Origin: Hypoxylon rubiginosum
Lineage: Eukaryota > Ascomycota > Sordariomycetes > Xylariales > Hypoxylaceae
Length of the DNA stretch: 64,000 nt
Reading direction: 5' to 3'
Assembly (NCBI GenBank): GCA_902806565.1
Contig: CADCXA010000066.1
Coordinates: forward strand, 1,054,001-1,118,000
Positions 1 to 64,000 of this stretch are shown here, piece by piece (position 1 is the stretch's first letter; each line of letters starts with the position of its first letter). The translations under genes and the position numbers were made by a program. The notes below the pieces were generated by a model. It searched no databases, was not told the origin of the DNA, and saw nothing but the letters and a program-made list of their open reading frames with translations.

Positions 1-868
1 AAGGGACACGGATCAGTATTTATGTGTACGAAATAGATCGTGGGAGACGGATAAGGTCGCGAAAGGTAGAGATGTGAGTAATGAAGAGTGGAGGGACGAG
101 CGTCGAGCGTTGAGCGTCGAGGGTAACGATTAGAAGAAGCGATGACGCGATGACGCGATAACACGACGATTCGACGAAGCGATGAAGCGATGAAGCGATG
201 AATAAATGGAGAGGAGATAGATGAAGCAGTTGCGAGATGTAGAGGACGTACACTAGAAGCTGGCTGAAACCAAGGGTGTGTTGTAAGTTTGCAGAGACTA
301 GAAGGTTGGAGACGCGTTGGGTCACAGGACTTGTTGCAATGCAGATGAGTTAGAAAGTAATGGAGGAGGAAGAGTATTCGTATGTAGAAGGCAGAAAGCT
401 ATCTAGGTGTCTATATATTTTCGAAAGGTCCCACTTGTCAATGGGCGGGAGATAGTTGCTGGGCAGACTGCCAGAAAGACCACATGATGTCACCGGAGAG
501 ATAACCTGAGATGTAGGCTTGGTAGGTCGTTCAGAAATGTTATTTATCTTATACAACGGCGTTAGCAAAGATTTCCAGTCGTTTAGCTTAGGTTAACCTG
601 CCGTATAAGCTAGCCCCTGAGTCTCTAACAGTGGGAAGGAGTCGGCAGAACCCAAGACTCCATCAAAGATTAAAAATGCCTATTTGGTCAAACAATACTA
701 TCTTAGGTATGTATTCACGAGGAAGAGTCTATAACCGCTTAATATTGTGAAATACGACGTTATCCTACAACGCTCTCAGCGGTTGTGATCCTAAACTAAT
801 ACTAAAGTATAGAACACCTAGAAGAGAGGCAAGGCCCACCAGAGCAAGCAATAGTTTGAATTTTCATC
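1..868. other. Gene-free flank with GCGATGA-type simple repeat
   Basis: I see no convincing gene here. About 130-205 holds a degenerate tandem repeat built on GCGATGA/GCGATGAA (gatgacgcgatgacgcgat, then three units of gcgatgaa), and 95-125 has short repeats of a GAGCGTCGAG unit. Short open frames on the minus strand merely translate this low-complexity sequence. The stretch lies downstream of the HMG-box relic that follows. Confidence 0.5.
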
Positions 869-869
869 T

Positions 870-2786
870 TAGCCAAGAGTTGGGCTGTTAAACCGTAAAT
901 CGTCAAAATTGGCCTGATTAACGTCGATGGCGATTGGCGTTGATGGGGCCGAGGTCAAAGTTGAAGTTGTTGATGTCGACCTCACCCCCAAAATAGAACA
1001 GGTTGTTATTATTGATATCTTGGCTAGTAAGGGCCTGAGGCTGGAGTAACTCTTCCCTTTTGTAGCTAACGTTGTTTTCGGGGTTGAGTGGTTACAGAAA
1101 CATCAGTCCTCCTTGTCCTTGTCGGGCTTGTTGTTCCTGTGCTTGCTGAATTCGATGGTCTTGGACTCGCTGGACTTCAAGTGCTGCGGTCGGAGCAGGA
1201 GACCCGAATATGGTGCCATCCTCAAAACTGGATCGGGCGACTGACTATAGAAGGATGCCCGGCTGTGGTAGGGTTAACGGCTGTACCAGAAATGACAGCA
1301 GGTTGCTAGTTGTTACTAGTTGCTGGTGTTTAGATCTGCTCTTGGTGAGGTTGTCCAACCTGTCTTTGAGGCGGTGTGAAGGATGCTGTTTGCGCAGCCG
1401 CCGCCACCGCAGCTTGAGGCGATTGGTTCTGATGGGTCTTTTGAGCCTTTTGACTCTGATGTAGGCTGGGTCGCTTTCTCTTCTTTCGCTCGATCTCGGT
1501 GGGATCAACGAGAATCGTGCTATAGTATTCGGGGACGTCATACTGAGAAAGGCTCTCTGGAGCGTCTGCCGGAATGGGGTACATAATGGAGAGACCGTTA
1601 CTTCGAAGAAACTGATGGTACTCTCGCATTAAATCTCCCATATTGTGGTAACCAGGGAGTTTCATCTCCGAAATGCGCACTTTCTTAACCTTGGCGTTAT
1701 CCTCGTCGTCGTCGGCAGCATTGTCCTTATTCTTGGCGGGTTCGTATTTATACCACGGATACGCCTCGCGATGGAGTCTTTCTTCTTCAGTGGCCATTCG
1801 ATCAAAGAATTCCTTCTGAACAGCTGGCATGCGATGTTTCCACTGGTCACCGGCAATCTTAGCTATCGGAGTGGTTAGTTGGTAGGTAGATCCATATAGC
1901 GAAGTTTCTTATCACTCACAGATTAGGCCGGTGGATGATCGTGGCTTTCCCAGATGTTCCAATCGCTTTACGACCTCATGGTATATCACAGACCGATACA
2001 ACATGAATTCATTCCTGCAGCGTGGGAGTTTCCTCCAATCGAGACCTAAAGGATATCCTTCCGGGGGTATCTAGCCCGCTGGGGGTCCGCGACCTTTAGG
2101 CTCATTGGCAACCATAACACCGCTCTGATCACTACCACCATCAGTGATGCTGCGTCTTCCGTTAGGTGTCGGAAAACTTCCACTGCTGCTACCACCGCGA
2201 TGAGTGCCATAACCGCTCTCAAGAGGAGTAAGCGGGCCTCGCACAGTTCCGGACCAAGCGGGGGTCATAGGAGGCATGGGACCTATCACAGATGGCAGTG
2301 ACATGGAAGAAGTCATCGGGTTTGTTTCCATGAATGGAATCCGGGCATTGTTAGGGTTTGGGTATCCAATGTCAGATTGGTTACTCGCAAAGAGACCCAA
2401 CATCGCCTCTCCGGAACGCAGACAAGCCTCGACTCTAAGATGAGGAGAATGATTAAGGATATCTTTCACGATACCTAAAATCACTCGATCTGGGTTGATA
2501 TCAAGAAGAACTTGGACACATCTGCCGGGAACCCAGAGACTGCGAGATACTTAGCATATACCACAATTTGCGTTAGGTATTGAAACGCGACGCGCTCGCG
2601 GCGACACGGCAAATCTGAAAACATCGTATAGTGAGAACAGGAGAAAATAGAAAGCCAAACTCACCTCACCCCATTTATTATCCCGGCCTTAACATCTGCT
2701 GGGCAGGTACTCCAGATATAGGCGTCGAATGTTCTTAAGACCCCAGGTCTTGACGACTGGGTAACGTCAGACTGGTAGGATTCCAT
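870..2786 (-). pseudogene. HMG-box gene relic, copy 1 (MAT-type), broken by stops
   Basis: This is a decayed gene for an HMG-box DNA-binding protein. A start codon at 2786-2784 opens a frame containing FDAYIWSTCPADVK. A probable intron (GTGAGT donor near 2665) and a frameshift near 2525 separate this from a proline/serine-rich stretch (2484-2071) that ends at an in-frame TAG. The same frame continues into the HMG box: LPRCRNEFMLYR at about 2025, a clean intron 1863-1919 (GTGAGT...CTAAC...TAG), then KIAGDQWKHRMP and YPWYKYEP. After a Q/A-rich tail ending at 1330, the frame still reads sensibly but is cut by TAA, TAG, TGA and TGA, and similarity to copy 2 continues to a C-terminal NNFNFDLG motif. 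Its place beside SLA2 suggests a MAT1-2-1- or MAT1-1-3-type gene; I cannot say which. An unrecognised intron could hide the 2071 stop, but not all of them. Confidence 0.7.
1863..1919 (-). other. Intron inside the HMG box of copy 1
   Basis: The donor GTGAGTGAT and acceptor CGATAG, with a CTAAC branch site about 12 bases upstream, join the two halves of the HMG box in phase (TGLI-S-KIAGDQWK). An intron interrupting the HMG box is usual in fungal MAT HMG genes. The intact splice signals mean the box itself could still be spliced even though the rest of the gene is broken. Confidence 0.7.
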
Positions 2787-3488
2787 TGCTGTTGCTAGAT
2801 AGCTAGGTACTTATGATAGGCGAATGTCGAATTATGAGTACGTAGTCTCTAGTAAGGGACGTTAGTATCGCTGAGTACAATAACAGATGAGAAATGGAGA
2901 GATTGATATTGTAGATGGCTCGCAGTAGACGTGTTGAATTTTAGTAAAGGCAGAGCTCGAAAAGAGGTGGGGAGATGTGCTATGTGGAGACGTGCTAGGT
3001 AGGGTGGAATGTGTTGTGAGGTGTGCCTGACGATCACAGGCAGAAGAGTGAAAATTTTCGGATGGTTAAAGGTTTGGTGGGCAATGTCAGTATAGGAATT
3101 TGTTATGCGAAGAAGAATCTAGAGGAAAATCTGCAGGTAGAAGGATATACCTACCTACCTGGTATGTTATGAGGGAAGTGGCACACTTATCGACGGAGGA
3201 CTTGTTAATATTAGAAACAGTTGCTACGAAAGAGATCTTGCAAGAGAGACCACATAATACCGCCGAAGAGATAAGCTTAGGTACCTAGGTAGGTATCGAC
3301 TTCGCAAGTCTTTTGAAGATGTTTGTTTACTACCAGTTAAATCAAGTAAGCCAGTCTTCCTGCCTCCTACCTAGGTACCTACCTAGGTAGCTGAAGGCCA
3401 AACGGCCTCCCGAGACTCCAGACGCTCCCAATGCGACAAAGCCAATTAATGATAAAATTCCGGCCCGGTTCCAGATGAAGGTGCTACT
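2787..3488. other. Spacer between the two HMG-box relics; TACCTAGGTA palindromes
   Basis: No gene seen. The spacer carries two copies of a recurring palindrome: GGTACCTAGGTAGGTA at 3279-3294 and CTACCTAGGTACCTACCTAGGTAG at 3368-3391. The same motif recurs in other intergenic stretches of this window. Confidence 0.5.
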
Positions 3489-4905
3489 AGAGCTCGCCCA
3501 TATAGTTATCCATAAACTGATCTATATCGAAGTTATCGATTTCGGCAAAAGCTCGTCGATAGACGGATCGAGGGGGGCATTGAAGCTGTTGGCAGAAGGG
3601 CCGTTTACTAGGAAGTCATCGAGACGTAAGTTTGTGTAATGGTCTTCTCAGCGGACGACAGGAGCCTCTTGGGGGACGACAGGAACCTGTTGTTGGATGG
3701 CAGGAGCAGGCTGCTAGACGATACCACTAGGCTAGCGAGTTCCTGTTATCAGTGTTTGTCCGCGTCAAGGCTCCACAGTGTATGTCGGCGGGGACGTGCT
3801 TTGTGAGGGTGCCTGCCCTGTTTTTCGCAGTCCTTCTGGACTTATTGGAGCTGGTTATCTTCCTCTTACTTCGCTCCTTGCCTTTCGATGAGCTTGGCTC
3901 TACGAGGATTCGTCCGTATAGCTCGGGAAGGTTATACTGTGGAAACCCCCTAGAGCTACCTTCTGGGACTAGTTAGATAATGCCAAGGTTCTCCCTTTCC
4001 AACGGCTGGTGGTGTTCTCGCACCAGTTCTTCTATTTTGAGGTAGCCGGGGATTCCTCTAGTCCGATATACACGCCTTTTCCTTCTTCAAGTCAGCCTCG
4101 CTTCCCTTTTTCTTGGGCTTGCACTTGTAGAAAGGATAGATAATTACATACCGTCTCTTTCCCTCGGCAGCCGTGCGCTCGAAGAATTCCTTCTGCACGG
4201 CTGGCAGGCGATAGTGCCATTGGTCACCGAGAATCTGAGCTGTCCATATAGTTAGCCAGCAAACCCATGTGACGATGTCGTATTTTTTTTAACTTGCAGA
4301 CCGCTGTGAGAGAATCGATTTACCTTTGGCCTCGTTGTTATGAACTGCCGGTATAAAACAAAACTATGTCTAGTACACGGGGACTGGCTCTAGCGAGGGC
4401 CCGCAGGATACTCATTCGTTTTCAGGCTCACTGTTCGTCGGCACGCCGCCCTGAATCTCACTTCCGGTGCCGACAGTGATGCCGTGTTCTCCGTTAGAGG
4501 CTGAGGAACTGATATGTTTACCATCGTCGATTGTGAAGTTTTGAGAGTCACCACTACTATAACAAGCGCCAAGGCTATCACGAAGAGAGGCGGAAGTGCC
4601 CCGTGTGGTTCCGCGCTCGGGGGGTGGCTGAAACGTCGAGGGTCGTGATGGCAGGAGACATCATGTTAGAAGCCGGCGGCACTGTCCCGTTTGAGAAAGC
4701 CATGCTATGATTTTAATACCTAGATAATTAGAGGCGGGTTGGTTATAAAGAGACCCAACATAAGCTCGCTTGAGTGTGGACAAGCCTCGATCCTCGTGGT
4801 TGTTGGTGACGCCCAGAACAATTATGTTTTGGTGCGTCGAGCCAAGGAAAGATTGACCACACTTGCCCAGAGCCCGAAAAATGTAAGTTACCTAGAGTCG
4901 AAAGG
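3489..4905 (-). pseudogene. HMG-box gene relic, copy 2, heavily decayed
   Basis: This is a second, more degraded copy of the same HMG-box gene in the same orientation. Read on the minus strand, the matching blocks follow the same order as in copy 1: IEACPHSSELMLGLF near 4790-4745 (copy 1: VEACLRSGEAMLGLF), a remnant of the first half of the box near 4350-4290, QILGDQWHYRLPAVQKEFFE at about 4235-4180, then PGYLKIEELVREHHQPLE and LPELYGRILVEP in shifted frames around 4060-3890. The C-terminus ends in FDIDQFMDNYMGEL with a stop at about 3489. At least three frame changes and several stops break it. The protein-level match is clear but far from identical, so the duplication is old or RIP has erased much of it. 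Confidence 0.68.
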
Positions 4906-6635
4906 TTTGGTTTAGGAGTTAATTGTAGCGAGAAATAAAGAGAAAAATGAGATTGCTTGTGGGAGAGCGAAAATACATTTTATGAAGAGGCCTGCTTTTC
5001 GAGGAGTTGGTGATAGTTGGCTGTTGCCGAGAAGATCTCATAATTCCGACGCGGAGGTAAGCTTAGATACTGTGAGCCTATCAGGGCTACCACATATATC
5101 TATAAGAGATATGAGAGACCAGACAGCCCCAGCTTTGGAGTGATAAGACCTCGTCTACTGCCTTACTCCTAACTCAAGCCTTAGTTTTGCCTTTCTTGCC
5201 ATGACGTAGTTGCTTTTAAATAATAGATACCTACCTGTTAGATGAGGGAAGGCAAATACCTAATCTCTAGGGAAGGATCATCATATGAATGAACAATTAT
5301 ATCGAGATGTGAAGTTGGAGAAATGAAGAATGTAGTTTAAGGTGATACCAATATCGCTGTCGATGATGTATCAACGTGTACTCACGATTTAGACCTATTA
5401 TTAAGTCTACAGTAGATTGAACAATATACGGGCAATTTACTAGTAGATGAGGCACTTGGTTAGCCTTATATTAATAATGTACAACACTTTATAGATATTA
5501 ACTATACTTTAATATCCAACTAATAGATAATCCTCTTATAAGAGATGTCCTTCTATTTATAGACTCGTCATTTAGCTTGACTGCTTCAAATATTCGATGG
5601 AAATATAGCAACCCATGCTAACTTTAGATAGAACAGCGACAGTTGTGACTCCCTGAAGAATTAGTAGCCACTTTAAACTTGGAGGTATATATTCGGTAAC
5701 TGCAAGTGAAGCCACTTGTTAGCATCGTCTCATTCACAGCCTAGTGCAATGCAGCAAGTATAGCTGTAGAGTTTAGTTGTAACAGATTCGGTTCTAATGA
5801 TCTGCACCTTTCGGCAGTTTAAATAGCTGATATGCTGGTTCAGCCGGTGTCAAACATTTGCTACCCCTAATTCAATACAAGCGCAACCTTGCAGAGAGAT
5901 TGATGCTATTTATACAGAGCAATCTAATTCGGCCTCATGAACCGTATTTCCACTGGATAACAACATATATACAAACACCAAGGTAACCCAAGAGGCTCGT
6001 TATAGACAAAGTCTCTATTAGCTAGTATTCAACACAAGATGCATCAAAGTAGCATGTAAACACACTAAAACTACCTACTTACCTGAGAGGTATTAACAAT
6101 TTATAATTCATTTCAACTAAGTATGCCATATGCTACAGCGTCTCATGTAAGAATCATTCTTTGATTTAGACCGTTTTCGCTAACCTAGTTGATAGGATTT
6201 CAAAAAGTGTCCGGAATGTGAGTAGTGATAAAGTCTTAGCCCCTGAACCCCTGAACCCCTGAAATTTACTCGCAATTACATAATCAAAATTAAAGCACGC
6301 AAAGAATAATAGGTACCTGGTAAACAGCCCATGCAAAAGTGGTTATAACGCGACACACACTCCGTCTTATAGTTCAATCGCTAGAAATTAAGTATAACCT
6401 AAGATTAGGTATCTAGACATCACTTAGCCTAGCCTGGCCTGGCCTCCTTGTGCGTAGCAATTTCGGCAAATTTGTACAAAAGCCTCCTCGATTCTTCCTC
6501 GTGCTCAGCCTACCTACCTACCTAGGTTCCCCAGTTCCAAGAAGGAAATCCCAGCAAACTTATAACACGGCGCAGTCTAGCGAAATTACCTCCTAGCTAT
6601 CATGGTGATAATCCCCCCGAACTTAACTCTCTTTA
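4906..6635. other. AT-rich gene-free stretch between HMG relic and SLA2
   Basis: No open frame of note on either strand. Base composition is visibly AT-rich (for example 5400-5600 and 6000-6200), with many TA dinucleotides, as in RIP-treated or decayed DNA. A short direct repeat (CCCCTGAA, three units) occupies 6240-6263, and a TACCTACCTACCTAGGT tract sits at 6510-6526. If this is MAT-flanking DNA, further relics could be hidden here, but none is readable. Confidence 0.5.
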
Positions 6636-9600
6636 TTAGTCCTCTTGGTACGAGATCTTGCGCATCTCTCCTAACCGGTGTCTAGCCGAAGCCAGCGAGT
6701 TCTCGAGCTGCAGGATTTCGACCTATATCATCGCATTATCGGTTAGCCGCAGTCCTGTTATTATATCTTAAAAAGGTAATCCAAATATCAAGACTCACTT
6801 GCTGCTCCATCTCTCGGACCTTGAAGGCATGCGGATCAAGTTTGCTATAATCGACGGCGTCGTCCTCCTGGTCGCGGTCTTTGATAATACTCTGCACCTG
6901 TCTGACGAGGGCTCTGCACGCTGCGCCAACCGCCTTGCTGGCCTGCTCTAGGTGTTCTTGGCTCTTGCTCATGAAGCCGGCCTTGACACGACTGGCTGCC
7001 ACGAGCTGCGCTGTTGACGCCGCTACGTCGTTTGATGCTACGATCAACTGCTCTGGGCTGTTACGGTTCGATAGGACGCCGTCCGCCGTCTCGATCAGTG
7101 TGTTGGTAGACGTGGCGACCGCCTTGGCCGCAGAGATAAGACCTTCGGTCCAGCGGTTGTTTTTCTTGTAGAAAGCCGTTCTCGAGGATGTTCCCCGACC
7201 TGCCTGGACGATTTCTTGTTGCGTCGCAGTAGCGGCCTTGATCAGCTGAGCAATAGCATTCGCAACCGCCATGGCGGCATCGAGTATCGAATCGTTGACT
7301 CTGAGTTCGTACGTCGAGTACCCGTCGCGAGGTTTATTCTTGAGCTTGGCAAGACGAGCAGCCGCGGCCGCGATCGCGTCCGCCGCTTTGCTCAGCTCCG
7401 AGTCAACGAGGTCACCAAGGTCACCCTTGTTCGTCGCTAGCTTGCCAAAGCCCGGGGCGAAGGCCTCGACGAGGTTGGTCAACTTCTGTAGGTTCAGACG
7501 AACATCACTGTTGCCATTAACGAGAACATCGGTCTTCTGGAGAGGATCCATGCCTTCCAAGCGGAAGCTTTGAAGGCTCCGGAAGAACTTGACGGTGGAC
7601 TGGGCAGCAGAGCGTGCGCCATTCACAAGCTGGTCAGACTTCCTCTCGTCAGTAGCGAGGCGGGTCAATCCCTTGGTGTTGCTGCACACGTCTGCCGCAG
7701 CTCCCGCAAAGGAGTTGGTTGCCTTGATAAGTTCGGCATGGGTGGCGTTTGGCCCGTCCGCAATAAAGGCGCTGAAAGCAGTGGCAAATTCCGTCGCACT
7801 CGAGACCGCCTTTTCGACTTGTGATAACACGTATGACGGCGACGCGTTTTGGTTACCAGCCTGCATTGTCGAGTCCAGTTCATACAAAGCATCGTCTACT
7901 CGAACAACTGCCGCTTGTAGTACTGAGTCGATAATGTCGTTGATCTTGTCAAGATTTGCCATTATCAGAGCATCGATCTGGCCGTCGAGGACCTCATCTG
8001 TATCACCCTGGTTGAGCTTCAACTCGTTCAGCTCGATCAGGGTCTGGTCCATGCCCGCCTTGTACACCTCGAGTTCTTCCTCCTTCTCACGGAGCAATTG
8101 CTCAAGGTCTGAGCTGCCATCTCGCAGCTTGGACTGAGCCTCTTCTAAGGCACGCGACTTGGTCCGGAGAGCCTCCTCGAGATCTGCCATTTCTCTGTTG
8201 TACTTGGCAAGCATAGTGGATAATTCGTTACCCTTGCTTCGTTCTAGATTGTCGGCCCTATCATGTGCCATACGCAATTCTCGCCTCAGCTTCTCAACCT
8301 CATCTTTATTACTACCGGATAGCCTATCCTTGTCGTGGAGTGCTCGGTCTCGTTCTCGAATCATATCTGCTAACTCGAGGTTCTTGGTCTTAATCTCACG
8401 CTCTAGTTTCTCACGCCTTTCGATGGCTTCTTGAGCCGATGCTGCCTTGAGCTGAACTGTCTTAAATCTCTGGAGTAGGTCGAGATGCTCGTGACGCAGT
8501 TGGGAGTACAGCTTCGCCAAGGCCTCGTACTTTGTTCGCCACGTATTGACCTGCTCCTGCAACGCGCGAATCTGGTCATCTCTGCTGTTCAACTGTTGGC
8601 CAAAGTTGTTCTGGATCTGCGCCAATTCGCCTTCCAGCGCCTTTACTCGCTGATCGTATTGCTGTAGCATTAACTGGTCTCGCTCGTACTGCGCTCTCGC
8701 ATTCAGGTTCTCTTGCTCAAGTTCGGCCAGCCGTCCTTGTGTCTGCCATTGAGCCTGCTGAGCTATTAATGCTTCTTGTTCTCTTCGTTGTTGCTCTGCA
8801 AGCTGTCTCTGTTGCTCTTCGAAATCGCGCTGGGCCTGTAGTTGCGCATCTTGTTGAGCATGGAGAGCTGCTGCCTGACGCTCTTGTAGTACCCTTTGCT
8901 GTTCCTCGTACTCCTTGTTCTGCCGATCGATCTCGCCTTGCCAGAACTCGGCGATTTCATCGGGCTCCTCGGACTTCGGCTGTCGCACAGGGGTCGGTTG
9001 GCGCTCGATCTCCTGCTTCGGACGAGCCGGTAACGCAGGCGCATTTTCGTCTTCCGCTAGCAAATTAGGGGGGTCCTGAGGCAGTTTGGGGATGGTGATC
9101 AAGCTTGTTAAGTAGCGCAGATTCGAGCATTCATAGTAGAATTTGACCAATCGATAATGCTGGGCATCGTAACGCTGTCTCAGGGGCTCCAATGCGTCAT
9201 TATCGCCCGTTGCTATACACTGTTAGTCAAGTATACCACCACGGCTCTTACAGGCGACGTACTAGAATGCATAGCACGTAGCATGCTCGTGATGAACTTG
9301 TAGATTCCATAGCTCTCCGCTACCAGGGGTACAATAGCCGAGATTCTGCACTCATTGCTGCCCACATTTCGAAAGTGGGAAAATATCAATTTCTGAAACT
9401 GCTCGATCTTGTCTTGGAGGGACATAAGGTCGGTAATAGTCTCATAGCCTTCGTTGGGATCATTAATCGCCTTCAAGCTGATATATTCCTCGTATTCGAA
9501 AGTGCCGTTGAACTCGGGATGCTGCTGGTGGAAGGACAATTTGGCAAGTAGGAAGTAGACGTATTCTCGAATCAAGGGACCGTAGCCACGAACGCCCTCT

Positions 9601-10110
9601 CCGGACAATCCGCGATTTAGACTGTCTATCCATGGTCGGTTTGCCATAGCCTCCCTCAAGGTCTGGGGGTGGCCTTCCTGCAGGACTCTGTGGATGGTGA
9701 TTAAAGCTTTGAAGGTTTGGACCTCATCGGCGAGAATGGGTTGCCTAAAACAATATCCCCGGTCAGCTATTGCATACGTATACTAGACACAGACGCCGGC
9801 CACATACACTTTCATGCCGGCCCAGAAGGACTGGGAGGACTTGTGGTCCCAGGTATAGACGATGCAGCTTCGCACATGTTTTCGTTTGGGGGCTGATTCT
9901 TCGGCATTGGTGGCTTTTCGGATGTTGATAGCGAGCTCAGCTTCAGATCTGTAGGTTCGCTGGTCAGCGGCTAGAGCGACGTAAAGATCATCCATCTCGT
10001 AGGTGATACGAATGGGCACAGGTCAGGTTTTACTTGCGCTTCGGAAAACAGGAAGCTTAAAAAAGGGGAGAAACGCACTTTGTGTGATCAAGACTACGGA
10101 TTGTAGCCAT
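6636..10110 (-). CDS. SLA2: SLA2, clathrin/actin adaptor (ANTH plus I/LWEQ), five exons
   Basis: This is the endocytic adaptor that links clathrin and PtdIns(4,5)P2 at the plasma membrane to actin. Five exons fit phase and splice signals: 10110-10079, 9948-9808, 9744-9263, 9212-6799 and 6722-6636, giving 1051 residues, the usual length for fungal Sla2. The N-terminal ANTH domain shows APKRKHVRSCIVYTWDHKSS and LADEVQTFKALITIHRVLQ. Residues about 350-620 are a long Q/E/R-rich coiled coil. The C-terminal talin-like I/LWEQ actin-binding domain covers roughly the last 250 residues and ends in ENSLASARHRLGEMRK. The last exon follows a 76-bp intron and encodes only 28 residues. SLA2 is a classic flank of the MAT locus in Pezizomycotina, so it anchors the reading of the HMG-box relics next door. 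It is divergently oriented to the CIA30 gene. Confidence 0.95.
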
Positions 10111-10804
10111 GGTGAATGATGTCTCTTGTTTGCTTTTGTGTGTGTCACCGGTCGCCTCTTCTCCGTCACGTTTCCAAGTAAAGGAGTCGGTAGGTGGGAT
10201 GAAAGGTTGGAGGGATGGAGCTTCGACGTCAAGTTACAGCTACACAAGCACGACGCATCACCACAATAATGCCTTCAAGTAGGAACAATAGAGATAAAAG
10301 TCAATTCTCTCTCTTTCGCTTCGCTTTAGATATAGTCGTGGTCAAAAGATTAGGTGCCTAATTTGGGCGACGTCAGCGTTATCGAGATCACAAGCTCCCA
10401 ACTCTGTGGAGTTTCCTTTTGCGCATCAAATAACGATTAAGAGGTTGACGCAGCTACGCCTTGGCACGCCACAAAAAACACGCGGCTGGAGAAACAGGAG
10501 GGGCCAGGGGGCCTGGGGGCCTAATTCTTAACCCGCGGTTCTTTAATATCGTACTAACCAGTACGTATAAATACATATATCCAAATTTGCATCTAGGAGT
10601 AATAAGAGCTTTGAGCTTTTCGTCACTGACAAGAAACCTTCGACTCTCTCATTAGATCTAAGCAAACAACTACCACAAGCTCCCACCCCGATGGCTTCTT
10701 CCTAACAATACAAACTCTGCCGATGTCAAAGTTGATGCTTGAGCCTTTTGGCTCCTCTACCTCGCCTAATTGACCTCGCACCAACTCGCGCATTCGACTT
10801 CAAG
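10111..10804. promoter_or_regulatory. Shared divergent promoter region of SLA2 and CIA30
   Basis: About 690 bases separate the two divergent start codons. No open frame here looks real. Possible core elements near the CIA30 side are TATAAATACATATA at about 10566-10579 and a C/T-rich leader before the ATG. The stretch must hold both promoters, but I can identify no specific factor site. Confidence 0.45.
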
Positions 10805-11646
10805 ATGCGCCCCACGACGGTATGCCTGTCCAAGGGTTTCTTGGGGCGCAGTCTCGACGAGTTCAAGCGCCTCTGGAACGTAGGCATGTCTCCCCATACT
10901 AAAACGCCCGACTCCCACGTTTCGCATACTAACATGTCACAGCATATAATCTCGAGGGTATTAAAGGACCGTCAGGGCCGCTTCCGCTCCACGACTTCCA
11001 CCACCCCGAATCCCTCCAAGACACCAAAGTAATGAGCGATGTCGACATGGGAGGCTATTCGAAAGCGTCGCTAGACTGGATGCCCCCTTCCCCGCAAGAC
11101 AACGTAAACGGCCACGCGCGCTTCCACGGCGCCATATCGACGGCCTTGCCACCCCACCGGCCCGAGATCCAGCGGTCCGGGTACGCGGCGTGGCGGACGC
11201 TGGACCGGCGGCCGACGCTGTTCGGGCGGGCGCTGTGGAACATCGACATGTACACGTACCTGGCGCTGCGGGTGAAATCGGACGGGCGGAGCTACTTCGT
11301 CAACGTGCAGACGGAGTCGGTCGTGCCGACGGACCTGCACCAGCACCGGCTGTTCGCCAAGCGGCCCGGCGAGTGGGAGACGGTGCTCATCAAGTGGAAC
11401 GACTTCGTGCGCACCAACCACGGCTTCGTCGTCGAGCCCCAGACCGAGATGCTGCGCCAGAAGGTCCGCTCCGTCGGCGTCGGCCTCACCGACCGCGTCC
11501 CCGGCCCCTTCGAGCTCTGCGTCGAGAGGATATGGACCACCAACGACATGGCCGAGGGCGAGGAGCACCCGGTGGAGCCGCCGGTTCCCCGAGAGGGGCA
11601 GCTGAAGAACAAGCAGGGGCGGAATATTAGCTGGAGCGACAAGTGA
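10805..11646 (+). CDS. CIA30-family protein (complex I intermediate-associated protein 30)
   Basis: CIA30/NDUFAF1-family proteins assist mitochondrial complex I assembly, and this one has the family's fungal pattern. Exon 1 (10805-10879) encodes GFLGRSLDEFKRLWN. The main exon carries VMSDVDMGGYSKASLDW, HARFHGAIST, YLALRVKSDGRSYFVNVQTE and the conserved WETVLIKWNDFVRTNHG and VGVGLTDRVPGPFELCVERI. Length is about 255 residues. The intron start at 10880 (GTAGGC) is clear. The acceptor is not: the canonical CAG at 10942, with a CTAAC branch site, would put YNLEGIKGPSG in place but leaves the frame one base off, whereas a weaker GAG acceptor at 10956 keeps the frame. The exon is strikingly GC-rich compared with its surroundings. 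The gene commonly lies near SLA2/APC5 at MAT loci. Confidence 0.85.
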
Positions 11647-12596
11647 GCATTATAGAATTGTTCAATGTCTTGAAATTAGCGAGGCAGACGAAATGGCTCG
11701 ATTCTACTGGCCATGCGACACAAATTAAATAGGCTGCCTATTTAGTAGCAGACACGACTACATAAGTACTGTCGATATTACCTTGAATTGGGTATGATAT
11801 ATGTTAAAGAGTAGGGACGATACGTTCCCCAACGCAACGGACTTCTGGCTAGAGTCCAAAAGGTAGGCCGAAGGGCAAAACTTGGACCAGCCAAATGATG
11901 TACAAAAGTTCAAGAATAACAAACAAATCACCACACAGAGATTACTCAACTTACAAGTGTTAAAAAGGCACGAGTTCCATCCCCCTAAGTGTTATGAGAA
12001 CCAAACGAGATGTAGCACAGGCCGCCACTTAGTCAAGGGGTCGTCCGCTAGGCTATAAAGATGCTGATAACGAAATAGGTATCACAATAGGATGTTTGAC
12101 ATCGCCGTCGAAGCACACGTCAAGGCAAATGCCGCCACCGCCCATTCGTACGCATTTTGAACACTGACTCAAAGTGTAATAAATTAATTAGGATGAGTTT
12201 AAACGCTGGTCGAAGGTACAGTGTCTATATCGTACAAGACCACGCGAGAATCGCCGAGTCCTCGACGTACATATTTTCTAATTCACCCATTCCACAACTC
12301 ACCTTAGATTCGAGAGCACGTCACGTATTGTAGTGCGTGTCCATACTGACAACCCAATCTTCCCATTTTTTCTTTTCTTTTCTCTCTCTCGTCTGAACGT
12401 ATGGCCTTGTCAATCGGACTTGGTCCTAACGATGGTGTCTCGAGACACAGCGTCCAGCAAACCGAAATATCCTAACGCTCTTGGCCCTGGGGTGAGTGGC
12501 TTCCTGTACATAAAGTATCTCGCAAGAGTAGTTGCTTAAACAAGACAAGACAAAAACCACAACGGCAGAGCAGATCAGGCTTAACCGACACAACAT
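11647..12596. other. Intergenic, no gene recognised
   Basis: About 950 bases without a convincing gene. An upstream leader for the small acidic reading frame that follows may lie at 12432-12500, where an ATG-led frame meets a GTGAGT donor-like site (12489). No downstream in-phase acceptor could be established. Confidence 0.35.
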
Positions 12597-12902
12597 ATGA
12601 ACAACAACATGTGCTATCAACACAACAAGCAAGGGTGGTGCCGGTCGGGAGACCACTACTTCGGCGACATCAAGTTCCTCCGCACGGACAAGTGCTGGGA
12701 GGTCTTAGCCAACCCTCGCCTCGGTATAGGCGGCTGTCAGGAAGGCACCACCGTGAACAAAATACCCTCCCAGAACCCAGTCGTGGAAATATGCGAGACT
12801 TGCGAGGCCGCGGAAGCCGAAGAGGCCGACCAGGCTGACGACGAGGATGACGACGAGGACGAGAGCGAGGCTGACGACGACGACGATGCTGAGTTCGCCT
12901 AG
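12597..12902 (+). CDS. Hypothetical small protein, Cys-containing with acidic tail
   Basis: This is an open frame of 101 residues that I do not recognise. The first two thirds is mixed-composition sequence with six cysteines (CYQ, WCRSG, KCWEV, GGCQEG, ICETC), and the last 25 residues are almost only D, E and A. Such an ordered Cys-bearing part plus a polyacidic tail looks more like a coding sequence than chance. A 5' exon is possible: a frame starting near 12432 ends at a GTGAGT-like donor at 12489. It lies between CIA30 and APC5, where many Sordariomycetes carry COX13, but it shows no resemblance to cytochrome oxidase subunit VIa. It could be lineage-specific or not expressed. Confidence 0.4.
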   Translation: MNNNMCYQHNKQGWCRSGDHYFGDIKFLRTDKCWEVLANPRLGIGGCQEGTTVNKIPSQNPVVEICETCEAAEAEEADQADDEDDDEDESEADDDDDAEFA

Positions 12903-13184
12903 AATACTGGGAGCAAGTAGTCCGAATGGGGACAGCTGTCTTTTTTTGGAGAAGACGAGAAGGGGTAAGGGGAGGGAGTACGGGCTTCATATAGAACTGC
13001 TATATAGAACTGCTAGGGGAAAATTGCGGAACTTCATCATAAGAAGCGGCCAAGTTCGTGGAGACATACACCAAACCGGGCCAACTTAAAGATACTATCA
13101 TAGGCATTTTTGAGTAATAAGTCCAAGACGACTTAATCTTTTTGTCCTCAATCGCGTATCATTATTGGCTGTCCTAAGTTATCT

Positions 13185-15527
13185 TCACATCTTGATCTGT
13201 GCAGCAGCATCTTTCCGTATCGCCAGATAAGCCGCCGCGTAGTCGTTGGCGAGCACGTTGTCTCCCGAGACCTTCATAATCGTAGCCTTCTTAGCCATCA
13301 TCTCGCACTGCTTATTGATATCCTCGACGCTCGAGTAGTGGTTAAACGATTTCTCGATCGCCTCCAGCGCCTTCGTCATGAACTCCCTTCTCTTGTTAGA
13401 CTTCGGGGGCATCTTGCCCGCCATGCCCATGTTGGCATCGCCGAGGTACGAGTATAGTTTCGCGGTCATGGCCGAATTCTCACACTCGAGACTTCGCGGC
13501 AGAACCGCATTCAAGAGTTGGATGGCCGGCTCGAATTCGCCAAGCGAAGATAGAATATTCGCAATCGCTCCAATTGCTGGCCAGAGATAGGGGAGAAGAC
13601 GGGCGCGCCAAGCTACATTTGCTGCTCTCACAGCGATTGTGAAGCCCTTCTGGGGCCGGCCACATTGGCTGAGGAGCTCGGCTTTGAGAAGGAGGAGTCG
13701 AACCCGCAATGCGACGTCTTTATTTTCATCTCGGAGCTCTGACACCATCCTTTCCACCTTGGAGAAAGCTTCGTCGAGTTTGCCTCTACGGATAAGGCAC
13801 TCGACATGAAGAGTATCAGTAATGACGTCGAGATCAGGCTCCAAGTCTTCGTTTTTGGATTGGAGAAGCTGCGAGAGAAGAAGTTCCGCTCCGTCGAGAT
13901 TATTTCGATGAATATCCCTTCTCAGCTTGATTATGCCACGGAACTTGTACCAATACTGGCTCGGCTTCCAAGTTCGAAGCGAATTGGCATCCAAGTTTTC
14001 CAATAGTGCAAGGCCCTCGTCGTACCTCCCCTTAAGGGCAAGCATCGAAGCCTGTCGGCTAGTTACTTTCAACTCGTCATCGATAGTCGAATGACGGGCG
14101 TGGCACCGAATGAACACTTCGCAAGTGGTTGATGATAAGTAGGCGATCCCTAGCCTATCCCATAATGCTATGTTAATTGATAGTTGAGAGCCAACCATGC
14201 TCTTCATGTTGCGCTCGATTAGGATCTGGGAGCTTCTAACAAGATGTTCGATGGCTGTAGCTACGCTTTCACCATTCGCGAGTCCCGTCTTCGCCTCGCT
14301 CATAAGTGCAGAACTCCATAAGATCCACATACCTGTCTCTTTTGCCCTGCTTCGAAGGTACGCGAGAGACTCCTTGCCGGTTCCGAGCATGCTATTCGAT
14401 TCCAACTCCTTGGTCACCTCGGGATGCGCTCGACCGAAGTGGAAAAGCCAGTTGAGTGCGAAATTCAAGCAAGTCATATCCCGGTTTTCCCTGGCCGTCG
14501 AGACAGTTTCCAGCATCGCCGCGATTGCTTCCTTATAGCATCCAAAGTCGGCTTGCAATACCGCCAGGTTCATTAGCGCATATTGATAGAATGATCTATC
14601 CTTATTTTGCATCGTGTAGTCGAAGTATCGATGTAAGTAATCGAACGACGTCGAGTAATCGCCTGCTCTCCAAGCGTCTAGATAGCTTAGATAGTGTGAT
14701 AAGCTTGGCACCATGAAGCTATCGTTTAACAAATCATGGAACTGGTGTTGTATCTCTAGAGGGATTCGAGTGCCGTACTTTTGCATCTGCTCAATCTGGA
14801 ACTCTAGGAGCTTCTCGATATCGTCGGTGCTGACAGGTAGGGTCGAGTTGGGATCATCTCTGAGCATATCCCCATAGGCTACCGAAGTAATCGTATCCCC
14901 CCAGTCATTCTCCCCGGCTAAGAGGACATGATCAAAACTGAGCCTCTGGAAGGACGGCGTCTTCTTCCGGTAATACGCAGCCGTAGTCTGGCGATACTTG
15001 ATAAAGTCCTTCCACAACTCAGAAACATCAGAAAAGCGTAGTCTTGTAAATTCGAGCTGGCATCTGCGCACAAAGGCACCGAATGGCGAGTTACGGGCGA
15101 GTAATACGACTTCCGGGTCTGGAGCCGGGATGCCTAACTCGGCATCGCGGCGGAGTTGGTCCTTCGTCTTGACTAACAAGCTCGAGCAGTTGTCAAAAAA
15201 TTCGTGTAGGGCATGCAGACAGTCGATCTTCCACAGCCTGTCCAAGAAGGCATACCACAGGCCCCGACCAGGTATACCAGAAGCTGCGGTGTGTGGTGCT
15301 AAGACTTTTTCAAAGTCTGCAATCGAGATGACTATACTGACAGTTTTTTCGGCGCGTCTCCATCGGCTTTCGGGGTCTGAAGATGAAGTCAACGAGTCGC
15401 TGTCGATCAGATGAGACGTTATAAAGGAGAGAACCTCTACAATTGAGGCACTCGGGACGGCCTTGTTTAAGTATAGCTCGATGAGAGCAAGGAGGCCAAT
15501 CTTGGCTGGGTTGATAAACCGAGACAT
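13185..15527 (-). CDS. APC5: APC5, anaphase-promoting complex subunit 5
   Basis: This is a scaffold subunit of the APC/C ubiquitin ligase that controls exit from mitosis. A single exon encodes 780 residues, the usual size for fungal Apc5. The N-terminus begins MSRFINPAKIGLLALIELYL, a typical Apc5 opening. The conserved Apc5 domain (about residues 255-345) contains HYLSYLDAWRAGDYSTSFDY, LHRYFDYTM and the helix ALMNLAVLQADFGCYKEAI. The C-terminal half is alpha-helical, TPR-like repeat sequence. The start codon at 15527 is the first ATG and nothing upstream extends the frame. APC5 is a regular neighbour of SLA2 and CIA30 around MAT in Sordariomycetes, which supports the syntenic reading of the left end. 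Confidence 0.93.
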   Translation of the reverse strand: MSRFINPAKIGLLALIELYLNKAVPSASIVEVLSFITSHLIDSDSLTSSSDPESRWRRAEKTVSIVISIADFEKVLAPHTAASGIPGRGLWYAFLDRLWKIDCLHALHEFFDNCSSLLVKTKDQLRRDAELGIPAPDPEVVLLARNSPFGAFVRRCQLEFTRLRFSDVSELWKDFIKYRQTTAAYYRKKTPSFQRLSFDHVLLAGENDWGDTITSVAYGDMLRDDPNSTLPVSTDDIEKLLEFQIEQMQKYGTRIPLEIQHQFHDLLNDSFMVPSLSHYLSYLDAWRAGDYSTSFDYLHRYFDYTMQNKDRSFYQYALMNLAVLQADFGCYKEAIAAMLETVSTARENRDMTCLNFALNWLFHFGRAHPEVTKELESNSMLGTGKESLAYLRSRAKETGMWILWSSALMSEAKTGLANGESVATAIEHLVRSSQILIERNMKSMVGSQLSINIALWDRLGIAYLSSTTCEVFIRCHARHSTIDDELKVTSRQASMLALKGRYDEGLALLENLDANSLRTWKPSQYWYKFRGIIKLRRDIHRNNLDGAELLLSQLLQSKNEDLEPDLDVITDTLHVECLIRRGKLDEAFSKVERMVSELRDENKDVALRVRLLLLKAELLSQCGRPQKGFTIAVRAANVAWRARLLPYLWPAIGAIANILSSLGEFEPAIQLLNAVLPRSLECENSAMTAKLYSYLGDANMGMAGKMPPKSNKRREFMTKALEAIEKSFNHYSSVEDINKQCEMMAKKATIMKVSGDNVLANDYAAAYLAIRKDAAAQIKM

Positions 15528-18500
15528 GATGGAGTGTGCATAGATTGATTATCGATTATCTTCTGTTTGACATCGTCCGCTCAGTGCTTATAGTTGCGTT
15601 TGGTCTACGAATAGCCATCGCTGGTCGGCGGATGAGTGGTGCTCTTTGTTAGGGAGCTTAAAAGTGGAAGAAAAATTAGCTAGCACTTGACCTTTTTTCA
15701 AGGCAAGTGTTGGTTTCCCTCTTCTTCCCCGGCCTCTCAAATTCGAGGACTACAATTTTGAATGCTGGATGTTTGATTTCATTCTCGCGTGATAGAATGC
15801 TGTTTCCTAATGAACGAGCGTGTTGACCGTGTCAGGGCCCCACCAACCGTCGGTATCGTTATCCAAGCACATTTTTTGGTACACTTACTTAAGCAGTCAT
15901 GCGTATATCTGTTTGGATGCGATTAACGAGGCAGCTTCAAGACGTTAAAAGCATCAAGAGTATCAAGAGTCCACGAAAACGATCCCCCAATAACGGCTCA
16001 CTATTTTTCGAATCCATGTAAAAGCAAAATGAAACAAATACTTGTTTTTCTATCGAGAAACCATACAAGTTTCGATTTCATTAGAGACATAATGAGCTAG
16101 GTCAATGCTAGGCAACTAACAAGTGATACGTAGAACCTCATATGGACAGGAAGGACTTGCAATAAGCTTTGGCAGTTCTTTTCATGCCAAGGTATAGTGC
16201 ATCTGTCAATATGACCTATGCCATGCGGTCGGATGTGTCAACGATAGCCCTCGTGGCTGCGGAGCCGGATACTACATGTACGTGGATTTGCTAATCGTTT
16301 GTCAGAGTTGCAAAATAAACGCCCAGGTGCCAGCACTGCGGTAGCGAGATACCCATCTCCCTGCGGCCTCGGTCACTATTTCAGCCTCATGAGTACCATC
16401 TGTAGGTTTGCTCTCATCCTATAAATAACGACATGCTGTGTCGACAGAAACTCCGATGGATGCCCATGCCATACACGGTGGTCACAATGCTTCTTCAAAC
16501 TTATCGTCAGGCTTTACACTCTACCAGGTCGCCCATATAACGAAGAGCTGTCATCTCAGTTTACCCGCTAAGGACCGCGATAGGCGCCGAGATCTGGGGA
16601 AACATACTACTATACTTATCAACTAGACTCTATAATAAAGTAATGGTATATATATCTGACCGAGCTTGATAAGAAAGGAGGAGCTGGTACCGGAACAAAC
16701 AAAGGATCCACTCAAAGGACCTACTCCTAGGAATCTTCTAGTGCCTTGGGTTACATATATCAACTGTGTGTACACCCCCATATCGCTAGTCGTACGATAC
16801 GGAATCTACACCCCGCGACATGTGAAAGGAAGTAGGTGGACGTGTTCCATTTCGTTATGGGCCTACATATCCCCGGAACGCTCTAGACGATGACATCCAG
16901 CTACACACATACATTGATATATTAGCTGGAACTCGGTCAAGGGGGCTAGACGCGAGCCACGCAGTCGGTTGCTCAAGAGTGGTTCGAGTATCATTCAATT
17001 ACTTCGTAACACTTGAGTAGAAAAACCACAATCCAAGTGCCGCGTGGTTTTGCTGTAGTAAGGGAATCGGAGGAAAAAGATGGCTGGGTACGGGCCGACG
17101 TCCGATAGGGAATAAGACTTGTTTAATAAATGGATCGTGCTGATCGCACTAGGTGAGAAGGTGAGGTCGGAAGCTCGCGAGAAACGATTCCAAGGTTGCA
17201 AAGTCGTAGAAAGATACAAAGTGGTTTGATGTCATGAACAATCTGGATAAATAATTGCCTGGCACCAGTCGTTTTCCCCTATTGGCGAATTTATGAAGCC
17301 AAGATTAGCCTAACCCAGATTAGGCTAGGGGATAGTGCTAGTGATGTACAGAAGAAGTGATGCCCCCGTCCTGCCCCGTCCTGCCCCTGCAGCCCCTGAA
17401 GCCAGCAGGTTCAGCCCCTAATGTTTCCCGATGGCAAAAAACATCAGACCAATCAACGGGAATGTTTCCCTGACCGCTGGCCCAACCTGGGACCATTTCG
17501 TGTACCCTACGAAGCCAAGCTCAAAACTCGCTGCCCTATCAAACCCGGCTGGAACCCCTGTTCCTGATATCTTTCGGGTAAGTGGGGAACTTACGGCCGC
17601 TTGTTCAGGCGCTTGTGGACAAATCATTGAGCCTGAACGACCCGCGTCTAGGAACACGAGCTCGCCAGTTCACCAACCGGCGTTTGAGATATCGACGAAC
17701 TTCATACTTGTGCCAGAAAACCTACGTGCTTGCGGAGGCCAACTGGTAAGCTTACAATGTCCTAGGTTATCGAACGTACGACACTGGTTACCCATATACA
17801 TCTAGTGCTTCATGAGTCTTACCAAACTAGCACTGCAAGTCGGTAAAGGAGACTAGTGTAACTTGTGAAGATCGTCATCCCAGGGGGAGAAGCTAGCGAT
17901 GGCGGATCTTGCATAAACTCCATGATCTGCTCTCGGTGATCGTTATGTGATTCCAGTAATCTTTTGTGGCTCTTGACGAGCTCAATTTCAGCTGTTCTTG
18001 TTCGAAGTGATTTATCGATGATCGTTGTCCTGCACGACTACGGTACCTGAGATCCAGCTCAAATAAAATCATAATATTTCTACCTACCCACCACTTCACC
18101 TTGGTAACCAACTCATTACCTTGTAGGAAATCATTACGTTTCGTTCCTTCCCTGGTCGCTGCTAGCCACCCTGCCACCCTTCGTGATATTTTCTTTTTTT
18201 GTTTTCCAGTCATCCTGTCTCGCCTGTCATTTGTCTGGTCATTCGTTCGCTCCCTTCTACAAACTTTTGCCGGACGCCAACCTACATCAGTAAGCCCACC
18301 ACGTCACCCCATCTACCGGATAGTCACGATACGAATACTTTATAACTAACAATATATCGCCAGTTTATTGCCCACCAACCCCATACCCCATACCCCACAC
18401 TTTCCACCTTGTTTGGAAAATATCAAGTTCTCGGCTGCCGGCCTATCCTCCCGAAAACCAAGAGAGGTAGACCAAGGGTAACTATCCGACAACAAAGGAA

Positions 18501-18893
18501 GCAAATATAGCGCCCTCAGGCCATTAAGCTGGTCAGAAGGGCTTCCAAGCAGGCCCTTTGTTTATATCCTTCCGCCACCCTACCAGTGTTATCCTAAGGG
18601 CGAGTATCTCGTTGCACGAGGACAAAAACTCTTTCGAGTCTCACAAAGAACTCGATCGTGCTTGGCTCGGATCACTCTATTGTTCTCGAACACAATGCAT
18701 TCATAGGTTTATACTAAATATCCTCCTCTTTGCCTTCCAGTGTCCTGGATCCTAGCGGAAACTCTTTGTTTCCCCCACTATCGCTTGTCCTTGTCTCCTC
18801 GTCGCCCCTCGAGTCTCAGGCCAATATATCACTTTCGCTTTCTCATTATTCATCGGCAGTAAAATATACCACAAATCAGCACTTCAAAAAATC
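15528..18893. other. 3.4-kb intergenic stretch without a recognisable gene
   Basis: Only short open frames occur, the longest being 124 codons at 17431-17805 on the plus strand. That frame has no family features I know and no supporting splice pattern. Two short imperfect repeats built on GTCCTGCCCC/CAGCCCCTGA occupy 17366-17422. The last 900 bases (18000-18893) are pyrimidine-rich on the plus strand and presumably hold the promoter and leader of the ferric reductase gene. Confidence 0.45.
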
Positions 18894-20786
18894 ATGTCGT
18901 TGATACGGCGCAGGATCGCCGCCCTCGGGCCAATCACACCAATATCAGTACTCGCACTTCGAGATTCCGATGTGCCTTCGACAACACTGCAGCACGATGC
19001 ATCATCGACTATTGCACCCTACTCCACCTCTTTAAATGGGGTCGATCAGCCAGGGAACTTGTTATTTAAGGATATGCTATGGTGGACGCTGGGCATAATG
19101 GCCCTCATCGCCCTCAGTATTCGTCTTCTCGAGATCGGATGGACCAAGCTCCGCCATGTGTCGTCCATGTCGGCGCCCGCTGACAGGCAAACTTACTGGA
19201 AGAGGTCACAATGGAGTTGGATGCCGACCTTGAAGAAACATCTTATCTACGCCCCTCTGTGGAAGAAACGACATAACCGTGAGATCAGACTGTCTCCCGC
19301 AGTCAGCATAGGAACCTTGCCATCCCGACTCCACTCTGTCATCCTAGGTATCTACTTATTAAGCAACGCCATCTATATGTTCTGTGAAGACTGGTCTCAA
19401 GAGAACTCTTATTCTCTAGCTGCCGAGATCAGAGGGCGTTCGGGCACGTTGTCTGTCGTGAACATGGTTCCTCTCATCATTATGGCAGGCCGAAACAACC
19501 CTCTAATCGCATTGTTGAGGGTCAGCTTTGATACCTACAACCTCCTTCACAGATGGATGGGTCGCATGGTCGTGATAGAAGCAGTCATACACACAATTGC
19601 TTGGGCTTATGTAGCAGTGGCGGCCGACGGATATGAGGGTATGAATTTTAGGTTGATTCATGACAGCTTCCTCGCCTCTGGGTTCGCCGGAACCATCGCC
19701 CTCGTCATCCTCCTTGTCCTGTCCCTCTCTCCGGTTCGACATGCCTTCTACGAGACGTTTCTTAATTTCCACATCATCTTGGCCTTCATCGTTTTTGCGA
19801 TGACTTGGGTTCACTGCGCAACGGCGCAGCTTTCCGGTGGGCTCCCTCAGCTTTCGTGGATGGTGGCGATCTTCATGATTTGGGCGGCAGAGCGGTTATC
19901 TCGCATGTTCCGACTCGCCTACAATAACTGGTCCCGAAAGAGGGGGTTTACCGAAGCTCTCATAGAGGCTATGCCTGCTGATGCCACTCGAGTTACAATG
20001 CACCTGCCTCGTTACGTCGACGTCAAACCGGGAACGCACGCTTATATCCGCTTCATGGGGATCAATCCCTGGGAGAACCACCCGTTCTCAATCGCCTGGG
20101 TTGAGCATCATCCCGCAATAGATGAGACGGGACTCGGAGGGAAAGGGATTGAAGATAGCAAGGAGTCTCAACTAAAGAGAGGAACCACGTCTATTTCATT
20201 TATCATCGGCGCCTACACTGGATTCACTCGGCAGCTCTACAACAAAGCCCTCGACGGAGGATCTCGATCCATCCGAATCAGAGCAGCAGTGGAAGGCCCG
20301 TACGCGGGTCACCATTCACTCGACTCGTATGGCCACGCCGTGCTTTTTGCCGGCGCGAGCGGTATCACGCACCAAATATCGTATATCAAGCCATTAATCG
20401 AGGCTTTCAACGATGGAACAATCGCAACAAGACGCGTAACACTCGTATGGATAATACGCGACACCGAGGCCCTGGAGTGGGTGCGACCCTGGATGGACGA
20501 GATACTACGGATGCCTAGGAGGAGAGAAATACTTAACATGCGATTGTTTATTACGCGCCCGAAGAATTCGAAGGAGATATCCTCGACCTCGACCACGGTT
20601 CAGATGTTTCCCGGACGGCCCAACATCCCTACGCTTCTTAAGAAAGAGGTCGAGGAACAGGTTGGGGCGATGTGCGTTTCAGTCTGCGGCCCCGGAGCGC
20701 TAGCAGATGACGTGCGACAGGCAGTCCGCGAGGTCCAGGACGAAAGTTCCGTAGTGGACTTCGTGGAGGAGAGTTTCACGTGGTAG
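18894..20786 (+). CDS. Ferric-chelate reductase-like (FRE/NOX family) membrane protein
   Basis: This is a single-exon gene for a 630-residue plasma-membrane flavocytochrome that probably reduces Fe(III) or Cu(II) chelates ahead of uptake. A short N-terminal segment is followed by a membrane helix (about 58-82) and the ferric reductase-like core at about 155-325, with six further hydrophobic segments. The four haem-ligand histidines are visible as two pairs: LLHRWMGR and VIHTIAW, then NFHIIL and WVHCAT. The FAD-binding motif appears as HPFSIAW and the NAD(P)H-binding part as GPYAGHHSLDSYGHAVLFAG. The final residues fit the FRE pattern (CGPGALADDVR near 605, VVDFVEESFTW at the end). The first ATG sits about 60 bases into a plausible leader. 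It could serve another metal or ROS role; substrate cannot be read from sequence. Confidence 0.88.
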   Translation: MSLIRRRIAALGPITPISVLALRDSDVPSTTLQHDASSTIAPYSTSLNGVDQPGNLLFKDMLWWTLGIMALIALSIRLLEIGWTKLRHVSSMSAPADRQTYWKRSQWSWMPTLKKHLIYAPLWKKRHNREIRLSPAVSIGTLPSRLHSVILGIYLLSNAIYMFCEDWSQENSYSLAAEIRGRSGTLSVVNMVPLIIMAGRNNPLIALLRVSFDTYNLLHRWMGRMVVIEAVIHTIAWAYVAVAADGYEGMNFRLIHDSFLASGFAGTIALVILLVLSLSPVRHAFYETFLNFHIILAFIVFAMTWVHCATAQLSGGLPQLSWMVAIFMIWAAERLSRMFRLAYNNWSRKRGFTEALIEAMPADATRVTMHLPRYVDVKPGTHAYIRFMGINPWENHPFSIAWVEHHPAIDETGLGGKGIEDSKESQLKRGTTSISFIIGAYTGFTRQLYNKALDGGSRSIRIRAAVEGPYAGHHSLDSYGHAVLFAGASGITHQISYIKPLIEAFNDGTIATRRVTLVWIIRDTEALEWVRPWMDEILRMPRRREILNMRLFITRPKNSKEISSTSTTVQMFPGRPNIPTLLKKEVEEQVGAMCVSVCGPGALADDVRQAVREVQDESSVVDFVEESFTW

Positions 20787-22132
20787 ACAACTCGTCGATT
20801 TCGCTACGGGCCCCCTTTGCTACGGCCCCTTATCATAAGTTAATACCTTGGTATGATGCATTAGCAAACCCGAACTTTAGGGATGGAAGCCATAGCGGTC
20901 TGAGTGAGTAACGGAAACTCAAGGAAGGTCGGAGGTATTTTGCATTTCGTCATAGCCAGGCGTTTAAGGGGTTGAACGGGATGTATTCCCATATGCGTCT
21001 GTGATTGCCCAAAACATTTATTCTTAGGTCGTGGACGAGGTGGAGGCCTTGTTGTACAAATTCCTAGCATTCATGAGCTGCAGCTTTAATGCAGCAGTTG
21101 CAGCAGTTGCGGCAGTATTATATTAATTAACACTCATATATATGTTGATACTTTTATGCATCTTGACTTCATTCCCAGTGTCATGCACCTTGAGCCATTG
21201 GAGCTTGAAATGATGGATGTTTGTGCATTTCTTGATTGCTCGTCCTCGAATGGTCTTCTGCGTTGTCATAAATGACACCCCCTTCGTGTTATACGTTGGC
21301 GGATTGGATATCACGATGCCTTCTTGGTCACCGTGTACTTGATTTCCTCTCCGGCCCTGATCTACATGCAGATAGTGACTGCCGGTTGGACTCTAATTGG
21401 GCGTACTGCATGTAATGTAATGTCTTTTGGCTGAGGCTAAAGTGCATAGGAGTTATATGCAAGGGAACACAAACACAGGTAGACATCATCGAGGTGCGAG
21501 GCCACTCGGTCTGCGGCTTTGTTGTTTGGGGACAAGCGGACAACAAGCACGGGCAAGCGCGGGCAAGCGCGGGCAAGCCGGAATACCCAAAGCAGCAGCC
21601 CTCACTTCAACCTTGCTCTCTAATTGGATTGACATGCTTGTGGCGGTGGTGGCTCGTACAGTGAAACCCAAAATTTAAGTGGTCGAAGCCTTAATCCGAG
21701 TAAGTAAGAGCCCTGGAGCCAAGCACAAATTCTGTTATGTAAATGCATGTGCAAGGGTGAAGTCGCCTGACTGCGGGGTTACCTCACAGGATGCAGGGTA
21801 ACCCCACCATCCGCCAATACCTGACGAGGGTACCACAGTAGACGCGGACGCAGACGGAATTGAATTTTTTTTTATTTAAAGAAAAATAGTTTCGTCAAAG
21901 TGGGAAAGCACTTGGCTCTGACTCATGGGCTCTACCGAACAGCAATTGATTCAAGAATTTAAATTCCAAGGACCCCTGACAAATGAAAGAAAGTCCCTAC
22001 ATATTTCTACAATCGCAGTGAATCCTTTCTTCTCTCGCCGCCCACGTTCGGTTTCATTGTATCCGGTCTCAACTATCAGGTAACAGGCCCCGCGTTGCGC
22101 TTCCAGCCGCGGTCCCACCATCAGCCATCATC
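20787..22132. other. Intergenic; leader of LeuA
   Basis: No gene recognised over 1.3 kb. A short repeat of GCAGCAGTTGCAGCAGTTGCGGCAG lies at about 21089-21114, and GGGCAAGCGCGGGCAAGCGC at 21550-21580 is a three-unit direct repeat. The last 250 bases form the A- and CT-rich leader of the 2-isopropylmalate synthase gene. Confidence 0.4.
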
Positions 22133-24266
22133 ATGCCCATGTAAGTCGTACCCAAGAGTCAGACTGAACAAACAACAACAGTCTGTCCGTTAGACCGATC
22201 TCTAGTCGAAACTTGCTGGTTGACCTGTAATTCTTGCTACAGGCTTAAGGATCCCTCCAAAAAGTACAAGAACTTTACGCCTCTGAATCTCCCGAATCGT
22301 CAATGGCCATCTAAGTCCATCCAGAAAGCTCCGAGGTGGCTCGCTACCGACTTAAGAGATGGAAACCAGAGCTTGGTTGACCCAATGGTTTGTCACACGG
22401 TATTTCTAGAATTTGCGAACATGGTCTGACAATTTTTACCGTAGAATGGTGACGAGAAATGGAGATTCTTCAAGATGTTAGTCGAGCTTGGCTATAAGGA
22501 GATTGAAGTGTCCTTCCCCTCAGCCTCCCAAACCGATTTCGACTTTACCAGACGCCTTGTCGAGACTCCTGGCGCAGTTCCTGATGACGTCTGCTTACAA
22601 GTCCTCGCACCATGCCGCGAAGACCTCATCCGCCGTACCGTCGACTCCCTCAAAGGAACCAAGAAGGCTATCCTACACCTTTACCTCGCAACGAGCGAGT
22701 GCTTTCGGCGCATTGTATTCGGATTCAGCGAAGAAGAGAGCCTCGAGCGGGCGGTAGCATGTGCCAAGTATGCTCGCTCCATCACTAAAGACGACCCGGC
22801 ACAGGCCGGTACGGAATGGGCTTTCGAATTCAGCCCGGAGACCTTCTCCGACACCAGCCCCGAATTCGTGATTCGTGTTTGCGAGGCTGTCAAAGCCGCC
22901 TGGGAGCCTACGGTGGAGAATCCCATCATATTCAATCTTCCAGCCACAGTCGAGATGGCGACGCCAAATGTCTATGCCGACCAAATCGAGTACTTCTGCA
23001 CCCACATCAGCGAGCGGGAAAAGATATGTGTCTCCCTCCACCCGCATAACGACCGGGGATGCGCCGTTGCTGCTGCCGAGCTAGCGCAGATGGCGGGAGC
23101 TGACCGCGTGGAGGGGTGCCTCTTCGGAAATGGCGAGCGGACTGGAAATGTCGATCTGGTCACTTTAGCCTTAAATCTCTATACCCAAGGAATTCACCCG
23201 AATATTGACTTTTCCGATCTCGGCCGTGTCGTCGACACAGTCGAAATTTGTAACAAGATTCCCGTTCATCCTAGGGCACCATACGGCGGATCCCTTGTCG
23301 TATGTGCCTTTAGTGGTTCGCACCAAGACGCCATCAAGAAAGGGTTCGTACAACGGGAGAGAGATGGCAAATCGTACGAAGAGGAATGGCAGATTCCATA
23401 TCTGCCTCTCGACCCACAGGATATCGGCCGAACATACGAAGCCATTATCCGTGTCAACTCGCAAAGCGGCAAGGGAGGTGCTGCCTGGATTATCCTACGC
23501 AAGCTTAACCTCGACCTCCCCCGGGGTCTTCAAATCGCATTCAGCAAAGTGGTGCAGAAGAAGGCCGATGAACTGGGCAGGGAGCTCCTGTCAGCCGAAA
23601 TTGCCGACTTGTTCGAGCGAACGTATTTCCTCCAGGAACACCCCCGATTCAACATAGTCGACTACTCTATCTCGTTTGACCGCTCAACATCTCCGACCCC
23701 TCCGGCAGCCGGCGGGACACAAGACACCAGGAACCTCGCGCGGGTGTTCGAGGGTATTATCGCTATTGACGGTAGGGAATACCAGCTACGAGGTCGGGGG
23801 AATGGACCGATCTCGTCGCTAGCTAACGCTCTGAAAGGTGTGGGAATCGATTTGGATGTCGCCGACTATAAGGAACACGCTATCGGAGGAGGCCGGGAGG
23901 TCAAGGCAGCTACGTATATAGAGTGTACGGCTTCCGGGACGTCACAAAAGGTCTGGGGTGTTGGCATACACGAGGATGTTGTTCAAAGCTCTCTCATAGC
24001 TCTTCTGAGTGCAGCTAGTAACGTAAGTGTTCCGGGCATGCCCGATTTATCCTGACTTCTGTCTAACGAAATTCTTCAAACAGTTCATCTTAAGTCGCCC
24101 TGGGAGCCCGATCCTCTCGAAGCACCCACAGCGTAGCCTCAGTCAGGAGCTGGACCTAAATGGCGCTGGTATCAAGGTGCCGTCCATCTCGAATGGAAAT
24201 GCCACAAGTCATGACGCCCCATCTGAGACAATCCAGGCCTTAGAAGCTAAGGCCAACATTATATGA
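22133..24266 (+). CDS. leuA: 2-Isopropylmalate synthase, first committed step to leucine
   Basis: This enzyme condenses acetyl-CoA with 2-ketoisovalerate. Four exons join in phase: 22133-22140 (only 8 nt), 22243-22387, 22445-24022 and 24084-24266, giving 637 residues, normal for fungal LeuA. The catalytic TIM barrel shows [17 protein letters not shown] (metal and substrate loop), [39 protein letters not shown] (metal-binding HxH) and [19 protein letters not shown]. The C-terminal LeuA regulatory domain for leucine feedback follows, with [22 protein letters not shown] sequence near residue 555. The start exon encodes MPM only, so no mitochondrial presequence is obvious; the form may be cytosolic or use an upstream start. 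The closing exon (residues after LLSAASN) is less conserved. Confidence 0.93.
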
Positions 24267-25361
24267 GCCCCTCTTTATAAAAAAAGGCTGCAAGGCTGCG
24301 GCGTTGGAGTGGAAGTCAGACTTTCAAGGGGTAATGGGTCCGCCACGCCAGGGGTTGATCTGTCGGTGTGCATTTGCATTGGAAAAAAGGATATGCGTTA
24401 TTCATAACATTCGGTGATCATATCGCATTTTACATCTAGGGCGGAGATTTTCAGAGGAAAAAAAAAAAGTAATATTGCCTTTATTTTAAAACAGTGTTTG
24501 ATAACAGTTCATATTTACACTCTCGTGAACGTATGTGGCTGATGGTATACTATGTATTTCACCCCTTTTCCCCTTTTCCCCTTTTCCCCATGGAGCATAT
24601 CAGGGGCTTGCAACGGCTCCGCTTCAACGTAGAAAGCTGGACAAATGCAGGTTGCCATACTAATATCCAGTGGATGCAATAAACAGTTTGATTTACGTTA
24701 GCAGTTCGGGAGGGCTTTGGAGGAACTTCCTCTCATCTTTCAGTCTTCAATTCCTCATCACACACACACAAGACCTATATCACGTAGGCCTACTTCGTAT
24801 AATCTTATAATCTTGAAAGTCCTCGTAGTCGTAGCTCTAGCAAAGGTATCTATATCCTGCAATGTATTAATACCAGGGCTTCCAGACCCTCATTCCCGTT
24901 AGCTCCCGTCTACCCGTCAAACATTTATTTATCTCGATAGCCGAAATATCTAACAAAATGTTTAATTTATTCTAAACTGTGTTTCGACGGTCAATTAACG
25001 TCCCACCGGATCCTGGTAGTACCTATTAGGGCTGTTAGGTAAGAAGGTGCGGGGAAGCAAACGGGGGGAGAATTGAAACTATCCGCCATTCCGATTTCGC
25101 ATTTCGCATTTCGCAAATGGGAAAGCTGATTATGCTGCTACTGACTTGATTGGCTTAAAGAGAGTCGCGTAGTGGCGTAGTGGCGGCGTACCTACAGTAG
25201 GAAATAGTGGGCAATTTCGTACATAGTGCAAGAAATATCGAGTTTCCGGGTATAATACTGTGCAATGGCCTTGCTGCCTTGCTGGGTACGGGTAACTAAG
25301 AGTTGCGGCAACTGGGCGACTGCAGGCTTGCTGCAGCCTCTTTTGACATTCTATGTAGATT
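24267..25361. other. Intergenic between LeuA and the mobile unit
   Basis: No gene seen. A C4T4-type repeat (cccttttccccttttccccttttcccc) lies at 24564-24590 and an A-run at 24459-24469. Short tandem TTCGCA repeats occur at 25097-25116. The stretch ends at the left inverted repeat of the mobile unit. Confidence 0.45.
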
Positions 25362-25377
25362 GCCCGGAGTTTACGGA
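25362..25377 (+). repeat. Left 16-bp terminal inverted repeat
   Basis: GCCCGGAGTTTACGGA reads inward here and matches base for base the complement of 37411-37426. The next bases inward (GGGTT here, AAGTT on the right arm) match at three of five positions, so the repeat may extend to about 21 bp with two differences. Confidence 0.65.
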
Positions 25378-25641
25378 GGGTTCTTGTGTCGGGGTCGAAT
25401 GTGTCAATAAATAATTACTAGAATAGGAAGGTTTGCCAAGACCTTGATATGGTTATATACGTATTATTATATTATTGAATAATTTAAATACCTTAGCGTC
25501 CGGTGGCCGGAGCAGCTTAAGCTAAGTAGCCGAGTCTTGTATAATTGAATAAAACAATTGCCAAGACTTTCATATGCCCTTACATATTGTATTATAGTAT
25601 AGGGATTTTGTAAATTTTTATGGCTTATGCGTGCATTACGT

Positions 25642-25765
25642 TATCGGAATCAATTCAACTTCGAAGTGGTCCATGCGTTTTCGGAACCGAACCATTTTCA
25701 AAGTGGCTTGTGCGCTGCTTTGTCGGAGTTGTTTCTCGGAACTGAAATGATACCTTTTCAATATT
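25642..25765. repeat. Three imperfect direct repeats near the left end of the mobile unit
   Basis: Units starting at about 25643 (tcggaatcaattcaacttcg), 25681 (tcggaaccgaaccattttca) and 25735 (tcggaactgaaatgatacc) share TCGGAAYYRA. The first two go on to share CAAAGTGGYYNRTGCG-like sequence. Spacing is about 38 and 55 bases. They lie inside the left inverted repeat and about 400 bases before the HNH gene, so they could be a protein-binding array or a decayed tandem repeat. Confidence 0.45.
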
Positions 25766-26156
25766 AGTATAATACAACCTATTTTAGAAGAGGGTTTGCA
25801 GATTATTACATGCACTCAGTCAATATATTAGGGGGGAAAATTTTCCACTCAATATATTTCTTTTATCAGTTTTGGATTGTTTATCTATTGATTCTGAGGC
25901 TGAATATATTGCAATTGGGGCTTTATTTCATCATGCACCATGTATTCATTTTGGGGAGTTGCTTGTATCTAGTTAGCATTCCTTATCTATATATGTGTAT
26001 ACTAAAGTTCCCCTTTATTCCCACTTTGGTTTCGCTACACCGCCTAGCCTTACTCCCTCTTTTGCCTCTAATCCAACTGTTTTGTTGCTTGTTGCTACCT
26101 GCTCCATTGCCTTTCATACCCTTCCTATCAATCTGCTGCTTGGGCTCTGCGTCGCG

Positions 26157-28221
26157 ATGGAGCCTTACAAGAAGGCCCTACGGAAGATAACATTTCCCTT
26201 CCTAACTCAAATGCCTTTCCCATCTGTTGCCCCTGATATCCTCACCAGCAAGGTTGAGGTTTACCATCCGTACTACGTCGAAGATTCTCCGATGGTAAGC
26301 CTGGCTGCGTCGGATAATGGCTATGTTTTATACAACATCGTCTATTATGCTTGTTGTATTATTGCTTGCAACAAGTGGACTGAAGATGAGGGTCGCGACA
26401 TCGAGAATTTTGACACCCCCTATCTGTCAACTTCTCCCATTCTTGGTGAAGGCCGTTTCCCCATCCCTGAGGATGATTTGTTGCCTGCTGGGACGTATTA
26501 CTTCCAAGTTCCTCCGTATGATCCTGCAAAACCGGGTAGGTATTTTCCTTTCCTCTGGATATCCATTTCTAATAGATGGTTATGTAGGTGGCGTCTACCC
26601 AATTGTTCCCGTCTTCGAGCACTGGCCGTTTCCTCATGACAAAGGTGTGCCAAAGCCCTGGCGATCCCTAGCGAATCTCGAACCGTTCGAACGACATCCA
26701 ATCTCCGCCCTTGATACATTAGCGAGTGACGATATACAGGCGTGGTATTCGACCCTGGCCGTGCAAACCCATGACGAAACGTGTCGGTTTACTGGCAATC
26801 CCAATGGTCTTGATAACGCCCATGTCGTTCCCCAAGCCATGGGCTCGTGGTTTGACATGAACCGTATGCGTCAATATGTTCGCACAGATGTTGGTGTCAT
26901 CATAGACAGCAAGAACAACGCACTCCATCTCAAGACTGACGCGCATCGGTTTTTCGACCGTAACTATTTAGTTATGTTTCCCATGCGCGTGACTGAGACT
27001 GAGACTATTCCAAGTACTGAGAATACGTCTTCGGCTGGAGATGAGCTGCCTGAAGGAAGTGGTCCATCTGAACGAAACGTCTCAGTTCGTCCAAACCGTT
27101 CTTCGCAAATGGGGAGGTTTTCTAACATGAAAGAGAAGGCCAAACAAACTGTCAAGGACATACGCCCAAAAAGACGATCTGATACGGTTCCTGCTGGCCC
27201 CTCTACAACGACTGCTGGCCCCTCTACAACGACTGCTGTTGTGCAATCCGACGTTTCCTATAAACTCGGCTTGCATATGCTTCACCCTCCTACGAAGTCG
27301 GTTTTTGGTGACTGGGTCATGTTCTGCCAATTTCAAAACATTGAATGCTTGCCCATTCGTGGTGTTCCGCCCGAATATTTATTCGCTCGGTTCGCCTGGT
27401 CGCTTTTTTCCCTCCGCACGATGCCAATCTTCTCGGGTAGAAACAAATCGTTCTATGTTCGAGTCCCTATATTCGAGAAACTATCAAGAACCCGGAAATG
27501 GATTTTCAAGAGCGTTAGACCGACGACATTTCTCAAGAAGGTTGACGGTGCCGCGAACCTTCCCGATACTGAGGACCGGGCTCCGAAACGTCCCCTTGAC
27601 CGCGACATCGACCTCGACCTTGACCTTGATACACCGAATAAGAGGCAAGACACCGATCGCGTTAGTGTTACAGGCGGTTCTCCGCACTCCCCAACGGAAA
27701 CCGTCACCGGTGATGATGAGTATCATGAACGTCTTGTTAATGATATGGATCCTGATGATGGTTATGCTTCTGACGAATCCATTTCCAAAGCCAATTTTCT
27801 ACGAGACCAACTTCTTTACTCTACAATGCTGCACCGCACGAGTAGCGATGACGACATATCTGAGAAATCGATGCATTCACAGCGGTCAATCGTGGAGGCG
27901 CCTCTTTTCCAGCAGGAACAACTCGTTTTCTCTGGCATGCTGCACAGCGCGAGTGACGACACCATGTCTGATGAGTCGTTACCTTCGCAGCGCTCAAGCG
28001 TTGATGCGTCTGATTCAGGATTGTCTCGTCATACGCTTCCCAGCAGTGATGTAAATAGCGGTAGTGAGAAGGAAGACGAAAATAAACCTGATCCTGGACG
28101 GGTTGCAACTTATGAGGGACCTCTAAATTCAACCACTAGAGGCGTGAAGACTACTGGCGACTTGAACCGTGCTGATACGCCGATGCAAGTGGTGTCGCGT
28201 AATATCGTTCATTCGCAGTAG
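26157..28221 (+). CDS. HNH-nuclease domain protein (HNH_2 type), two exons
   Basis: Exon 1 (26157-26535) and exon 2 (26588-28221) join in phase through a 52-bp intron (GTAGGT...ATGTAG), giving 670 residues. The HNH_2-type nuclease core spans about residues 188-250: TCRFTGNPNGLDNAHVVPQA, then NALHLKTDAHRFFDR. The AHVVP and DAHRFFD segments supply the metal- and phosphate-binding histidines and the Asn/His positions expected. The N-terminal 130 residues are unfamiliar, and the C-terminal 350 are low-complexity, acidic and serine-rich. HNH_2 proteins are common and poorly understood in fungi. The gene faces the helicase gene tail to tail across a tandem repeat, and lies inside the inverted repeats, so it may be element cargo or a functional partner. 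Confidence 0.8.
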
Positions 28222-28225
28222 CTTA

Positions 28226-28527
28226 TCTGCTTTCTCGAATGGCTTTAGATGGCAACGAGGTTCTTTTTTTCGGTTAGGTGTTTCTTGTTCTTGGTTTTTT
28301 TCTACTATTTCGCTCTTATATAAAATCGGCTAATTCGGTGTGTTGGAAAAAACCTCTCGGATATTGTTTGTCTGCTTTCTCGAATGGCTTGGGATGGCAA
28401 CAAGGTTTATTTTTTCAGTTAGATGTTTCTTGTTCTCGGTGTTTTTGTCTCATCGTTCTTTTTCCTTGTATTTCGCTCTTATATAAAAAAGGCTAATTCA
28501 GTGTGTTTGAAAAAACCTCTCGGATAC
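28226..28527. repeat. Tandem ~150-bp repeat at the convergent gene ends
   Basis: Unit 1 (28226-28370) and unit 2 (28371-28527) share TCTGCTTTCTCGAATGGC at their start, GGTTAGRTGTTTCTTGTTCT in the middle, and TTTCGCTCTTATATAAAA, GGCTAATTC and GTGTGTT at the end, closing with AAAAAACCTCTCGGATA. Unit 2 has about 12 extra bases. The array fills exactly the gap between the stop codons of the HNH gene and the Rep-helicase gene, so both transcripts should end inside it. It could carry terminators for both strands or a part of the element's 3' end. Confidence 0.8.
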
Positions 28528-28528
28528 T

Positions 28529-31500
28529 TCATTGATTCTGCATATCCTGGCGCCATCTCCTAGTCGTCAAGTCACTCAAATTCGACAATCGATCGATTCC
28601 AAGTTTCATCCGGAAGGGAAGCCGCAACGTCATCCAATGCTGCAGATCAATCGGTGATAATAGATGCATCCCGTGCATTGTCTTAACTCTTGATAGTTGC
28701 ACATATGTTGCGGTGAAGTTCGAACCTTTCTGGTTTTTTCTACTACCCGTTAAGCTCAGGTATGCTTCTCCTAGGCTTTTCCCCTGGGCCTTGTAGTCTG
28801 TCACCGCAAATGTTGGCGTTAGTGTATGGCCAACACGGCCAAACGGCCTGCTTTGGCATGATGCGATGGTTTTAGGGAAAACCGGCAAATACCCTTTCGT
28901 CAGGCTATCTAGTTCAAGTTCCTCCGTGGTGGCAGACGTCAAAAACACTGTTTTAGGGGGGCGTGTTACAACCGAGACTGTCTCGTCTATGTGGTATATG
29001 GTCGACTCGGGATCAGGTATGAAAGCTTTCCCAATGTATTCTGCTCCGTTCACGGTTTTCAGTCCTTGTTTATCGTTCTCGGTGATTCCCAGCGGCATAT
29101 CTCTGGTAAAGACGAGATATGCTGGAACCTTCAACGAGGAGCTATCCATCGTTTCGAATGCTATTGTTAAAGCACCACGGACATCTTTTCTAGGCGTATG
29201 CTTCGAAAAAAATATGTACGCCTTCTGTTTCCTTGCTCTCGCAAACGCAATACATGCTTGTAGGTTAAAAGCGTGCCGCATGGAGTTCAGAGGGATGACG
29301 GCTTTCTTTTCTTGGTCCAAAACGATATCGCTTGGTGCGGAAACCACTCTGCTATTCAACAGATGAGCGTCGTCAACAGTTTGCAAGCCGTTTCGAAGTC
29401 GACTTAGTATACCCGCTAATACCAAATCCGTAGTCCTCATCTGCTGCGTCAAAATTACGACAGATGTGAATTTCAGCCACAACTGGTGTCCCAAGTATTG
29501 TTCGTCGTTGTTCATGACATCGAACAACCGCCCCGTCATCTCGTGACGGCTCTCGCTTGTCGGTTTCCCAGGAAATAGAACAGACCATCCGCTTACAGGC
29601 TCGAATTGATAAAAATCGCCACATAACATCACAATTGGCACTCCTCCGAAATCGTCGTCGTTGTTGTTCCGAGCTTGTTGAAGTTGCATATGAATGTTGT
29701 ACAAATCCTTCCCGGACATCATACTACACTCATCCACGACAAGGATATCAACATCCCTCCAATAGTCCTCCTGCTTTCTAGAGACTTTTCGGCTTTTAGA
29801 TGCGAAAAGTCCAACAGCTGAGTGGATGGTGACCCCCCCAATATGAGAGGCAGCATTTCCAGAAGTAGCTGTAAGTCTGATTCGTCTTCGTTGCCCTTTC
29901 GCTTCTAACGCTTTCACAAGGGTTTTGATCACAACACTTTTTCCAGTCCCACCTTCACCTCCCAGATAATGAAGCAGTTGCGTGCCAGCGATTGCTTCAT
30001 TACACTCTGTGGAAGGTTCAACCTCTTCGGAAGCTTCGCGTTCTCGTGCCCGATCAACGATATCCAAATGTTGAAGAACAATATCCAAAGAGATGGCTTG
30101 TTTTTCATTCAACGTTTCTTCACAAGCGAAAACCTTGCTGACCTCTGCCCAACTTTGGCCTACGTGGTACCTAATGGATAGAGTGGTAGGTCGAATGGTT
30201 GCAAGGTTTCTTCGCTTCCTGCGCTGCAACATAGGTGGATCTTCGTTCATACCAATCAAGTTATCTTGCTCGTCTTGGCTATCCTCGTAAGAACGCTTTC
30301 GGCTTCGTTCATTGGAGCTTTCCCCAGTTTCGAATACATTTGTTTCGACGGTGTCGGTTTTCTCCGATTCTCCTGTAAGTATCCGAAGTATGTTCTCATT
30401 TAAGTCCGCAAGATCTTGCTTCCATATTTTCGTCTGGTCAAGAAGCTGGCTTTTCAAAAGACGTTGTTCTCTCTCGCTCCCTGTAACCACCGTTTCCATA
30501 CGACTCACCAGTTGATGATATAATTCTAATTCGGGTTCGACTGGGAAACTGTCCAGCTTTCGTCCTTCTCGCGATTGCATAAGCCTTGCCATCGAGAACT
30601 CAAAAACACCCACCCCTTTTTGGTTCGTATCAAATAGAATCTTAAAGACACTGGACGAAAAGGCTCTGAATGCTTCCGAATCTTCCGCCACATCAGGTAC
30701 GCCGTCACCATCTTCTTTTGATGAATCGGCCTCTTCACCATCCTCGACATCTACCAACGCATCTTCATCACCAACACGAGAGTTCCAAATTTTCGCGTCT
30801 CGAATGGCATCCTCCTTGGATTTTCGCAAAAGGTTGAAATTTTCGCTACGAAATTTCAAATGCTCCGGAAGCATTGAGTTATGGGCATTCCATATCTCAA
30901 GTGGTGTACCCACACTCTCGCCGATGAAGTCTTCCCACGGTACAAAAAGGCCCAATCGGATAACTTCGCTACGGGCAAAAGTGGTTTCGTCTGTGAAATC
31001 CAAAGGGTAGGGACCTGTTAATAAGGGCGTGCAACGTGACGTCGTTGGTAAAAGACGCTGGCACCATTTCCCCCCCTCCAGGGCCCCGTGAAAAATCGAA
31101 ACGTCTCGACCCTTTCTTCCGCGTGGTTTGGCAACGACTTCAACAAGAGACGCGTACTCGTACAAACACATTTTCCGAAAGTTAGGGCCTCTGCAAAAGT
31201 AACTTTCGAAGATGCTTGGCTTAACACCCACTCGGACATCGAAGGTGACCTTTTCCTCGGTATTGGTTTCCTGATTCCCATCTGAGTCAATCTCTGCAAG
31301 ACGACGAAGATGGGCCCATTGCCGACGCACGGCGTAATATATCGTGTTACAATGTAACCAACGCCAATTGGATTCTGAACAAAAGTAGGTGTCGAAACCT
31401 AACAAATGGTTGACAACATCGATGGAAGACAACTCACGCTCCGAAAAGATACGATTCGCGATGCGGACCATCAACCCTTGGGCGATCTCATCACGATCTT

Positions 31501-34500
31501 GGCTATTAACAAAGTCCGGATTTTTCATAATCGCGTCGAAATGCGCTGCAATCAAAGCCAAGCGTTGATATGTTGGCATATCCAACTTCGTGGCGTAATT
31601 GGTGGTGTAGTACAGCAGAGACAAGGCTTGCGATCGGGTGAAAATTAACGCATAATCATGATTATGTCTTAATGCCGCTGCGATGACCTTGTTCCACCGA
31701 CTGCAGCTTTTTGCCTTTCGTTTTATCTGGAGCACGGCATTCTCATCAAAATGAGTACGGGGGACAAGCTTCCAAGGCCAGCCGAAGCGACAGCGTTTCA
31801 CGCCTTTCTTACCCCCTTTGCCTTGATTGTATTTGAAGCACGTCGCCGTGCATTTATGCACTTGCGCGTAGCTGGCCACGAAATCTGCCTCAAGTTCCCA
31901 TTCTTGTTCCATACGTTCCAAATCCATCTGAAGATCTTTGGACAAGAACAGTCGATCATGACCACCTCGAATTCGGGGACCAACGATTTCAACGTTGAAA
32001 TCTTCCTGGAAATGTTCGTCCACCCAGCGAAAAAAGTCGTCCATTTCCTGCTGGTCGTCTCTCGCAATCAAATCAGGGATGAAAGTTTCCAGGCCAATGT
32101 TACCAAAAAACCAAAAAAAACCGTGGACGTGAAAGGCTCCCCGACCGTTCGTTTCAATAACTCCAAAAAATGTGTCAAGAGGACCGAACGCGCCGTCTTT
32201 GCTGGGGATACGTGCAATTTCCTCAAAAAATGCGTTCATGTGTTTATGAAACCATAACACGGCCATGACAGGATCCTGGTTAATCTCCTTCACCATTACG
32301 CGCTTCTCCTCCAGAAGACGTCTTTCAATGTTGCGTTTGATACGTTGAAGATATCGCGAACTGCGGAAGGCACGACCCATTTTTATCCGAACAGGGTTCG
32401 ACATATCGTTCGGATTGATGGTAAACCATATCGCCGGCATGCCCCGATTCACAATCAAGCTTTTGATTTTGTCGCGTTGCTGTACTTTCTCTTCACTGGA
32501 CAGAGGCTGCTGTCTCCCAAATACTGAAACCTCCCGAAGCAATTTGCGCATGTTCTTGTTGCTAATTGGTTTGTGATTCTTACATTCGTTACTGGCGTCC
32601 AACAACTGTTCCTTGGTGATGGTATCGCTAATTCGTCGTACATCAGAAAACGACTTTTTGGAAACTTGTGCTCTGCTAATCCTTGCACTATTGTTTCGAA
32701 TGATTCGGTTGAAAACAAGAAAAGGAAAGACAGGATGTGTGGCGGCGACGCCACCGTGCTGGCGCAACTTGATTGAAGCCCATCTAGGTACGTTATTTAG
32801 CTTAGCCACGACAAAGAGGATGTGTGATGAAAAACTTACGTCTTCAGACTAAAATTCCACTCGCGGTGCTTCTCCCGCTCTTCCACAGTCGCAACTGGTC
32901 CTCCCCACCCGTACGGCAGAACCTTGATGAAAATGGAAGCAAAATAATGAGGATTAAGTGGTGACAAAAAGTTATTCCCTAACTTGACATGGACATATGG
33001 TTCACCGCTCGTGGTGTGTTCAGCGGATATCTTCGTCGAATCAGGCTCTTCACTGACGGATTCCCTGTTTGGCTGAACAGTCGTATCTTCAGCCAAAAGA
33101 CACTGCTGAATGAACTGGATCTTTTCGGCGTCGTCCGCTCGACCATCCAGTGAAGGGAAAAATCCGGAAGACGTTACAGAAGACAAAATGTCTTGACAGG
33201 CAGTATCTTCAGAAGAATCGCCCTCTATGACATCGAACAAAGGTTCTTCCTCTACCTCACGGATAATATCCAGTCGATCTTCTTCATCGATCGCGCTATC
33301 TTCGTCTTCATCCTCGTCTTCACAATATGGACCAATATATGGGTGTAACGGATTGTACTCGCCAGTTTCGAGGGATTCCGAATTCTCAGAAACTGTCTGG
33401 TCCGGGGCAGAGGCAACAGGGTTGTTGACGTCAACCTCTTGGCGCGACGACGTGACGTTATCGTTGTCATCCAACGTCGGTTCCTGATTCCCAGGACGAG
33501 GCACATACCCAGCACGTTCCGCGGCCTCCTCTTCCACATCATCAATACGAGTAATTCTCGACATGACATCCGGCATCAATATTTCATCCTCATCTGCCCA
33601 CATCTGCCAGAAGGTATTATCAACAGTGACGTCTCGGTAGAGATGGTTGGTGGCGAGGAGAAAAGCTAATGTCCTCTCCATAAGATCCTTTCGAAGACCA
33701 AGGACTGGCAAAAGGTCTCTCTTCTGAGGTTCCTCTCGACTGCACCACGTAACGTGAAGATGTCCCCAAATGGTCTCAAGCTTCTGAGGAAGAATCTTTG
33801 TAACGGCTGAAACATCGTTCGCGAGGACTGTGAAGTGTCCTGTAACTTTACGATATGCTGCGCTCGAGGGATGGTTCGTTTCCGGATCCAACATCAACTT
33901 GCTAACGAGACCAAATGCGACGGCAGGAGCGAGAAAACGTTCTTCGAGAGGACGAAGGTCTTCTAAGAAAGATGGGAATAAATGCATGCAAGGTACCCTC
34001 AACATGCTCAACCGACAGTATGCAGGCACCTTGTTTTGCTCAAGCTGGAGAGAACACGTCTTGCAGACCATGACAGTCTTCGTATCATGCGAGAAACAAT
34101 CCGAACAATCAAGACGACATTCGTTTTGGCCAGGCATCGATGACATAGGTATACGCAAACGACCAAGTAAAGAAGGGGGAAGGGATTCCCACAATCTTAT
34201 CTCCAAATCTTCAGGAGCACATTGTACGAGACACAAACGACACCATTCAGTCAACATGGTACTGGGATCGGTCGTCCTAATCGTGAAGTTCGATATGAGA
34301 GTTGCTTTGTGCAGACTAGGGACGGGCCGCAAAAAGGTTCGATCGAGAGAGGCGTTCTTCTTTTCTTGATATTCCTCAGCATAGGAAGCCATGGTACGGT
34401 CTACAACCTGACGTCGCATATCATCGTCGGTCATCTCAAGTTCATGTCTAAAACCATTAGAAACAACCGAGTGGGCCTTTTCAGAAGATACATACCCAGC

Positions 34501-34638
34501 TACCGTGCTGCGATTGCCCGGCTTTGGAACCTTTGGAACAGCACGATACCTCCCTACAGATGCCATCGATATATCCAAAAGATTTCGCTTAGGCTCCGTA
34601 CGCCTGTTCTTGGTAACTCTGAAATCCAGTCTCGACAT
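28529..34638 (-). CDS. Helitron Rep-helicase (RepHel), full length
   Basis: This is the rolling-circle transposase of a Helitron. Exon 1 (34638-32840) and exon 2 (32783-28529) join through a 56-bp intron (GTAAGT...CCTAG) to give 2017 residues. Exon 1 carries the DUF6570-type N-terminal region, with CRLCLVQC, a Cys pair array (CSDCF, CKTCS) and an acidic linker. The Helitron helicase-like Rep nuclease follows (about 600-1000): the metal-binding HUH motif is FHVHGFF at about 818-820, and the two-tyrosine motif is YYTTNYATK at about 991-999. The C-terminal PIF1-type SF1 helicase has Walker A GEGGTGKS (about 1542-1549), Walker B VVDECSM (about 1613), QMRTT and TDYKAQGKS. All catalytic motifs are intact. 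I chose the ATG at 34638; reading further upstream offers only a TTG. Confidence 0.93.
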
Positions 34639-35816
34639 GTTGGTAATATAACACAAGACAAAGACGAATACGAATCTATCCTAGGTTTCAAACGTCGATA
34701 TCGTGAGTAGCACCTCACAGCACCAGCTTTGAACAGTGCCATCATCGAAAAAGGGGCAGCACAAATTATTCAACCGAAGATGAAAAAAATATCACTAAAA
34801 CGAGTACATCAAGCAAAGACGAAAGCTGTACATTTGGACGGATACTGTACACGCCAAGACAACAAGAGTAGAGCAATGGAGTCTGATAAACCGACCTGTC
34901 GAAATCATCGGAGTCATAATAGAGCATCTCCGTCGAAAACAACGCATCGATATTGAAGGTATTCACCTACCCGTCTTGCAGACGGGAGCGGCAGCACACG
35001 GATGGACGAGATAGCCTCAACCCCCTTATCCGATTGGTAACAAAAAATGGCTTCCATCAGCAAGACCCACATCACACTTCTGTCTGTTTGCGATTGATTG
35101 TGGAAATCCATCTCCAATGACGCATAAGCTATCCTAACACGGCAATCCACGCAGACGAAGCCTCAATAAAACCAAAAGGCGTTATGTCGGTTGCCGTTTT
35201 CCAGGCAGTGAAGAAGTTGCCTTAGTCGAAATCAGTTTAGTGCAAAAAAATTCAGCCGCAAAAGTTGGCCGCAGACGTTGCTATCCGTTCCGCAAGGCCG
35301 GCGTATCTCATATCGTTACACAGCAAACGGAAAGGATTGGTTCAGACAAATTCACCTTAGAACGCCGAGTTGGAGGCAACAATATAGGCAACACGGGATG
35401 CCTACAGACACCGACGATGCCAATACAGTCATCGCCGATGTCAATACGGACATCGCCGAAAACCCGAGCCTATCAGGTCGAGAAAATCCAAAACGGCTCC
35501 GAAATAAGGACCTCAACGAAGTCACTAAACAGTATAGGCAGCCATAATGCTATTATGCGGAAACAATTACCAATCGAGACAATAACACACAGTGACATGA
35601 ACTTTGAGAACCGATGGCGGCCATGGAAGCGCAATGTGTATATTAGGCACCTAAAATCCTCCACAACGAACTTATTCACAGCTTGCCAACCTCGACTCAA
35701 CTCACACACACTTTGCACACATCTTCAACACCATTGTACCATTCTTCAACACCATTCTACATCTCTTCCAAATCCCGAAGCCTTTCCAAGGAACCCGTTA
35801 CACGACATAATCTACG
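34639..35816. promoter_or_regulatory. Divergent promoter region between Rep-helicase and the third element gene
   Basis: About 1.2 kb separates the two divergent start codons. Overlapping frames here (for example 35240-35941 plus strand) lack family features and overlap the next gene, so I do not call them. Direct CACACTTTGCACACATCTTCAACACCATT-like C/A-rich leader sequence precedes the ATG at 35817, with ATTCTTCAACACCATT repeated at 35723-35755. The right half may contain the element's own 5' terminus if the third gene lies outside it. Confidence 0.4.
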
Positions 35817-37277
35817 ATGTCTTCCATTCCCAATACACCTACTCGCTCCCAGCACAGCAACACAAAAGCTGTCTCTGGATCAGGTCTCCATGTAAACTTC
35901 ACTACCGCAGTTGCCAGATTCGAAAAAATCCTCCGAGATGACCAGTATATCAAATTCGGCACTGCAATCATGACTGTCTGTGTCGTAGCATCCGGCGCTA
36001 TCACTTCTACCTCCCTCAACGTCAGGAAGTTCTTTTGTGAATCCCAAATGGTATTGACTGCTCACGTTTTTTCTATGGGGGACTCCCACTTCGATGAAGA
36101 CGAAGTAATCTCATTAGGTGGGAATCTTGCACCATGGGCATTCAAAACCGGACCAAGAGGGAACGTTGAATTTAATGACACTTGGCACACACTACTGGGG
36201 ACGTCGCTATCCAACATACAACGGTAAGCACTGACAACTCTAACAACCATATCATAAATCAACCTAACATAATAGACTACCAAACCTACAAATTGTAGAT
36301 ACAGATAGCGTTCCAATCCAAACAGAATTTATCGACTGTACCTTTTGGAGCCGGATCCGTACAACACCAGACCCTGCACTTCTACGAATAGTCCCAGACG
36401 ACCTCCAAGCTCTCCTCCAGAACGGTGCCTTCGCTGAAGTTCAATTCTACCTAAACCGAAGCAGCCAGACGCCAAACTTGCCCAAGACCGGTGTCTACCA
36501 CTTCTACGTTTACATATTCTTTGACGACTCCTCACGACGGAGACATTCATGGGTAGTGGACAAGACAACAAACAATGTAAGAATCAAAGACGAACAGTAC
36601 GTCTATTGTAGCGGCCGAATCCACGGACAACTTTCAACAGACTGCATCGAACAAGTAGGTAATGAACCTGGCTCCTCCGACGAGCATAAAGAGCGTTGCC
36701 CTATCCACGTCATAATACCCGGGGAAGATTTTCGTCCAGTGGGATCTCCAACCCAGTCCCAATCCTTCGCCCTGAACGCCTCCCCTTCCACATCTAACGG
36801 AAGCATTCGCGATAAACTTGCACAATCAATGAGGGCGTCCAAAAAACAAACTTCAGGTAGTCCCAAGAACAAACAACCTGAATATCCTGTCTTGCCTCAG
36901 ATACCTGAAAACTCAAAACAGAAGACCACAAGTCCTTTGAAGAAGCGGACCCATAACGAACAATCATCAATTTCAGACGCTGAAAAGGAAAAGATGTTTG
37001 ATTTGACGGAATTTGAGTCTAGTACCGAGGAAGATGATAACCTAACACCTGAAGGGCAAATCACGGACGAAGCCAATACGAGCGCAGAGGTTCCAAACGA
37101 CCAGGACAAAGGCAAAGGCAAAAATAGGTATGACACCCAAAAGTAGTAAAACCTACTAGCATTTAAAGAGTGATTTCCCTGACAGTTATATGTGATAGAG
37201 CTGACCCGATTCAAGATTCTTCTGGGGATGAAGAGGAACGGCGACTACGTAGCGGAAAGCGAAACAAGCGAGGCTAA
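35817..37277 (+). CDS. Element gene of unknown family, possible OB-fold-like protein, three exons
   Basis: Three exons fit in phase: 35817-36223, 36276-37127 and 37199-37277, giving 445 residues. The last exon is inferred from a GTATGA donor and a TAG acceptor, and adds a basic tail (RRLRSGKRNKRG) that looks like a nuclear signal. I do not recognise the family. Residues 1-250 look globular and rich in beta-type sequence, including FIDCTFWSRIRT, GVYHFYVYIFFDD and YVYCSGRIHG. The last of these recalls the closing strand of OB-fold single-strand-binding proteins. Residues 250-445 are disordered, rich in S, K, E and D. Some plant and animal Helitrons encode RPA-like proteins, so an ssDNA-binding accessory is a reasonable guess, but nothing proves it. 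The gene is divergent to Rep-helicase and lies within the inverted repeats. Confidence 0.7.
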
Positions 37278-37410
37278 CTAAAAGGCACAAGATAGCCATG
37301 ATGATTATGATATTTATGAGGTATATTTCTTATTAAATTTTGTCATAAGGCCAAATAAAAAGTGTGTATCTCAGAGTATGATTTCTTAGACACGTGATCG
37401 GATTTAACTT

Positions 37411-37426
37411 TCCGTAAACTCCGGGC
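37411..37426 (-). repeat. Right 16-bp terminal inverted repeat
   Basis: TCCGTAAACTCCGGGC is the exact complement of 25362-25377. It lies 134 bases after the stop of the third element gene and is followed outward by TACTGTGCCGCCC. The outward sequence differs from that on the left, as expected if the repeat marks the element edge. Confidence 0.65.
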
Positions 37427-38585
37427 TACTGTGCCGCCCAGGGGGTGGCCTTGCAATGAGAAGGTTAGTGCCTAGGCTCAGGGGCGAATTGCTGTCTTAC
37501 CCCTTATTTGCATAAGATTATACTTTAGGTACATACTTAAGGACATCAGATACAATGCTTGAATGGCTACAATATCTTAAACCTACATAAGGAGTATTAT
37601 ACACTTTGGCCTTTGCACGTGTTAAATATAATATATGTGCTAGGTATAGGTACCTGTCAAGTTAGCTCACCGCCCGCAATCTTTCTTCCCACCGTGCACA
37701 CCTCTATTTTTTATGCAATTGACTCCAGTGCGGTAGCGTCTCGAGAAAATAATAGAAGGTTCCTTTGGTTGATCAAGACTTCAGACTCACGGCTCACTTC
37801 GATACCTGGACTCAACCAAGTCAACTCAATACGCACTGATTCTTCTTTCTTTCTCTCAAGTGACCAGGTCAGATTTGTGAAAGACGCAAGTGGCAGCAAT
37901 ACAAACAGATAGGTATACATATACACGGTACAATACACGCAAGTAACAGTAACTTGAAACCCCTCTAACGCGTTGCTCAGGTCAAGGTCTCTTCTAGCAA
38001 ATTCGTCACTTTCTGGTTCTGGTTACCCTAGTACCTCTTACCTATTGATTTTGGAGGGGGTTTGCCGGCTCGTGGCTCGTGATTGTCAACAAAATAAAAA
38101 GGGACCCGCTGCATCACTCCGCCTACCTCGTTAGGTTTATTAGGGAACCAGAGAAAAAAAAAACCGTCGCTACTGGCGCAGACCTTGCAGACCTTCTGCC
38201 TATCCACAGACGAACTTCTGCAATTCTGCATTCTGCTTTTTTTTCTCTCGTCTTTTTCTTCCCAAAACCTTTTCTTTTTCTGGAGTTGTCGACTACCTTA
38301 ACTCATAACAGTCCCTTTGCTGTCGGCTCTCAGCCTTAATCACGTCCAAAGAAAAGCATTCTCTTTTTTTGCTAGGCTGCACTACTTTACAAGCACACTT
38401 GGACTTTTCTGTCCGCCACGAAACAAACCCCCCCTTCTTAAATCTACCTAGGTACCCTCTACCTACACCACTACACCACTACACCACTACACTACACCAC
38501 AACTAAACCACCTCAACCTTGAAATCCGACAACCTGGATTCTACATAACAAACCCCAAAGACAAAAGATCTGTTGCGCAGACAAG
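37427..38585. promoter_or_regulatory. KAP95 upstream region
   Basis: No gene over 1.16 kb. The 350 bases before the ATG are rich in CT and then CA tracts (ACTACACCACTACACCACTACAC at about 38465-38492), a usual leader composition in filamentous fungi. A TACCTAGGTA palindrome sits at 38446-38455. Confidence 0.45.
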
Positions 38586-41500
38586 ATGGCTGACAACAGT
38601 GATATCAACACTGTTCTCAGCAACTCGCTGGCCTCAGGTAAGTCATTTCTTTCCATTTCGCATGCTCGTGCCCTCTTCCTACATATCATATTATTTTCTC
38701 GAGCTCTATACTGACCTGAATTCCCCCCTCTTCTTAGACGCGGCTACGCGAACTGGCGCCGAGCAACAGCTTACCCAAGCTGCTGAAAACAATTTTGTAA
38801 GTCCATCGCGATGCTTTTGACACCGTGACCGACTTTGCAATTACTAACCTGTCGCGCTTTGTCTTTAGCCTCTGTATTTAGCAACACTTGTTCAGTCCCT
38901 CGCGGACGAGACTGCCCAGGGCACCATCAGAGTCGCTGCGGGTCTCGCTTTAAAGAACGCCTTCAGCGCCCGCGAATTCCCTCGTCAGCGCGAACTGCAG
39001 GCCAAATGGCTGCAGCAGACGGATCAAGAAACAAAGACTCGCGTCAAGGAGCTTGCCATACAAACTCTCTCATCTAGCAATTCGCAAGCCGGCCAGGCCG
39101 CCGCCCAGGTTATAGCCTCTATTGCCAGCATCGAGCTCCCCAGAAACCAATGGCCCGATCTCCTACAAGTCTTGGTTCAGAACGTTAGCGCTGGCGAGCC
39201 TCATCAGAAGCAGGCTTCCTTGACGTGTATAGGATACATCTGCGAAAGCCAGGATGCCGAGCTGCGAACCTCGCTGATTGGACATTCTAATGCCATTCTG
39301 ACGGCAGTCGTACAGGGCGCTCGCAAAGAAGAGACGAATCTAGAAGTGCGACATTCTGCGATAACTGCGCTTGGTGACTCCCTCGAGTTTGTTGGTAACA
39401 ACTTCAAACATGAAGGCGAGCGCAACTACATTATGCAGGTGGTTTGCGAGGCAACCCAGGCAGATGATGCGCGCATACAACAGGGTGCCTTTGGCTGTCT
39501 CAACCGCATAATGTCTCTCTACTACGAGAACATGCGCTACTATATGGAGAAGGCACTGTTTGGTCTGACGATCCTGGGCATGAAGAATGATGATGAGGAT
39601 GTCGCGAAACTCGCTGTCGAGTTCTGGAGTACCGTGTGCGAGGAGGAAATTAACATTGAGGAAGATAATGTCCAGGTATGTTGTTTTGACCTTGATGAAA
39701 TGAATACGAGACTGACAGAAAGATTTGCATAGGTCGAAACCGCCGATCAGATGCGTCCCTTCTACAACTTCGCCCGTGTTGCGACTAATGAGGTCGTGCC
39801 CACCTTACTGCAACTACTTACCAAGCAGGACGAAGATGCTACGGACGACGAATACAACGTGTCGCGAGCCGCATATCAATGCCTCCAACTTTACGCCCAA
39901 GCTGTCGGGCCAAATATCATTGCGCCGGTTATTGCCTTCGTCGAGCAGCACCTCCGATCCGACGATTGGCATTTCCGAGAAGCCGCTGTAGCCGCCTTCG
40001 GAGCCATTATGGAAGGCCCCGACGAGAAGGTCCTCGAGCCTATAATCAAGCAGGCCCTGCCTATCTTGATCACAATGATGGAGGATAGCTCAACTTTTGT
40101 CAAAGATTCAACGGCCTACGCCTTAGGTCGTATCACCGAAGCTTGCTCGCAAGCTATTGATCCCAACACGCACCTGGATCCTCTGATTCGATCGCTATTT
40201 GCCGGCGTCCACGATTCCAAGATGGCAGCATCCTGCTGTTGGGCACTAATGAACCTAGCGGAGCGCTTCTCGGGTGATTTCGATGCGGCTTCGAACCCCC
40301 TTACGCCTCACTTTAACCAGAGTGTCCAAACTCTCCTCACTGTGACTTCACAAGCTGGCGCAGAGACCGCCGTTCGCACCACTTCTTACGAAGTTCTCGG
40401 CGCATTTGTCCAGCATGCGGCGACGGATAGTTTCCCGTCGATTGCGCAACTGTCTGATGTTATCATCAAGCGACTCGAAGACACTATCCCTATGCAGAGC
40501 CAAGTTGTCAGTATAGAAGATAGGATCGCTTTGGAAGAGATGCAGACAAGTTTGAGCACTGTTCTCCAGGCCATCATCCAGCGACTGGAGAAGGAAATCT
40601 CTCCCCAGGGAGACAGGATTATGCATGTCTCTCTCCAGATCCTCGGTATGGTCGGTGCCAAGTCCAGCGTGCCCGAGTCGATCTTCGCTACGATCAGCGG
40701 ACTGGCGAATGCTATGGAAGACGAATTCGTGAAGTACATGGATGCGTTCTCGCCTTTCCTCTACAATGCACTGGCGAACCAGGAGGAACCCGCTCTTTGC
40801 TCTATGGCTATCGGTCTTGTTAGCGACATCACTCGATCCATGGGCGAACGCAGCCAACCTTACTGCGATAATTTTATGAATTATCTTTTGAATAATCTTA
40901 GGGTTTGTTTTTTTCCAATCTCCTGCTTCTGATTTATTATTACATATAGCACGTTTATGTGTTGGGTTATCATCAACCAGATTTAGTAACTGACAAGATC
41001 CTTACAGAGCCAAACGCTTTCGAACCAGTTTAAGCCGGCCATCCTTCAATGCTTTGGTGACATAGCCAATGCTATTGGTGGCCACTTCGAGACTTATCTG
41101 TCCGTCGTTGCTCAAGTCCTGCAGCAGGCCGCGACCGTCACCGCTGCTCCTGACGGCTCCTACGAGCTCTATGATTATGTCATCTCTTTGCGAGAAGGAA
41201 TTATGGACGCTTGGGGTGGCATCATCGGTGCTATGAAGATAAGCCACAAAGGTAAGTAACCTTGGAAGAACATTGGAAATACAATACTAACCATCGGGAC
41301 AGCCCCAGCGCTTGAGCCATATGTGCAGTCAATCTTCCAGCTGCTGAATATTATCTCCCAAGATATGAACCGCAGCGAGTCTCTCATGCGATCGTGTATG
41401 GGTGTGATCGGGTAAGAATATCGTCTTCACTTTCAAGTACAAGCGCTGACAAACGAAATAGTGACCTAGCTGATGCTTTCCCCAATGGCGAGCTTGCTGA

Positions 41501-41651
41501 GGCATTCAGACAGGACTGGGTTACAGCGATGATCAAGGAAACCAAAACGAACCGCGATTTCCAGTCACGCACCCTTGAAACAGCTCGATGGGCAAGAGAG
41601 CAAGTCAAACGACAACTCGGCGGCAGCACGTCTGTCATGCAGCAGACATGA
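38586..41651 (+). CDS. KAP95: Importin subunit beta-1 (Kap95), seven exons
   Basis: This karyopherin carries importin-alpha/NLS cargo through nuclear pores and is released by Ran-GTP. Seven exons close in phase: 38586-38637, 38738-38796, 38869-39675, 39733-40902, 41008-41251, 41303-41411 and 41462-41651, giving 876 residues, typical for Kap95. The importin-beta N-terminal (Ran-binding) domain runs about residues 22-105, including AAGLALKNAFSAREFPRQRE. HEAT repeats fill the rest, with recognisable importin-beta segments HKQASLTCIGYICESQD-like, VAAFGAIMEGPDEKVLEPII, DSTAYALGRITEACSQAI and MAASCCWALMNLAERF. The ATG at 38586 follows a pyrimidine-rich leader and ACAAG. An essential housekeeping gene right outside the element suggests the insertion is tolerated in its promoter-distal DNA. 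Confidence 0.95.
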
Positions 41652-43226
41652 ACGTGGTATTCAATCGCTTCTAGTCACCAGCCCCATTCACGTCACCGCA
41701 TCATCACGCGTCACGACACACGATCCTCCCGACAAGCAAGTCCGACCCAGGTCCGGCCTTGCATGCAAAGTTCGGAGGCGAACCCAGCAGCACCAAACCC
41801 CTAGCACCAAGATCCCCTACCAGATCCCCTCCCCCTCCCCCTTATTCGACACCCTACACTGAACGAGACCCATGTATATAAATCCCTCCTTCGCTACCTT
41901 AGTAATCCAATACCCCCTTAACAATTTTACCTATGGAAACCCCATACCCTCTTAACACACACTCCCCGCCGCACATCCCTACATTTGCTGAGTTTTCCTT
42001 CGGTTTGGACTGCAAAGCCATCATGGAGATATGTCTAGTCCCTTTAGAGAAGATCACGTCATGTACGCCCCTTTCTTCGGGTGGGGCCACGAAGTCATGT
42101 AAAGGAGAGGTGAAGAAAAGCATAGTGGACGTATGCCAGGAGAGGCCGAATGGGCCTAAACGTACTCTTACCCGTGGTATGTCAGTTCAAGTGAATGGAC
42201 ATTAAAAAAGCCCGTTGGAAGTTCGGCCGAGTCCGAGTCTTTCTAGGTCTACATGGTGGATTCTAGCAGCCGGCGAGCACGTACTTTCGCGGTGGTTTTT
42301 TTTGGCAAGGATAACAGAGTTTGCGGGTTGGTCGTCCACCAGTCTGGATTCAACTATGTGCCTTACCATACTCCCCGGGCAAAGAGAATCGGCGATGTGT
42401 ATGGTTGGTAGATTGAGCTGATATTAAATAAAAGCCCCGTCTATCTATAATTTACTCCTTGATTCTGTGTCTCGTGTTACTTAAGACTACAATACCACGG
42501 ATGTGAATGGACGACTTGTTGCATCGAGCCGGAGACGAATTGCGTGAGATTCTAGGTATAGATGATGATAGGCCCGTGTCAAGTGCACACACATTGTTGA
42601 ATTCCATCTCTTATGCCCTACCGTCAGATCGTTTAATCACTTGGACTTCATCTAAAAGGGATCGCCACCGGCTTATCCCGCAAGAAATACGCCCGGCAGC
42701 GTGGCAAGAGTGAATCCACTGTTTGTAGGTGCATTAGATATATACAGCCAGGCAGCCAGGCAGCCTACCTATGAACAGGTAGCCGTAGATGTTTTGGTAG
42801 AGGAACATATACATGTGTCGTGTGACGATTTTCAGCCCAGAAACCAGTCTCTTTCTCTCTTTCTTAACCCATACCCAGCTAGAGAAACCTGCCCACCAAA
42901 CCTAATGCGGGTAGCCAACATGAAACCATCCATCTCTTTTCCCACAGTCCTTACTTGATACAAAAGGAACGCCGATGCTCGATAAACACTAATGTATAAA
43001 GTTTGGCGAATAAATAAGAAAATGATAGAATGCACACTTGAGAGTACCTACCTACTCAAGTAACCAATCCTTAGGTACTTTTTGCTTGTCGTAGATGCAA
43101 AGTCGTAATGTCGTAACAGATACGTGTATATATACTTTTTATAGCAAGCAGGCTAGCTAGCTAGCTAGCTAGTGGTATGTCCACGATGATTATCGGCGCG
43201 AAGTTTTTTTCTTCTTTTGGACGTCT
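41652..43226. other. Intergenic between convergent KAP95 and transcription factor gene
   Basis: The two flanking genes converge, so this is 3' flanking DNA. No gene recognised. A CTAG microsatellite (five units) lies at 43152-43172, and a CAGGCAGC doublet at 42750-42764. Confidence 0.5.
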
Positions 43227-46200
43227 TCAGTGCTGCGGCAGGTAGCTCGGTATGTCGTACGCGCCGTACATGACGCCCGTCGTCCACTGGCCCCCGCCCC
43301 CGTCCACCAGCATCTGCAGGTTACTGTCGAACCCGTCGTTCAGCGACGCCGGCGCCGGTGCCGCGTACTCTGGGTAGTACGCCGCGGGTTGTTCTGGGCG
43401 TTGATGCTGATGTTGGTGGTGATGTTGGTGGTGGTGATGCTGCTGGTATGGATCCATCCCTTGTGGAGGAGGAGGTGGTGGTGGCTGGGCCGACGGCGTC
43501 TGGTGCGACGCTTCTACTAGCATGTCGAGCCCCCCTTGAGGGTACACGGGATGGTGCGGGTAGCCCTGTTGGTGGGGAGGCTGCGGCTGCGGTTGGGGTG
43601 CTGCCGGTAGTTGCTGCTGGTGCTGGGGTTGGGATTGATGGTGTACAGCGGTAGCAGCCCCGTACGGCGCCTGCGAGAGCGGCGGCAGACACACGGGCTG
43701 CGCGTAGCCGGGCTGGGTCTGCTGGAGCGGCGCGAGGCGATGCGGCTCAGGACCCTTTGCTCCAACCGCTGGCGGCTGCTGCGGCTGTCCGCGCTCTTCC
43801 GCCGTCGGCGGCGTGAACCGCGACCGGCTGAAGCTTACGGCGGCGTCGGATCGTACGCCGCTCGTAGTCGTGCGGGGGTGCATCACGCTGAGGGCGTAGG
43901 GTTGAGGCTCTTTCTGTGGACACGGTTAGAATCTCGATACGTATGAAAGTTAGGTGTTGGTGGTTGGGTCAGCTTACTCCGTCGGTCATGGTGCCGAGCT
44001 GGAACGAGATGCGCTTCGGGTTCGGATCCTTGTACCACTTCTCCAAGCCGTTGCACCACGTCTCGGCTAGCGGCCACGCCTTCTGGCATTCTCTTAGGAC
44101 GGTGACGATGCGGGTATACATGGTGCGGCCTTCGGCCTGTATCGTCTCGAGATTCTGTCCCGCGTGATGAGCTTCCACTAGGTAGTCTAGTCAGCGGTGC
44201 TCCAGAGTAGTGAGATGGACGCTTGGCTTAGGGGGAAAAGGAGAAAAAAGGGGGAAGTCTTACGTTGGGGAAATTTGCATAATTACGATGACAGTAATCC
44301 GCAGCCATAGATGATGAACCCCTATACAGGTTTAATAATCATTCTTATCCCAATTATAGAGATATGAGTTTAACTCACTGCCATCTGAGAACCAACTCTT
44401 CCGATTTCGACGCCATCTTCGTAATGAGCCTCGATCTGCGAGTATAGCTTCCTGACGTTGAAGAACAACTCCGCCGCCATATCTTTATAGAACTTGACCT
44501 CGGGGTTCGAAGGGTTCCCCTGCGCATGCCGTATCATACTGCGATGGATATTTAGCAATTTTCGTGCTCCAGCAGGAATCATACGTACTCTTCCATATAC
44601 TCCTTGCGCAGCACGATGTGGCAAAGCCGGATGCAACCGGTAAGACCTAGATACGACTTCAGCTTCCACGTTAGCTGCCTTTTTCCGAAACACCTCGAGC
44701 AGCGTGCATCCTCACCAGGTCCTCGGCGTAATATCTATACCCGCTCAGCATGATCTTATTAAAAGTGTGCTCGCTGGGCAGGTTCTGCTCGAAGTCGAGG
44801 AGCCGGCGCTTGAGCTTGGCGTACTCGCCGCCGCCGTCGCTGGGCCGGCCGCACTTGCGGTTGAAGAGCACGCGGCGCGCGACGATGCCCCACAGGTTGT
44901 GCGCCTGCATCAGCGACGCGAACAGCGACCGCGGCCGCAGGCTCGTCAGGCGCGGGTCCTGCACCGCCGGCGGCGTGCCGTCGAGCGCCGCCCGCTGCTC
45001 CGGGATCTTGCCCGCCTCGAACTCCGCCTCGTCGCTGGGCAGCAGCGCGGTGATGTCGCCGGGTGCCAGGGACAGCGGCTTGTACGGGCCGGAGGAAAGG
45101 TTGTCTTGGCCTGGAGGTCTGGTTAGGAGATATGAAGTTCTCATGACTGATTTTCCAGTCTAGCTTACTATGTAGCATCCACTACAGGTTTAGGAGTCAG
45201 CAGATTGATCTATGATCCGCAAGTCGCTTTATTAAAGGCAATAAGTCGGGGCAATCTCAATGAAATGATGGCAAACTTACGAATGTGCGTCTAGCGGACT
45301 CGGCCCGCACCCGGTGCTCCACGGGCGACTGCGACGTGATGGGGCTGTAGGCCTCCTCGCGATGGAGCCGCATGAGGGCAGCCATCCTGAAAGCGATTCC
45401 TGCGCTGATCTTTTGTCAAAGTGTGAGAAATACCGGGTTTTTTTCTTATATAAAACGCGTTTTCGCTTCGAAAAATTCAAGGGAGTTCATTCTTACGTAG
45501 CTTGTGTTGGACTTGCCGCTCCCCTGCTCGGCGATGCTCAGCAGGTAGAAGGCCTGGCAGCGCTCGAGTGTGGGCTGCTGGTAGAGCTCGTGGATGGAGA
45601 GGCACTGGGCCTTGTGCATGAACTCGGTCGCCGCCTTCAGCCCGTCCCCGTACGCCTCGATCATGGCCTTGTTGAACCGGGACGAGATGGCGAGGATGCT
45701 TAGGAGCAAGAACACGCTCATGGACGACGGGTTGTCTTGGACCTGTTTCGGGAACCGCTTCTTGGGGATGAAGCCTAGCTGGTAGTAGTTCCTGGTGAAG
45801 GTGTTGATGCCGTCGACGACGACGTCGACCCCCGGAAGCAGGTCCCACTCGTTCTCCAGCTTGAGGGGCCGGTAGTCTGCGAGAGCCTTGTGCACCAAGC
45901 CCGGGGAAGAAGGCGGCTCTCTCTTCACTTTGGTGTCGCCTTTCGGCTTCTTGGAGACTCTCAGGCGTGGGTGCCGGAATTGCCGGTCCTCGTCCATGTC
46001 GCCCCGAGTAGGGAAGACACTAGAGAAGAGTCAGCTTAGGGAGACGTATATACAAGTTCAAGATTTGAGACTCGAATACCATTCTTCAGGCACATTGGCT
46101 TCTAAGCATGATTTACAAGGGGCTGCTTTATCGTGTAGACATTTGCTACGCATCCGCCGACATCTAACGACAATATTTAGCGAGGGTTACGTGCAGTGGT

Positions 46201-46354
46201 TCAAGGGGGCCAAGACATGATCACGATACCTTCGGCACGCAATGGGGGCGCGACGCTTGATAGGCGGCGCATTCGGGTCCGAGTTGGCGGCTACGGAGGA
46301 TGGAGTCGGAGACGAAGGAGACGTGGTCTCGGAGTCTGGTAACAGGGCCGCCAT
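43227..46354 (-). CDS. Zn(II)2Cys6 transcription factor, about 11 exons incl. 13-nt microexon
   Basis: This is a fungal-specific regulator of about 800 residues. Exons traced in phase are 46354-46230, 46163-46080, 46019-45497, 45409-45281, 45181-45169 (13 nt), 45110-44716, 44662-44589 and 44538-44379, then 44177-43978 and 43913-43227. The junction between 44379 and 44177, with a possible small exon at 44328-44295, is not resolved. The zinc cluster is split by intron 1 and reads ACRRCRRMRSKC, then APCKSC and PEEC. A fungal-specific TF region follows (SRFNKAMIEAYGDGLKAATE, YISAGIAFRMAALMRLHREE), and the C-terminus is P/Q/H-rich, a probable activation domain. The ATG at 46354 gives a 36-residue lead before the cluster. 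Target pathway cannot be told. Confidence 0.85.
45169..45181 (-). other. 13-nt microexon of the Zn2Cys6 gene
   Basis: TGGATGCTACATA is flanked by a TGTAG acceptor upstream and GTAAGC donor downstream. Including it joins RRTF to WMLHSQDNLSSGPYKPLS in phase; skipping it breaks the frame by one base. This phase constraint is the main evidence that it is real. Confidence 0.7.
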
Positions 46355-49143
46355 AATGGAGCTTAGTGAGACGGTGTTACCGGTCACCGGCCACGGAGGG
46401 GCCGCGTATATTAGACGTCTTAGTCTTAGTCTCGGAATAGATTGGCTCCTCAAAAGTGACACGAACAGTCCCAATTTTAGGAATTCGGATCCGCCGTGTA
46501 ACTAATTTACTAGCTCTAAACACCCCATGAAAAAGAGCTGGCGTATGTGTGGCGGCGAGCCCGGCCTAGTCCAGGTCGTTACACTAGTCCCCGTCGTCCC
46601 AATCCCGGGGCCTTGGGTTACTAGCTCTAGGAGGTTACCTCAACGGGATGGGCGGGATCAATTCAAGGTCTCGAGAGGAAAGATGCGCCGCGGTGTATCT
46701 AAGATTCGCCTTTGCTTCGTATCGTACAAAGTCGAACGATAGAAACAACAAGAGAAGCTCGGGTGTTGAGACGACGAACTGCAAAAAGTAATGGCGAAAA
46801 ATGGCTTGGACCGGCAACGCAGCCTCACAGAGGTTATGAACCCCAGACGATCTGTTAAAAGAGGCCGAGCTTGTTCGCAGGCATCTTTTGCTCAAAAATA
46901 CCACCTTGTTCGAACACACCCTAGCCTAGCCCAGCCTAGTTCGCCTTGCTTTTCCCAGAGAGAGACATATAAGCGAAACAGTGGAAACTGGGGGGGTGCC
47001 CCAACGTCACAATCATGTGCGGTAGAAGGGGGAAAAAAGCAAAAACCGAGGCTTGAGGGTCGAGAGATAGAATACGGAAGAAAGAAAGATGGAGTTGAAT
47101 TCGGCGCGGCGCTGCAACGGTAACACAAAAGTTTTTACTATGTACGAACAAGTACATACATGCCTACGAGATGCCGTATGGAGTATATCGATACGGCATC
47201 ATTTCGCGATTGGAATGGCAAACGTGAACCGCAAACCCACCAGCGGCGGTACCGTACGAGAAAAGGTACCCATGTAGCTGTATCGTACGGGATTTAGGCG
47301 CTCGGCCATGGTCTAATGGTCCACCCTATGGAGAGGGTGAGGGGGGCCCGCCCAATATCGTCGGAAAGGACCCGGCGTAGGAGAAAACCCCTGAAGGCGT
47401 TGGGGAAACTGCACATCTTGGGACGATCAAGGCTTACAACTACTACCCTATTATTTAACAGTATTTACACATTTTAGCTATTATCCAAACCGGTGTGATA
47501 GGTCATATATGCGATACGACGGACCCCTTAAAATACGTCTAAGACGAGGCCGTGCTGGAAGTCGACTGGGTGGCTGAACAAAGTCAAAACCAACGACATT
47601 GTCAATCCCGCCAGTCAGGGTGTCAATACCTGGGGAGGGGGAAACAAGAACAGCGAAAGCTAGTCCCGATCAGATACTACGCCACCCAAGGCTGAAAACC
47701 AGAACTCCATCTGCCAAGGTTCTCGCCTCCGTCCTGACGATACCTGTTCGACGTCCGTGCCTCTGCCTCGTGCTTGCTGCCATGCCGCTTCGGCGAGGGA
47801 TACCTTAAAACCCCCCATGGCCGTTTTCCAGCTGCTCCAGTCACCCAACCCAGCTGCCTACCTAGGTACCTAGTTAGCAACTCGACATCCTACCGGGCAG
47901 CTATGCCATGTAGATAAGGGAATAATAGACCTAGCCCGTCCGTCGTTCCTTTAAATCCGACTCCCCTAGGGACGTCGGCGAAGCAATCCGGTACGGGACC
48001 GATACTAGGATATATATTTCCGAGTATCCCCTGCATCTCTCGAGTATCTAGGCGGATGGTTGAGTCATCCCGGTATATTTGGCCCTGTAAATGGTCCGCG
48101 GAGATGGCAGCTCTTTCTTTTCTACCTTCTACCGGTCCGCAGCGGGGCTTTGGCCAGACAGACAAGGTTCGGGATTGGCGATTTTTCGAAACGGATATCG
48201 TTAGCAACTTATCCCGTCAGCCCGTATGTTCTGTCCGTGATATGATCTATCATATTTAGTCGTATCATCACAATCTTCTTCTTAGATATAGCCGGGCCTA
48301 GAGCAGTAAGGCAAAAAGAAGGTACATGAACTTGAGACGGTCCGTCTAGCCCGCGCCCTTGATCTTTTTAACATAAATCCTGTATCCAGAAGTCCAGCTC
48401 CGGCGCGTTCAACCGCGGCCGCGACTCCACGTACGAGCACCAGGCCTTTGAATTCGAAATACCCAGGTTTATAAGAAATAAAACTACAAGTCATCTTAGC
48501 TATTAGGATGTAGACCAAAGTGAGACCGAGTTGGAAAACCTCGTATATCATATCACTCGAACTTCATCACCAAGTACAAGTATCACCACAACGATCAGAT
48601 TGAAATTTGCGCTGCTGCATTCGAGCGCAACGTCATATTTATATATCATACTATTATGCGATTCGAGCTTGAAGCCGCCGAGCTGTTGTTATATTCGTAG
48701 CCCGGCTGCTGCTAAGAACAGGCGTCCACGAAGCCCCTTTAAGCTCACGCGGCGCTTCCGTATGCGCCCTCTCTCCTATGCCGACCTTACGCGGTCCCAA
48801 CCCAATCCAAAGTTGCCTTAAGCGAATCTTCTCCCAAGCCTAAGACTCTGAATTTGCCTCTTTATGTAGGCAAATCGAACCCCACTCCAAACAAAAACGC
48901 CTTTGTCCGCTAGGAATGCACCAATGCCAAACCAACCACGACCCCGTCTGCGGACAGGTCGCCAATCCGCCCCAACTGATTCTAATGAGGAGATATTATA
49001 CACAATGTTCTAAAAGCTAGCGCTGCGAAGTATGTACGCTTGAAAAGTAATATGACGGATAAAGAATGAATTTTTGTGCTCGTCATGTTGAGCACGGGGA
49101 TATTACAATGGATAGCGAATGTGTCGAGAATTCAACCGGTACT
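46355..49143. other. 2.8-kb intergenic stretch without recognised genes
   Basis: This lies upstream of the zinc-cluster gene and downstream of SEC2, both on the minus strand. Only short, overlapping frames without family features occur. A block at 47300-47400 begins GGCCATGGTCTAATGGTCCACC, recalling the 5' half of a tRNA, but the T-arm is absent. A CCTACCTAGGTACCTAG palindrome lies at 47858-47874. Confidence 0.45.
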
Positions 49144-51411
49144 TCATTGAGTACATTCATTCTCGAAAGCGCCGGGAATCGCGAGCGAAAGTCTTTGACC
49201 TTTTCCGACTTCTGTGTCGATCGACTCCGAGGGATGTGTCGAGTCTTCAATGGTAGAAACAACGGTTGAGTGTGTTGTTTTGGTTCCCGCGTTGGGAGTA
49301 TCGGGGTTTACAGCCGTTTGTTCGAACTGTTTTTCATCTTGGTGAGGTTTACCCTGCTTGAGGGTTGATTTTGATTCAGTGGATCCCGTAGAAGGAACCG
49401 CGGCCTCGCCGGCTTTATCGTCGTCGGTCGAAGTCATGTTTGCATCCTGGCTATTTCGAGTAGATCTCTCGCCGATGCTGCTGGATGAGGCATGACTGCC
49501 TGCTGGCACCACACCACCTCCAATACGGCTCCAGAACATTTGATCCCGGAGCCGGACGCTCTCCTCCCACGCAGCGCGCTCGGATTCAGCATCCTCGGCA
49601 CGCCAGTGGCCATCCTTGACCAGTCGCAAGAAGCCGAGGAAATCACAAGTCGACCTTACACGGTCGAGACAGTACTTGCAAAGAGGGTACCGCTGGGCCG
49701 AGTCCGACTCGCTTGTTCGGAATCGATGGTTGCGCAGATGTGGCGTGTCCTTACGCGCTTCGCCACAAAGCGAACAAGAATAGAACTGAGGTTTGCTAAT
49801 GGACGCAAAAGCCGTTGTTGTTGGCACCGGTTCCACGACGAGCGTCCCTTCAATCATTGCGTTGAGCACAGACCGACGAGCAAGCCAAGAAAGACCCGGC
49901 GCGATATCAAGACGTAGAGTAGGTTCAATATCCTCGGCTAGGACCCTCTTGTAAAATTTGGTATCCTTTAGAGGCGGTAAAGGGGCAGAAACCGTAGATG
50001 ATCCTGTACTAAGGACCGAGGCCGGTGTGTTCGGTGTCTGCGGAGAAACATTTGCGCTTGGGGTTCCTACGGTAGACAAAGATGCCGTTGATGAGTTTGA
50101 TGGAGCCGAGGCGTGTCCACGGCCGAGCATAGGGTTCAGCCCGCTATATGATCCCGATGAAGCACGGCTGCCCGACGCCCTCTTGGATGTGTGAACGAGC
50201 GAGACAAAGTCATCGAACGCAGAAAGATCCGTTCTTAATACGGGATGAAGGAGGTGGTGGAGATTTGTCGGGTAGGTGGGAGGTAGCGATTCCACAACAC
50301 CGGCATGGGAACCTCCTTCGGATAATTGGGTATCGTCGTCCCTCGAATCGAATTTGCTAAACCCAGGCGATGAGGGCGCGGTGCCACTATGATCGTCGAA
50401 CTCAACCGTCATCTGCTCCATAACGAGCTTGAGCTCCGCCAATTGCTCTTGTTGCGACTTCAAGATGCTTTCAGTGTCAGCTAATTGGGCTTTCAACTGT
50501 TCGTTTTTCCGATGTAGGACCTCCTGCTCCCTTTTGGAGTCTTCTTTAGCTGTGATAACCATCTTGTTCGCCTCTTCAAACAAGGAGACTGTCAATGTCT
50601 CCAACTCCTGCTCAATCTTCTTTTTGTCCTTTTCAACTTCGGTTCGTAGTCTCTTCTCTTCGACAACGCGCGCTAGGAGCTTAGCCTTCTCGCTTTCGAC
50701 GGTTTTGCGCTTAACCCAAACATCTCCAGATAAAGTCTCCTGCTGTCGTGCCACCAGCGCTTCTAGCTCCCGAACCCGATCCCGAGAGGCCTCCAGGTCC
50801 TGTCTCGTTGCTGAAAGCGTATCGTCAAGATTAGTCTGGTGATTGATCGCATTGATGAGTTTCGTGCTAAGCGCAGCAACTTCTTGGTCTAAATCGGGAT
50901 GGTGATCACCGCTATCCGCAGGGCTTAGAGCACGTGTTCTAGGATCGGGAATGGTACTATGGTCTTGGTCCTCCATTAAGGAGTTCTGTGATGGCATTCT
51001 CTTAGGTTGAGGCGAGCTAAGAGAATTGGTTTTGGTCGGGACCATCATCTCCGTGACATTTGAAGACGACTGGGACTTCACCGGCGATCTCGAGCGAGCC
51101 ATGGCTGACGATGATATACTGGAAAGCGATCTAAGGTGGCCCAAGGTACGCTGAGGACTGGGGCTCGAGCTCCGGTGCTGCGACCAGGCGGCGACGTGGA
51201 TGAAGCTAAGCCAAGTCATGTTAGTATCAGCAAAGACCACGGCTTTTAATGTTCCAATGCAAAATGGCACAAATAGAAGATAATGGGCTGAAGGTAACGT
51301 AATACTAAAGTGGTTTGAGGCTTTGCGAATGGACTTAAAAACTTACGAGTCCAGCTTGACGGCTGGTGGACCAATAGGTCCAGAAGACGCGGCAACCCGC
51401 TCTTGCGTTTG
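49144..51411 (-). CDS. SEC2: SEC2, Rab (Sec4) guanine-nucleotide exchange factor
   Basis: Sec2 activates the Rab GTPase Sec4 on secretory vesicles for polarised exocytosis. The main exon (51205-49144) encodes about 686 residues, and a 65-nt exon (51411-51347) reads QTQERVAASSGPIGPPAVKLDS in phase ahead of it. The true first exon lies further upstream and I could not place it; a minimal start would be the ATG at 51102. The Sec2 coiled-coil GEF domain is clear at the family motif LDQEVAALSTKLINAINHQT through KKKIEQELETLTVSLFEEANKMV. A C-terminal region conserved in filamentous fungi has four cysteines in two pairs (CSLCG and CKYC) with ARRSVLNAMIEGTLVVEPV. The tail is serine/threonine-rich. Confidence 0.88.
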
Positions 51412-54329
51412 CTGTACAATGGGTGTATATTGTTTAGAGATTAGGTGGTGAGATTAAATTGCTTTAGAAGAGACAAGGCGGGATTCCAAAGGTAGAGGAG
51501 TTGTTCATTAAGCCGATCTCGCGGTATGGTTAGGGTGTTGTAAGACCTATGTCGTAGAACCTAAGACCCTAAGAACAGCTGACAGTCGGCAGTGGTTCGT
51601 AGATATGTATTCGTCTGGGTTCTGGGTAGGTAGACAATTCTGAAACGTTGAATCAGCAGGCCAATTATTTTATTAAAGTGTCATAAAATGAAGAATCTGA
51701 TGATAATGGACCGGTCACTCGACGTTCTGCAATTCGTGCGATTTGGTGGTGGTATCGGCGGTATCAGTGGTATCGAAGGAGAAAGGTGGGTGTGAGCTCG
51801 TGGAGGAGGCAAATAACACAGCGAAGGAATTGGAGATGGAGATACAAAGATCAATAACGGAGATAGAGAAAGATAGAGGAGCTGCAAGACTGCAGTTTCT
51901 CCCATGTGGTACTGGCCACTGCGGAGTTGGCAGTACCTAGGTAATCAATGACAGGCCTAGGTAGGCCCAGGCGCTCGCGAAAACCACCCAACCGACCCTA
52001 TCGAGGCCCACCTATGCAGAGGGACAGAGAGGGGACAGGGATGGGACCAGCCTAAAGCAGACCCAGGTGGCGGCTGTACTGGCCAGGGGTAATCCAAGTA
52101 GCTGTACATGAGTGGAGTGCGTGGAGTGGAGTGATCATACCTTTTGGGGGATGACCGTGACCGTGACCGTGACCGTGATCGTTCTCTTCCCTTCGTTTTT
52201 TCTTTGTGTGTATGATGCGTATGGTACGTATGGTACAATCTTGTATGTGGAATGGGGTAATAAACCGAGGATTTCCGATCAACGGATAGGGGGCAATGAG
52301 AGGAATAGTAGCAAACCAGCAAGCAACTAGGACTAGGCTAGATGTGGGAGTTGGTAGTAGTAATTGTTGGTATGAGACAAGACGTGGTGGAATGATAATA
52401 ATAATTAAAAGAATTGTAAGTACGAAGTAGGTGTAGATGAGTCGCATGCAGCTGCGCGTGTGGTTACTTGATAGGATTTAATATTAAATTGATAAGACGG
52501 TAAATGGTGGGCTGTAGCTGCGAACTGCAAACTGCGAACTACATAACCTTGAGAGAGAAGGAGAGTTCGCAAGGTTGCAAGCAAATGAAGAAACGAAATC
52601 TCGTCAGGTCGTTGAGTGATCGACCTAATTCAACAAGCGGAAGAACCTGTCGGAACATATAATAATGTCATTGCCCAGGTGCTCAGTTCTATTGCACTGA
52701 AGGTGGGCATTGTTCCTCTAGAATATACCTTGGTATTATCTGCCCTATTATGCGCGATGAATCACAAGAAAAGCATTGTACGAAGTAGAATATTATGTAC
52801 ATACATGGTAGCAATTCAGTCCTTGTCCATGTCGTCATTGTTTTTCTTTGCGCAAGCGGGCAAGCAGTAAGCCATCATTTTCAGCACGGCAGCTGCACGG
52901 GTGTTCAATAATCTCACCCGTTATTTAGCGCCAACATCAATTTCCAATTAACCACAAGGGACACAAGGGAACCTTACAAGCCTTGTTTGCAATTCATCAT
53001 CGTCATCGTCATCCCAACGGCCGCCGGCTCCGGATCGGGTTTTTTTCCTCTTCCAAGGTTTTTATCGCATTCTTCAGCCCATTGCTAAAGGTGATACCTA
53101 TCTGGTATTCAGCACAACTCAAAGCAGCATCTAGGCACATCCAATTCGATTCTAACTCACGTTCTACTACGTTGATAGACAACCACCGATCGCCAACAAA
53201 TCTGTATCAATTATATTAATCACGACTTACAGACATTTACCTACATAGATAGATAGACATGCAACAACCTTAGTAATCGTCCGGGACGGGGAGTGACAGG
53301 ACTTCAAAGAAACTGGCAGGGTTTGAGGGTGCGACGGAGTTTCACTGAGTCAGCAGACTATCAGACTCTTTTTCGACATCTCTCTACCTATCTTTTCCCG
53401 CCTGGGCGGATCCCTTCCGGGTCCGTCCAAAAGCTAATCGGTCCCCTCACCCACAGTAGGCTTAGAGCCTCTCGACGCATGCAGTTCGGCCCCCGGGAAG
53501 CTCGTTAAGCTCGTGAGATGTTTGGATGTCCTACCATCCCATCCTACCCATCCAGCCCATCGTTATCGTATCGAACCCTTGTCGCAGAAGCGCTTACAGA
53601 TAGATTCGCATCCTCATCCGAGGTTTCCTCTGAACCTAGCAGCCCGCTCGCTCTCGTGTTCCCACATCACGGGTAGCTCGTGTCGTAGATCAAACATGCA
53701 GCAACGATGCAACTACAAGTTAACAAGAGGTCGACAGGATGGTAGGACAGATTAGAAAAAAAATGCCTCTTTTTGATACGACAATTCAGCAGCTGCAAAG
53801 TTCGGTCTCTTGCCCCTTATCGATCTTCGTCTCCTCTTTTTACGCCGTGGTTTAGCAGTCGAGCAGTAAGCTCGTGCAGACTGATCTTCAGGAGGTATGT
53901 AGGGTAAGATGGAAAAGTAGTGGTACTTTGCAAAAAGTTTGCGGTACCAAGCTACGAACCCGGCGAAGCCTACCGATGGCCTAGGTAGGCTGGGTAGCGT
54001 TACTCTAACCACTCTAACCCCAATAGTTCTGCCATCCTTCACGACAAGAAACCTAGAGCCGGACGAGCCCTTCGAGCCTCTTTGTTGCTCGACCGAGAAC
54101 GCATGATTCCTGGCCCCGGTCTTTTATCCGCCTGATCTTCGGGTCCGTCTGCTGTTGTTGCTTTTTTTACGCCTGATGTGCGAAACCCCTTCTCCGTTTC
54201 TGTTTCTGCGAAGAGAGCTTCATCACAAACTCGCATTTGCAGGCAGACAAGTGCTTGACGCTACACAGATAGGCTATTTTTATTTTTCATTTACTGTTTA
54301 CTACCCCCAATACAACAGGGTCGTGGCTT

Positions 54330-54379
<50 letters not shown>

Positions 54380-55864
54380 GAGTCGAGACCACTTAATTAC
54401 TGTATTTGCGGCCCCCGTTTTGTTCTCTTTTCCGCCCAATCATCCGTGCAAGCTCCCCGGGCTGAGACGTCGGGTAGTAACCCGCTGCACGCAATCTATT
54501 TAATCATTCAGGCACCACGATGGGAATGGAAACCCGGGAGTCTGCAGCAAGTCAGTTTTCATGAGCGTGTGTATGTGTGTCCGTGTCTGTGTCTGCAAAC
54601 GGTCACGGTTGTTTGCAGTGTGGCAGATCAATCAGCCTTGGCTCGTCACCGGTAGGTTTTTTTAGATGGACAAATCGTATTCTCGGTATGCACCTGTCTG
54701 CAAAGAGGAGGAAAGGGTGGAAGCATTGATGGATGGCGGCGAGCAGTGTGGCATCCCGCCCCCCATGTGCTTCGTGCTCGTGCTCGTGCTTAATGCGTTT
54801 CAAGAGACCTATTCCTGGATATACATACATACCCAAGCTTAGCGACTTTGAGACCTACATCTTCGGATCGTCGTTTTGTAGATGCTGTACTGTGTACTAC
54901 ATATGCATCTGCCTTGTTGCAGAAAACTTGTGTCATCCATCACCACCCCCACCACCACATCGGCACTCCCTTTCATAGCATTGAATGTCAATCCACGGGG
55001 ATGTCGTAGCGAGCCTAACGTCACCCTGGCTACCCAACCTAATCAGCCTCACTTGTAGGTTCTTTTCACGTGGGCTTTAGGCTCGCCCATCTGTTCCTGC
55101 GTCCGCCGGAAACCTAATCTGGCCACACCCAGTAGCTCGGGACGAAGCAGGCTGTGGCCTACATATATGCCGTCCTAAATAAGGGTATATACATGTATGG
55201 CTTGGTTTTAAAGCGCTACATGCGATGTATGCCGAACTTTGCGGGGCACGCCACGTACGACGGTGAACTAGCAGTTTGAACCGCGTTTGTAGAACTTCTA
55301 CTACCATCGCACGACGCCAACACATGCATGCGTGGCTCTTCTCGACCCCAAGTTCGGTATGTACCCGAGGAGGCTGTTCAGGTTTCGCCTAGATGCCTAA
55401 GGGACCTACATGTGCCACTTCCCTTCGTGCAGCTGGTCGATGAGGAAGAATGCCAGCTTATTTTCTCCTATATTCTTCGTTCGAAGCTACGATGATATCT
55501 TCTACGTTACATGGCTTATGTCACATCACAAAGTGCAAGGACAGGTTAGGAAATGCGTGGAGCACAGGTTTTTTCTTCTCGCTATGTCGCTTATTTCTAA
55601 GTGTATCCCTTATGTCCCTACCGAAGTATATATCGAGGAGCACACGGAACGACAAGTCGGCGCTGGAATCCGTCTCCAGAATACAGAAAGTGCGCAAATA
55701 AAAGAAACACCCGCTTGTTGTGATATGTCATGCTTGCCGACGTCGATCCCCCATCTGCCCCCTTTTGGCCCCGACTACCCCAACATCGCCTAGAGAACTA
55801 CGCCGTTCACTGCGCCAGATGGACGACCAGGTAACCTCGTACAAGGCGGCATTGGTCGAGGCAC
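51412..55864. other. 4.4-kb intergenic stretch with several microsatellites
   Basis: The left part must contain the SEC2 first exon and promoter. No other gene recognised. It holds a CCGTGA hexamer repeat (52155-52177, four units), ACAG/CAGA tetranucleotides (54330-54378, 12 units), GATA/ATAG units at 53248-53260, and TACCTAGG/CCTAGGTAGG motifs at 51934-51964 and 53980-53989. Short frames here are mostly translations of those repeats. Confidence 0.5.
54330..54378. repeat. (CAGA)n microsatellite, about 12 units
   Basis: An uninterrupted run of GACA tetranucleotides about 49 bases long. A tract of this length is usually length-variable between strains. It is intergenic and breaks no gene. Confidence 0.9.
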
Positions 55865-57990
55865 CTACGCGAACAGGAGAGGTTCCGCGTTCGCCACGCA
55901 CTTGAGCTGCTTGTGGGCGTAATCGAGGTCGTCCCTGAACTGCCTCCCCTCCCCGCTATCCAGCTTCGCGCGGAGCCACAGCTCGACCTGCTCGCACGCC
56001 TCCAGGCTGTGCGGGTTGTCGTGGTAGGCGGCGTCCTCCAGCACCTCCATGGCGGTGTCGGCGACCAGCGCCACGAACTGCATCGAGAGCTGCATGAAGT
56101 TCCTCACCGTCGACTTGGGCCTGCCCGAGGCCGCGTACCGGTACCGCCCGGGGTCCAGCAGGGCGATGTGGATGAAGGCAGAGCCGTCGGCCAGCCGTAC
56201 GATGTTGAATCGCCCGGCTTCGTGCAGGAAGTCTTCCGATGTGAATTTTGGTCTAGGGCTACTACGATTTTCCTCCGTCGCTGCCATGAAGCGTCTCGCG
56301 GTGATCTCGCCCATATACTGCCCAAATGTAACCTATATCATGGGGCGAACAAGGTCGAAGTATCGCCACATGAACCTCTGCTGAGGTCTTAGCAAGAGGC
56401 CTAGGGACGTTGTTGGAATTGGAATAGGGAGATGCTTACTTCGGCTGCCCTAAGGTCCTCACGATAAGGCCCCGGGGCAAGGCAGTAATAGGGGAAGAGC
56501 TCGAAATGGGAGGCGATCATGTTCTCGACTACAGCTAGACCCTGAATTATTTCCTTCATCAGGAGCGCGTCGGCACTCTCGCTGTTGAAGAACGACCGGC
56601 CATGATTGTAGTCATTCACATCCATGTGTTTCCCGGCGAATACCATGACCGTTTTCCTTCCCTGGAATAGAAACGGAGTCGACTGTACTCGCAAAGTGTC
56701 AAACTTCGTCGTGACGTCTAGCTCCGTACTGGTCATGTCGGGATCGTCCAAGACGTACTCTCCCATGTCGGCGAACAGATTCTGTAGGTCGAACAATAGT
56801 TCATCATGACAGATGATTCCAAGTTCGATGGCCCGGTAGTGGAAATTGGTATTCAATGCCGCGAAGGAACTATCGCAAAGGGGTTCCAGCGGTTCACGAG
56901 TCGCGTCGCTGTCCTCATAGCGGTTGATAAGTGTTGGACAGCCGAAGAGCGGGAGCAATGCGGCAAGCGTAAACTTGCGCCGTAATTTGCCCTCCCCCAT
57001 CCCAGGTACAACTCTGTGGACTACGCAGTAGGTCTCGGCGCTTGCTGCTATCCTTGGAAACAGCTTCTCTACCGCGGGCAGGAATTCGGCAAGCACCCCG
57101 GCGAACGGCTTGGAGAATTCGTCGTATTTCATTGCGAAGGGCCCATGAGGCCAATCCGAGATCTCGCAAGAGCTGATATATCGGATAGTCAAGCGATCTT
57201 CAGGCGTGAGGTTCTGCTGCTGGACCACGAGCTTCCACTGTCTCAACTCTTCGAATGTCTTCTCCTCTTGCTGGAGATATAACACGAGCTCGTCGAGCTC
57301 GGCGACTGAAATAGACCACGACGTGATATAGAGTAGATAACCGCTTTTTATGACACTGGGAGATTTGGCTGGGAACCGGTACCAGGGACATATGGACATG
57401 ACGCATTGGAGATCTTGGTCGGTAACGAGCATCGGGCAATCCATGAATTTCTCATAGACCAAGAGTTGGACCCAGTCATAGCGTCTCTCGTCTGAGAGTA
57501 TAATACTCCTGAGCTTGTTCCCTACCCAAGCTGAAGAATAGAGTCTTCCTTCGATGTCTAAAGGCCAATCTGCCAGGTAATTCTCGAGAAACCGTATGAT
57601 CTTAGCGTAGACCCACCTTCTCATCATGTCCTTGTACTTAGCAAGAGCTAAACTTTCGTCTAAAGGGCTCTCGTCAATCGGGCTCTCTTCGGTCGAGCTG
57701 CACGCTTCTTCAAATTCAGCTAGAGGGCGCTTCTTCGACTGTGATAGATGATCCTTTGTAGGTGCTTCTTCAACCGGGCTGAGTGTTTGTTCGGGAGGGC
57801 TAGGTGGATATTCTATCGAACCAGGTTGTCCTCGAATCGTGTTGGGGGGCATTTTAATCGGACTGGTTGTATTTCCCCTTTCTACTGTGTTGGGCGGCTC
57901 TACCGCTGACCTTGTTCTCTCTTTGGTGAGAGATGCGGACGGGACATCCGACCTACTCGAGGCTGGTTGCGTGTTCTGACCTATGGACAT
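55865..57990 (-). CDS. Conserved-looking protein of unknown function, two exons
   Basis: Exon 1 (57990-56440) and exon 2 (56332-55865) join in phase through a 107-bp intron (GTAAGC...ATATAG) into 672 residues. I do not recognise a domain. The first 130 residues are disordered (P, S, T, E-rich) with a KKRPLAEFEE segment. The rest looks globular and alpha-helical with aromatic-rich segments such as YDWVQLLVYEKFMDCPMLVT, MSICPWYRFPAK, FVALVADTAMEVLEDA and LEACEQVELWLRAKL. There is no signal peptide or membrane helix. An earlier acceptor (CAG at about 56383) would bring in an in-frame TAG, so the ATATAG acceptor is the better choice. I cannot assign a function. Confidence 0.7.
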
Positions 57991-58648
57991 ATTGGCTGTT
58001 GGCAATGCAAGCTATACAACGTCGTGCGTTCTATTGAATAGTATACACAGCTGTAATAAAGCCAAAGTTGGAGATGGATGGATGTTCTTTTGATGCCAGA
58101 GATGCAAATTCAAGCGGGTCGAGTCGGTATACGAGGCTACATGCCAATAGTATTGATGAATTAACAGGCGTGGATCAATATGTAGTTTGGCATTCAGAAG
58201 AGTCTCTTGAAGGAAAAAGGGCAATTCAAGCTTGCTTAGGGATTGTCCCGGCGCAACATTACGCAGCGTCTCCCCTCCTTCCCCTTAACTAATGTGTGTA
58301 CGAAGTATTAGACAAGTGCCTGTATATGTCGGTAGCTGGGACTTGCTTCCCCCCTAAATACTTACATGATGTAGGTACAGCCTAGGTGATGTCAGGTTAC
58401 GGCTTCTTAGGCGAGGCGTCTTTAGGGAACCGCTTAGATAACTCTAAACTATTGCGATTTATTTAAGTCTATGTTGTATGATAAATCAGTTGAACAAATC
58501 TTCAAAATATGGCATATGTCAAAACCCTAGAGGGTGTCAAATAAATGCTCCCCGCGGAAACTTGAATATTCCATGCCTACCAACCACGATATAATGCCCC
58601 GGGAGAAAACCCACCATAAATCAGCGCCGACACCTCCGTACTCCAGTA
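57991..58648. other. Intergenic, no gene recognised
   Basis: About 650 bases between two minus-strand genes. It should contain the promoter of the unknown gene on its left and the 3' flank of ALO1 on its right. A 74-codon frame on the plus strand at 58068 has no features of a gene. Confidence 0.45.
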
Positions 58649-60223
58649 TTATCGAGCGACACCAACGATGCCTTCAACTAATACTCCTCCCGAAGGGTTG
58701 CTCTCCCGCTTGATCTCTGCCTCCTCTAGCGGAAGTAGGGGTCCGTTCTCGAGCACAAATCGACGATGCCATGCACCGACAAAGAGCCCGTCGGGATCGG
58801 CGCTCTCGCGGACCTTCCGCCACTGGCGCAGGTCGCCGTCGTACATGCGCTCGATATCGGCTCCTTCCGTCTCAAAATTCTTGGCCCAATGCGGACGGCC
58901 GCCGAGATCCCGCATCAGCCACTCAAACGCCTCGTAGTACCGGGCGTGACACGGCGGGTCGCTGTGGTAGGGTCTGTACAGTGTGGCGTTCAGGTACAGT
59001 GTCGGGCCGTCTTCGACGGTGGGGTCGAGGTACGCCCTGCTATTCGGCACCAGAGACTTCGGGTTGGAAGGGGACGTGTTGGACACTCGCACCTCGACGG
59101 GCGCGTGCACGTAGAGTCCCTCGGCCGAAAAGGGGATGTTGTGTGGCACGTAGTCCGGGTCCGAAGGCGGGAGCTGGTTGAGCCAGCTGCTCAACCGTCG
59201 GAGAGCCTCGGGCCCCTTGTGCAAGGGGATAGCCCACTCGTTCACGAACTGCGAGTACAGGCAGTTCATCAGCAGCGCCTTACGGCTGGGCTGGATGGCG
59301 CTGCTGGCGGTGCCGTTCCGAAAGCCGTATTGCATGCCGAAAACAAACCATTCCACCCAGGGGAGGATCCGCGGGCAGAACTGCGAAACGTACAGCAAGT
59401 TGTGGTAAACGTAATAGCCGAGGGTGCTGTCGTAGTACGACGTTTTCGGATCTACCAGTGGCTCGTCCGTCTTTTCTGCGGACCAGATCACTGCGCGTCG
59501 CGTGTAGGGATACCACCAAACCCTGACAAACTCGGTCTTCGTCCAGAGACCTCTGTCCCACGCATTGAGCATCTTCACGTCAGTATCGATAACCTGTTTC
59601 CACCGCAGCGTGAATTCGGGGACGGCTCGGAAGGTGACTTCAGTTATGATACCGAGCGCACCCAGGGAGAGAAGCGAGGCGCGGAACAATTCGGAGTTCA
59701 CTCCGGGAGAGCAGAACTTGGTGGTGCCGTCTGCGATGGTTATTCGCAGGGAGAGGATATCTTCCGACATCAGACCATGCCTGAGACTGGATCCATGCGT
59801 GCCGGTGGAGATAGCTCCGGCGATAGACTGCTGGTTGATGCTACCCAGGTTTGGCATGGCGAGACCATACTTCTCAAGTTCTTCGCAGAGCGCATACAAT
59901 CTTATACCGGATTGCATGATAACGACTCCGCTGGAGGCGTCCACAGATAGGATGCGATTATACTTATCGAGGTTGACCAGCCAAGACGAGGTGCAGGTCA
60001 GCGAGCTAGGCGAATGGCCGCAACCAGTTGTGGTGATGCGGCGATGGCATTTGTGCGCTAGCTTCACGATCTTTTCGACCTCGGGCAGCGTCTCGGGTTG
60101 AAGATAGAGCTCTGGCCGCGACAGGAATGTCTTGGCCCAGGTGCTGTGGACATGGTCGGCCTTCGCGCGGAAGGGGATGCCATCATCGCATTTTGCGACC
60201 TCAGAAGCAACTAGAGGATCCAT
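58649..60223 (-). CDS. ALO1: D-arabinono-1,4-lactone oxidase (mitochondrial, erythroascorbate synthesis)
   Basis: This FAD enzyme oxidises D-arabinono-1,4-lactone to D-erythroascorbate, a fungal antioxidant, at the mitochondrial outer membrane. A single exon encodes 524 residues, the normal size. The N-terminal FAD-binding (PCMH) domain starts near WAKTFLSRPELYLQPETLPE and includes the GCGHSPSS motif with the histidine that binds FAD covalently in this family. IAGAISTGTHGSS and LRITIADGTT follow. The C-terminal ALO domain ends with the diagnostic HWAK (GGRPHWAKNFE) and ADPDGLFVGAWHRRF. The start ATG at 60223 (MDPLVASEVAKC) matches the usual family opening; codons upstream offer only GTG. Hydrophobic stretches around 285-310 fit membrane association. 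Confidence 0.93.
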   Translation of the reverse strand: MDPLVASEVAKCDDGIPFRAKADHVHSTWAKTFLSRPELYLQPETLPEVEKIVKLAHKCHRRITTTGCGHSPSSLTCTSSWLVNLDKYNRILSVDASSGVVIMQSGIRLYALCEELEKYGLAMPNLGSINQQSIAGAISTGTHGSSLRHGLMSEDILSLRITIADGTTKFCSPGVNSELFRASLLSLGALGIITEVTFRAVPEFTLRWKQVIDTDVKMLNAWDRGLWTKTEFVRVWWYPYTRRAVIWSAEKTDEPLVDPKTSYYDSTLGYYVYHNLLYVSQFCPRILPWVEWFVFGMQYGFRNGTASSAIQPSRKALLMNCLYSQFVNEWAIPLHKGPEALRRLSSWLNQLPPSDPDYVPHNIPFSAEGLYVHAPVEVRVSNTSPSNPKSLVPNSRAYLDPTVEDGPTLYLNATLYRPYHSDPPCHARYYEAFEWLMRDLGGRPHWAKNFETEGADIERMYDGDLRQWRKVRESADPDGLFVGAWHRRFVLENGPLLPLEEAEIKRESNPSGGVLVEGIVGVAR

Positions 60224-61954
60224 ATCGTGCACAAAATTTGATGCCAGTATCGAATGTGAGAAATAATTTGCGATGTGATTTCCTCCGGGATAATGACCGT
60301 ACGATGTGATTTTCAGGGTCCTCCCTCCTAAGCTGCAGTGCTAGCGGTTTGGTGGTGGAGCCGGCACGAGCCGAGACCAGATCTACACGAGGTTGGCGTC
60401 AACTAAGTATTCTTCGATGATCACCTCGACTGGATACAAGAGGTGTAGAGATGGTCAAGGCAAGTCGACATGACAGATATGTTAGATCTGAATTTCCTAG
60501 ATAGAATTAAGTGCGCAAATAATAATTCGTAGGGGAAAACGCTCATGATTTTTATAGAAAGATTCTAAAGAAACTAATTCTAGAACGTTTCTGTGTGTTA
60601 AACGTTACTCGAAGTAAAGTTGCATTCGCAGATTTTCGTCATCAGGAAGGCTTGTGATTGGCTTATCTAAGTGCCACCGTGCCATTGAAAAGCCACTTGC
60701 ATGCCCTGCATGGACAATGCCGCTGTTTTACAACATGGAAATACCTCATCGCACGGCCCCGGGAAGAACCTTAATACTTGTTAGTCGCATCAAGATTCCA
60801 TAGTTAGTAGCATGTTCACTCTAAAATATGCACTAATTAAGAGAATTGACCTTATCGAGTCCCAACACAATCTTAACCAGATCTTCGGGACAGCTATTGG
60901 GCAAGATCCCAACGAAGCTTTTCACTACGTTCTGTAATACACGTTTATAAGTCCAGTGCCAGCCTCATCAGTAAATTCTACTACGATGGACTCAAACACT
61001 ATATCAGCTACACTCTCTAGAAAGTCTTAGCCAAGGAAAGGCATTGTGCACACAGTGGACCAGGACTTAGTTGTCTTCAGGGGCTTAGTATATCGTAACT
61101 CTTTCATCTTTGATTACTCTCAGAAACATCAGGTCGTGCAATTCATATAACTGTTGCGGAATTAAAGCACTACATATGTCGTTGGGGGGTGAGAGGAGAA
61201 AAAGAAGCACGAACTTGTATGTGAAGTGACCGTTAATTTTGTTAACATGAAAACACTTAACCTATCTACCTAATGCATTCACTGCACATGCTACGGGTTA
61301 TAATAGCTATACCTGCTACCCAAAGGACAATAAATCAGGCTGGGTTGAAGAGTATCCCTAAATTTGCCAATATTGATATCTTGAATGCGTACCTGCCTAG
61401 TACTGTAGGAGTATATGGGAATAGGGGGTACCATGCGAAGAAGTCAAGGAGTGAAGACGCGTGAATATAGGTAGGTATGTATGTAACTAAGGTAAACTGC
61501 CAGAATTGATCAGCAGGTGTAGTGTGAATGAAGCCTTAATGGATGTTAATGTGCAATCACGGTGTACTACAGCATGCACCTTCCTAGGTGGCAGTTGCCC
61601 CGGGCAGCTACGTTCTCCTGTTGGACTGGACTTCGCTTTTACACGTCTAACGCGACTTCCTCAGCTCGCATCCTTTTTCATAATTTTACGCGCCGGTCTC
61701 GACATGATCTCAATCGTGTTTCGACAACTTTTACAATTCCAGCCTTCAACCTTCGTCCACCCTCACGTTCAACGCAACCTAAGCAGAGCATCATTACCAC
61801 AATAGTGGATACGTATCACAGAAGAATCAACAAGCCTGGAGCCTAGAGCATAGGTTTAAAGCATCGTTCTGGATTCCTATCTCTAGGCTATAAGTCCCCT
61901 TCTAGGTTCGTTGAATGCGACAGCGACGCGCGACGCGTTGCCCCCCCTTTTGCC
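60224..61954. other. Intergenic between divergent ALO1 and REC8
   Basis: No gene recognised in 1.7 kb. It is AT-rich at 60480-61260 and more balanced toward REC8. The two flanking genes diverge, so both promoters lie here. Candidate short frames at 61506-61846 overlap each other in different phases and have no recognisable content. Confidence 0.45.
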
Positions 61955-64000
61955 ATGTTCTACAGTCACGAAAGTAAGTTTTATGACCATTCATCACGCG
62001 GCTCTCACTGACACAACGCAATAGTTTTAACGAGCCGCCAATATGGCGTGGCAACTATTTGGTAAGCGAATTTTAATGCCTGGCCCCAATGACCTATCCT
62101 TATTTATTCGAAAAGGATGTGTATCATGACTCGATCTAACCTTCTATTAGGCTTGTCGCAACTGTCGGAAGAGGCACAAGCACCAGGAGAGTTACTCGAA
62201 AGGCCATACAAGAAGTCGACGTACAGAAGGCCTGCGGAAAGATCATCGAACCCGGCGCTCCAGTTGCCCTACGACTTCAGGGCCAGCTTCTCTATGGTGT
62301 GTCAAGAGTCTACAACCAGCAATGCTCCTATATGCTGGCCGACCTGCAAAAGATTCAGGCACACATGCACGTTTTCTTTACCAAATTTGGGCACAATCAA
62401 CTTGATCCAGAAGCAGGCCATACAAGGTAAGGACTCCTTAGAATGCTCTAGGCAGACAAGTGACATCTAGAAAGCGCTCGGTGGCAACTGACAGATTATT
62501 TATAGGCCCGAGAATCTTCTAATCATGAACGATCCCGATTTTGTTCCCGACATGCAAATGCCTCAGTTCGACCTCGACGCCTTGGTCGCAGCCACTAGTC
62601 AAGCAACTAATCGGACTTCCTCTCAGATGTCTCCTCTTCATAGCAGTAGCTCTGGACCAGGTTTTGACCTACGACTTGATCTTGACCATTCAGACTCCTC
62701 TGGTCCCCGAGGTTCCCAGTTCGGTATTCAAGGTCTTTCTTCTCCGCAGAAGCCGGAAGACGGGCGCATACACATCCACCAGGACGACGAGTTCGCCGGA
62801 GCGGGCAACTGGGGAATGGACATAGACGAGGATGGAAACATTATCGAGCTGGACGTGCCTGCCATCGCTCAAGACGAACTCGAGCTACCTCCTCTACCGA
62901 TGATGGAAGGCGAGAATCAGGAACATGCGAATGTAGAGCAGCATAATCAACTAAATATCGACGACCAGGGTGACTTCCTTATGATGGATGAGGAGCTACG
63001 ACCCGAAGCCGAGGCGTTGCCGGAACGTCAATTGCGAGACGAACACGATGCATTTGTGGATGACGTCCAGCAACAAGACCAGGCTCCCAGTCGAAGAAAG
63101 AGGAAAGCTCGTGTGTTGCATGCTGATCAAGAGACCCAAATCTCGAGAAACGTCATCAGAGAGTGGCAAGACAAGTACTTGGAGAACTGTGGTTCGAAGA
63201 AGGTGCGAGCTACCGGAGCCGCGCGAGCAAAGACAAATGCCATGCTCTTGACTTTTGGTCTGGGTTTAGGGAATATTGGCCAGAACCTCGGTGTTCCCGG
63301 AATGGTCCACCCTCTTGCCCTTGAATTCTCGGGCGATTCTCTATTCACAGCTATCACTGGGCTCGATGTACCCGAGCAATCTCGCGGCAAACGTCGAGCC
63401 GCATCCGAGTCTATCGAAGACGACGAGGAACAGGACGGGCGCCGAGTCAAACCGCGACTCGAAGACGATGCTGATCAGCAAGGTCGCGGCTTGCCGGACG
63501 ACGACATCGTCATGTTTGACGAGGAACAGCTCTTTCACGACTCTCCTGAAGTTGGCCGAGAGGGTCATGCGCCTATGTCCGACCACCTTTCTTCCGCTCT
63601 GCGCATGCCTTGGAACCAAGGTTCCTCCGCTTTACACGGCTCATCTATCCCTGGTTCTGCTCAAAAGGGCCGCATCCCATCTAGCCCTTTGGGAAACCGA
63701 GGTAGTATTCAAGATATCATGCGCTACAGCGATGACCAAACCATGGATTTCGGTTTTGGCATGGGCGGCATCCACTCGCAAGACGATGACTTTCAAATGC
63801 GAGCAGGAGCAGGACCCGAAGGCGACGCGCAGGCACAGGGCGAGTCGCAACAACCGGCTCTCGACCTCGAAGGACAGAAGTTCTTCTCCTTCATGGAGAC
63901 GGCGGTCCGCGACAACGGCGAGCGTCGCGAGGACGAGGATTACGACGTGAACCGCCGCTGGGTCGCGTTCGACGACTTGTTCGTGCCCCGCAAGACGCCG
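61955..64000 (+). CDS. REC8: REC8-type meiotic cohesin kleisin (5' part, runs off window)
   Basis: Rec8 is the meiosis-specific kleisin that closes the cohesin ring. Exons 61955-61973 (19 nt), 62025-62061 (37 nt), 62151-62426 and 62506 onward join in phase. The last is still open at the window edge, so the C-terminal winged-helix domain is missing here. The Rad21/Rec8 N-terminal domain reads MFYSHEILTSRQYGVATIW, then VTRKAIQEVDVQKAC and LRLQGQLLYGVSRVYNQQC. The MFYSHEILT opening and VATIWLVATVG point to Rec8 rather than mitotic Rad21 (usually MFYSE-LL). The central part is acidic and disordered, with a basic SRRKRKARVLHAD segment. A meiotic gene fits a sexual fungus, although the MAT-like genes at the other end of the window are broken. 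Confidence 0.9.

Follow-up and report, generated by a model that had tools for sequence, protein, structure and literature searches.

Helitron2 rolling-circle transposons are described in PMC3627910 as carrying asymmetric terminal inverted repeats (ATIRs) of 8–15 bp, with the 5′-ATIR 0–2 bp and the 3′-ATIR ~20–30 bp from its end, the latter ahead of a hairpin, a T at the 5′ border and, in some members, a Rep-helicase (RepHel) gene reversed relative to the 5′–3′ direction. Helentrons use a TT target, have asymmetric ends and short non-autonomous partners, and encode an AP-endonuclease fused to the RepHel C-terminus, for which nicking of target or donor DNA has been proposed (PMC4067079). FoHeli3–FoHeli5 of Fusarium oxysporum measure ~9–11 kb, with inverted repeats of 13–16 bp, a degenerate 5′ hairpin and ends reading TGCCT...CTCCTGT; FoHeli3 additionally has, upstream of its transposase gene and in opposite orientation, an ORF that has no known domain and is found in Helitrons only (PMC5148889). 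Plant, cnidarian and fish Helitrons may encode RPA as an additional protein beside RepHel, and Helitrons are said to acquire full-length genes exceptionally rarely (PMC6431247). Some effectors of oomycetes and chytrids have an HNH-like domain, and such genes in Phytophthora occur near Helitrons (PMC5289972); we did not take these as a precedent for the locus below, as they lie near Helitrons and are not part of an element containing an HNH gene.

The window analyzed here, a stretch of 64,000 nucleotides of Hypoxylon rubiginosum DNA, contains an element (Table 1) that we hold with high confidence to be an autonomous, recently active Helitron2-type rolling-circle transposon carrying a whole HNH nuclease gene, its class being read from its ends and from the domains of RepHel. 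As described for Helitron2, RepHel combines an HUH Rep with a PIF1 helicase and runs opposite to the 5′–3′ direction, the 5′ arm starts at base 1, the 3′ arm lies 30 bp inside the right end before a predicted hairpin, and a T stands at the border (PMC3627910); the differences are an inverted repeat of 16–21 bp, the lack of a clear 5′ hairpin and two additional genes, one of them for an HNH nuclease. The element shares target, asymmetric ends and short partners with Helentrons, but has no endonuclease fused to RepHel and instead a separate HNH gene (PMC4067079). A strict Helentron was rejected, as the two RepHel ORFs contain no AP-endonuclease match in Pfam at E 0.1, and so was Helitron1 (5′-TC, CTRR-3′, insertion between A and T), as the element ends in GCCCGG... 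and ...CTTGCAA and inserts between two Ts. FoHeli3–FoHeli5 resemble it in size and inverted repeat, and their degenerate 5′ hairpin recalls the weak 5′ pairing seen here, whereas their ends are unlike those of the element and HNH is absent from the main text of their description (PMC5148889). The RPA-encoding Helitrons likewise have a further protein beside RepHel, although sequence searches with the third gene of the element gave no match to RPA or OB (PMC6431247). No report of an HNH gene as a Helitron component was found in the excerpts of open-licence PMC papers searched; within that literature, the backbone is known (Helitron2) and a separate, complete HNH gene in such an element is unreported.

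Table 1 Features of the element (window positions) and loci with related genes elsewhere in the genome (positions prefixed by C)
Feature	Position	Strand	Details
Whole element	25362..37456	.	12,095 bp; T at 25361 and T at 37457; collinear second copy with other flanks; both ends also at C25:2183214-2195310 (12,097 bp)
5′ terminal inverted repeat (5′-ATIR), extreme left end	25362..25382	+	Repeat and left-end reading; preceding T in 18/18
Left stretch common to most short non-autonomous copies (~245 bp)	25362..25606	+	Copy comparison
HNH nuclease gene	26157..28221	+	Exons 26157-26535 and 26588-28221; 670 aa, one intron; HNH_2 domain at 192-254
Two imperfect direct copies between the HNH and RepHel 3′ ends	28223..28526	.	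D3 87%, D4 90%
RepHel	28529..34638	−	Exons 34638-32840 and 32783-28529 (stop included); 2017 aa; DUF6570, Helitron_like_N, PIF1-type helicase
Third gene	35817..37277	+	Exons 35817-36223, 36276-37127 and 37169-37277; 455 aa (three-exon model); alternative two-exon model ends at 37146
3′ inverted repeat arm (3′-ATIR), 30 bp inside right end	37406..37426	−	Repeat and right-end reading
3′ terminal 30 bp	37427..37456	+	Predicted 7-bp stem and 3-nt loop, then CTTGCAA; common to short and long copies
Three-gene loci (at least nine)	window; C55:1051k; C55:222-239k; C27:580k; C27:2546k; C25:2183k; C25:2638k; C66:1192k; C16:1073k		Translated searches
Four additional RepHel/third-gene pairs	C25:410k/414k; C24:442k/446k; C24:1305k/1309k; C4:12k/8k		Translated searches

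Gene models and Pfam bear out the three genes of the original prediction, an HNH nuclease gene (+), RepHel (−) and a third gene (+), the Pfam matches concerning the first two: HNH_2 (PF13391, E 4.6e-07) in the nuclease, and Helitron_like_N (PF14214, E 1.6e-30) and PIF1 (PF05970, E 2.3e-18) in RepHel, with DUF6570 upstream of Helitron_like_N within the same gene. RepHel has HVH at 818, YYTTNYATK at 991 and a Walker A motif at 1542, which we take to be the motifs of an HUH Rep and a PIF1 helicase. Endonuclease, OTU and RPA domains were not found in its two ORFs using Pfam at E 0.1.

Copies of the element and repeat-induced point mutation

A second copy, on the reverse strand at C55:1051448-1063542, aligns collinearly to the window copy along all 12,095 bp, with 0 indels. 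It differs at 4,409 positions, comprising 2,609 C>T and 1,800 G>A changes and 0 others, so that 4,409 of the 5,590 cytosines on both strands are changed (90% in CA, 79% in CG, 74% in CT and 70% in CC context) and G+C falls from 46.2 to 9.8%. These differences are repeat-induced point mutation (RIP). As this copy is collinear and differs by RIP-type changes only, the three genes move as one unit. The proposal of a Helitron-like unit on the Helitron2/Helentron side that includes all three genes thus stands, the whole stretch being present end to end elsewhere; the suggested search for copies with the same ends and gene order yielded this collinear copy among at least eight three-gene loci outside the window, and none of the copies read ended inside the 28–35 kb interval, where ends would have spoken against the unit.

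Three further long copies, each compared over ~9 kb, display 3,647, 3,713, and 3,584 sites changed in the RIP direction; substitutions of other kinds number 4, 5, and 9 in these comparisons, and gap columns 4, 6, and 46. When reduced to a purine/pyrimidine alphabet, matched blocks of these copies are 0.998–1.000 identical, a figure biased upward by the choice of blocks via exact 32-letter words. In translated searches, HNH, RepHel and the third gene kept one order and one set of relative orientations at the three-gene loci of Table 1, the window included; the searches score the best candidates only, and locus counts are accordingly lower bounds. One of these loci (C55:222-239k) contains extra DNA. 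All eight loci outside the window are full of stops, with RIP measured base by base in five of them and deduced from the stops in the two on C27 and the one on C16, and the window holds the one open copy found.

The RIPped copies stem from an element near-identical to the window copy, which is therefore young, has re-entered the genome or has escaped RIP. We date the burst as recent because RIP accounts for nearly all differences between the copies and the open one, whereas present activity is something we infer, because a single copy is open.

The third gene and its association with RepHel

The third gene had been regarded as an unusual addition, a view that the other loci contradict. Its relatives lie upstream of and opposite to RepHel, in head-to-head arrangement, at no fewer than 13 loci, i.e., at the nine three-gene loci and at least four more (Table 1). 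Position and orientation are those of the extra FoHeli3 ORF as described in PMC5148889. The pair at C25:410k/414k is un-RIPped, with a RepHel 54% identical to that of the element, a third gene 26% identical in the alignment and an intron at the matching place. Because it stands head-to-head with RepHel at four more Helitron loci that are without HNH, the third gene looks like an old companion of RepHel. Among the matches listed, there are also RepHel places without a third-gene relative (e.g., on C57, C61, and C53), and on C10 and C60, which have nine RepHel matches, no third-gene relative comes within 37 kb of any of them.

Judging from its look, the third protein may be an OB-fold, RPA-like protein. 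Searches of a protein database with the gene alone and aligned with its C25 relative, in which candidates sharing query words were scored, found nothing, and neither Pfam nor PDB sequences gave a match worth taking, including to RPA or OB; a Pfam match at E 0.11 to a single member of the third-gene alignment was taken as chance. PADLOC found nothing. Single-sequence AlphaFold predictions for the protein parts of the two main exons reached mean pLDDT values of 34 and 41, too poor for use. These searches and models lent no support to the nucleic-acid binding considered possible in the original prediction.

The HNH nuclease gene

The HNH protein has seven protein-database matches, hypothetical proteins of Daldinia, Hypoxylon, Hypomontagnella, Xylaria, and Annulohypoxylon. 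HNH relatives are numerous in the genome away from RepHel, and 20 of its 25 HNH_2 matches lie on C10 and C60, which make up ~2% of the genome length. The closest relative is free-standing at C60:253839-255870, with 92.2% DNA identity over element positions 714–2940 and a second block reaching element position 3124 at 81%; its borders are abrupt, the intron is kept, an early stop shortens the product to 650 aa, and the 4 kb read at this place contain no further element sequence.

These data fit a passenger that comes from the large HNH family of the genome and travels with the element but plays no part in its transposition, an account to which we give somewhat less than an even chance. Besides the free-standing C60 gene with its abrupt borders, it is favored by the four other RepHel/third-gene pairs, within 15 kb of which no HNH match is among those listed. 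The gene in the element is, however, intact, and its dN/dS relative to the C60 gene is 0.47 (bootstrap 0.30–0.67), with 0.17 in codons 1–262 and 0.66 in the rest, values from one pair in which constraint may have acted in one lineage only. Because the N-terminal and HNH part is conserved, the nuclease probably does a job. Relatives of the HNH and third genes moreover pair repeatedly elsewhere, which a chance passenger leaves unexplained: at C10:100.5k, C10:126k, and C60:222k, a third-gene relative is followed on the same strand by an HNH relative 0.6–1.0 kb away, without RepHel. Such pairing at three of the six third-gene places on C10 and C60 was reached in 0 of 2,000 shuffles. The same does not hold for RepHel: on C10 and C60, HNH lies within 6 kb of RepHel in 4/9 cases and tail-to-tail in 2/9, and this nearness is no evidence of linkage because 599 and 315 of 2,000 random placements match it. 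In view of the repeated pairing, third gene and HNH may be old partners, and HNH may be more than a recent capture.

Alternatively, the HNH protein could be a working part of the element that acts in trans to introduce nicks into target or donor DNA, perhaps together with the third protein, a reading we regard as tentative and rather unlikely. It draws on the lack of an endonuclease domain in RepHel at E 0.1, on an HNH gene that is intact, constrained and present at 9/9 three-gene loci, on analogy to the role proposed for the Helentron endonuclease (PMC4067079), and on the third-gene/HNH pairs, whose order is that expected across joined ends: in the window element, both genes lie on one strand at opposite ends, and the joined ends of a circle would bring them into the paired order. 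On the other hand, the four RepHel/third-gene loci without HNH have evidently transposed, and known Helitron2 elements need no additional nuclease. A movement in the opposite direction, with HNH passing from the element to C60 and the remainder of the element being lost there, is compatible with a single copy pair, which gives no direction, but it is unlikely in the light of the 4 kb beside the C60 gene that hold no other element sequence, and of the large and diverse HNH family on C10 and C60.

Going beyond a bare working part, one may propose, with considerable reservation, that the HNH and third proteins constitute a two-gene module that functions during the life cycle of elements of this Helitron2 lineage, as a separate-gene counterpart of the Helentron AP-endonuclease. 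If this were true, rolling-circle transposons would have recruited an endonuclease a second time and independently, and the module would be split between the ends of the linear element and united only across the joined ends of the circle. Whichever account of the nuclease applies, the element contains an entire, intron-bearing nuclease gene, which has been copied along to nine or more places. The head-to-head position of the third gene at 13 or more RepHel loci and its pairing with HNH relatives elsewhere suggest a Helitron protein that is as yet unstudied, and make a role of the HNH nuclease testable.

Terminal repeats, borders and insertion sites

The two arms form an inverted repeat with 16 perfect bp and 19/21 matching in all (90% over 21 bp). 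Within the window, the 16-mer with up to 3 mismatches is found at the two arm positions only; 0.48 such matches are expected, and two or more occurred in 7 of 100 window shuffles. The window alone is not proof of the inverted repeat, because these shuffles reach two loose matches. The genome (48.27 Mb, 70 contigs) supplies the proof: there, the 16-mer has 21 exact matches compared with 0 for a backwards-read control, confirming the perfect 16-bp inverted repeat round the three genes. Continuation into element sequence was observed for 20 of the 21 matches, and reading of their flanks showed 15 to be left ends and 5 to be right ends; the remaining match (C24:309382) diverges after 19 bp and was not counted as an end.

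The right end had been placed at 37426, the outer limit of the 3′ arm; this position was not confirmed, as the repeat is asymmetric and copies run 30 bp further. In 5/5 right ends, the repeat is followed by TACTGTGCCGCCCAGGGGGTGGCCTTGCAA, altered at a few positions in the copies on C55 and C29, and then by T and unrelated DNA, so that the border lies at 37456, beyond a predicted hairpin and CTTGCAA. This hairpin is the minimum-energy fold, equaled in 60 of 200 shuffles (z −0.38), and folding of the 5′ end gave weak pairing only, with no convincing hairpin.

A tolerant pattern over the element loci returned 22 left-end candidates, of which four were dropped: two were right ends in reverse reading, a third was an AT-rich sequence that matched by chance, and the fourth, on C32, lay ~700 bp beyond the short copy of that contig and was preceded by T as well, but was not seen to continue into the element. 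The remaining 18, all continuing into the element, are preceded by T in 18/18; left-end matches on C32 and C34 (2/20 of another left-end search) are outside this count. A strict right-end pattern gave 4 matches followed by T in 4/4, and T follows the right end in 11/11 short copies (nine plus those on C32 and C34); loose-pattern hits of 222–252 bp were internal matches and were excluded from the right-end count. Insertion thus occurs between T and T, with no target duplication beyond T seen in the copies read. When flanks of nine short copies and of the window copy were searched among element loci for an empty site, they matched only the sites themselves.

The 12,095-bp unit is copied in one piece between fixed asymmetric ends, inserts between two Ts, and has been accompanied by the spread of short partners. 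By Helitron biology, RepHel, as HUH nickase and PIF1 helicase, would nick the left end at T^GCCCGG, its helicase would peel one strand toward the right end and stop at the 3′ repeat and hairpin, and insertion between two Ts would follow, probably via a circular intermediate. The perfect repeats could also be the ordinary terminal inverted repeats of a cut-and-paste DNA transposon, but this is very improbable given that no transposase-like Pfam match besides RepHel was found in the ORFs scanned, that no target duplication goes beyond T and that only at one arm does conserved sequence continue, for 30 bp, beyond the repeat. That a repeat encloses three unrelated genes by chance, as the loose matches in shuffled windows might suggest, is practically dismissed by the end-to-end C55 copy and the exact genome matches against an empty control.

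The ends of this Helitron2-type element are shared by 11 short non-autonomous copies of ~330–550 bp that have both. Nine were compared: the left ~240–250 bp are common to eight of them, the copy on C10 having 71 bp, and the right 47 bp to all nine. A further end pair on C31 is 14.57 kb apart, with the match to the element limited to the first 249 bp and no ORF of 150 aa in the 9 kb compared; a nested insertion into a short copy probably explains this pair.

Contigs C10 and C60

Two contigs of the genome, C10 and C60, together hold 20 of its 25 HNH_2 matches in the family search and five of its seven Helitron_like_N matches, the latter share being biased because RIPped copies escape such a search. 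Most of these matches lack the abundant stops typical of RIPped copies, and the two contigs are perhaps an accessory compartment escaping RIP. Both also carry relatives of the third gene and of the HNH gene as pairs, and no RepHel was found adjoining the three pairs among the matches listed. The genes bordering the element are useful landmarks for locating an empty site.

Features on C10 and C60 and neighbours of the element
Feature	Location	Remark
Contig	C10	679 kb
Contig	C60	397 kb
Third-gene relative, then HNH relative	C10:100509-103623	same strand
Third-gene relative, then HNH relative	C10:123974-126319	same strand
Third-gene relative, then HNH relative	C60:221680-224050	same strand
Gene with 2-isopropylmalate synthase domains	window 22445-24052	left neighbour of element
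Gene with importin-beta and HEAT matches	window 38869-39729	right neighbour of element

RIP in copies of the element

The full-length second copy (C55:1051448-1063542), like the stretches L025, L027, and L038, displays extremely strong RIP in every dinucleotide context. Here ~79% of cytosines are altered and G+C content is ~10%.

Other ends, RepHel matches and the free HNH gene

The two ends of the element, spaced 14.57 kb apart at C31:1537747-1552318, enclose a RIPped interior, 9 kb of which was compared with this element and gave no match. RIPped RepHel matches at C61:52837-57063 and C61:73215-77441 have equal scores and lie 16 kb apart in opposite orientation, an arrangement suggestive of a large palindrome. 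The element-end 16-mer recurs exactly at C24:309382-309400 with divergence past 19 bp, either as the end of another family or by chance. Upstream of the free HNH gene, the closest relative of that in the element, an inverted repeat of ~100 bp flanking a small insert was seen by eye (L060:250-740), adjoined by an apparent PIF1 helicase end on the opposite strand, likewise by eye.
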